Source: a virus. Taken from it: DNA of 31,179 bases. The first letter of the stretch is position 1, and every line of letters starts with the position of its first letter. This document shows, piece after piece, positions 1-31,179 of this stretch. Where the stretch lies: positions 1-31,179 of IMG/VR virus record IMGVR_UViG_3300036852_000375. One strand, 5' to 3'. The position numbers were made by a program, and so were the translations under genes. The notes under the pieces are model-generated. The model had not been told where the DNA came from. It ran no database searches and saw only the letters and a program-made list of their open reading frames with translations.

Positions 1-716
1 TAGAGCCCGCCATCGGAGAGTACCCATCGGAAGTTCTGGTCGATGACGAGGTCCCCCGAGCCGGACGGGTCGATCGGCGCGGTGGTGTAGGGATACTCGA
101 CACGGGCCACGCGGTCCGGGTACTGGCTCAGGCGGATCCGTTGCTTGGTGATCCGCACGAAGCACTCCGGCGGCCAGCCCGACTCGGGCGGATCCTGGAA
201 CCGATCCCGGATGTAGTCCTCGCTCTTCGGCTCGATGAACTCCCCGCGGCCGGTCCAGAGCCCGTCCACCAACATTCCGATGGTGGAGACGAGGTCGTAC
301 TCGTCCTTGACGATGGTGCAGGTGGTGCCCGCAGGGAGCACTTCTGGGGCCGCATCGAGCGTGACGGCGGCTGTCCCGGATGTATGGGCCGTGACCCGCA
401 TGGAGTATTCCGCGCCAGTCGGAATGATCTTCCGGCCCACGAGAGAAGGCGTGACGGTCGCGGACAGGGTGCCGGCGACGGACTCGCCTGCGGTCGCAAC
501 GGTGATGGTCAGGTTGGTGATCGGCGCGACCGTGAGAAAGACTCCGGGCGGCACCACTTCCACCCACCAGAACGGATGAGTGTTGTGGATGAAATGAAAC
601 GCCCGCACGACGGCCCGCCGGACTGCATCATCCCAGTCCGAACTGCCGTCGGTCTCCTCGTCGCCCCGCTCGAGCACATCGGCGACGATGTCCTCGAAGG
701 TGTCGTAATTCCCCAC
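1..716 (-). CDS. Virion/head-tail adaptor-like protein, 3' partial
   Basis: The reading frame opens with GTG at 716, about 8 nt after a GGGGAGGGG ribosome-binding site, and runs off the left edge after about 238 codons. The N-terminus (GNYDTFEDIVADVLERGDEE, then DDAVRRAVVRAFHFIHNTHPFWW) is helical and ends in a Trp pair. A beta-rich, Thr/Val-rich middle follows, and then a segment rich in Trp, Pro and Tyr (GWPPECFVRITKQRIRLSQY). This helix-then-beta layout is seen in phage adaptor and neck proteins, but I do not recognise a specific family. It is the most downstream gene of the capsid operon in this window. Head-to-tail adaptor is an inference from position and shape; an unrelated virion protein is equally possible. 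Confidence 0.6.
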   Translation of the reverse strand, partial: MGNYDTFEDIVADVLERGDEETDGSSDWDDAVRRAVVRAFHFIHNTHPFWWVEVVPPGVFLTVAPITNLTITVATAGESVAGTLSATVTPSLVGRKIIPTGAEYSMRVTAHTSGTAAVTLDAAPEVLPAGTTCTIVKDEYDLVSTIGMLVDGLWTGRGEFIEPKSEDYIRDRFQDPPESGWPPECFVRITKQRIRLSQYPDRVARVEYPYTTAPIDPSGSGDLVIDQNFRWVLSDGGL

Positions 717-765
717 CGCGCCCCTCCCCTGGGAAGAGGGCGCCCGACTCGCCCTGGATCAGCTA

Positions 766-1020
766 CTAGACGCGGTAGCCGTTCGTGTCGTAGTTGCCCG
801 GCCCGCCCTTCGCCGTCAGGGTCGCCTTGCCGGACCCCTTGATGCCGCTGATCTTCTCGCCCTTCCCGAGGCTGGCGAACTCGGCCAGGGCCTTGCCCGG
901 CTCGCTGCTGTCACCGTTGGCGTTGGCGCTCCCGTCCGCGCTCAGGCTCTCCGGCTCGCCCTTCGGGGCGAACTCCGACGGGATCGGCTGCGTATCCTCT
1001 GCTCCCCTCTGATGGCCCAT
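766..1020 (-). CDS. Small hypothetical protein, Gly/Ser/Lys-rich
   Basis: This 84-residue protein has no recognised domain. It starts with ATG at 1020, about 40 nt after the preceding 171-aa gene, and ends about 50 nt before the partial virion gene. The first half is polar and probably disordered (Glu/Pro/Ser, Asn). The second half has repeated short Lys/Gly motifs (GKGEKISGIKGSGKATLTAK) suggesting beta strands. Its place between virion genes suggests a minor structural or accessory capsid role, but nothing in the sequence proves this. Confidence 0.55.
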   Translation of the reverse strand: MGHQRGAEDTQPIPSEFAPKGEPESLSADGSANANGDSSEPGKALAEFASLGKGEKISGIKGSGKATLTAKGGPGNYDTNGYRV

Positions 1021-1059
1021 TGGTCGATTCCCCCCTTCTCTGTTGTGGGATGGTCCTGC

Positions 1060-1575
1060 CTACCTCGAGGCGATGGCCTCGAAGTCACTCTCCGTGCGGG
1101 CCTTGCTCGAGATGAACCGCCGGACGTGGTCCTGGATGATCGGCTGATCCTGCCGCGAGGCCAGCACCCGGAACTCCTTCGCGCCGTCCTCGGTGCGCTG
1201 GAGGTGGAACCACCGGATGTGGTCGATGTGCTCGCAGAAGGCGAAGGGCTTGCCCGCGTAGTCCGGGCCGGAGTCCGGAGCCATGATCCGCTCGGGGATC
1301 AGCCGACCGAGGGTATCGTGGCTCGAGAAGTCGTAGTTCTGGATCCCATCCTGTATTGGCCGGCGGGTCTCCTCGTAGGTCGGCTTCTCGTCCACGTCGA
1401 AGCCGGTCTGCACCTTCTCGACGTGGACCTGGCCGGGCAGCGCAACCGACCGGGACCGGTTGTTGCCCATGTACACCACGCGGCACCGGACCATCGGGAT
1501 CTCGGGCCGGAGTGTGTTGTCGCCGAGCTCGACCTCGGCACTCTGCATCTTGGCCTTACCGGGAGCTACGGGCAT
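1060..1575 (-). CDS. Hypothetical virion-operon protein (171 aa)
   Basis: The gene starts with ATG at 1575, preceded by GAGAGGAG at good spacing. It overlaps the 3' end of the O-antigen-ligase-like gene by 20 nt, so the two are probably translated together. The protein is mixed alpha/beta with a charged C-terminal helix (DHVRRFISSKARTESDFEAI). The middle segment (GKPFAFCEHIDHIRWFHLQR) is rich in His and aromatic residues. No family is recognised. Its position in the capsid operon suggests a small virion or assembly protein; the overlap with a membrane gene leaves a role with that cargo open. Confidence 0.65.
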   Translation of the reverse strand: MPVAPGKAKMQSAEVELGDNTLRPEIPMVRCRVVYMGNNRSRSVALPGQVHVEKVQTGFDVDEKPTYEETRRPIQDGIQNYDFSSHDTLGRLIPERIMAPDSGPDYAGKPFAFCEHIDHIRWFHLQRTEDGAKEFRVLASRQDQPIIQDHVRRFISSKARTESDFEAIASR

Positions 1576-2794
1576 GGTGACGGCTCCTCTCTTCTGTGGG
1601 CTCCTGCGCCGTGGGCGTCAGGGCTTCCGCATCGGCCTGCATCCGGGCCAGCGCGAAAATGATGATGGCGGCTTGTCCCGGCAGGTGGAACACCGGGGAG
1701 CCGAGGCTGTTCACGAGGGCGGTCGCCACCACGGCGATCCACGCTCGCTCGAGGGGGGCCCGCCCCCAGGCGTACCAGGGTCCGGGGATCATCGCCGCCG
1801 GCGCGGCCTTCCAGACCCGGAAGGCGGCGAGGCCGGCCTGCGCGGCCCAGAGGGCACCGAGGATGAGCCCGATGAGCCCGAGCTCGAAGAGCAGCTGGTA
1901 GGGCTCGTTGTGGGCCTGGAGCGTCACCAGGAGGGTCTTCCCGGCCTGGGGCGCGTAGTTGACCCGGTCCCAGTCCTCGGCCCATTGGCGCCATTGACCG
2001 ATCCCCTGCCCCAGGATCGGCCACTTCAGGATCTCTGGGACGGCCAGCTTCCAGACCTCGGTCCGGCCGCTCAGGCGGAACTCGTGGAGGATCAGGGTCC
2101 CGAGGACCCCGACCGCGCCGGCGGAGGCGATGCCGTAGCGGATCCGGCGGCTGAAGAGCGGCCAGGCCATGACCAGCACTCCGGAGGTCGCTGCGATGAC
2201 CGGACCCGCCGAGATGGTCTTGAGGATCAAGAGGTAGACCAGCGCGGCTGCGGGGATCCCGGCCACCGACCAGACCACCGGCAGCATGAGAGCCATGAAG
2301 CTCCCCCAGTAGTTCGGGTGGGTCAGGAACCCCATGGGCTTGCCCACGTGCTCGGCCACCACCATCGTCATCCAGGGGTAGATCCCGAAGGCGTTCACGA
2401 GGCCGAGGAGGCCCTCCCAGCCGGCGCCGATGCAGAAGCCGACCGCGACCATGCGGGAGACCTTGTCCGAGGCGTCCCGGGCCACCACGTAGAGCAGGCT
2501 GACCATGGCGACCAGGAGCAGGACCTTCAGGCTGCGCTCCGGGAACCCGTGGTAGGCGGCCCGGAGGACCGACCAGCCGATCAGGGCGGCGAAGGGGATG
2601 GACACCCGCGAGACCAGGGCGACGATGGTCGAGACGCCGGCCAGCATCAGCCACATGATCGGAACCGCCCGCTCCGGCATGGGCCACCCGAAGGCGGGGA
2701 AGGGCGCGGCGATCGCCACGGCCAGGAACACCCAGACCCAGGCGATGCGCTGGGTGGGGATCGGAGACGCCAGCCTATCGAGGAACCGGATCAT
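1556..2794 (-). CDS. O-antigen ligase (Wzy_C/WaaL)-like membrane protein
   Basis: The 412-residue protein has about ten hydrophobic segments. It carries the hallmarks of the Wzy_C family: HPNYWGS near residues 159-165, SGRTEVWK with Arg244, a Gly-rich GQGIGQW at 262-268, and AHNEPYQLLFELGLIGL at 294-310. Known family members act in the inner membrane: WaaL joins undecaprenyl-linked O-antigen to lipid A-core on the periplasmic side, and Wzy polymerises O units. Its length fits the family and the key Arg and His are present, so it looks intact. It lies in the phage capsid operon, overlapping the methyltransferase upstream and the 171-aa gene downstream by 20 nt each. A role in altering host O-antigen (serotype conversion or superinfection exclusion) is inference. 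A related polymerase or glycan ligase is the main alternative. Confidence 0.8.
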   Translation of the reverse strand: MIRFLDRLASPIPTQRIAWVWVFLAVAIAAPFPAFGWPMPERAVPIMWLMLAGVSTIVALVSRVSIPFAALIGWSVLRAAYHGFPERSLKVLLLVAMVSLLYVVARDASDKVSRMVAVGFCIGAGWEGLLGLVNAFGIYPWMTMVVAEHVGKPMGFLTHPNYWGSFMALMLPVVWSVAGIPAAALVYLLILKTISAGPVIAATSGVLVMAWPLFSRRIRYGIASAGAVGVLGTLILHEFRLSGRTEVWKLAVPEILKWPILGQGIGQWRQWAEDWDRVNYAPQAGKTLLVTLQAHNEPYQLLFELGLIGLILGALWAAQAGLAAFRVWKAAPAAMIPGPWYAWGRAPLERAWIAVVATALVNSLGSPVFHLPGQAAIIIFALARMQADAEALTPTAQEPTEERSRHHARSSR

Positions 2795-3437
2795 AGGTCC
2801 TTCGCTTTCCGTGATACGAGGTGGCCCCCGAGAGAAACGACCAGGCCCTCGAGAGGAACGATAGGGCCCCCTGCCAGAGACGTTCGGCCCCGAAGGCGAA
2901 ACGCAGGGCCGCGCTCGGCTCGAAGGCCAGGAGCCAGACCCCCTTGCTCTGGTCGAAGGGCCGGAGGTTGACCGCGACGAACTCCCGGTAGCCGTACTTC
3001 AGGCCGGCCCGCCACTCCCGCCGGTTGCCCTCGACCAGCATCCAGCCGGTCTGGCGCAGGAGGCCGAGGGCGATGTTCGGCCGCACCTGGTCGCCGTCCA
3101 CCACGATCAGGCTGTGGAGGTAGCCGAGGCCGGGGCTGATCCGGCGCACCTGCCAGTCGGCCAGGTTGCGGCGCAGCTGGGCCCGGCAGAAGGCGTTGTC
3201 TTCGGTCTCGTGGACCTCGCATCCGAAAGTGGTCAGGATGTCGGTCATCGTGCCGATACCGGAGCCGATCTCGAGGACCCGGCCGGGCTGCACCGTCTCG
3301 AGGGTGGCGCGGAGGACGGCGAGGGCGAAGGGGCTGGCGATCTGATCGGACCCGGACATGGCTCGGAAATCGGCGTGATGCGCGGCCGCTGCGGCCTTGT
3401 ACTTCCCGATCCCCAGGCCGATGAAGCGTCCCGTCAT
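2775..3437 (-). CDS. Class I SAM-dependent methyltransferase-like protein
   Basis: The 220-aa protein has a methyltransferase motif I, VLEIGSGIGTMTDIL, at about residues 54-68. It is followed by an acidic strand end (CEVHETEDN) where the motif II ribose-binding acidic residue is expected. A third strand, HSLIVVDGD, fits motif IV. This is the Rossmann fold that transfers a methyl group from S-adenosylmethionine; the substrate cannot be read from sequence. The C-terminal third has a hydrophobic stretch (RLWQGALSFLSRAWSFLSGA), which may associate with membrane. The start at 3437 follows a short purine run. The gene overlaps the O-antigen-ligase-like gene by 20 nt, so methylation of a sugar or lipid intermediate is an attractive but unproven role. 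Confidence 0.7.
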   Translation of the reverse strand: MTGRFIGLGIGKYKAAAAAHHADFRAMSGSDQIASPFALAVLRATLETVQPGRVLEIGSGIGTMTDILTTFGCEVHETEDNAFCRAQLRRNLADWQVRRISPGLGYLHSLIVVDGDQVRPNIALGLLRQTGWMLVEGNRREWRAGLKYGYREFVAVNLRPFDQSKGVWLLAFEPSAALRFAFGAERLWQGALSFLSRAWSFLSGATSYHGKRRTYDPVPR

Positions 3438-3458
3438 GGTCTCCCTTTCAAGGCATCA

Positions 3459-3496
3459 GGCCGGGGGGCCGGAGCTCGCGCCCCAACCCCCCGGCC
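3459..3496 (-). terminator. Strong GC hairpin between virion genes (attenuator-like)
   Basis: A 10-bp perfect inverted repeat (GGCCGGGGGG at 3459-3468, CCCCCCGGCC at 3487-3496) encloses an 18-nt loop. It lies between the signal-peptide protein and the methyltransferase. No clear T tract follows on the minus strand, so it may be a partial terminator or mRNA-stabilising hairpin rather than a full stop. It would set the cargo genes apart from the capsid genes in expression level. Confidence 0.5.
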
Positions 3497-3518
3497 GGTC
3501 TTACTCTACGCGCCCGGC

Positions 3519-4409
3519 CTAGTTCAGGCCTTGCGAGTTGTAGCCGACGTGCAGCATCCGCCAGAAGATGTAGACGTGACCGCCGATCCCGGCGACGTTG
3601 CTGGTGTCGTAGGTCACTTCCAGGCCGGAGTTCATGTGGACGAGGTACGGCCGAGCAGTCACCAGCGACAGGCCGGAGACCGCCGAGACGTGGACGAGCG
3701 CCACGCCCATATGGCTCACGCTCAGGGCGCCATTGGCGAACGTGCCGGTGGCCGAGTGCGCGAGGTTGAAGCCTGGGTTGTTGATCCGCATGCGGTTGAC
3801 CAGCGCGTTCCGCACCGCAACGGTGTGGTTCCCGGCGAAGCCGACGTCGATGTGGACATCCGTCGGGGCGTAGAGACCGGTCACCACCTCGACGGCCACG
3901 TCAGTCACCAGACCGCCCGGCGGGATGACGATGCCGGTCAGCGTGGGGCCAGCGTTGGTCACGTAGGGGAAGCGGCTGATCTTGTAGGCTCCGGAGGTGT
4001 CCATCCGGACCTTGTGGCTCGTGATGAGCAGCCCGTTCTTGTACGCGTAGTCCCCGTACTGGCTGAAGCACTTTACGTTGACCGGGGTGTTGAGGGTCGA
4101 GTACCAGTGGATGATGCCGTTGTCGTTGCTGGCCAGCGGCAGGGTGTAGGCCCCATTGTTGGACAGCTGGTTCGTGGTGTGGGCCACGTAGGGGTTCGCC
4201 CCGGCGTCCATGCCACGGTTGTAGATCGAGCAGCGGACCGCTCCCGGGGTGGTGAACGGCTCGTCGTTCTCGTTCACCACCTGGAAGAAGTAGTAGTAGG
4301 CCCCGGCGCCCGACTTGACGCCCTGCGAGGCCACGACCGCCGGCCACGCCAGAAGACCGGCGAGGACGACGGCCAGAACAGCGGCGAATCCGCGGAAGCT
4401 CTTGCTCAT
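3519..4409 (-). CDS. Signal-peptide-bearing virion-operon protein
   Basis: The 296-aa protein begins with a clear Sec-type signal: MSKSFRGF, then a hydrophobic core AAVLAVVLAGLLAW, then a likely cleavage near AVVAS-QG. ATG 4409 is preferred over ATG 4418 because AAGGAGG sits about 10 nt before 4409 but directly abuts 4418. The mature part is beta-rich with many Asn, Tyr and Gly residues. A segment IVIPPGGLVTDVAVEVVTG resembles strand patterns I know from phage decoration or fibre proteins (from memory). It sits directly after the major capsid gene, where decoration proteins often lie. A signal peptide is odd for a cytoplasmically assembled head, so export to the host envelope or periplasm should be considered. 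Confidence 0.7.
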   Translation of the reverse strand: MSKSFRGFAAVLAVVLAGLLAWPAVVASQGVKSGAGAYYYFFQVVNENDEPFTTPGAVRCSIYNRGMDAGANPYVAHTTNQLSNNGAYTLPLASNDNGIIHWYSTLNTPVNVKCFSQYGDYAYKNGLLITSHKVRMDTSGAYKISRFPYVTNAGPTLTGIVIPPGGLVTDVAVEVVTGLYAPTDVHIDVGFAGNHTVAVRNALVNRMRINNPGFNLAHSATGTFANGALSVSHMGVALVHVSAVSGLSLVTARPYLVHMNSGLEVTYDTSNVAGIGGHVYIFWRMLHVGYNSQGLN

Positions 4410-4442
4410 GGGTCTCATGCCTCCTTGTCGGCTCGCGCCGCT

Positions 4443-5420
4443 CTAGTTGTTGGTCCGGTACGTCCGGATGGCGATGAAGCCGTGGTCGTTGCTGTCGAAC
4501 ACCGCCTTGGTGAAGTCCCAGATGGCGCCGATGGCGAACCCGACCCGGTTGTTGTAGTCGAACTCCTTCTCCCACCACTCGGGCTTACTGCCCCAGGCGA
4601 ACAGACCGGCCTGACGGCCGAGGAAGAAGTTGGAGGCGCCGGTCTCGTTCCCGGACGCGCCCCAGGTGGTAGCGATCGGCACCTTGACGTGGCTGTGCAG
4701 GACCGCGCCGCCGTACACCGACATCCCGCCCTGGAAGATGGCGTTGGTGCCGTAGTCGCGCGGGCCGGCGTTCTGCTGGAAGTTCTGCCAGGCGGTGGAC
4801 TGCCGGAGGTCGTACTCCACGTCCGTGTGCATGCAGACCACGTAGTAGTCCCGCCCCTCGACCTTGACCGGCCAGATCTTCGGGGAGGCCTTCTTGGCCC
4901 GGGCGACGGCGGTGTCGATGAGGGCCAGCGTCATCGTCGAGGTGGAGACGATGGTCGCGGTGGAAGTGGCGCCCGCCCCGAAGACGACCGAGGTGGGGTT
5001 GGTGTCAAACTGGGTGAAGATGTCGTCGTCGATCGTCTCCGCCAGCCACGACTTCAGCACGTCCTTCGCGTTGCTGCGCTGGTCGAAGGCGGTGCGCCGC
5101 TCGGACAACTTGCCCTTCAGCCGCACTGCGTTCCGGCGCTGGTCGAGGACCACCGAGTCGGAGAAGTGGTTCATCTGCTCCTCGGCCCCTTCCAGGACCG
5201 CATCGCCGCTCACGCCCGCGCCCTGGAGCTTCCGGAGCAGGGTGAACGTGATCTCATCGCCGGGCCCGGACTCGAGCTCGGTCTTCACCTGGATGATGCT
5301 GTTCATGTCCTTGCCCATGAACTGCCCCCAGTAGATGAGCTCGGGAGCCTCCTGCCACACCGCGGCGCCCCACCGCTTGACGGTCTCGGGGTCGCCCGTG
5401 AGGAACTCTGTGTCGGCCAT
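4443..5420 (-). CDS. Major capsid protein, N4-gp56/DUF4043 family
   Basis: The 325-residue protein matches the N4-gp56 (DUF4043, Phage_capsid_3) pattern. It has FMGKDMNSIIQVKTELESG near residue 35, then GDEITFTLLRKLQGAGV, then a DAVLEGAEEQM element, then VVLDQRRNAVRLKGKLSERR and a Trp-containing helix LKSWLAETIDDDIF. These follow the family order, and the length is in the usual range for the family. It forms the shell of the phage head. The ATG at 5420 is preceded by GAGGAGA. It follows the scaffold gene by 35 nt and precedes the signal-peptide protein, a standard scaffold-capsid order. Confidence 0.9.
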   Translation of the reverse strand: MADTEFLTGDPETVKRWGAAVWQEAPELIYWGQFMGKDMNSIIQVKTELESGPGDEITFTLLRKLQGAGVSGDAVLEGAEEQMNHFSDSVVLDQRRNAVRLKGKLSERRTAFDQRSNAKDVLKSWLAETIDDDIFTQFDTNPTSVVFGAGATSTATIVSTSTMTLALIDTAVARAKKASPKIWPVKVEGRDYYVVCMHTDVEYDLRQSTAWQNFQQNAGPRDYGTNAIFQGGMSVYGGAVLHSHVKVPIATTWGASGNETGASNFFLGRQAGLFAWGSKPEWWEKEFDYNNRVGFAIGAIWDFTKAVFDSNDHGFIAIRTYRTNN

Positions 5421-5455
5421 GTCGTGTTTCTCCTCTATGTGCTACCGGGATTGGG

Positions 5456-6481
5456 TCAGACTGAGTCAACCCCGCCGAGCCACCACTCCTTCAGCTTCGG
5501 CTGCGCCTTGAAGAGAGTCGCCAGCCCGTTCGGATCCTCGTTGCTCATGCGGTCGAGGTCCTTGCGTGTGACGCCCCGCTTCGGAGGCGGAGCCGCCTTC
5601 AGTGAGCTCAGGCCCCGCGGCTTGGAGGAGTTCCCCGCTACAGCCTCGATCACCTCGCGTGCGCCCGCCCGCCGCTCGTCCGACGGCTTCTCGGACTTGC
5701 CCTTGCCAGGCTTCACTTCCGGCTCCACTTCCTCGACGACCTCGTCGGTTCCGCTCTGGGTTCCGAGGACCTCGTCCACCCGTCCGTCCTTCTCGAGCCG
5801 CCCGAGGGCCAGCGTGTAGGCCATCTCGCCGGGATCCGCGCTCCGATAGATCTTGTTCGCCACGGCGGGATCGGTGAACTGGCCGTTGTCCTTCACGGCC
5901 ACCGCATCGAGGATCCCCGCCTCCTTCAGGACCTTGTCGTACTGACTGAAGCGGCCCCTGGCGATGGACTCGGAGACATGCAGGAAGCGGTTGAACCGCT
6001 CCTCTCCGAGCGCGTTGTCCACGCGGGCATCACGCCGCTCGATCTCGTCGAGGGCGATCTCGAGCAAATCCCCCATAGTCTCGGCCTTGTTGGCCTTCTC
6101 CTTGAGGGCGGCTCGCTGTTCGGGTGACAGCTTGGACGTGGTGGGCTGCTGCCCGCGGGCGGCACGCAGCTGGGCCTCGAGCTTCTCCTTCTCGGCCTCG
6201 GTCTCTTCCCAGAGCTTCGCGTACTTCTTCCGCTTCTCCCGCTCTTCGCGGGTGGAGGCGGGGAGTCGGTCGTCTTCCTTGGCAGCGGGCTTCTTGGCGG
6301 CCTTGGCCTTGCCCCCCTTGGCGGGCTCCTCGACAACCTCGGCGGCGGGCTCCTCACCCTTGGCTTCGGCGGTCTCGAGCTCCACGCCTTCGGGCAGATC
6401 CTCGATCTCGAAGATCTCGTCGGCGGGTTCGGCTTCGGCGGTACGCACGGTCGGTTCCTTGGCTGCGGCTGCTCCGGCCAT
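5456..6481 (-). CDS. Scaffold-like capsid assembly protein
   Basis: The 341-aa protein is highly charged. The N-terminal 90 residues are Glu/Ala/Lys-rich and probably disordered. A long coiled coil follows (KRKKYAKLWEETEAEKEKLE, then EQRAALKEKANKAETMG), and the C-terminal half is Lys/Pro-rich, ending in a short aromatic tail with LKEWWLGG. Such proteins sit inside the procapsid and guide shell assembly in other phages. Position directly upstream of the major capsid gene and the coiled-coil composition support the call; no sequence family is recognised. GAGGAGA lies 6-7 nt before the ATG at 6481. The gene is the first of the capsid operon, after the terminator at 6617-6664. Confidence 0.7.
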   Translation of the reverse strand: MAGAAAAKEPTVRTAEAEPADEIFEIEDLPEGVELETAEAKGEEPAAEVVEEPAKGGKAKAAKKPAAKEDDRLPASTREEREKRKKYAKLWEETEAEKEKLEAQLRAARGQQPTTSKLSPEQRAALKEKANKAETMGDLLEIALDEIERRDARVDNALGEERFNRFLHVSESIARGRFSQYDKVLKEAGILDAVAVKDNGQFTDPAVANKIYRSADPGEMAYTLALGRLEKDGRVDEVLGTQSGTDEVVEEVEPEVKPGKGKSEKPSDERRAGAREVIEAVAGNSSKPRGLSSLKAAPPPKRGVTRKDLDRMSNEDPNGLATLFKAQPKLKEWWLGGVDSV

Positions 6482-6616
6482 CAGGTCTCTCCTCTTTGCC
6501 TTTTACGGGGTGGCACCCGAAGTAACCGTCGGATCTGAGGGCCGACGACCCCGCTCCGAGATGCGCCGGAGCTCGCCCCCCTGTATCGCCGGGGAGTGCG
6601 AGGCGGGTTGGGCCCC

Positions 6617-6664
6617 GGAAAAAAGAAACGGCCGGCAATGGGGTTTGAACCCGCTGCCGGCCGT
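6617..6664 (-). terminator. Rho-independent terminator
   Basis: On the minus strand a 10-bp perfect stem (ACGGCCGGCA / TGCCGGCCGT, 6664-6655 with 6637-6628) with a nested GGGTT-CA-AACCC hairpin is followed by TTTCTTTTTTCC. This is a textbook intrinsic terminator about 40 nt after the nuclease stop codon. It separates the portal/nuclease unit from the scaffold-capsid unit. The 130 bases between it and the scaffold gene should therefore hold a promoter, but I see no convincing consensus. Confidence 0.85.
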
Positions 6665-6704
6665 CCGCTGTCCGCGGCTTGACCCGAGATTGCTGCGCTG
6701 GTCT

Positions 6705-7058
6705 CTATCTCATGGTGTCCACGTTACCTGATGTGGTATGGCGCTTGGCAATCTTTTCTACCTGTAGTGCCCTGATGACCTTCACCTCGATCCCGAGCCT
6801 CTTTAGGGCCGCGTGCATTTTCTCTTGGTGCGGCTCCACCCGGCCGCGCCTGGACTTGACTTCAATCGCAAACGGACTGGAGCCGTCGTCCGGGATCACC
6901 AAGAAGTCCGGCCACCCACCGCGTAGCACCCCGTAACTCCCGGGATACTTTTCAGCTGCGATGGTCGCCTGTTCCAGCGCCGAGATGCCTCCGTACTGTT
7001 TCCTGATGCGCCCGTTCCGAGCCAACCTCTTCCTGCGTAGACGACCCCTCGGCAGCAT
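6705..7058 (-). CDS. VRR-NUC / PD-(D/E)XK-like nuclease
   Basis: The 117-aa protein has the PD-(D/E)XK nuclease core: GGWPDFLVI with Asp51, FAIEVKS with Glu66 and Lys68, and a downstream Gln in EPHQEKMHAALKRLG (Gln78). This order is typical of VRR-NUC domains and Holliday-junction-resolvase-like phage nucleases, which cut branched DNA during replication or before packaging. The N-terminus is very basic (LRRKRLARNGRIRK), suited to DNA binding. ATG 7058 is chosen because it follows the upstream gene stop by 10 nt; a longer frame exists but its extra residues look like non-coding translation. It is the last gene before the terminator at 6617-6664. The substrate preference cannot be read. Confidence 0.8.
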   Translation of the reverse strand: MLPRGRLRRKRLARNGRIRKQYGGISALEQATIAAEKYPGSYGVLRGGWPDFLVIPDDGSSPFAIEVKSRRGRVEPHQEKMHAALKRLGIEVKVIRALQVEKIAKRHTTSGNVDTMR

Positions 7059-7068
7059 GCTGACAACT

Positions 7069-7362
7069 TTACACCGATACTCCCCGGAGGGCCATCTGGG
7101 CCTTGGTCCGCTTGTGTCCAGCGGGGCAGAGGTACATATTCCCGTAGTCGTGGGGCTCCATGTGGCTCTCGCATTCAGGGCACATCGGCCCACTCGGCGG
7201 CCCCTTCCGCTTGACCTTGCGCCGCCTGGTCGCGGAGACCTCGTGCGCCTGGCCATCGTTGAAGTGGATCTCCACTCGGCCCTGCCAGCCGGGCGCGGCC
7301 GCCTCGCGGAGTGCCTCCGACACGTCTTCCGGGATCCACGGCGGGAGCTTGTAGTCGCTCAT
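7069..7362 (-). CDS. Small zinc-ribbon protein
   Basis: This 97-aa protein has a C-terminal CPECESHMEPHDYGNMYLCP element followed by AGH. The paired CxxC and later Cys/His suggest a single-site zinc ribbon. The N-terminal half has a WIPEDVSEALREAA helix and a strand with a charged RRRKVKRKG linker, fitting nucleic-acid contact. Its ATG overlaps the portal stop in an ATGA, so it is translationally coupled to the portal. The family is not recognised. Confidence 0.7.
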   Translation of the reverse strand: MSDYKLPPWIPEDVSEALREAAAPGWQGRVEIHFNDGQAHEVSATRRRKVKRKGPPSGPMCPECESHMEPHDYGNMYLCPAGHKRTKAQMALRGVSV

Positions 7363-9593
7363 GGGTTCACCGGCATGGGCGGCGGGGCTCCTGACGGACC
7401 GCCACCAGGTCCGGCCATCGGGAGCGGGCCGGCGGCGGGCGCACCAGGCGGCGGGCCGAGAGCTCCCCCGCCACCACCTTCAGGCGGTGGCGTCCCGGAT
7501 GGAGCGCCACCCGGGCCCGGCGGGGCGCCCGGAGCTCCTGGCGGCATCTCCCCGGGCTCGGGCGGGATGAGACCCTGCGCCTTCATCATGGCCATGACCC
7601 GCTGCTTCACGCGGTCCCGGTCGGGGATGTCGGACAGGTCCACGATGATGTCCATGAGCGCCGGCGCGATGCCCGGCACCTTCCCGATGATCTCGAGCAG
7701 GGCGAGCAGGGCCATGGAGCGCATGCTCGGCGTGGCCGGGGTCTCGGCGATCAGGATGTCGTAGTCCAGGCTCGACACGTCGCGCAGGACCTTCGGCTTC
7801 GAGAGCCCGACATTGGCCCCCTCCTGCTCTCGCATTCCGAGCGATCCGGCCTCCTGAAGCCGCCCCTCCGGATCCCGCCTCTTGTTCTCTGCCGGGTTGA
7901 CCTTCAGGACGATGTCGCCCTCCCCAGTGGGAGAGGTGAGCCGGACCGTCTTCTCGTAGGAATACACCTGCTGGATCCGCTTGGCGAGGCGACGGCCGAA
8001 GTTCCGCTTCATCTGGCGGTAGTTGTCGAAGAAGACCGTCGAGATGGTCTGCCCCTGGGCCTGCCGGCGGGCGATGGCGATGCCGCTCGAATCATCGCCC
8101 TTGACCCCGAGGAGGTCGGTGTTGATGCCGGACACCTCGCGGACGCTCATCTTGCCGCGGTCCCCGGTGGTGAACAGCGCCTTCAGGAGCTCGCCCAGCG
8201 GCGGCACGTCCCACCCTGGGGGCTGGGCCCCGCTCTTGATCCACAGGGTCTTGCTGCTCCACTGGTCGTCGAGCTCCTTCGGATTGACGAAGGTATTCTC
8301 GGTGGCGATGCGGCGGAGGTTGCCGAAGCGGGCCAGCATGTCGAGAGCCTGGGATTCGCGGTGGTTTTCGATCCGCTGGGGGTCTTTCAGGTTGCGGACC
8401 ACCCCGTACATGGTGTCCTGCTTCTTCTTGGCGATGTACGCGGCGAAGGGGTAGTGCTGGGAGTCGTTGTCGTAGGGGGTGTCGTCTTCCTCGAGGACCC
8501 GGTAGGTGGCCGGGACGCAGAGGGCCATCCGGATCTTCCGGCGCTTCCGGCGGATAGCCGTGAGCCGATCGGGGTCCTCGGCTGCGGTCTCCTTCGCCAC
8601 ACGCCACGGATCGGGCCCGTCCTCCTTCTTCTCGATCTCCCAGATCTTGCCGGATTCCTTGTCGGCGACGACGGCCACGTCCTCGTAGTCCCGATACCAG
8701 CACTCGACCACCATGAGCTTCTGCTCGGTCCCGGAATAGAACATGGTGTCGAGGCCATGCGCCTCGAGCGGGTGACTCAGCACCCCACCGTAGCCGTCCT
8801 TCCGGTCGAATTGCTGGAGGACCTCGGGGGGGCCGGACATGGTGGTGTCGGTCCGGCGAGTGTCCAGCGCCTCGACCTCGGCCCGGAGCAGGGCCGCGTG
8901 TTCCGGGTAGCTGGCGCACATATCCTCGAGGGCCGCGTACCTCCAGCGGAAGATGTAGCGCCCGTCGGAGAAGTCGAGCTTCTTGACCATCGGGTCCCAC
9001 AGCACGTCCACCCCTGGCATCAAGAGCTCGATGAGGATGTCGCCGAAGAGCGGGTCGTAGGAGTAGTCCACCCCCACGAAGACACAGCTGGCGCCCTGGA
9101 TGGTCCCGTTCTCGAAGCACTCGGACAGGACCGAGGCGGCGTCGAGCTTGTCCTGCTCGTGCTTCATCAGCATGGAGAACAGGTTGGCCTGGTCCACGTC
9201 CTCGTCGCCCATGGGGGCGGCCTTGAGGTCGTAGCGGTTCTGGCGCTCGAAGCCGGTCAGCACGTCCACTACCGACTGCACGTGGTTGATAGAGACGTGG
9301 GCCCGGCGGTCCTTCTTGATTCGGGCGAGGTCCTCGAGGGATCCGTTCATGGACCACTGGCCGTCCCCGCCGATGTAGAACCCCATGTCCTCCTCCGCCT
9401 CGCGGCGGTACTTGTCCCACATGGGGTGGCCCCAGGCCTCGGCGAACCAGGAGCGGATCTGCCGAGCGAGGGCGATGTTGTTGGGGGCCTCGATCTCAGC
9501 CGACTGGTTGAGAACGCCGACGCCCGCGCTCGGCCCGGTGGGGCTCGAGAACTCCGCGTCGGCCATCTGCTCGAGGCCGCGGTCTTTCGCCAT
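7359..9593 (-). CDS. Portal protein, P22-like
   Basis: The 744-aa protein is the dodecameric channel through which DNA enters and leaves the head. P22-like features include WDKYRREAEEDMGFYIGGDG near residue 58, RRAHVSINHVQSVVDVLTGF with the ERQNR element, the VGVDYSYDPLFGDILIELL segment, DPMVKKLDFSDGRYIF, and SGINTDLLGVKGDDSSGIAI followed by RQAQGQTISTVFFDNYRQMK. The length suits P22 and T7-type portals. The last 60 or so residues are a Pro/Gly/Ala-rich low-complexity tail that I do not expect in the family core. The ATG at 9593 lies just after the previous stop, and the stop overlaps the zinc-ribbon gene. Terminase is not adjacent, so the module is split. Confidence 0.9.
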   Translation of the reverse strand: MAKDRGLEQMADAEFSSPTGPSAGVGVLNQSAEIEAPNNIALARQIRSWFAEAWGHPMWDKYRREAEEDMGFYIGGDGQWSMNGSLEDLARIKKDRRAHVSINHVQSVVDVLTGFERQNRYDLKAAPMGDEDVDQANLFSMLMKHEQDKLDAASVLSECFENGTIQGASCVFVGVDYSYDPLFGDILIELLMPGVDVLWDPMVKKLDFSDGRYIFRWRYAALEDMCASYPEHAALLRAEVEALDTRRTDTTMSGPPEVLQQFDRKDGYGGVLSHPLEAHGLDTMFYSGTEQKLMVVECWYRDYEDVAVVADKESGKIWEIEKKEDGPDPWRVAKETAAEDPDRLTAIRRKRRKIRMALCVPATYRVLEEDDTPYDNDSQHYPFAAYIAKKKQDTMYGVVRNLKDPQRIENHRESQALDMLARFGNLRRIATENTFVNPKELDDQWSSKTLWIKSGAQPPGWDVPPLGELLKALFTTGDRGKMSVREVSGINTDLLGVKGDDSSGIAIARRQAQGQTISTVFFDNYRQMKRNFGRRLAKRIQQVYSYEKTVRLTSPTGEGDIVLKVNPAENKRRDPEGRLQEAGSLGMREQEGANVGLSKPKVLRDVSSLDYDILIAETPATPSMRSMALLALLEIIGKVPGIAPALMDIIVDLSDIPDRDRVKQRVMAMMKAQGLIPPEPGEMPPGAPGAPPGPGGAPSGTPPPEGGGGGALGPPPGAPAAGPLPMAGPGGGPSGAPPPMPVNP

Positions 9594-9594
9594 G

Positions 9595-9822
9595 CTAGGC
9601 GTCGATCTTCTTCGCCTGCCCGGTCAGGACCTTCTTGACGGCCCCCTCGACGGCCCGGCTGATCTCGTCCCGCATCTTCTTGACCTTAGGATGGTTCTCC
9701 GCGATGCGCTGCCCCAGGTACTTGCTCTCATTCGAGATGATCTGGGCGGTCGTCGGGGGCTTGTAGGTCGGCATGGCGCAGCCGGCCATCGTGTCGCTCG
9801 AGCCCTTCTTCTTCTTGGCCAT
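9595..9822 (-). CDS. Small basic hypothetical protein
   Basis: The 75-residue protein starts MAKKKKGSSD and has a central helix (KYLGQRIAENHPKVKKMRDE) and a Lys-rich C-terminus. It is preceded by AGGAGG and sits 10 nt after the giant virion gene and 1 nt before the portal. Its charge and helix suggest a small DNA- or protein-binding virion factor. No family is recognised. Confidence 0.65.
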   Translation of the reverse strand: MAKKKKGSSDTMAGCAMPTYKPPTTAQIISNESKYLGQRIAENHPKVKKMRDEISRAVEGAVKKVLTGQAKKIDA

Positions 9823-9832
9823 GATCCTCCTC

Positions 9833-12800
9833 CTATCCTGTGACCATCCGGCGAGCTCGCTCGAGCAGGCCGGGCTGAGGTGTCAGGAGTCCGGGCGAGC
9901 TCGGCTGACGCATGATGTCCTCGGGCGTCAGATTCCGACGCTGCTCGCGGCTCGCACCACCCAGGGTGGACGGGGCGATGGTGCCGCGGTCGATGCCCTG
10001 GAGCATCCGATCCTGCCTGGCGAAGTCGTCAGCCGGGCCCTGGGGGCCCTGCGCCAGCCGCATCGCTCGAGCGATCCCGGCCCCACCGTTCACCTGGAGG
10101 CCATTCTGGGGCGCCGCGAAGGGGATCTCTGGCATCGCCGGAGTGACCTTCGGCAACACGTCCATGTTCCGGTAGTTCTCCGGCTCCTTGCCTCCGAAGT
10201 CCGGTGGCCGGGCCGGCATCGAGTCGAGCGGCTGGTCGGCCGCCGGACCCCTGTCGCCCCTGAAGCGAGGCTTGCGGGCCATCACCGCGGCGGGACTCCC
10301 CGGGATGGTGTCGCCCTCCGGCGTGATCCCCTGCGGCTGCTGCTGTTTCTTGAAGCGGTTGGCCATGGCCACCACCGCCGGGTTCTTCATTGGGTCCTTG
10401 AACTGCATGTCCTGGGCCTTCTGAAGCATCCCGCGGAGCGCGGATGGTGGCAGGTTCAGGACGCCCTTCCCTACCATGATCGGCGCCTCGCCCGCGTCGA
10501 GAGATTGCTCCACCTCATCCGGGGTGAAGGCCAGCCGCCGGACCATGGGGTCGTTGCCGTCGAGGTCCTGGGACGGGACGCCCTCCTTGAGGTGGACGTA
10601 CCAGCCCTTCTCCTTCGGGGCCGCGCTGACCGGCGCCTCCTGGGAGGACCGCTCCTGCTGGCGCTGCATCTTGAGGGGATCCTCCGCGTCCGGCGGCGAG
10701 TTCTCGGACCGCTTGCCCGCCGCCACTGTGGCGTCCTCGACGGTGTCGTAGCCGCGGTCGCCCGGAAGCGGGCGGCCTGGGATGGAGGTGTCGCGGCCGT
10801 AGGTGTTCCGCCACTTCCCGCGGCGGTCCTGCGTGGTCTCGGACTCCTCGTGGTGCGCCTGGCGGATCCCGCCTACTGCGGCCGCCTCATCCGGCATGGT
10901 GGGATCCTCGCCTCGCTCGAGCGGGCCGGGGCCCATCTTCGGCATCTCGAGCTTCCTTCGGTCACCGCCTAGGCTGAGATCCCCGCGCTGCCGCATATCG
11001 TCGAGGAAGGACTCCGACTCCTGCTCGGTGTCGGCCTTGTCGGCTGGGATGACCACCTCACCCTTGTGGACGAGGTATTCCCCGGTCTTCGGCACCACGC
11101 CGCCCTTCTTGAAACCACCACCTGGGACCGGTGCGGTCGCGTCGGGCGGCGTGGTCGATGCTCCCGTGGTGTTGGTGGGCGCGGTCGCCGCGGTGCCAGC
11201 CGGGACGGCGCTCGGGGCGATGTCGCCAGCTGGGCCGGCGCCCGGGGTCGCGCCCGCTTCCTGGCCAGAGGCTACGGGCTGGGTGAGGAGCGCGCTCAAC
11301 TGCCCGGCAATCGGAGACCCCTGATACCCGGCCAGCGCCTTGCCGAGCTCGCTGGTCTTGTCCTGCGGGAGATAGAGCTCGGCCCCACCAGTGGGGCTGG
11401 CCTTGGCGTAGAGACCCTCGCCGATCTGCTGGTAGCCCGATTCCGGCGCGGAGAACTGGCTCGACTCCTCCGGCTTGTAGGGCACGAAGGTCAGGGTGTC
11501 CTTGCCGGACTGAATCGCTGCGCGCTCCCCCTTCTGGAGGGTCGAGAGGAACGCGAGCGGATCGAAGGCGACAGAACCAGCCGCATCGGCGGCGGCACCG
11601 ACTGGGCCTGGCAGTGGTTGCCCGCCCGCCCAGAAGTTCGGGGCCGGAGGCGGCGTCGGCGGCGTTGTGGGCGCGATCCAGTCTCCGGCTTTCCCGGCGT
11701 AGGGCACGCCATGCGCGGCCTCGTAGTTGGCGAGGTCCTGCTCGGTGAGTTGCCTGCCACCCGTGGCGCCCGGAGCAACCGCTCCCACTGTCAGGCCGGC
11801 CAGGGCCGCCGCACCATCCCCGTGCGCGGCGTCGTAGTTGGCGATGTCCTGCTCGGTCAGCCGCGGCGCCGTCCAGTCCCGGATGAACTCCGGGGTCCGC
11901 AGGTTGACCCACGGATCGAAGTGCTGATTGATGAGGCCCTTGATCTCCGGATCCGTCACGCCCATGCGAGCCATGGCCGCCCAGAGCGGGCCTCCATACA
12001 TCGCGGTGTAGAGCCCGGAGGCGTGCGTGTCCTTGTCCTTGGCCAACATCGACGAGCCGAGGGCGATGCCGAAGAGCGCGTCCACCTGCTGATCGACGGT
12101 CTGCGGCGGGGTCGTGCGGTAATCGGCCCCGGACAGGCTCGACATGGGGCCGCTCTTCCCTGCGAAGGTGCCGTATAGTGCGTTGGCTTCCTTGGCGAAT
12201 TGCGCCCGGCGCTCTGGAGGCAGCTGAGCGAAGATGTCGTCCGGAGTGCCGCCCGCGTCCACCTCGCTCTGCGAAGCCCAGTCCCCCGTCACCGGCAGCT
12301 GGCCGATCTGCTCGTATGTGAGCCCGCGGTTCATCAGTTCCTTGGCGATATTGGCCAGCCCGGCCTTCATGTCGTCGGCTTGCTTCTGCCAGGCCGCGAC
12401 GGTCGGGAAGTCGCCCTTGCCGGCGGTCCCTTCCCGTCCATACATCCCCGTGAGGGTGTCGCCCGCCCGTACCGGCCCGCCTGGGCCCTGGATGGTGGCG
12501 AAGTAGGCCTTCATGTTGTTGGCCCCGGTGGTGAGCGCCATGGCCAGGTCGGCGGTGTTCGCCTTGTCCAACGGGCCGAGCGCGGCCAGGTCCTTCGCGG
12601 CGGCAGCCATGCTCGAGGAGGCGTTGCTGTAGAGGTTCCCGGCGATCGGGTTGTTGACGTAACCCTCCCGCATGATCCGGCGGGCCTCATTCTGGGACAA
12701 GGTGCCGACGATCCCGATGATGACCGGGGCGGCGACGGCCAGCCAGGGCGCGGCCGCGGCGAGGGCTCCAGATATGGCACCCGTGCCGGTGCCGGCAGCG

Positions 12801-14755
12801 GCGACCGTACCGCCCATGACCGCATCGGCGACAGAGGCGGCGGAGGCGCCACCCGCCGCAGCGGCCGACGCTCCAGCGGCCAGAGTGCCTCCGGCGGCAC
12901 CCGCGGCGGCACCACCGACGCCAAGGGCCGATGCCCCCGACTCGAGCAGGCTGGTCATTGACGGCAGGGTGGTGCCGAAAAGATTGGGATACATGGACGA
13001 GAGGGCAGACAGCGCCGAGTAGGTCGATGTCAGGCCACCGGCCAGGGTCAGGGCTGACTGGACCGGCGACACGCCGCCCTTGATGAGCCCCTGAATCCCC
13101 TGAGCCAGCGAGAGGAGACCACCAGCGCCAGCTGCTCCCACACCTACAGCACCGAGCGCGCCCGAGCTCAAGCCGGTGGCCCCCGTGAAGGCCGGGCTCG
13201 AGGCGGCGAAGTTGGCCAGCGATCCGATGGTCGAGAGCCCACCGCCAATGGCACCCGGGATGTCCCCGGCTCGAGCCGCCCGGACGAGGTTCAGGACGCC
13301 CAGCAGCCCGCCGAACCCCGCGTTGACGGCCGCCTTGTCTAGGCCGGGGATCTCGGCGATCTTGTTGATCGACATGCCACTCTTGACCAGCGCGCCGATC
13401 AACTCCGCTGGGTCACCCGTGATGCCGGCCTTCCCTACCCCGAGCAAGCTCTGGCCGAGGCCGAGCGTATTACCGAGGGTGAAGTTAGCCCCGGGCTCAG
13501 CGGGCGGCCGCTCTCCGGTGAAGATGTCGGAGGGTGAGGGTCCGAGGCCTCGAGGGGCGGTGTCGGCTCGGGTCTGTGAGGGCGCGGGCATCATGCCCAT
13601 CACCTGTTCCGGCGTCAGACCGAGGGCGTAGAGGCGGCGGGTCTCGGGGTCGAGCGCATTGAAGCCGGTGCCACCCGGAGCGTAGAAGGCCGGGCTCAAG
13701 GAGAGGTCGCCGCCGCCGCCGCCCGGAAGATACCGCTGGAGCGCTTCCGGGCTCATGTTCACGCCGGACCATTCCCTCAAGAGATCGGTCGGCGTCACGC
13801 CCGCACCGCGCAGCACTTCCGATCCGGTTGGGCCATACAACTGCTCTGAGAGGCCTGAGACGTCTGGAGCGTTGCGTAGGAGGTCTCCGACCTGTGGCAT
13901 CGTGAACTTGGTGCTCCCGGGAGAAGCAAACTCCTCGAGGGCCATCCGTTGCGATGGCGGGAGGCTCTCGAGGGGGATCTCGGGGCGACCGGGGCCCGTC
14001 CCGGGCTCGGCCGTTCCGCCCTGAGCGTAAGCCTCGAGCGCGGCCTGAACCTGTGGATCTATGCCGCGACCGGGCGCCTGGGGCCCGCCGATCTGCAACG
14101 AGGCCGGCCTGAGTAGATCCTCGGCGGGGGCACCGCCTGGCTCGCCACCCGGAATCCCGCCGGGCTCGCCACCGGGGACACCGCGGCCGACCTGGTCGAA
14201 GAGCGCGGCCGCGCTTTTCGCCGCGCCGAGGCCGGTGCTGATGAGGCCCATGGCCTGCAACGCGGCCAGCCCTTCGGGGGCGTCGGCCTGAATGGGCGGC
14301 CGGTTGCCGCCGACAATCATGGTCCGGCCGTCCGGCATTCGGACGAGGGTCCGTCCGTCCGGGAGCCGCATGGTCGGGAGGTTGCCGGATCCCTCGGAGC
14401 CGATCGCGGCACGTCCGCCGGCGACACCGCCCGCTACTCCGTAGCCCACCCCTCGAGCCGCTGGGCGGCCGACCGGGGCGGCGACCCCGCCGAGGCCGAG
14501 GGCTGGCGACTCAGGGGAGAGGGTGAGCCCCTGGCCCAGACCACCGAGACCGAAGCGCAAGCTCGAGATGCCGGGACGCTGGTAGAGGCTGGGGTAGCGG
14601 AAGAAGCTCGAGGAGGAGAGGCCGGGCTTGATGCCCAGCTGCGGAGTCCAGGATGCGCCAGCCCGCGGCGTGAAGGGGTTGTAGCCGGCGGCCGAGAGCT
14701 CCTCGGGGGAGAGCAGGCCGAGCTCGGCCGCCTCCTGGATCGTCATCTTGGGCAT
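9833..14755 (-). CDS. Giant virion protein (tape-measure/ejection type)
   Basis: This single open frame encodes 1640 aa. Residues 1-450 are Pro/Gly/Leu-rich and probably extended. Residues about 480-700 form a long Gly/Ala/Ser-rich hydrophobic stretch (examples GAIGGGLSTIGSLANFAASS and LAAAAPWLAVAAPVIIGIVG), able to enter or cross a membrane. Two copies of LTEQDxANYxAAHG lie at about 965 and 1000. Near residue 1220 there is GGVVPKTGEYLVHKGEVVIP, a motif I know from the C-terminal part of phage tape-measure and injection proteins. The last 350 residues are charged and Pro/Gln/Met-rich. In a podovirus-like phage such a protein would be ejected with the DNA to form a channel in the host envelope; in a long-tailed phage it would set tail length. 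Neither role is proven. Confidence 0.75.
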   Translation of the reverse strand: MPKMTIQEAAELGLLSPEELSAAGYNPFTPRAGASWTPQLGIKPGLSSSSFFRYPSLYQRPGISSLRFGLGGLGQGLTLSPESPALGLGGVAAPVGRPAARGVGYGVAGGVAGGRAAIGSEGSGNLPTMRLPDGRTLVRMPDGRTMIVGGNRPPIQADAPEGLAALQAMGLISTGLGAAKSAAALFDQVGRGVPGGEPGGIPGGEPGGAPAEDLLRPASLQIGGPQAPGRGIDPQVQAALEAYAQGGTAEPGTGPGRPEIPLESLPPSQRMALEEFASPGSTKFTMPQVGDLLRNAPDVSGLSEQLYGPTGSEVLRGAGVTPTDLLREWSGVNMSPEALQRYLPGGGGGDLSLSPAFYAPGGTGFNALDPETRRLYALGLTPEQVMGMMPAPSQTRADTAPRGLGPSPSDIFTGERPPAEPGANFTLGNTLGLGQSLLGVGKAGITGDPAELIGALVKSGMSINKIAEIPGLDKAAVNAGFGGLLGVLNLVRAARAGDIPGAIGGGLSTIGSLANFAASSPAFTGATGLSSGALGAVGVGAAGAGGLLSLAQGIQGLIKGGVSPVQSALTLAGGLTSTYSALSALSSMYPNLFGTTLPSMTSLLESGASALGVGGAAAGAAGGTLAAGASAAAAGGASAASVADAVMGGTVAAAGTGTGAISGALAAAAPWLAVAAPVIIGIVGTLSQNEARRIMREGYVNNPIAGNLYSNASSSMAAAAKDLAALGPLDKANTADLAMALTTGANNMKAYFATIQGPGGPVRAGDTLTGMYGREGTAGKGDFPTVAAWQKQADDMKAGLANIAKELMNRGLTYEQIGQLPVTGDWASQSEVDAGGTPDDIFAQLPPERRAQFAKEANALYGTFAGKSGPMSSLSGADYRTTPPQTVDQQVDALFGIALGSSMLAKDKDTHASGLYTAMYGGPLWAAMARMGVTDPEIKGLINQHFDPWVNLRTPEFIRDWTAPRLTEQDIANYDAAHGDGAAALAGLTVGAVAPGATGGRQLTEQDLANYEAAHGVPYAGKAGDWIAPTTPPTPPPAPNFWAGGQPLPGPVGAAADAAGSVAFDPLAFLSTLQKGERAAIQSGKDTLTFVPYKPEESSQFSAPESGYQQIGEGLYAKASPTGGAELYLPQDKTSELGKALAGYQGSPIAGQLSALLTQPVASGQEAGATPGAGPAGDIAPSAVPAGTAATAPTNTTGASTTPPDATAPVPGGGFKKGGVVPKTGEYLVHKGEVVIPADKADTEQESESFLDDMRQRGDLSLGGDRRKLEMPKMGPGPLERGEDPTMPDEAAAVGGIRQAHHEESETTQDRRGKWRNTYGRDTSIPGRPLPGDRGYDTVEDATVAAGKRSENSPPDAEDPLKMQRQQERSSQEAPVSAAPKEKGWYVHLKEGVPSQDLDGNDPMVRRLAFTPDEVEQSLDAGEAPIMVGKGVLNLPPSALRGMLQKAQDMQFKDPMKNPAVVAMANRFKKQQQPQGITPEGDTIPGSPAAVMARKPRFRGDRGPAADQPLDSMPARPPDFGGKEPENYRNMDVLPKVTPAMPEIPFAAPQNGLQVNGGAGIARAMRLAQGPQGPADDFARQDRMLQGIDRGTIAPSTLGGASREQRRNLTPEDIMRQPSSPGLLTPQPGLLERARRMVTG

Positions 14756-14758
14756 CGG

Positions 14759-14878
14759 CTATCCCCCGTACCCATACTCATCCGGCTGAGTGGGTGGATC
14801 CTCGATCGCGTGGACGTTCAGCGGCCCGGTCGGCTCCTCCGGGATCGGAGGCTTGATGGTCATCGTCCGGATCCACAT
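14759..14878 (-). CDS. Small Pro-rich hypothetical protein
   Basis: A 39-aa frame starts with ATG at 14878, about 11 nt after an AGGGAG, and ends 3 nt before the giant virion gene. The protein is acidic and Pro-rich (IKPPIPEEPTGPLNVHAIED, then a Tyr/Gly tail). No family is recognised. The short spacing to the next gene favours a real coupled gene; the same frame is open further upstream without a good start. Confidence 0.45.
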   Translation of the reverse strand: MWIRTMTIKPPIPEEPTGPLNVHAIEDPPTQPDEYGYGG

Positions 14879-14970
14879 ATCGTCAGCGCTCCCTGTATCC
14901 GACTTCGCCTGGCACTCTGACGGGACCTCGCTGCTCCCGCCGGTCGTTCCTTTCGCGTACTTGCCCCAGT

Positions 14971-15114
14971 CTATCGGTTCGGTTGCGGGCGGCCTCGATC
15001 TTCCACGAGCCCCGTCCCGCGGCACAGCCGGCACCTTCCGCCGCCCGGTAGCTCGCCGTCTCCGCGGCAGGCGGGGCATGTCTTTACAGTTTGGAGCGGG
15101 TCGGCCTGGCCCAT
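14971..15114 (-). CDS. DnaJ-type zinc-finger miniprotein
   Basis: A 47-aa protein carries two CxxCxGxG elements, CPACRGDG and CRLCRGTG, about 18 residues apart, the pattern of the DnaJ central zinc domain. In DnaJ this fold binds zinc and unfolded protein; similar minimal versions are common in phages, usually with unknown function. ATG 15114 is the only good in-frame start; its AGGAGG is unusually close. It overlaps the end of the preceding small gene by 31 nt. Confidence 0.6.
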   Translation of the reverse strand: MGQADPLQTVKTCPACRGDGELPGGGRCRLCRGTGLVEDRGRPQPNR

Positions 15115-15203
15115 ACCTCCTCGATCAATCGGCGGTTCCGGGCCAGGGTCTTCCCGAAGCGGTAATCCGGGCCGGCGTGGCCACAGATGGTCATGGCGAT
15201 CAT
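15084..15203 (-). CDS. Small hypothetical protein
   Basis: The 39-aa frame starts at ATG 15203 in a TGATG overlap with the preceding membrane miniprotein and ends 31 nt inside the zinc-finger miniprotein. It begins MIAMTICGHAGPDYRFGKTL and ends with a basic helix (ARNRRLIEEVWARPTRSKL). An alternative ATG at 15233 would add ten residues. No family is recognised. Confidence 0.5.
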   Translation of the reverse strand: MIAMTICGHAGPDYRFGKTLARNRRLIEEVWARPTRSKL

Positions 15204-15343
15204 CAGGGCCGCGTCGGTGGGCAACTGGCGCATGACCGCTGGCGGCGGGATCCGCCCCGCCAGGACCAGAGGAGGACGTAGAGGAATACGAACCCCCACT
15301 CGGCCAGTGGTGCCCACCAAGGGTCCCTGGGAAGAGGTATCAC
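15203..15343 (-). CDS. Single-pass membrane miniprotein (46 aa)
   Basis: GTG at 15343 overlaps the previous stop as GTGA. The protein has a Trp-rich hydrophobic segment (DPWWAPLAEWGFVFLYVLLW) that can span the membrane, followed by a basic cytoplasmic tail with two Cys (RRQRSCASC). Small phage membrane proteins of this shape include holins, antiholins and exclusion peptides; which applies here cannot be told. Its place in the lysis-like cluster is suggestive only. Confidence 0.55.
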   Translation of the reverse strand: MIPLPRDPWWAPLAEWGFVFLYVLLWSWRGGSRRQRSCASCPPTRP

Positions 15344-15654
15344 CCACCGTTGCCATCGTGGCCGTGCGGCTCTGGGTTGTCGCAGCACGGCTCCGTCTGG
15401 AGAAGTGCCTCACGGAGATCTTGCCACGGCGGCGCTGGCGGCGCTGGCGCGTTCGGATCCGGAGGAGCGGCCGCCGGGTCCTGCGGGAGCTCGGGCTCCT
15501 GCTCCACCTTGCCGGGGACTTCGGGCACCTGCTCCGCAGCCTCGATCACCGAGTCACGGTCGTACACGTAACGTAGGGCGGCGACGAGCTCCTTCCGGGC
15601 GGCCTCGGCCCGGCGGTCCTGCGCGGCGACGTCGAACTGGTCTTCGATGCTCAT
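15340..15654 (-). CDS. Hypothetical Pro-rich protein
   Basis: The 104-aa protein starts at ATG 15654, overlapping the preceding lipoprotein stop as ATGA. An N-terminal amphipathic helix (FDVAAQDRRAEAARKELVAA) is followed by a Pro/Glu/Ala-rich stretch and a Cys/His-rich tail (CCDNPEPHGHDG). The tail may bind metal. No family is recognised. Confidence 0.6.
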   Translation of the reverse strand: MSIEDQFDVAAQDRRAEAARKELVAALRYVYDRDSVIEAAEQVPEVPGKVEQEPELPQDPAAAPPDPNAPAPPAPPWQDLREALLQTEPCCDNPEPHGHDGNGG

Positions 15655-16043
15655 GCAGACTCTCCATTCAGGAGCGGGCGCCACTCGCACGCGGGGCCGC
15701 TCGGTTCAGTGAGAAGCTGGTTGTCACGGTTGAAGAACCGGCTGTTCACAAGGACCGGGACGCCCTGGTCCTGTGGGTTGGGGTCCACCAGGATCAGATC
15801 CTTCTCGGCGAAGACCATCACGATGACCCGCTCGCCCCTCGAGAGCACGACGCTGGTGATCGGCTGCGGCGCCCCGTCAGTCTTCTCGGCCATGCCGTGC
15901 GTGATGTCGCGCAGCTGCCAGCCCGTCAGGTTCTCGTAGCCGGCCGGGGCACAACGGAGGGCGCTCGAGAAGGAGGGGGCAGGGGCGCCCGTGGCGCACC
16001 CAGCGATCCCCAGGAGCAAGGCGGCGATCAGGATGTTCTTCAT
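15651..16043 (-). CDS. Lipoprotein (130 aa)
   Basis: The protein starts MKNILIAALLLGIAGCATGA: a short signal with a lipobox-like GIAGC ending at Cys16. It should be exported, lipid-modified and anchored to a membrane. The mature part is mixed alpha/beta with strands such as SVVLSRGERVIVMVF and a C-terminal Pro/Cys/Trp element. ATG 16043 is chosen since it overlaps the previous stop as ATGA and starts at the signal; the longer upstream frame is only read-through. It lies among other lipoproteins and a spanin-like pair, so a lysis or exclusion role is likely but unproven. Confidence 0.7.
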   Translation of the reverse strand: MKNILIAALLLGIAGCATGAPAPSFSSALRCAPAGYENLTGWQLRDITHGMAEKTDGAPQPITSVVLSRGERVIVMVFAEKDLILVDPNPQDQGVPVLVNSRFFNRDNQLLTEPSGPACEWRPLLNGESA

Positions 16044-16303
16044 GGCTGGTCCTCCGGCTTCAGTACCCGCTGGCGTGCCGCCTCGAAGGCGGCGATCTCC
16101 TTGACCCACTTCAGGAGCTTGTCCGCGTCCGCGTCGGTCAGGCAGACGAACCCTGGCCGGCAGACCCCGAAGGTGATGGCCGGGCGCTGGGGGAACTCGA
16201 GGTCGGGCTCCCGGCGCATGACCACGCACCCCGACAACATCATCACGGCGGAGGCCGCGATCAGCACCGCCACCCAGATCAGATCCCGGGCCGTCTTGCT
16301 CAT
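16040..16303 (-). CDS. Small lipoprotein, candidate o-spanin
   Basis: The 87-aa protein has an N-terminal hydrophobic signal (LIWVAVLIAASAVMM) and a lipobox LSGC with Cys26. The mature part is short, with a Pro-containing region (FPQRPAITFGVC) and a charged helix. It overlaps the upstream coiled-coil membrane protein by 4 nt. Outer-membrane spanins are short lipoproteins coded just after or inside the inner-membrane spanin, and this pair has that order. The sequence itself is not a recognised spanin, so the role is inference. Confidence 0.6.
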   Translation of the reverse strand: MSKTARDLIWVAVLIAASAVMMLSGCVVMRREPDLEFPQRPAITFGVCRPGFVCLTDADADKLLKWVKEIAAFEAARQRVLKPEDQP

Positions 16304-16548
16304 GGCCTGGGCTCGTTCCAGGTCTTGTTGAGCTCATCGGCGAGGTCCTGGGCGGTCTTCGCTGCCTCGGCCTGGATCCGCTTCCGCTCGGCCTTGAGCG
16401 CGGCACCTTCCGCCTTTTCCCGGGCGGTCCGCTCGGTGATGGCCGCGCTGATCTTCTCGAGCCGGGCGTTCGTTCCCCAGACCATCTCGTAGATGGCCTT
16501 GATGACGGACACCAGGACTCCAGCGGCGGCCAGCCCGGCCATCAGCAT
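16300..16548 (-). CDS. Membrane-anchored coiled-coil protein, candidate i-spanin
   Basis: The 82-aa protein has one N-terminal membrane segment (GLAAAGVLVSVIKAIYEMVW) and a long charged helix from about residue 28 to 75 rich in Glu, Lys and Ala, a likely coiled coil. This is the plan of inner-membrane spanins (Rz-like), which link to an outer-membrane lipoprotein and fuse the membranes at the end of lysis. The next gene overlaps by 4 nt and is a small lipoprotein, as expected. The same plan also fits other phage membrane proteins. Confidence 0.6.
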   Translation of the reverse strand: MLMAGLAAAGVLVSVIKAIYEMVWGTNARLEKISAAITERTAREKAEGAALKAERKRIQAEAAKTAQDLADELNKTWNEPRP

Positions 16549-16554
16549 GATGCG

Positions 16555-16980
16555 CTACCGGATCGGAACCGTGACGACGGTCGGACGGGGCGGCGCAGCG
16601 AAGCGCGGCATCTCACGACCCGCCGGCGGGGCCTGCACCACCGGGGCATCCGACCCCCTGGACCCCTTCACTGCGGCAAGCGCCCCGGCCATGTCCTGCT
16701 CGGCGAACTGGAGGCTCGCGGCACAGGCCGAGAGTGCGGTGGCCGGCACATCCGAGGCGCCGACCTTGTTGATGGCGCTGACCACGTCCATGACGGTCTT
16801 GGCCCCACCCACCGCGGGATCCCCGGCCACGGTCACGGCGGCATTCGAGAGTGCGAGCAGGCACCCGGCGTCGGCCAGGACCCGCTCAGCGGTGTTGCCC
16901 TTCCCTCCGACGAGGCCGGAGATGGAACACCCCGACACGATGACGGCGACGGTGACGATGGCGATGACGGCTTTACGCAT
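16555..16980 (-). CDS. Lipoprotein (141 aa)
   Basis: The N-terminus MRKAVIAIVTVAVIVSGCSI is a lipoprotein signal with lipobox VSGC, Cys18. The mature part is Ala/Val-rich with a helical core (LLALSNAAVTVAGD, then KTVMDVVSAINKVGA) and further Cys residues, ending in a Pro/Arg-rich tail. AAGGGA precedes the ATG at 16980. It is the first of three lipobox proteins in this cluster and follows the holin-like gene by 15 nt. No family is recognised. Confidence 0.7.
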   Translation of the reverse strand: MRKAVIAIVTVAVIVSGCSISGLVGGKGNTAERVLADAGCLLALSNAAVTVAGDPAVGGAKTVMDVVSAINKVGASDVPATALSACAASLQFAEQDMAGALAAVKGSRGSDAPVVQAPPAGREMPRFAAPPRPTVVTVPIR

Positions 16981-16995
16981 GATGGAAAGTCTCCC

Positions 16996-17190
16996 TTACC
17001 GGGGCTGCTTCCGCAGCGCCCGCAGCTGGTTGAGAAAGCCGAGAAATCCGGTCGCCCCGGCCAACATGAAGGCGGCCTTCGACGGAATGACCGGACCGCC
17101 GGTCCCCGCCATGTAGCCGAGCAGCGTTGACATCCCGGTATAGGCGCCGTCCACCAGCGCGTCGATCACGGTTCCGAGGATTCCGTCCAT
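16996..17190 (-). CDS. Small membrane protein, candidate holin
   Basis: The 64-aa protein has two moderately hydrophobic stretches, about residues 2-28 (ILGTVIDALVDGAYTGMSTL) and 40-56 (AFMLAGATGFLGFLNQL), and a basic C-terminus (RALRKQPR). AAGGAG lies 7 nt before the ATG at 17190. Two membrane segments and a basic tail are the plan of many class II holins, which make the membrane pores that start lysis. It lies between the zincin-like gene and the lipoprotein/spanin-like genes, which supports that reading but does not prove it. Confidence 0.55.
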   Translation of the reverse strand: MDGILGTVIDALVDGAYTGMSTLLGYMAGTGGPVIPSKAAFMLAGATGFLGFLNQLRALRKQPR

Positions 17191-17202
17191 GGTCCTTTCT
17201 CC

Positions 17203-17928
17203 TTACGCCGTCTCGAGTTGTTCGGTGGTGTCCCACTCCCGGAACATACGGCGGTAGCGCCGGGAGAGAATCTGCGGCCGGGCTGCGGTCTTGCCGCGCA
17301 CCGAGCCGAAGCGGCTGATCTGGCTCCAGACTCCCTCGAGATCCTGATAGGCGAGGTAGCCGCCTGGGGCCAAGGCCGGAAGCGGATCCTGAAGGACTCC
17401 ACGGGAATCGTAGGGGCCCTGCTCGGCGCGGTCGAAGTAGGCGGGCAGGCAGTAGCCCGAGACCAAGACCGGCTGACCGGTGGGCATCGTCTGTACCTTC
17501 CCGCAGAGGTCCGCCTCGACCGGGTCCGCCACCTCGACGCTGTACCGGCGCGGGCCGAACTCCACTACCCGCTCGAGGAAGGGGTCCACCAGCATCTCCC
17601 AGATCTCGTGGCTGAGGGTCGCCGAGACCGAGGTCTTGGCCAGAAGGTCAGTCTCCGTGAAGGTGTAGCCGATCGGCGCTCCGCTGGCGGCGACCTCGTG
17701 GTAGCCCAGATACGAAGCCTGCCGCGGGGTGTTGGCGATCACCTGCATCCACATCCCCTCCGGCCGGAGCCGGGTGCCGACATCCTTGGGCACGAAGCCG
17801 AGCGCACAGGGCTCGAGGCCCCAGGCCAGACAGAACTCGGCCATGTTCGCCTGGATGGCGGCGACCCAGTGCCGGACCTCGGCATCGGTCACCCAGTCGG
17901 AGACGTTGATGACGGCGATCGAGCGCAT
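17203..17928 (-). CDS. Zincin-like protein with SHExxE...DP motif
   Basis: The 241-aa protein has SATLSHEIWEMLVDP at residues 102-116 and then VEVADPVEADLCG at 131-143. A SHELAE...DP plus later EIxD pattern occurs, from memory, in EXORDIUM-like and other bacterial proteins that look like variant zinc peptidases; here HExxE replaces the usual HExxH, with Glu111, Asp115 or Asp135 as possible third ligands. The rest has no recognised domain and no signal peptide. It starts at ATG 17928 in a TGATG overlap and precedes the holin-like gene by 12 nt, so a cell-wall role should be considered. Catalysis and substrate are not shown. Confidence 0.6.
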   Translation of the reverse strand: MRSIAVINVSDWVTDAEVRHWVAAIQANMAEFCLAWGLEPCALGFVPKDVGTRLRPEGMWMQVIANTPRQASYLGYHEVAASGAPIGYTFTETDLLAKTSVSATLSHEIWEMLVDPFLERVVEFGPRRYSVEVADPVEADLCGKVQTMPTGQPVLVSGYCLPAYFDRAEQGPYDSRGVLQDPLPALAPGGYLAYQDLEGVWSQISRFGSVRGKTAARPQILSRRYRRMFREWDTTEQLETA

Positions 17929-18038
17929 CAGCGGCGGGCGATCAGGAGGACAAGGAAGGTCCCACAGAAGGCGAGGGCGGCGAGCGCAGCGAGCGCTTCG
18001 GCGGCAAGCTCGGCGACGTTGAAGGCGCCGTCAGTCAT
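17928..18038 (-). CDS. Single-pass membrane miniprotein (36 aa)
   Basis: The frame starts with ATG 18038 and ends in TGATG shared with the zincin-like gene. After a short polar head the sequence is an Ala/Leu-rich helix (AEALAALAALAFCGTFLVLL) ending in Ala-Arg-Arg, a good membrane span with a positive end. Such proteins are often holins, antiholins or regulators of lysis; the sequence does not decide. Confidence 0.55.
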   Translation of the reverse strand: MTDGAFNVAELAAEALAALAALAFCGTFLVLLIARR

Positions 18039-18048
18039 GGGGGGTGGA

Positions 18049-18228
18049 TCAGTCGCCGTAGAAGGACTGGAGGGCCCCGGAGTCGCCCTTGGACATCTTC
18101 CCCTTCTTCGGCTTCATGGGCGGCATGGGCTTCTTGCCCTTCATGGGCATCTTGCTCTTCATGCCCTTCATGGGCTTGGCCTTGGCCATCATCGCGGCGA
18201 ACTTGTCGGCTCCGGCGATTCCCTTCAT
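18049..18228 (-). CDS. Met/Lys/Pro-rich basic miniprotein
   Basis: ATG 18228 follows GGGGAGG at good spacing, giving 59 aa; the longer open frame above has no such signal. Residues about 15-46 are almost only Met, Lys, Pro and Gly in short repeats (PMKGMKSKMPMKGKKPMPPM). The repeated KGK/PMK units are strongly positive and without hydrophobic core, so it is probably disordered and may bind nucleic acid or anionic lipid. The C-terminus is SGALQSFYGD. No family is recognised with confidence. Confidence 0.6.
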   Translation of the reverse strand: MKGIAGADKFAAMMAKAKPMKGMKSKMPMKGKKPMPPMKPKKGKMSKGDSGALQSFYGD

Positions 18229-18338
18229 CTCGGCCTCCCCTTTGTAAGGGAGCGGCGGCCAGAAGGTCGGGTCTCCTGACCGCCACTCCCACGCATATTG
18301 GGCCGCCACTGTGGGCGGGGTACTACGCCGAGACCCAC

Positions 18339-18353
18339 ACTACTGGAAGTAGT
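18339..18353. repeat. Palindrome ACTAC-TGGAA-GTAGT in an intergenic gap
   Basis: A perfect 5-bp inverted repeat lies in the 144-bp gap between the small membrane gene ending at 18373 and the Met/Lys/Pro-rich gene. The gap is the largest break in this part of the minus-strand chain and could hold a promoter for the lysis cluster. No clear -35/-10 pair was found; the palindrome could be an operator or simply chance. Confidence 0.3.
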
Positions 18354-18372
18354 CGGAGAGACCAGCGATTTT

Positions 18373-18573
18373 TTACGCGAGGATCGTCAGAAGCCAGCCG
18401 ATGAAGCCGGCGAAGGCGCCCAGTCCACCGCAGGCGAGGTCGAGCAGCTTCCAGCATCCCAGTGCCGCGAAGAGCATGAAGACCCGGCCGAGCCATCGCT
18501 CGAGCTCCTCTTCCCGGGCGACCCAGTCGTGGTCCTGGTCGTGGTTGGCGCGGATGTTGTCGTCGTCGTGCAT
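18373..18573 (-). CDS. Small membrane protein (66 aa)
   Basis: The protein starts at ATG 18573 in a TGATG overlap. A polar, Asp/His-rich head (MHDDDNIRANHDQDHDW) is followed by a charged helix and a hydrophobic C-terminal half with Gly (FMLFAALGCWKLLDLACGGL, then FAGFIGWLLTILA). This gives one or two membrane segments. The Asp/His-rich head might bind metal. No family is recognised. Confidence 0.6.
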   Translation of the reverse strand: MHDDDNIRANHDQDHDWVAREEELERWLGRVFMLFAALGCWKLLDLACGGLGAFAGFIGWLLTILA

Positions 18574-18749
18574 CAGGCGACCCACTCGAGCGCGATCTTG
18601 CGGAGCCGGAGCCGGCCGATCCGGTACTCGGTCGAGGTCTTCGCCTGGAGGTTGCTGGACCCGTCGAGGTCCCGAAGGTCCTTCAGGGCCACCTCGAGCT
18701 CGGCCTCGACCTCCTGGATCGTCTTCAGGTCCTTGACCTTGGTCCTCAT
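18573..18749 (-). CDS. Small charged helical protein
   Basis: A 58-aa frame runs from ATG 18749 (ATGA overlap with the metallopeptidase-like gene) to TGA in a TGATG overlap with the next gene. The N-terminal 30 residues form a Leu/Glu/Lys helix (IQEVEAELEVALKDLRDLDG) that may dimerise as a coiled coil; the C-terminal part is a basic helix (RIGRLRLRKIALEW). Coupling on both ends supports a real gene of unknown role. Confidence 0.6.
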   Translation of the reverse strand: MRTKVKDLKTIQEVEAELEVALKDLRDLDGSSNLQAKTSTEYRIGRLRLRKIALEWVA

Positions 18750-19264
18750 CGGAGCGCCTTCTTCAGCCAGGCTGGCGGCACGCGGGCGTAGAACCTGGTC
18801 CAGAACTGGGCGACCAGGCCGCCCAGGACGTGTAGGACGGCCTCCTCGTTATCGGTCGCGCCGGCCCGAGCGGTCCCCTCGTAGAGATCACAGGACGGGA
18901 CCTTCATCCAGGTCTCGGCCCACCGGAGGGTGGCGTGCCCCATCTCGTGGGCGACGATCCCGGCGCCGAGCGACTGCCGGTAGAACAGGATGTGCCCGAT
19001 ACAGTGGGCCCGCCAGCCCCGGCTCGGCGGCCGCTTGCCCTTCCAGGTGATGATCTGCCAGGTACAGGTGACCGCCCGGAAGTCCTCGCGGGCCTGCTCC
19101 CCGGTCCGCCCCTGGATCTTGTTCTGCTCCCGCCAGAAGATCAGCATGGCCTGCCGGCTCTCGAATACGAAGACCTTCCAGAACCACGGACGCTTCCGGG
19201 TCCGGTCCGGCCAGACGTTGAAGGTAACCACCTCGGTCCGGGCGCTACCGGCCCGGCGGTTCAC
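18746..19264 (-). CDS. HExxH zincin metallopeptidase-like protein
   Basis: The 172-aa protein starts with GTG 19264, overlapping the upstream stop as GTGA. It has a classic zinc-binding AGIVAHEMGHATLRW at residues 101-115 (His106, Glu107, His110) and a downstream Asn-Glu-Glu (140-141) that could provide the third ligand. In this fold the two His and a third residue hold zinc and the Glu activates water for peptide-bond cleavage. The N-terminal region has many Trp and basic residues. There is no export signal, so it should act in the cytoplasm, or in the wall after holin release. The substrate is unknown. Confidence 0.7.
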   Translation of the reverse strand: MNRRAGSARTEVVTFNVWPDRTRKRPWFWKVFVFESRQAMLIFWREQNKIQGRTGEQAREDFRAVTCTWQIITWKGKRPPSRGWRAHCIGHILFYRQSLGAGIVAHEMGHATLRWAETWMKVPSCDLYEGTARAGATDNEEAVLHVLGGLVAQFWTRFYARVPPAWLKKALR

Positions 19265-19419
19265 GGTGTGACTAGGGCGCAGGCCGCCCGGAAGAGGGTG
19301 ACGCGGCCCCACACGTGCTCGACCAGGAGTGGCGCGACGATCGGGATCAATCCAAACCAGAAGATGATCCAGGTCGGCTTCACCACTATCGGTCGGTTCC
19401 AGCCGCGGGCGACTTTCAT
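19261..19419 (-). CDS. Small membrane protein (52 aa)
   Basis: ATG 19419 gives a protein with a basic head (MKVARGWNRP) and a strong membrane segment (WIIFWFGLIPIVAPLLVEHV). The longer frame above it looks non-coding. Its stop overlaps the metallopeptidase start as GTGA, so the two are coupled. No family is recognised. Confidence 0.55.
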   Translation of the reverse strand: MKVARGWNRPIVVKPTWIIFWFGLIPIVAPLLVEHVWGRVTLFRAACALVTP

Positions 19420-19435
19420 GGAGCGCCCCGTCGGT

Positions 19436-19636
19436 TCACGGAATCCTCCGGCGCACCGGGGCGGGCCCGTCCGGCCAGCTGACGATCGAGTTGCCCGGGC
19501 CCTCGAGGTAGGGCGCCTCGCCCGGGACCGCGAACCGCTGATGCAGGCTCCCCTCCCCGATCGGATGGCCGAGCGGGCGCTCACACTGAAGGCCCTTCCC
19601 GTCCACCGCTGGGCACTGGGCGTCCTGGGGGTTCAT
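19436..19636 (-). CDS. Small Cys/His protein, probable zinc knuckle
   Basis: The 66-aa protein starts at ATG 19636 (ATGA overlap). It carries C-x9-C then GHPIGEGSLH, the C...C...GH..H spacing that recurs in small phage proteins and probably binds one zinc. The remainder is Pro/Gly-rich with an SWPDGPAPVRRR tail. Function unknown. Confidence 0.6.
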   Translation of the reverse strand: MNPQDAQCPAVDGKGLQCERPLGHPIGEGSLHQRFAVPGEAPYLEGPGNSIVSWPDGPAPVRRRIP

Positions 19637-19818
19637 CCCTTGACCCAGACCCGCCCGCACGCGCACTCGTGGTCGGTGGTGTGGAGGATCGTCTTCCTAC
19701 AGCGGTGGGTCACCAGGGCTAGGCGGTGCCCCCGGAGGTTGACCTCGACCGGCTCCTGCCAGCCGTTGTAGCAGACCACCGGCTCGGCGTCGGCGCTCCC
19801 GCCCGCCTCCTCTACCAT
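19633..19818 (-). CDS. Small Cys-rich protein whose start lies in a palindrome
   Basis: ATG 19818 gives 61 aa; a TTG at 19842 would add eight residues. The ATG lies at the centre of an 18-bp perfect palindrome, so the mRNA could fold with the start codon in a four-base loop between seven-base arms. The protein has VEVNLRGHRLALVTHRCRK and a C-terminal HECACG, suggesting a metal site. It is coupled to the next gene by ATGA. Family unknown. Confidence 0.55.
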   Translation of the reverse strand: MVEEAGGSADAEPVVCYNGWQEPVEVNLRGHRLALVTHRCRKTILHTTDHECACGRVWVKG

Positions 19819-19826
19819 GGTAGAGG
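19809..19826. repeat. Palindrome CCTCTACCATGGTAGAGG, copy 1
   Basis: This is the longest of three copies of the palindrome, 18 bp and perfect. It covers the likely start codon of the downstream small gene. The other copies are at 22773-22786 and 26415-26430. Confidence 0.8.
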
Positions 19827-19843
19827 CTGGCCGCTGGTCCAAC

Positions 19844-20332
19844 CTACGCCACCGTGGTCCCTGGCAGGCCCAGCTGGAGTGACTGGGCGGCCTTGGCGAA
19901 GTAGTACCGGCTCGAATCCCACGCGCCGTGCCGCTCGAGGATCTCGGTGAACTCCTCGACGTCGTGGCCGCGCATCTTCATGTTGCCCTTGTCGTCCGGG
20001 CCCAGGAAGTGACAGAGCTCGTGGTCGATGACCGCCTCCTTGGTCTTGGCGTCCATCGGCTTGAACTCGTCGAGGCCCACCACGATCAGGTAGTCGATCT
20101 GCTCGCCGTGGTGGCGGAGCGCGGCCTTCAGGATCGGCGTGGCCTTCATCGCCTTCGCCACGTTGATCTTCCCGCGGCTCTTCGCGGCCTCCGGCTTCGA
20201 GAAGACCAGGATGGCCAGCCCCTCGAGGTGCTTGTGGTAGGCCGGCCGTAGCTTGGCGGCGAGCTCCTCACCCTCCGGGAACCGCTCCCAGAGGGCCGGG
20301 TTGTCCTTCTTCGCGCCGCCCTTCTTGCCCAT
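19844..20332 (-). CDS. Phage metallopeptidase-like protein (HELCH)
   Basis: The 162-aa protein has the zinc motif VIDHELCHFL at residues 101-110 (His104, Glu105, His108) and a downstream RGHDVEEFTEILERHGAW (His123) that fits a third ligand. This layout matches the putative phage metallopeptidase family PF18894 as I know it. The N-terminal part is basic (MGKKGGAKK) with KLRPAYHKHL and a central basic strand-helix. Members are widespread in phages but their substrates are not established. The start is a TGATG overlap with the preceding gene. Confidence 0.75.
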   Translation of the reverse strand: MGKKGGAKKDNPALWERFPEGEELAAKLRPAYHKHLEGLAILVFSKPEAAKSRGKINVAKAMKATPILKAALRHHGEQIDYLIVVGLDEFKPMDAKTKEAVIDHELCHFLGPDDKGNMKMRGHDVEEFTEILERHGAWDSSRYYFAKAAQSLQLGLPGTTVA

Positions 20333-20562
20333 CAGCCGCCCTGCGCGACTTGGCCGGGGTTCTGGCCCGTGACGATGAGGCCGGCTTCCGCCGGCGTGAT
20401 CTTCCGGTAGGCCCGCTCGAAGGTCTCCTTCGGGGACCAGCTGGTGTAGCCGTCCTCGTAGACCACCTTGTAGCCGTCGCGGCCCGGGCCCCGGAGGTCG
20501 CCCTCTTTGAACTCCTGCGCCGGTCCGGCCAGCACGATCTTGGTCCCGATGTAGCGGTCCAT
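20332..20562 (-). CDS. Small conserved phage protein (YEDGYTSWSPKETFE)
   Basis: The 76-aa protein starts at ATG 20562; the upstream extension of the frame looks non-coding. Motifs DRYIGTKIVLA near the N-terminus and GYKVVYEDGYTSWSPKETFE plus AYR in the middle resemble a small conserved phage protein family that I recognise by pattern but cannot name. It is a compact beta-rich protein of unknown function. It overlaps the metallopeptidase start as TGATG. Confidence 0.75.
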   Translation of the reverse strand: MDRYIGTKIVLAGPAQEFKEGDLRGPGRDGYKVVYEDGYTSWSPKETFERAYRKITPAEAGLIVTGQNPGQVAQGG

Positions 20563-20564
20563 GG

Positions 20565-21269
20565 TCAGTCTCCGTGGGTCTCGTGGGTTTGAGGGATGTC
20601 GGTGGGGATCAGGCGCTTGATGAGGTAGCGACCGCACTGGCACATCTTGTGGCCGGCGGTGACGACGGTGATGCACGCGGCCTCGATCCTGGAGCGGACG
20701 GCGCCGGGCATGTAGACGACGGTGTTCTCGCCCGGGCCGTGGGCCAGCACGCTGCCGGCGGCCTGGATCAGGACGGTGTCGTGAGTGGTGCGTTGGGGAG
20801 GAGTTGAACCTCCATGGGGGGTTACCCCAACGGATTTACAGTCCGCTGCCCTGAGCCGATTCGGGTCATCCAACGCCCGTTCCTTCCGCTTCTCCTCAAG
20901 CCAGGCGGCGGCCATGCTCGGTGACGAGACGTGGAGCAGGCCCTTGAGCTCGTCGCGCTCGCGGTTCACCAGGCGCAGCTGCGCCACCGTCCGGACGTGC
21001 GCCTTCTGGAGGGCGTCGAGCTCGAGGCCCTGGGCCAGCGCCTTCCGCGTGGCCTTGGCCGTGGTGCCCTTCAGGGCCCGTATGTCGTTGTCCCACTTCT
21101 CGCGCAGAACCCGGACGAACTCGGCCCCGTTCGGCTTGCCCAGTTCCTCCCAGTTGATGAGGCAGAGTCCCTTGAGGAGGTCGAGGTAGGCGCGGGCCGC
21201 AGCGAGCGTGGAGTTGACGCGATGAGTGAGGCCCAACCGAAGGGTCTCCCGGGGATCCCGGGGCAGCAT
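20565..21269 (-). CDS. Hypothetical protein; open frame runs through a tRNA gene
   Basis: ATG 21269 is coupled by TGATG to the preceding gene. Residues 1-130 form a helical protein (VNSTLAAARAYLDLLKGL, then a long charged coil ending in WLEEKRKERALDD). The frame then passes straight through the tRNA-Tyr (20786-20876) and continues for 74 residues that also look coding (AACITVVTAGHKMCQCGRYL with CxC). Either this is one gene with a tRNA inside it, or two genes whose boundary is the tRNA, with no stop before it. Residues 131-160 are only tRNA sequence read as protein. Confidence 0.5.
   Translation of the reverse strand: MLPRDPRETLRLGLTHRVNSTLAAARAYLDLLKGLCLINWEELGKPNGAEFVRVLREKWDNDIRALKGTTAKATRKALAQGLELDALQKAHVRTVAQLRLVNRERDELKGLLHVSSPSMAAAWLEEKRKERALDDPNRLRAADCKSVGVTPHGGSTPPQRTTHDTVLIQAAGSVLAHGPGENTVVYMPGAVRSRIEAACITVVTAGHKMCQCGRYLIKRLIPTDIPQTHETHGD
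20786..20876 (-). tRNA. tRNA-Tyr (anticodon GTA)
   Basis: On the minus strand the acceptor GCGTTGG pairs with CCAACGC, followed by discriminator A and an encoded CCA. The D arm is CCC...GGG; the anticodon arm is GCGGA-CTGTAAA-TCCGT with GTA; a long class II variable arm (GGGG-TAA-CCCC) follows, and the T arm is GGAGG-TTCAACT-CCTCC. All arms are intact, so it should be functional. It would read TAC/TAT codons. It lies on the same strand as, and inside, a 234-codon open frame. Confidence 0.95.
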
Positions 21270-21466
21270 CAGACCCGGCGGGCCTGCCCGGTCAGCTTCT
21301 TCGGCTTCCCCTTGGGGGCGTACTCGCCCCTGCCCTGCTCGGCCGCCCGCTTCTCGGACAGCATCACGGCGACCGCTTGCTTCTTCGACGTGATCTTCTT
21401 GCCGGTCTTGCTGCCGGAGTGGAGTTTGCCTGCGCGGAACTTCCGCATGACATCAGTCCACGGCAT
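21269..21466 (-). CDS. DUF6496-like small basic protein
   Basis: The 65-aa protein starts at ATG 21466 after GGGAGGTGGG. It has the pattern VMRKFRAGKLHSGSKTGKKI followed by KKQAVAVMLSEKR, which matches small phage proteins of the DUF6496 type (VMxEFKxGxLxSGSGKKV...KQAIAIALSEA) from memory. It is very basic and may bind DNA. Function is unknown. It is followed by a TGATG overlap. Confidence 0.75.
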   Translation of the reverse strand: MPWTDVMRKFRAGKLHSGSKTGKKITSKKQAVAVMLSEKRAAEQGRGEYAPKGKPKKLTGQARRV

Positions 21467-21815
21467 GTTCCCACCTCCCGAGAACCTCTCGGATCTTCGC
21501 CTGCCGGCGGTTGCCCATGTGTGGGTAGAGAACGAGCATCGCGGCCAGCGATCTTGACCCGTCCATCGCAATGCCGTACAACCCCAGCTTGCCGTGGCCA
21601 GCTGGGCGAGTTGGCCCCGTGCATCTAGTGCCCAGGTTCCTGGCTAGGCGCTCCATCACGTCGCGGTCCGTGGTTCGGCATCGAATTGACGGTCTGGTGT
21701 GTCCACCGCTATCGACTCGCACCGAGAAGCACCCTTCGCCTTCCAGTAGCCCGGCGACCCACTGGTCTTCTGGTATCGCTACCGGCCTCGTGTCTGGACG
21801 ATTGCCAAGCCGCAC
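21453..21815 (-). CDS. LAGLIDADG homing endonuclease-like protein
   Basis: The 120-aa protein contains WVAGLLEGEGCFSVRVDSG at about residues 19-37, a single LAGLIDADG motif with the catalytic acidic residue at its end. Single-motif members dimerise and cut long, near-unique DNA sites to spread their own gene. There is no intron or intein around it, so it is free-standing. It starts with GTG one base after the previous stop and overlaps the next gene by 14 nt. At 120 aa it is short for the family, so it could be reduced or repurposed. Confidence 0.75.
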   Translation of the reverse strand: MRLGNRPDTRPVAIPEDQWVAGLLEGEGCFSVRVDSGGHTRPSIRCRTTDRDVMERLARNLGTRCTGPTRPAGHGKLGLYGIAMDGSRSLAAMLVLYPHMGNRRQAKIREVLGRWEHAVD

Positions 21816-21816
21816 G

Positions 21817-22017
21817 CTACTCCACCTCGACTCGGATGTCGCCGATGCTGACCAGGTCGGCGAAGACGGCGCTGCCGATCTGGGAGCGCAGCTGGTCGGC
21901 GTCGTAGCGGCCGGGCCAGAAGCCGACGGCCGGCGCCGTGCGCCCGCGCAGCACGGAGAGTTCCCGGTTCAGGACCGCGACCGCGCCAGCGCCCGGACCC
22001 TCGCCTGCCTGTCCCAT
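21817..22017 (-). CDS. Small hypothetical protein, first gene of an operon
   Basis: The 66-aa protein starts at ATG 22017, exactly 7 nt after a TAGGAT -10 box, so its message is probably leaderless. The sequence is Gly/Ala-rich at the N-terminus and ends in a helix and a strand (YDADQLRSQIGSAVF, then IGDIRVEVE). No family is recognised. It leads the operon that contains the homing endonuclease. Confidence 0.65.
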   Translation of the reverse strand: MGQAGEGPGAGAVAVLNRELSVLRGRTAPAVGFWPGRYDADQLRSQIGSAVFADLVSIGDIRVEVE

Positions 22018-22024
22018 GGCGCCG

Positions 22025-22054
22025 ATCCTACGCGGTTGATAGACACCGTGTCAA
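22025..22054 (-). promoter_or_regulatory. Promoter with TTGAC-N5-GTCAA-type operator
   Basis: -35 TTGACA (22054-22049), an 18-nt spacer, and -10 TAGGAT (22030-22025) lie before ATG 22017, with a 7-nt gap. The palindrome 22040-22054 has one mismatch (TAGAC-ACCGT-GTCAA) and a perfect GACAC-C-GTGTC core inside. Confidence 0.7.
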
Positions 22055-22059
22055 TCCTT

Positions 22060-22509
22060 TCAGTTGAGCTCGTCCGACTCGTGGTCGTCCAGCGGGTCGC
22101 GCGGCTGGGTCCCGAGACGCTTCCGGGCGGCCCGGCCCTTCGCCTTGGAGCGGGCGCCAGCCTTCTGCCGCTTGCGGCGCATCTCGTCGATCCGGTCTTG
22201 GAAGGCCTTGCCTCCGATGGTCTCGAGGACGCGACGACGGAAGGTGGTGGCGAGGATGTCTTCCTTCAGGACGAGCTCCCCGGTGGCGGGATCTGGCCGG
22301 TAGATCTTCACCTTCGGCGTGTGCTTGCCGACCTCGTTGCCCAGGTCCATGTCGAGGAGCGTCCCGACAGTGGCCATGGGTTTCTTCTTCGGCCGTTTCT
22401 CAAGGCGGAACTCCCGCATGATGTCGGCGGCGAGCTCGCCCGTGACGGACGCCTCGATCGGCGGGGCTTCGACGAAGAGGACGGTATCTACGGCGGTGGA
22501 GTATCTCAT
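22060..22509 (-). CDS. Hypothetical basic protein (149 aa)
   Basis: The protein starts at ATG 22509, overlapping the previous stop as ATGA. The N-terminal half has strands (AVDTVLFVEAPPIEASVTGE) and a helix with MREFRLEKRPKKK; the C-terminal third is strongly basic (DRIDEMRRKRQKAGARSKAK) and ends acidic. Binding of DNA or RNA is likely from charge, but no family is recognised. It ends just before the promoter of the next operon. Confidence 0.65.
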   Translation of the reverse strand: MRYSTAVDTVLFVEAPPIEASVTGELAADIMREFRLEKRPKKKPMATVGTLLDMDLGNEVGKHTPKVKIYRPDPATGELVLKEDILATTFRRRVLETIGGKAFQDRIDEMRRKRQKAGARSKAKGRAARKRLGTQPRDPLDDHESDELN

Positions 22510-22715
22510 GGCTCGACCTCGAGGGTTCTGGGCGCGATCGCCCGGGTTGGGACGTGGCGGTTGGGGCAGCGGGGCCGGCGGCGATACCGGCCCGGCTTGC
22601 GTGGTTCGCTCGCGTGCCAGGCAAGGCGCCCGGCTTTATCCACCGCGCAGAGGCGCTCACAGGCGGGACAGATCCCTTCCCTGCGGAACGGCCAGCGACA
22701 CCCAGCGGTGGGCAT
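22506..22715 (-). CDS. Small zinc-finger protein, first gene of an operon
   Basis: The 69-aa protein has GICPACERLCAVDKAGRLAW and later RCPNRHV: a CxxC and a later Cys/His that could form a zinc site. It is rich in Arg and Pro and has no hydrophobic core. ATG 22715 lies 7 nt after TAGGAT, so translation is probably leaderless. It is coupled to the 149-aa gene by ATGA. Confidence 0.65.
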   Translation of the reverse strand: MPTAGCRWPFRREGICPACERLCAVDKAGRLAWHASEPRKPGRYRRRPRCPNRHVPTRAIAPRTLEVEP

Positions 22716-22722
22716 GGATCGA

Positions 22723-22752
22723 ATCCTATGCTTCGGGTTGACGTGCTGTCAA
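22723..22752 (-). promoter_or_regulatory. Promoter with perfect TTGAC-N5-GTCAA operator
   Basis: -35 TTGACA (22752-22747), 18-nt spacer, -10 TAGGAT (22728-22723), 7 nt to ATG 22715. The perfect palindrome TTGAC-GTGCT-GTCAA covers 22738-22752. Confidence 0.75.
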
Positions 22753-22772
22753 CTACGAATTTCGACGAGATG

Positions 22773-22786
22773 TCTACCATGGTAGA
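22773..22786. repeat. Palindrome TCTACCATGGTAGA, copy 2
   Basis: A 14-bp perfect palindrome lies in the divergent intergenic region, 20 bp upstream of the minus-strand promoter. It shares GCGCG directly after it with copy 3. Confidence 0.8.
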
Positions 22787-23010
22787 GCGCGCCGTGTTTG
22801 GGTGTTTTTACGCTGACTTCCCTCCATAAATTACCGACCTTGGGAAAACCAGTACCCGGCTATTGGCACATCGCACCACGAGTGATGGCGTTGAAAATCG
22901 CTGCACTACTACCGACGGTAGCGCGGGCGGTGGAGACACACTTGGCCCCACCTTTGCGATATGTCGGGCAAATGTGTTCAAAACTGAACACCGAAGGGGA
23001 ACCCCGAGCG
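22787..23010. promoter_or_regulatory. Divergent control region with several inverted repeats
   Basis: This stretch is richer in A and T than its surroundings and has no convincing gene. It holds CTACC-GAC-GGTAG (22909-22921), similar to the three-copy palindrome, and TGTTCA-AAAC-TGAACA (22975-22990), a perfect operator-like repeat just before the plus-strand gene at 23011. It lies between divergent units, where a phage switch is commonly placed. A clear plus-strand -35/-10 pair was not found. Confidence 0.5.
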
Positions 23011-23445
23011 ATGGACGAGCATGGGCAGGCAATGGTGCGGCGAACCGAAACGGCTTCGAGTCTCGAGCGTGATCCACGGACGCGCTCGGGGATCGGGGCC
23101 GTGGTCGAGGCGGTGACCGGCGGGCTCAAGGGGGAGCTCTCCGCCACCGACCTCGGCCAGTTGGTTCGGGCGGTCTGGACGGCGGGGCGGCGGGCGGCGA
23201 CTCCCCTGACCCGGGCGGGCGAGATCCCCGCCCAGCGGCCGCCGACCACTCCGGCGGGGATCGTGGCGTCGTGGACCTTGCCTATCCAAGGGGATGCGCG
23301 GGTCGTGCTCGAGGACCGGCGGGCCTGGTGTACGGCCATCCGGCTCCTGGTCGGCTCGCCCATCGCGGGCCAGATCCTCTCGACGGACCTGGTCCAAGAG
23401 CTCCAGGCGCACCTCCGCACCGGCCGGCCACGGCGGACCCCGTGA
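23011..23445 (+). CDS. Hypothetical protein of the plus-strand pair (144 aa)
   Basis: The frame is open further upstream, but G/C-rich third positions and likely coding start at ATG 23011. The protein has an Arg-rich N-terminal segment, a helix with GELSATDLGQLVRAVWTAGR, a Pro-rich linker and a C-terminal helical part (AWCTAIRLLVGSPIAGQIL). No HTH is evident and no family is recognised. It is transcribed away from the control region and coupled to the next gene by GTGA. Confidence 0.6.
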   Translation: MDEHGQAMVRRTETASSLERDPRTRSGIGAVVEAVTGGLKGELSATDLGQLVRAVWTAGRRAATPLTRAGEIPAQRPPTTPAGIVASWTLPIQGDARVVLEDRRAWCTAIRLLVGSPIAGQILSTDLVQELQAHLRTGRPRRTP

Positions 23446-23711
23446 GGGTCCTGGACGAGGCCGAGATTGCCAGCGTCATCAAGGGGCGCTGCCCCGAGTA
23501 CCCGGAGGACACCGCGATCGGGCTGTGGCTGTCGATCGTGGTGGCCTTCAGCATCCGGCTCTACCCGGAGGACCCGGCGGGGCGGATCGCCTGGGCCGGC
23601 ACCTGTGGCTGGAACATCGGGATCGCCCGTGGCCCGACTCCGATCGGTGAGGTCCTCCTGCGGTTGAGTCTCGGGGGGACCGAAGGCCCGGCGGATGTGA
23701 TCGGCCGCTGA
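23442..23711 (+). CDS. Hypothetical protein (89 aa), coupled to the previous gene
   Basis: GTG 23442 overlaps the previous stop as GTGA. The protein has a charged N-terminal helix (DEAEIASVIKGRCPEYPEDT), a hydrophobic segment (AIGLWLSIVVAFSIRLY) that could be a membrane span or buried helix, and a Gly-rich C-terminus. No family is recognised. The hairpin at 23714-23753 follows its stop. Confidence 0.6.
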   Translation: MRVLDEAEIASVIKGRCPEYPEDTAIGLWLSIVVAFSIRLYPEDPAGRIAWAGTCGWNIGIARGPTPIGEVLLRLSLGGTEGPADVIGR

Positions 23712-23713
23712 AC

Positions 23714-23753
23714 GGAGGGGAGACCCGGAGCAGGCCGGGCCCCCCTCCCCTCC
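23714..23753. terminator. GC-rich hairpin between convergent genes
   Basis: Outer arms GGAGGGG (23714-23720) and CCCCTCC (23747-23753) enclose an inner CCGG/CCGG stem. It sits 3 nt after a plus-strand stop and 19 nt beyond the end of a minus-strand gene. No long T run is present, so terminator activity is likely but not certain. Confidence 0.5.
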
Positions 23754-23771
23754 CTACCTAGCCTTCCTCTA

Positions 23772-23885
23772 TCACCATTTCCTGACGTCCGCGGCTCGCC
23801 CGGCGAGGCCGAAGACCAGCAAGACCCCGCCGATCCCGACTGCGGCGACAAGGACGATGAGACCCAACCAACCCCAATACGTCAT
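23772..23885 (-). CDS. Single-pass membrane miniprotein (37 aa)
   Basis: ATG 23885 has an excellent ribosome-binding site (GGAGGTGG about 5 nt upstream). The sequence is a long hydrophobic helix (YWGWLGLIVLVAAVGIGGVL plus LVFGL) with a basic C-terminal tail (RAADVRKW). It follows the 262-aa gene by 15 nt and is probably cotranscribed. A holin-like or superinfection-exclusion role is possible; sequence alone does not decide. Confidence 0.65.
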   Translation of the reverse strand: MTYWGWLGLIVLVAAVGIGGVLLVFGLAGRAADVRKW

Positions 23886-23900
23886 ATCCGCCACCTCCAC

Positions 23901-24689
23901 CTAACTGGCCTTGGCGGTAAGGGCGAGCGCCTTCTCTTCCAGCTGGTGCTTCAGCTTGTTCCGCGCCGCGGGGGCCATCACTTCCTCCATGAGCGGATGC
24001 GCCAGCACAAGGCGGGCGAGCTCCACGATGGCCGTGACATCCTTGGTCACCTGCACCCGCTTCAGGCTCCCGTCTGCCTGTTTGATCGTCACCCGCAGGT
24101 GCTCGAGGGTCTGGATCAGGGCCTCCCCGAGCTTCTCCGGGATCTCGCGGACCCGGGCCGACTCCGGTGTGACGGCCGCCCGCCAGGCCAGGTACACCTG
24201 GCGGAAGCTCGCCACGTTCGCCTCGAGGGCCATGACCGGGGAATGGAACTCCTTCCCGCCGATCGTGACCGGGTTCTTGGTGTCCACCTTCAACTCCCCG
24301 GTCCGCCACCGCCGGAGCTCCCAGCGGGCCAGGGCCACGTAGCGGGCGGCCGGACCGGTCCCCCCCGAGGACTTGTCAGCCTTCCGGGCGTAGCCGTGGG
24401 CCCCGGGCAGGTTGGCGGAGATGATCTCGGCGATCTTGCGGCGCCGGATCCCGAGGCCGACGCACCGGGCGGCGGTCTGGATGGCCCGGGCATAGCCGAT
24501 AGTGCGGGTCTCCTGGTCCCGGACCCCCCGGACCACCAGGACCAGCTGCTCGAGGGCCTCCTCGGCCTTGGCTGGATCGGTTCCGGTCCGGATGTCATCC
24601 TCGGTGACCTTGACCGTGCCGGAGGACCAGAGACTCCGCTCGCTGCGCGTGATCTTCTTTTTGCGTGCAGGCTTCGCTTTCCTCGTCAT
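23901..24689 (-). CDS. Hypothetical basic helical protein (262 aa)
   Basis: The N-terminus is very basic (RKAKPARKKKITRSER). The body is helical: DPAKAEEALEQLVLVVRGV, then AARCVGLGIRRRKIAEIIS, which could be a helix-turn-helix, a central part with Trp/Arg-rich ALARWELRRWRTGELK, and a long C-terminal helix. No family is recognised. The gene faces away from the integrase across a 261-bp control region. That position and the basic helical nature fit a DNA-binding regulator or replication accessory factor, but this is inference. Confidence 0.7.
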   Translation of the reverse strand: MTRKAKPARKKKITRSERSLWSSGTVKVTEDDIRTGTDPAKAEEALEQLVLVVRGVRDQETRTIGYARAIQTAARCVGLGIRRRKIAEIISANLPGAHGYARKADKSSGGTGPAARYVALARWELRRWRTGELKVDTKNPVTIGGKEFHSPVMALEANVASFRQVYLAWRAAVTPESARVREIPEKLGEALIQTLEHLRVTIKQADGSLKRVQVTKDVTAIVELARLVLAHPLMEEVMAPAARNKLKHQLEEKALALTAKAS

Positions 24690-24950
24690 TCAGCGCCTCC
24701 CTTGGCTTGGTGGGGTGGATGAAGTGCGGCGGATTTCCTGCGTCGGCGTGCATAGACTGCGCCGATGTTTTCGGCCTGACATCGCCTGATTTTTCATGCG
24801 GTTAGAAACGCTCGGTTTCTCTGACCGGGACATTCTACCGTGTCGTTTCTACCACAGAGCGTGTCAGTCTTACATCACCACTCAACACCCGGCGAGGAGA
24901 TAAGGTGTGGGCATGGGACCTGCACAGATCGTCCTGGTATGGAGGGCCCC
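24690..24950. promoter_or_regulatory. Divergent integrase control region, candidate attP
   Basis: No gene is evident in these 261 bp. They contain CGATGT-N10-ACATCG (24763-24784), AGAAAC-GCTCG-GTTTCT (24804-24820), and a direct repeat TTCTACC at 24833-24839 and 24847-24853. Such repeats next to an integrase gene suggest arm-type sites, a core attP, or operators for both directions. The TCTACC repeats equal one arm of the CTCTACCATGGTAGAG palindrome. No consensus promoter could be assigned with confidence. Confidence 0.4.
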
Positions 24951-25130
24951 ATGGCAGACCGAGAACCTCTCCGTAACCGTCCGAATGTATTACTCTTTAT
25001 TGGTGTTTACCGATCGAAGAAGGCCCCACAGAACCGCCCCGCGAGCGTCATCTCCCTGGTCGAGCGTCTGACGAAGCGTGTCAGGCCAGCGGCCAAGGCG
25101 GCGCGGCCGGCCACCAGCGAGGAGGCGTAG
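24951..25130 (+). CDS. Small basic protein upstream of the integrase
   Basis: ATG 24951 follows GGAGGG at normal distance. The 59-aa protein has NVLLFIGVYRSKKAPQNRP, a short helix (ASVISLVERLTKRV) and a basic, Ala-rich C-terminus. Third-position G/C is low in the first third and high afterwards. It ends 2 nt before the integrase, so the two are one unit. A recombination directionality factor (excisionase) is possible by size and position, but no family is recognised. Confidence 0.5.
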   Translation: MADREPLRNRPNVLLFIGVYRSKKAPQNRPASVISLVERLTKRVRPAAKAARPATSEEA

Positions 25131-25132
25131 GC

Positions 25133-26164
25133 ATGGGCCGTGCACTGGTGCCGCGCCAGAGCCCTGACGCCATGCGCCTGACCCAACTCAAGAGCGACTG
25201 CCTGGCCCACCTGGCGGCCCTGGGCCGGGCGAAGGGCACGCTCGAGAGCTACGACACCACCTTCTCGCAGTTCATCGCCTACGTGACCACGGTACTTCGC
25301 CTGACGGACGATGCGGCCCACTTCAACCAGGAGCGGCTGATCGGCTTCATGGCCCACCTCCACCAGTGCGGGGTCAGCCCCAACACCATCAAGGCCCGGC
25401 TGTCCGCCATGGGGGCCTTCGCCCGCTACGGGGCCATCCGGAAGGACCATCGCCGCCAGCCGGTCGTCCCGGTCAACCCCCTGGTGGGGCTCGAGCGCCC
25501 CAAGGGCCGGAAGGCGCCCGAGAAGTATCTGCTCCCGGCGGAGCTCCGGGCCTACCTCGAGGTGGCACGACCGGCGCGGGTGTCGATCGTCCGGGATGTC
25601 CTGGTCGATACCGGGCTCCGGGTGTCTGAGCTCTGCGCGGCCAACGTGGGCGGGATCCGCCGGCTCGGCGCGGTGACCGCGCTCGCGGTGGTGGTCAAGG
25701 GCGGCCACTCCGACGAGGTCCCCCTGTCCCCAGCTGTCGCTGCGGGGCTCCGGGACTGGCTCGCCCGCCGGGAGAAGGGGCGGGGGGTGGAGCTCCTCCC
25801 CGAAGAGCCCCTCTTCATCGACCAGCATGGGCTGCGCTACAACCGGACGGGGATGGCCGCGATGCTGGCCCGGATCGGGTGGGCCGCGGGGATCCGGCGC
25901 TTCATCGTGACCCCCCACGTGGTGCGGCACACCCTCGAGCTCATCCGCCGCCGGGCCAAGATCGACCCCGCAGTGCGGAGCCGGCTGCTCACGCATACCT
26001 CTTACACTTCGCTGACTTCCTACCAGCACGTCATGCCGGAGGAGCTCGACCAGGCCCGCGCCGCCCAGATCTCCGAACTGCAACGGTATCTGGGGTTATG
26101 CCACGAAATTATGCCACCCGCTCCAGAGGGTGACCCGCAACCCCCTGATTCTCCAGCACAGTAG
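25133..26164 (+). CDS. int: Tyrosine recombinase (phage integrase)
   Basis: The 343-aa protein has an N-terminal SAM-like core-binding domain (LAALGRAKGTLESYDTTFSQ to about residue 105) and a C-terminal catalytic domain with the full set of active-site residues: DTGLRVSEL (Arg163), VVVKGGHSDEVPL (Lys189), TPHVVRHT (His262, Arg265), LLTHTS (His288) and TSYQHV with Tyr297 as nucleophile. It joins phage DNA to host DNA at att sites through a covalent 3'-phosphotyrosine. The length and motifs suit the XerC/D-like and phage integrase group. GAGGAGG precedes the ATG. It lies on the plus strand while almost everything else is minus, with a divergent control region upstream. Confidence 0.9.
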   Translation: MGRALVPRQSPDAMRLTQLKSDCLAHLAALGRAKGTLESYDTTFSQFIAYVTTVLRLTDDAAHFNQERLIGFMAHLHQCGVSPNTIKARLSAMGAFARYGAIRKDHRRQPVVPVNPLVGLERPKGRKAPEKYLLPAELRAYLEVARPARVSIVRDVLVDTGLRVSELCAANVGGIRRLGAVTALAVVVKGGHSDEVPLSPAVAAGLRDWLARREKGRGVELLPEEPLFIDQHGLRYNRTGMAAMLARIGWAAGIRRFIVTPHVVRHTLELIRRRAKIDPAVRSRLLTHTSYTSLTSYQHVMPEELDQARAAQISELQRYLGLCHEIMPPAPEGDPQPPDSPAQ

Positions 26165-26177
26165 CATTCCAGGTCTT

Positions 26178-26456
26178 ATGCAACGGCCGAGTGAGACGCC
26201 CATGATTCCGCCTACTTACGCACCAGAATGGATGCTACTTCACCCCGCGTTACAGGCCGTGGCAGTATCCACTCGTCAGGTGCGGAGGCATCGGGTCCAT
26301 GCGGTCGGGGAGGGCGGCCCGAAGTGGACGCGGTGTCATCGGCTGGCCGCCGGCCTGCTGCTCACGGGCGACCCGGCCCTGGTCACTTGCCGGATGTGTC
26401 GGGCCCTGGCCCGCCTCTACCATGGTAGAGCGCGGCGGTCAGAGCTCGAGCCATAG
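26178..26456 (+). CDS. Small zinc-type protein after the integrase
   Basis: Possible starts are ATG 26178 (chosen), ATG 26202 and GTG 26130. The C-terminal half has RCHRLAAGLLLTGDPALVTC then RMC: a Cys pair, a DPxxVTCxxC element and a His that fit a small zinc-binding fold I know from phage miniproteins. The palindrome at 26415-26430 lies inside its last codons. The gene converges with the minus-strand gene ending at 26439, overlapping by 18 nt. Confidence 0.55.
   Translation: MQRPSETPMIPPTYAPEWMLLHPALQAVAVSTRQVRRHRVHAVGEGGPKWTRCHRLAAGLLLTGDPALVTCRMCRALARLYHGRARRSELEP
26415..26430. repeat. Palindrome CTCTACCATGGTAGAG, copy 3
   Basis: A 16-bp perfect palindrome lies near the 3' end of the small zinc-type gene and just past the convergent minus-strand stop. 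It is followed by GCGCGGCGG, like copy 2 (GCGCGCCG). Confidence 0.8.
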
Positions 26457-26648
26457 CTGGCCGCCCGGCGGGATCCGGCGCTGCGGCATCGGCCGGCGCT
26501 CCCAGACCCCCAGAGGCGGAAGGTTGTGGATCCCCGGGTAGCGATCGGAGTCGAGCTCGCGGTGCTGGCGCGGGCGGAAGGTGACGAGGGTGGTGCGCCC
26601 GTCCCGCTCGACGAGCTCGAGGCGGTCAACCGGCCGGAACGTGCCCAT
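26439..26648 (-). CDS. Small basic hypothetical protein
   Basis: ATG 26648 gives 69 aa; the longer frame above is only the shadow of the HTH gene. The protein has strands (DRLELVERDGRTTLVTFRPR) and a Pro/Arg/Trp-rich C-terminus (VWERRPMPQRRIPPGGQLWL). It overlaps the HTH gene by 23 nt and is the last gene of its operon. Function unknown. Confidence 0.6.
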   Translation of the reverse strand: MGTFRPVDRLELVERDGRTTLVTFRPRQHRELDSDRYPGIHNLPPLGVWERRPMPQRRIPPGGQLWLEL

Positions 26649-26865
26649 GTCGGAGCCCGACCCGGCGCTCGATTCCGTTCCAGCCGTGGTGATAGGTGGT
26701 GACGAAGGTGATGCGGTGGGCTCTGGCGGCCCGCTCAACCGTCTCCCAGTGGACTCCGAGGAACTGAGAGGCGCGGGCGATCGTGTAGCCCTGAGCGGCC
26801 ATGGCGCGGAGCTCGACGGCGTCGAGGGTCTCGGCGATGCGGCACTTTATGAGGCCGAACCTCAC
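26626..26865 (-). CDS. Small helix-turn-helix protein
   Basis: GTG 26865 overlaps the stop of a tiny upstream frame as GTGA. The 79-aa protein has a classic HTH at residues about 21-48 (AMAAQGYTIARASQFLGVHW, then ETVERAARAH): a helix, a turn around Gly-Tyr-Thr, and a recognition helix. It is like the DNA-binding part of MerR/Xis-type or resolvase-type proteins. As a compact regulator under a palindromic promoter it may control that promoter or act as an excision factor; this is inference. Confidence 0.7.
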   Translation of the reverse strand: MRFGLIKCRIAETLDAVELRAMAAQGYTIARASQFLGVHWETVERAARAHRITFVTTYHHGWNGIERRVGLRHGHVPAG

Positions 26866-26918
26866 AGCAGGACCCCCTGGCGGAGCCGACGGATGGCGTC
26901 CTGGTGGGCCGGATCCAT
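26862..26918 (-). CDS. 18-codon leader frame
   Basis: ATG 26918 lies 7 nt after the -10 TAGCAT, so the message would begin at or near this ATG. The tiny peptide (MDPAHQDAIRRLRQGVLL) ends in a GTGA overlap with the HTH gene. It may exist mainly to couple ribosomes from a leaderless start to the HTH gene. Confidence 0.5.
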   Translation of the reverse strand: MDPAHQDAIRRLRQGVLL

Positions 26919-26925
26919 GGGCCCT

Positions 26926-26955
26926 ATGCTACGGGCAATCTTGACACCGCGTCAA
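26926..26955 (-). promoter_or_regulatory. Promoter with perfect TTGAC-N5-GTCAA operator
   Basis: -35 TTGACG (26955-26950), 18-nt spacer, -10 TAGCAT (26931-26926), 7 nt to ATG 26918. Perfect palindrome TTGAC-ACCGC-GTCAA at 26941-26955. Confidence 0.7.
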
Positions 26956-26957
26956 CC

Positions 26958-27353
26958 TCACTGGCCCACCCGCCGGAGTTTCCAGTAGGCCGAGAGCGCG
27001 GCCTTCTGCTCCTCGACGGATCCGCAGGAGCAGGCGGTGAACCGGCAGGCCCCGTCATGGCCCTTGCTCGAGGCCAGCCGGTCCGCGGCGGCGAGCCTGC
27101 GATACAGTTCCGCCATCTCTCCCGCCCTCAGAGGGTCACGATTCAATTGCTCTGTGGCGCTGGCGAGGCGGGCCGTCAACTCCTTCACCGCGCCCTCGGT
27201 GTGGGCGACCATGTGCTCATGTACCGCTTCCGCCGTGGCGTGAAGTTGGCCTTTCCAGTCCAAGAACTCTGGTCCGGCTGAATCTAGCAACGCTATGATT
27301 GTTGCAATCTCATCCTCGTATTTGCGCGCCGCCTCCACCGCCGCGTCGCTCAT
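26958..27353 (-). CDS. Hypothetical helical protein with Cys cluster
   Basis: ATG 27353 is chosen because AAAGGAG lies about 7 nt upstream; GTG 27401 would overlap the previous gene instead. The 131-aa protein is mostly helical (AARKYEDEIATIIALLDSAG, then a His-rich helix with AVHEHMVAH and a long Ala/Leu helix). A C-terminal CRFTACSCG cluster may bind metal. It is the last gene of the 28.0-kb operon. No family is recognised. Confidence 0.65.
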   Translation of the reverse strand: MSDAAVEAARKYEDEIATIIALLDSAGPEFLDWKGQLHATAEAVHEHMVAHTEGAVKELTARLASATEQLNRDPLRAGEMAELYRRLAAADRLASSKGHDGACRFTACSCGSVEEQKAALSAYWKLRRVGQ

Positions 27354-27397
27354 CTTGGGCTCCTTTCTCTTCCAGCCTATAAGATCACCTTGGCTCA

Positions 27398-27838
27398 TCA
27401 CGCCTTCTCCCCCGGGGCGCGGAGGGCTGCTGCCGGAATCATGTAGTAGCCTTCGGGATCGTCCATGATGTAGCGTCCCGAGTGCTTGATCCGCTCCCGC
27501 TCCCCCTCGACCGCTCGCGCGATGTCTTGCTCGGCCTTGATCGCGGCATGCGCGAGTTGACCGCCGAACGTTTCAGCGGCATCCCCGAGAGCCTCCTCGA
27601 CCGCCCGCGCTTTCATCTCGGCGATGTTCTCTTCGGGCGATAGTCCAGGATGGAAGCCAATTGCGACGAACCGCTTGACCGATTCCTCGTCCTTCTCAGC
27701 AACCGCCCGCGCGATGGCGGCGTCAATCACGGTAGTCAAAATCGGGATCAGCACCTCAGACTTGTACCACTCAGCATCCGGTGGCGGGCATTGCCTGAAG
27801 AACTCCTCAGCCGCCCGCCGGCTGGCCTCCGTCTTCAC
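27398..27838 (-). CDS. Hypothetical protein (146 aa)
   Basis: GTG 27838 overlaps the previous stop as GTGA. The protein is alpha-helical and acidic in the middle (ESVKRFVAIGFHPGLSPEEN, AEMKARAVEEALGDAAETFG) and ends with a Tyr-rich element (GRYIMDDPEGYYMIPAAALR). No family is recognised. It is the second gene of the operon driven by the promoter at 28056-28084. Confidence 0.65.
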   Translation of the reverse strand: MKTEASRRAAEEFFRQCPPPDAEWYKSEVLIPILTTVIDAAIARAVAEKDEESVKRFVAIGFHPGLSPEENIAEMKARAVEEALGDAAETFGGQLAHAAIKAEQDIARAVEGERERIKHSGRYIMDDPEGYYMIPAAALRAPGEKA

Positions 27839-28032
27839 TGGCGCCCGGTCTTCGCGTCTCGCTCTTCCTGCTCGCGGTGCAGGCGCTCGCCGTCGGCCAG
27901 GTGGCGGCACTTCTGGTTGTGAAACCACCCCTTGCACTCCTGGTCACAGCTGACCGCCTTGCCGTCGTCCCCGATGGTCACGGCGTAGTGGCGGTCGCCC
28001 TTGCTCGAGAGAACTTGAACGGTGCGGGCCAT
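27835..28032 (-). CDS. SWIM-like zinc-finger protein
   Basis: The 65-aa protein has CDQECKGWFHNQKCRHLAD at about residues 29-47, a C-x3-C-x8-C-x-H pattern like a SWIM zinc finger (CxCx(n)CxH). SWIM domains bind DNA or protein and occur in phage proteins. A strand pair precedes it (VQVLSSKGDRHYAVTIGDDG). It starts at ATG 28032 with AAGGAGGG upstream, and is coupled to the next gene by GTGA. Confidence 0.7.
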   Translation of the reverse strand: MARTVQVLSSKGDRHYAVTIGDDGKAVSCDQECKGWFHNQKCRHLADGERLHREQEERDAKTGRQ

Positions 28033-28055
28033 GGTGTGCTCCCTCCTTGTCGGCT

Positions 28056-28084
28056 ATCCTATCCTTCGGTTGACGCTCTGTCAA
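28056..28084 (-). promoter_or_regulatory. Promoter with perfect TTGAC-N5-GTCAA operator
   Basis: -35 TTGACA (28084-28079), 17-nt spacer, -10 TAGGAT (28061-28056). The perfect palindrome TTGAC-GCTCT-GTCAA (28070-28084) lies inside the last codons of the multi-HTH gene, whose stop overlaps the -10. Unlike the other three sites, a 23-nt leader with AAGGAGGG follows before ATG 28032. Confidence 0.7.
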
Positions 28085-28766
28085 CCGTCCTTGGTCTCCC
28101 CCCAGGCAGGCCCTTGGCCCGCTCCCAGGCGAACCCCGGGTGATAGATCCGGTAACGCTGAACCACGCCCGCGGCCCCCCCCTTCCAGCCGGCTCTCCGG
28201 ACTGCCTCTCCGTAGGAGGAGGCGGTCAACAAGGCCTCGCTCAGTTGCCGGCACTGGTCCGAGCAGCGGTGCAGCGTGGCCACCATGATCGTCACGTCCG
28301 GGTGGTGGATCCTCAGCCGCCGACGCAAGTTCTCAGCTTGAATCCCCAGATCCCGGCTGGCCGCTCCGATGTCCACAGGGGCGGGGCGTGAGAGCAGCGA
28401 GCGGCACGTAGCATCGCATCGGTGGGGACGGGGGGGCCACCATGCTCTCTTGGCCAGCGCGGAGATGGCCTGGTGTGAGACGCGGAGCCTGGTGGCGATC
28501 TCATCCATGGTGGCCCCGGTCTTGTGCATCTCGAGTGCCACCGCTGTCTGCTCGGCCCCAAGGCGGCGGCCCAGGCGCCAGGGCTTACTGGGCGGCGGCG
28601 GGGCGATCCCGAACCGCTTGGCCAACCCGAGGAAGCTGGTGATGGAGATACCGAGACGGTCGGCAAGCTCTTGACGTGACGCCCTAGGGTCGGCGGCCAC
28701 AACGTCCGCGATGACCCGTCTCTTGGTCTCCTGCACCGCATCACGAAGGGTTCCGGCCGCGATCAC
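28059..28766 (-). CDS. Multi-helix-turn-helix protein with duplicated Cys modules
   Basis: GTG 28766 overlaps the previous stop as GTGA, giving 235 aa. Residues 28-53 (SRQELADRLGISITSFLGLA) and 84-107 (GATMDEIATRLRVSHQAISA) are two HTH motifs. A repeated module follows: HRCDATCRSLL (Cys117/121) then a helix pair ending RIHHP at 152-156, and HRCSDQCRQLS (Cys168/172) then a helix pair ending RIYHP at 206-210. The repeat looks like an ancient duplication of a C-x3-C plus HTH unit. A multi-site DNA-binding protein is likely, for example a regulator or terminase-like recognition protein. The operator at 28070-28084 lies in its own 3' end. Confidence 0.7.
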   Translation of the reverse strand: MIAAGTLRDAVQETKRRVIADVVAADPRASRQELADRLGISITSFLGLAKRFGIAPPPPSKPWRLGRRLGAEQTAVALEMHKTGATMDEIATRLRVSHQAISALAKRAWWPPRPHRCDATCRSLLSRPAPVDIGAASRDLGIQAENLRRRLRIHHPDVTIMVATLHRCSDQCRQLSEALLTASSYGEAVRRAGWKGGAAGVVQRYRIYHPGFAWERAKGLPGGRPRTVDRASTEG

Positions 28767-29026
28767 TTCGCCCCCATCGCCTTGGCCCAGCGGAGCAGGT
28801 TCCGGATGATCGGCCGGGCCTGCTCGGCCTCGTCCACGAGGGACTGGATGGCCTTGCGGTTCAGGACCGCGTGCGGGTGCATGCGGTCCGGTGCCTGGTA
28901 GACCTCGACCATGTTGAATCGCTCGATCGGGTCCTCCTGGTCCACCTCCACCATGTTGAGGCCGAGCTCGGCGGCCTCCTCGAGGGCCATCGCCTTGAAG
29001 CGGGCCTTCTGGATCCGGCAAGCCAT
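28763..29026 (-). CDS. Small hypothetical helical protein
   Basis: The 87-aa protein starts in a TGATG overlap. It has a basic N-terminus, a repeated NMVEV element (residues about 24-28 and 38-42), and a C-terminal helix (IQSLVDEAEQARPIIRNLLR). No family is recognised. Confidence 0.6.
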   Translation of the reverse strand: MACRIQKARFKAMALEEAAELGLNMVEVDQEDPIERFNMVEVYQAPDRMHPHAVLNRKAIQSLVDEAEQARPIIRNLLRWAKAMGAK

Positions 29027-29220
29027 CAGCGGGCCTCCTCCACCAGCTGGATCATGGCCTCAGCCGGGACGCTCAGCCAGAAGGACCCACCATCATCCTT
29101 GTCCTGGAACTCGAGGACCTTGTCGCCGGGTCGCTCCCCCTTGGAGACCCGCGGCCGGGTCGTCGGCTTGAACTCGTACTCGTCGCCGTGGGCCGTCGTG
29201 ACCAGGAGGTTGTAGCTCAC
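29026..29220 (-). CDS. Small beta-rich hypothetical protein
   Basis: GTG 29220 overlaps the previous stop as GTGA. The 64-aa protein is mainly strands (SYNLLVTTAHGDEYEFKP, KVLEFQDKDDGGSFWLSVP) with a final helix. Function unknown. Confidence 0.6.
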   Translation of the reverse strand: MSYNLLVTTAHGDEYEFKPTTRPRVSKGERPGDKVLEFQDKDDGGSFWLSVPAEAMIQLVEEAR

Positions 29221-29738
29221 GGCTGGGCTCCTTGGGGCGGTCGCCCCGGTGCAGAACCCGAAGTCGGGAAGCGCCCCTCCTTGAGCAGCTGCCGGTAGTA
29301 GGCGGCGTCCGTCGGGTCGAGGAGCGGGGTTCTGCCCGGGTGGAGTGAGTACGGCTGGGCCTTTACGTCAGGAGTCTGCCCCTCTCTGTTATACGCGGGG
29401 CTCTGGAGGGCGTCGCTCATGGGCAAGCGGGGCCTGGGGATCGGGATGGTGTCCCCGCTCTGGAGGGCGTTGAGGTAGGCGAGGATGCAGCCCTCGAGCT
29501 CACTGTAGGGCATGACACCCGGCCTGGTGGGGGCACAGGAGGTGCGGAGCGCCAGGGTATAGAGGACTCCATCAGCCTGAGTCGCGGGGACCGCGGTGAT
29601 GGAGGCGGTGGCATGGGCGGTTCCGGCTGGGGCGTGGACCATGGCCGGAGGAGCCGGCTTCCGGTCCATGTTGTAGCCGGCGATCATGCCGCCGACGAAG
29701 ACGAGGGTGAGGCCGATCCAGCGGAGGGCGACGATCAT
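29217..29738 (-). CDS. Membrane-anchored exported protein (173 aa)
   Basis: ATG 29738 follows AAGGAG. The N-terminus VALRWIGLTLVFVGGMIAGY is a membrane anchor or uncleaved signal; the rest is Pro/Ala-rich, with two Cys (TSCAPTRPG, EGCILAYL) that may bond in the periplasm. The C-terminal part has DAAYYRQLLKEGRF. No family is recognised. Confidence 0.6.
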   Translation of the reverse strand: MIVALRWIGLTLVFVGGMIAGYNMDRKPAPPAMVHAPAGTAHATASITAVPATQADGVLYTLALRTSCAPTRPGVMPYSELEGCILAYLNALQSGDTIPIPRPRLPMSDALQSPAYNREGQTPDVKAQPYSLHPGRTPLLDPTDAAYYRQLLKEGRFPTSGSAPGRPPQGAQP

Positions 29739-29747
29739 GAGGTCTCC

Positions 29748-29924
29748 TTACCTGGGGCGATCGGGCCCCGGCTTGTAGTTGCGGGTCATGCTGTCCTTGC
29801 AGTGGACCGGGTACGCGACCTTGGGATCGACGGCGTGGAGGAAGAGCTTGCCCTGGGTGGTGAGCAGGATCCGGCGGTCGCAGCCGGTGCAGTAGCCGGT
29901 CCCCCGGGGCTGGCGCTTGGTCAT
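29748..29924 (-). CDS. Small zinc-type protein
   Basis: ATG 29924 overlaps the previous stop as ATGA, giving 58 aa. It has GYCTGCDRRILL and later HCKDS, a CxxC and a Cys/His site that may hold zinc, and many basic residues. Function unknown. Confidence 0.6.
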   Translation of the reverse strand: MTKRQPRGTGYCTGCDRRILLTTQGKLFLHAVDPKVAYPVHCKDSMTRNYKPGPDRPR

Positions 29925-30193
29925 GCCGGGTTCAGGATCCGGTGGGCGTTCACCGCCTTGATCCGGTGGGTCACGATCAGGTGGGCGAGCATCTGGGCCT
30001 CGGTGTGGGTCCGGTAGCCGCACTCGGTCGTGAAGGGCGGGGTCGTCGGGCCCGGCCAGGTCCAGCGGTTGCCCCCCTCGGCGCTGATCCCCGGCGTCAG
30101 GCTGAAGGGGGCGACCTTGAGCTCGCAGGCAAAGGCGTAGATCGCCGGGAGCTTGGGCTTGTTCGGCCCGCGGCTCCGGAATCCCTGTGTCAC
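29921..30193 (-). CDS. Small hypothetical protein with His-rich C-terminus
   Basis: GTG 30193 overlaps the previous stop as GTGA and gives 90 aa. The middle is Pro/Gly/Trp-rich (GGNRWTWPGPTTPPF) and the C-terminus ECGYRTHTEAQMLAHLIVTH has a single Cys with three His, reminiscent of half of a C2H2 finger but lacking the second Cys. Function unknown. Confidence 0.55.
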   Translation of the reverse strand: MTQGFRSRGPNKPKLPAIYAFACELKVAPFSLTPGISAEGGNRWTWPGPTTPPFTTECGYRTHTEAQMLAHLIVTHRIKAVNAHRILNPA

Positions 30194-30525
30194 CGCCGCC
30201 CCGCCTGGGCCTTGGCCCCGAGACACTCGGCCACGTCGATCAGTTTCCCGGCCGGGTCGTCGGGCCGAAGTTCGTCACAGCCTACCGCCTTCGCGGCCGC
30301 GTTGATCTTGTCGAGGCTTCGGATGACGGCGCCGGGGGGCAGGTTGTTGCGGCCGGGCGCGGCCTTCTCCGGGCTGGGCGTAGGCGGGGCCAGCACGGGC
30401 GTCGAGGCCTGGACCGGGACACCCTGATCGTTGACCTTCACGGCCTTGTCCTGGCTGGCGAGGTATCCGATCGCGCCGGCACCGACGACCATGATGAGAA
30501 GCGGGATTCCGATACCTCGGCTCAT
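30190..30525 (-). CDS. Small membrane-anchored protein (111 aa)
   Basis: ATG 30525 overlaps the previous stop as ATGA. The N-terminus has a membrane segment (GIPLLIMVVGAGAIGYLA); the Pro-rich middle is followed by a helix (VIRSLDKINAAAKAVGC) and a C-terminal helix with a second Cys (LIDVAECLG). The two Cys could form a disulphide outside the membrane. No family is recognised. Confidence 0.6.
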   Translation of the reverse strand: MSRGIGIPLLIMVVGAGAIGYLASQDKAVKVNDQGVPVQASTPVLAPPTPSPEKAAPGRNNLPPGAVIRSLDKINAAAKAVGCDELRPDDPAGKLIDVAECLGAKAQAGRR

Positions 30526-31179
30526 TGCACTCTCCGTACTGTGCCGGTCCAGAGCTCGTCGAGCTTCTCGGCCGGGACGCCAAGCGTCTGGGCTAGATCC
30601 TTGAACGTCGCCTCTTCCCCGTGCCGGGCGAGGTCGAGCAGGGTCTCGATGTGGGTCTTCTCCACCAGGTTCTCCAGGTAGGGGGTCTCGAAGGCCGGGT
30701 CCGGGAGCCTGGCCGAGCCATCCGGGAACACCTGGAGCGGGGTCGAGATCCCTTCCTGGGCCCGCCAGTTCGCGGCCAGCCGGGCGAGCTTGCGGATGGC
30801 CATGGCCGCCTGGCGGTGGCCCGGGAGGTACTCGTAGGTCTGGCCCAGGTCCCGTCCCTGGGTGAGCAGACTGGCGATCACGAGGAGGTGGTCCTTCTCG
30901 GCCACCAGCGGCCCGCGGTGGGCGGATGCTTCGTCCCAGAGCTTCCACCCGCCCGGGCTCTCGAGCGCGGCCTTCAGACCGGACAGGACGAAGACCGCCC
31001 ACTCCGACCGGCTGAAGATCAGGATGTCCTCCGAGGTGTGGTTCGGGATCCGGTCGGTCTCTCGGACTTGGTTGAGAATCCTGGGCCGGACCATGCGGAC
31101 GTAGATTTGCCCCGGGGCAAGATTGAAGGTCATCACGGTGACCATGCGCGGGGGCGGCAGGGTCCACCAGTCGGCCAGG
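30522..31179 (-). CDS. Hypothetical protein (about 207 aa or more), 5' end uncertain
   Basis: ATG 31145 gives 207 aa, but the frame stays open to the right edge and the codons above it (ADWWTLPPPRMVTV) read as protein, so the true start may lie outside. The protein is mostly helical: EWAVFVLSGLKAALESPGGW, QAAMAIRKLARLAANWRAQE, and near the end an HTH-like FKDLAQTLGVPAEKLDELW. The strand YVRMVRPRIL and the C-terminal HTH-like part suggest a DNA-linked function. No family is recognised. Confidence 0.55.
   Translation of the reverse strand, partial: LADWWTLPPPRMVTVMTFNLAPGQIYVRMVRPRILNQVRETDRIPNHTSEDILIFSRSEWAVFVLSGLKAALESPGGWKLWDEASAHRGPLVAEKDHLLVIASLLTQGRDLGQTYEYLPGHRQAAMAIRKLARLAANWRAQEGISTPLQVFPDGSARLPDPAFETPYLENLVEKTHIETLLDLARHGEEATFKDLAQTLGVPAEKLDELWTGTVRRVQ

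Follow-up and report, generated by a model that had tools for sequence, protein, structure and literature searches.

The window considered here, the whole stretch of 31,179 nucleotides analysed, is a 31-kb linear viral record with 67.6% G+C that encodes a portal protein, a major head protein and a tyrosine integrase. The minus strand carries most of its genes, including every gene whose promoter is discussed below; the label early, where applied to them, follows from gene position and gene type. The question raised by this locus is how genes are expressed when the ATG stands only a few nucleotides behind the promoter, and whether such promoters share a control element. The best reading, to which a probability of about 0.7 may be given, is that these are sigma-70-type promoters of a phage regulon under a dimeric DNA-binding regulator, with most of the starts leaderless.

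Layout of the four promoters

The features concerned are as follows.

21817-22017, minus strand: 66-aa ORF, predicted leaderless start, ATG at 22015-22017
22025-22030, minus strand: -10 box TAGGAT, 18-nt spacer, 7 nt to the ATG
22040-22054, minus strand: operator 1, imperfect palindrome TTGACACGGTGTCTA, including the -35 box TTGACA (22049-22054)
22506-22715, minus strand: 69-aa ORF, predicted leaderless start
22723-22728, minus strand: -10 box TAGGAT, 18-nt spacer, 7 nt to the ATG
22738-22752, minus strand: operator 2, palindrome TTGACAGCACGTCAA, including the -35 box TTGACA (22747-22752)
25133-26164: tyrosine integrase
26626-26865, minus strand: gene of a 79-aa helix-turn-helix (HTH) protein, HTH_Tnp_ISL3/HTH_23-like, below the curated cut-off, downstream of operator 3
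26862-26918, minus strand: 18-codon ORF MDPAHQDAIRRLRQGVLL, predicted leaderless start
26926-26931, minus strand: -10 box TAGCAT, 18-nt spacer, 7 nt to the ATG
26941-26955, minus strand: operator 3, palindrome TTGACGCGGTGTCAA, including the -35 box TTGACG (26950-26955)
27835-28032, minus strand: 65-aa ORF with Shine-Dalgarno (SD) leader AAGGAGGG, 77% identical to a protein of the related genome G002 (see below)
28056-28061, minus strand: -10 box TAGGAT of the leadered promoter, 17-nt spacer
28070-28084, minus strand: operator 4, palindrome TTGACAGAGCGTCAA, including the -35 box TTGACA (28079-28084)

As the preliminary description had stated, the -10 box ends 7 nt before the ATGs at 22017, 22715 and 26918, and TTGAC(A/G) lies 18 nt further upstream. 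The three sites read TTGACA-18-TAGGAT-CGGCGCC-ATG, TTGACA-18-TAGGAT-TCGATCC-ATG and TTGACG-18-TAGCAT-AGGGCCC-ATG, respectively; the hexamer TAGGAT originally given for all three thus holds at 22017 and 22715, but at 26918 it is TAGCAT. The fourth promoter (28056-28084) was correctly described as leadered, since TTGACA-17-TAGGAT is followed there by a 23-nt leader with AAGGAGGG and the ATG at 28032. Each of the three close ATGs is the first start of its own frame, and the TGA within TTGAC stands in frame with it, 36 nt upstream, so that these ORFs cannot start further upstream. For the pattern TANNNT-N7-ATG, 6 matches were counted in the window where 1.56 are expected, a count reached in 0 of 100 shuffles; the other three matches lack a properly placed -35 box, and two or more of these fall within ORFs.

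The palindrome over the -35 box

The preliminary description noted the leaderless geometry but missed the stronger regularity, a shared palindromic operator: all four -35 boxes of the window form the left arm of the palindrome TTGAC-N5-GTCAA, which is perfect in three copies and has one mismatch in the copy at 22040-22054. A scan for TTGAC-N18/19-TANNNT returned only four sites in the window, all bearing the right arm (counted when at least 4 of its 5 bases match), against an expectation of 0.0 such operator-promoters in 200 simulated sequences of the same dinucleotide content. A loose palindrome count allowing two mismatches is not unusual by itself in the window; the signal is formed by palindromes in register with the promoter, not by the palindrome count alone.

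The same arrangement was found in two other viral genomes, whose genes were called with a simple composition script. The first, IMGVR_UViG_3300027815_000080 (89 kb; G002), was reached by capsid similarity and not by the motif; its capsid protein is 95% identical to that of the window, with which it is syntenic. Its ten operator-promoters, nine of them from the TTGAC-N18/19-TANNNT scan and one an exact palindrome at 19367, are confined to the region from 10 to 37 kb and lie without exception on the gene strand. The second, G005 (L031), was found by motif search, has five operator-promoters and no detected protein in common with the window or G002, and is apparently an unrelated phage. The right arm is present at 4/4 TTGAC-TANNNT sites in the window, 9/12 in G002 and 5/6 in G005, compared to 0.0-0.02 in simulations. 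The same scan found no operator-promoters in the more distant capsid relatives G001, G003 and G004, and both the operator and promoters of this type are absent from Ochrobactrum phage POI1126, a cultivated relative. Viral contigs searched with three early proteins gave no close relatives, the 69-aa protein matching G002 only. A broad motif scan of viral contigs yielded mostly AT-rich single hits, which were taken as chance, and a stricter one gave single-site loci except for L174, L176 and L178 with two sites each. No prophage relative was found in two genome-collection scans (by portal and by capsid alignment). As a separate observation, G003 (L166) contains two promoter matches, at 54568 and 55377, with a different common spacer motif TGAGTTCAC, possibly a different operator in the equivalent position; in one of them an ATG stands 8 nt past the -10 box.

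The two 5-bp half-sites around a 5-bp centre have their midpoints 10 bp apart, about one helical turn, as expected for a dimeric HTH protein. Such a protein, bound to the 15-bp palindrome around the -35 box, would occlude this box from RNA polymerase and would most likely act as a repressor, and by this block one regulator could switch dispersed non-structural genes. The sequences themselves show the motif, its spacing, its recurrence and its conservation; protein binding, repression rather than activation, the transcription start position and the use of these ATGs are inferred. Symmetric operators overlap promoter elements at several loci, as is expected of a temperate-phage repressor regulon. 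The HTH proteins encoded at 26626-26865 and 28059-28763 are candidate regulators. The window and G002 yielded no Peptidase_S24 or HTH_3 domain. A tyrosine integrase is encoded in the window, but no tyrosine or serine recombinase was detected in G002, so that for G002 a lysogeny repressor is uncertain. G002 also encodes a small protein (15592-15870; L149) in which an ANTAR domain, known for RNA binding in antitermination, was recognised (Pfam E 1.9e-12).

The regulator might instead belong to the host (for example, an SOS repressor), the palindrome wiring phage genes into a host response. This is an unlikely alternative, yet one to be taken seriously: the palindrome with its 5-bp centre recurs in G005 despite the absence of detectable common proteins, and an S24-type repressor was not found in the window, G002 or G005. 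However, G005 was found through the motif, and its likeness is therefore in part ascertainment; in addition, the site does not seem to match LexA boxes, and the more distant capsid relatives have no palindrome.

The left arm is invariant (TTGAC), because it doubles as the -35 box, while the right arm differs by single bases. This asymmetry also bears on the suggestion that the palindromes are mainly RNA hairpins, terminators of upstream genes that happen to precede promoters. The arms in G005 do extend to GGGGGCTTGAC-N5-GTCAAGCCCCC, but the window and G002 have short arms that no T-run follows, and changes in the right arm are not compensated in the left, which makes this explanation extremely improbable. 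A bidirectional promoter as the reason for the symmetry was rejected, as the opposite strand carries no -10 match at any of the 19 sites.

Start-codon distance and predicted leaderless initiation

Counted from the first T of TTGAC, the starts at 19 sites of the three phages fall into two classes, 35-38 nt without a ribosome-binding site and 46-71 nt with one. The close starts lie at 37, 37 and 37 nt in the window, at 36, 38, 38, 37, 36 and 37 nt in G002, and at 36 and 35 nt in G005; the far starts, which follow an SD-like sequence, lie at 52 nt in the window, at 57, 65, 65 and 46 nt in G002, and at 71, 68 and 66 nt in G005. Two of the G002 far starts (sites 11149 and 19367, both 65 nt) also have an in-frame ATG at 38 nt, the SD-led ATG standing 27 nt later. 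With these dual-start sites counted, an ATG is present at 35-38 nt in 13/19 sites (p 1.5e-14), a figure that takes in the window sites that raised the question and two pattern-selected G005 sites. G002 alone, found without the motif, gives the cleaner figure of 8/10 sites (p about 7e-10), or 6/10 (p 1.5e-6) without the dual-start sites. The start codon is ATG at 13/13 close starts.

At most of these promoters the -10 box is 5-9 nt from the ATG, so that the transcript should start on the A or no more than about 2 nt away from it and be translated as a leaderless mRNA. At the three window sites, the first T of TANNNT stands 13 nt before the ATG, in keeping with the about 10-12 nt of TANNNT-led leaderless genes, and no SD sequence lies within the predicted transcript if +1 is the ATG. 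At the remaining sites the same operator-promoter is followed by a leader with an SD sequence.

Conservation points in the same direction. The 69-aa protein encoded from 22715 is 72% identical to its G002 counterpart from Met1, while the flanking sequence diverges; the promoters align, with TTGACAGCACGTCAA versus TTGACAGGACGTAAA, a -10 box TAGGAT versus TAAGAT, and the ATG 7 versus 6 nt away. The promoter at 22017 is conserved as well (GATTGACACGGTG in both phages), and in G002 its ATG opens a 160-aa ORF, which looks like an HNH nuclease, in the leaderless slot, the relative of the 66-aa ORF being displaced downstream with an SD-like GGAGGAGGG before its start. The leaderless initiation proposed earlier for the three ATGs is therefore well supported as a prediction, both by the two-peaked distances over 19 sites and by a promoter and ATG conserved before a 72% identical protein.

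The earlier statement that no ribosome-binding site is present is to be qualified: at 22017 and 22715 the TAGGAT box contains an AGGA, 8 nt before the ATG, and the third ATG is preceded by an AGGG; a message initiated upstream would consequently bear a weak SD-like match. Longer messages, read through from same-strand genes upstream and using the AGGA at a workable distance before ATGs 22017 and 22715, are nevertheless an improbable explanation: the AGGA is not kept in the G002 counterparts (TAAGAT), and other leaderless-type sites read TACCAT, TAGAGT and TAAACT at the -10 position. The feature retained across the sites is a TANNNT correctly spaced from the -35 box, and the AGGA was rejected as a conserved SD sequence.

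It was also proposed that such starts could serve a special translation programme, in which initiation factors are bypassed or altered ribosomes used early in infection. Close ATGs at most G002 operator-promoters would suit this idea, and it is generally established that 70S ribosomes can initiate on leaderless messages (PMC9031893). On the other hand, strong SD leaders are found on genes under the same operator and on structural genes, no translation factor was recognised among the window proteins scanned, and a promoter set tight to its gene by economy or history would look identical. Altered ribosomes are not needed for the observation, and a programme of this kind is very unlikely. Should the host come from a clade in which leaderless genes abound, these starts would be nothing out of the ordinary.

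A point against the preferred reading of an operator-controlled regulon with mostly leaderless starts is that the palindrome and the leaderless geometry are separable, since two G002 promoters (82786 and 85583) have a close ATG without the palindrome; the SD-led sites bear the palindrome without needing a close ATG. Spacers are mostly 18 nt at leaderless and 17 nt at SD-led sites (Fisher p 0.005, or 0.02 without G005, in a post hoc comparison). It is tempting, though rather doubtful, to regard these as one operator-promoter cassette in two exchangeable forms, through which one transcriptional switch would free two classes of messages differing in initiation-factor dependence. An identical 12-mer, GGCAAGGAGGCC, is found at G002 positions 10453, 11199 and 19417 (L149), each time as the SD segment downstream of an operator-promoter.

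The site at 26918 is a counterpoint to the best reading, as its ATG opens only 18 codons. The final residues of this ORF (RLRQGVLL) are also those at the end of a G002 DNA methylase (33637-35367), whose gene sits after the operator-promoter at 33600, which suggests, as the simplest reading, a deletion remnant that keeps the start slot and the methylase end. Its stop overlaps the GTG of the HTH gene at 26626-26865, and the short cistron may couple translation to this gene; the 79-aa HTH protein has a partial homologue in G002.

Relation to known systems and additional palindromes

Dispersed phage operators are well known: in L5, with its stoperators, and in phiC31, with its conserved inverted repeats, one repressor acts on many scattered sites, some over promoters. 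The regulon proposed here is similar in this respect. The L5 sites are asymmetric 13-mers, unlike the symmetric operator described here. Identity with L5-type stoperators was rejected: all matches to GGTGGMTGTCAAG had at least 2 mismatches, the promoters carried none, and the sequence was not enriched.

Among leaderless phage genes, the repressor gene cI of lambda is a familiar example. In phage PY54, the cI and cro transcripts were mapped to the AUG by RACE (PMC4488713). These are likewise phage promoters whose transcripts start at the AUG and which adjoin repressor operators; however, they concern switch genes only, whereas here many dispersed genes share one repeated operator over the -35 box and the starts are predicted from sequence. 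A similar leaderless geometry was predicted for promoters PL1 and PR2 of the Cluster O mycobacteriophage Corndog, which are of SigA type with +1 at the first base of the start codon, although the repeated palindrome of Corndog, TGTTCGG-N3-CCGAACA, lies mostly away from promoters and does not overlap the -35 box as here (PMC4351075).

The ESAS/SAS elements of Cluster K mycobacteriophages, presumed binding sites of a regulator (PMC3203893, PMC11373665), resemble the sites described here in being a repeated promoter motif that combines -35 and -10 boxes at 17-18 bp with an inverted repeat before non-structural genes. The inverted repeat of ESAS is longer (15-17 bp) and contains a spacer, and a 13-bp SAS with AGGAG comes after it, while the sites here have no SAS and the leaderless ones no conserved ribosome-binding site. 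Identity with SAS was rejected: no exact 13-bp GGGATAGGAGCCC was found, matches with up to 3 mismatches numbered 21 against 21.05 expected by chance, and none stood at these starts.

Leaderless genes of bacteria are marked by a TANNNT some 12 nt upstream of the start codon (PMC3160421), a position near that of the window sites, although in that study these are host genes of known clades and here they belong to phages. The two dual-start sites of G002 resemble E. coli mRNAs known to have both a 5'-terminal AUG and an SD-led start (PMC4965119). Phages have already been shown to use leaderless transcripts and, separately, repeated operators, so that the arrangement is a new combination of known things; one palindromic operator over the -35 box, repeated across phage non-structural genes that are mostly leaderless, was not found described in a limited search of open-access literature. 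If this is borne out, leaderless initiation would be the usual mode across a phage regulon and not the exception of one repressor gene, and its leadered and leaderless genes under one operator would provide an internal control. TTGAC-N5-GTCAA with a -10 box and an ATG at 35-38 nt is also a compact signature recognisable from sequence, which could mark regulon membership and fix the start codons precisely in uncultured phages, whose small genes are frequently annotated wrongly.

Several other elements were observed in these genomes. ARAGORN called a tRNA-Tyr at 20786-20876 of the window (minus strand), overlapping the predicted ORF 20565-21269; Rfam at gathering threshold gave nothing at this position. 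A palindrome AGAAAC-N5-GTTTCT, a possible separate operator, is located at 24804-24820 between a divergent 262-aa gene (23901-24689, minus strand) and the integrase-side genes (plus strand), with a single copy in the window and none in G002, G003 and G005. The exact 12-bp palindrome CTACCATGGTAG occurs in three copies in the window (19812-19823, 22774-22785 and 26417-26428) and in seven in G002 (11112, 19827, 20483, 20519, 32840, 33623 and 38937), with 0.0 expected and no one-mismatch copies in either. Its identification as a ParB site was unsupported, as G002 has no ParB_N domain. One copy of CTACCATGGTAG overlaps the -10 box of a leaderless-type promoter in G002.
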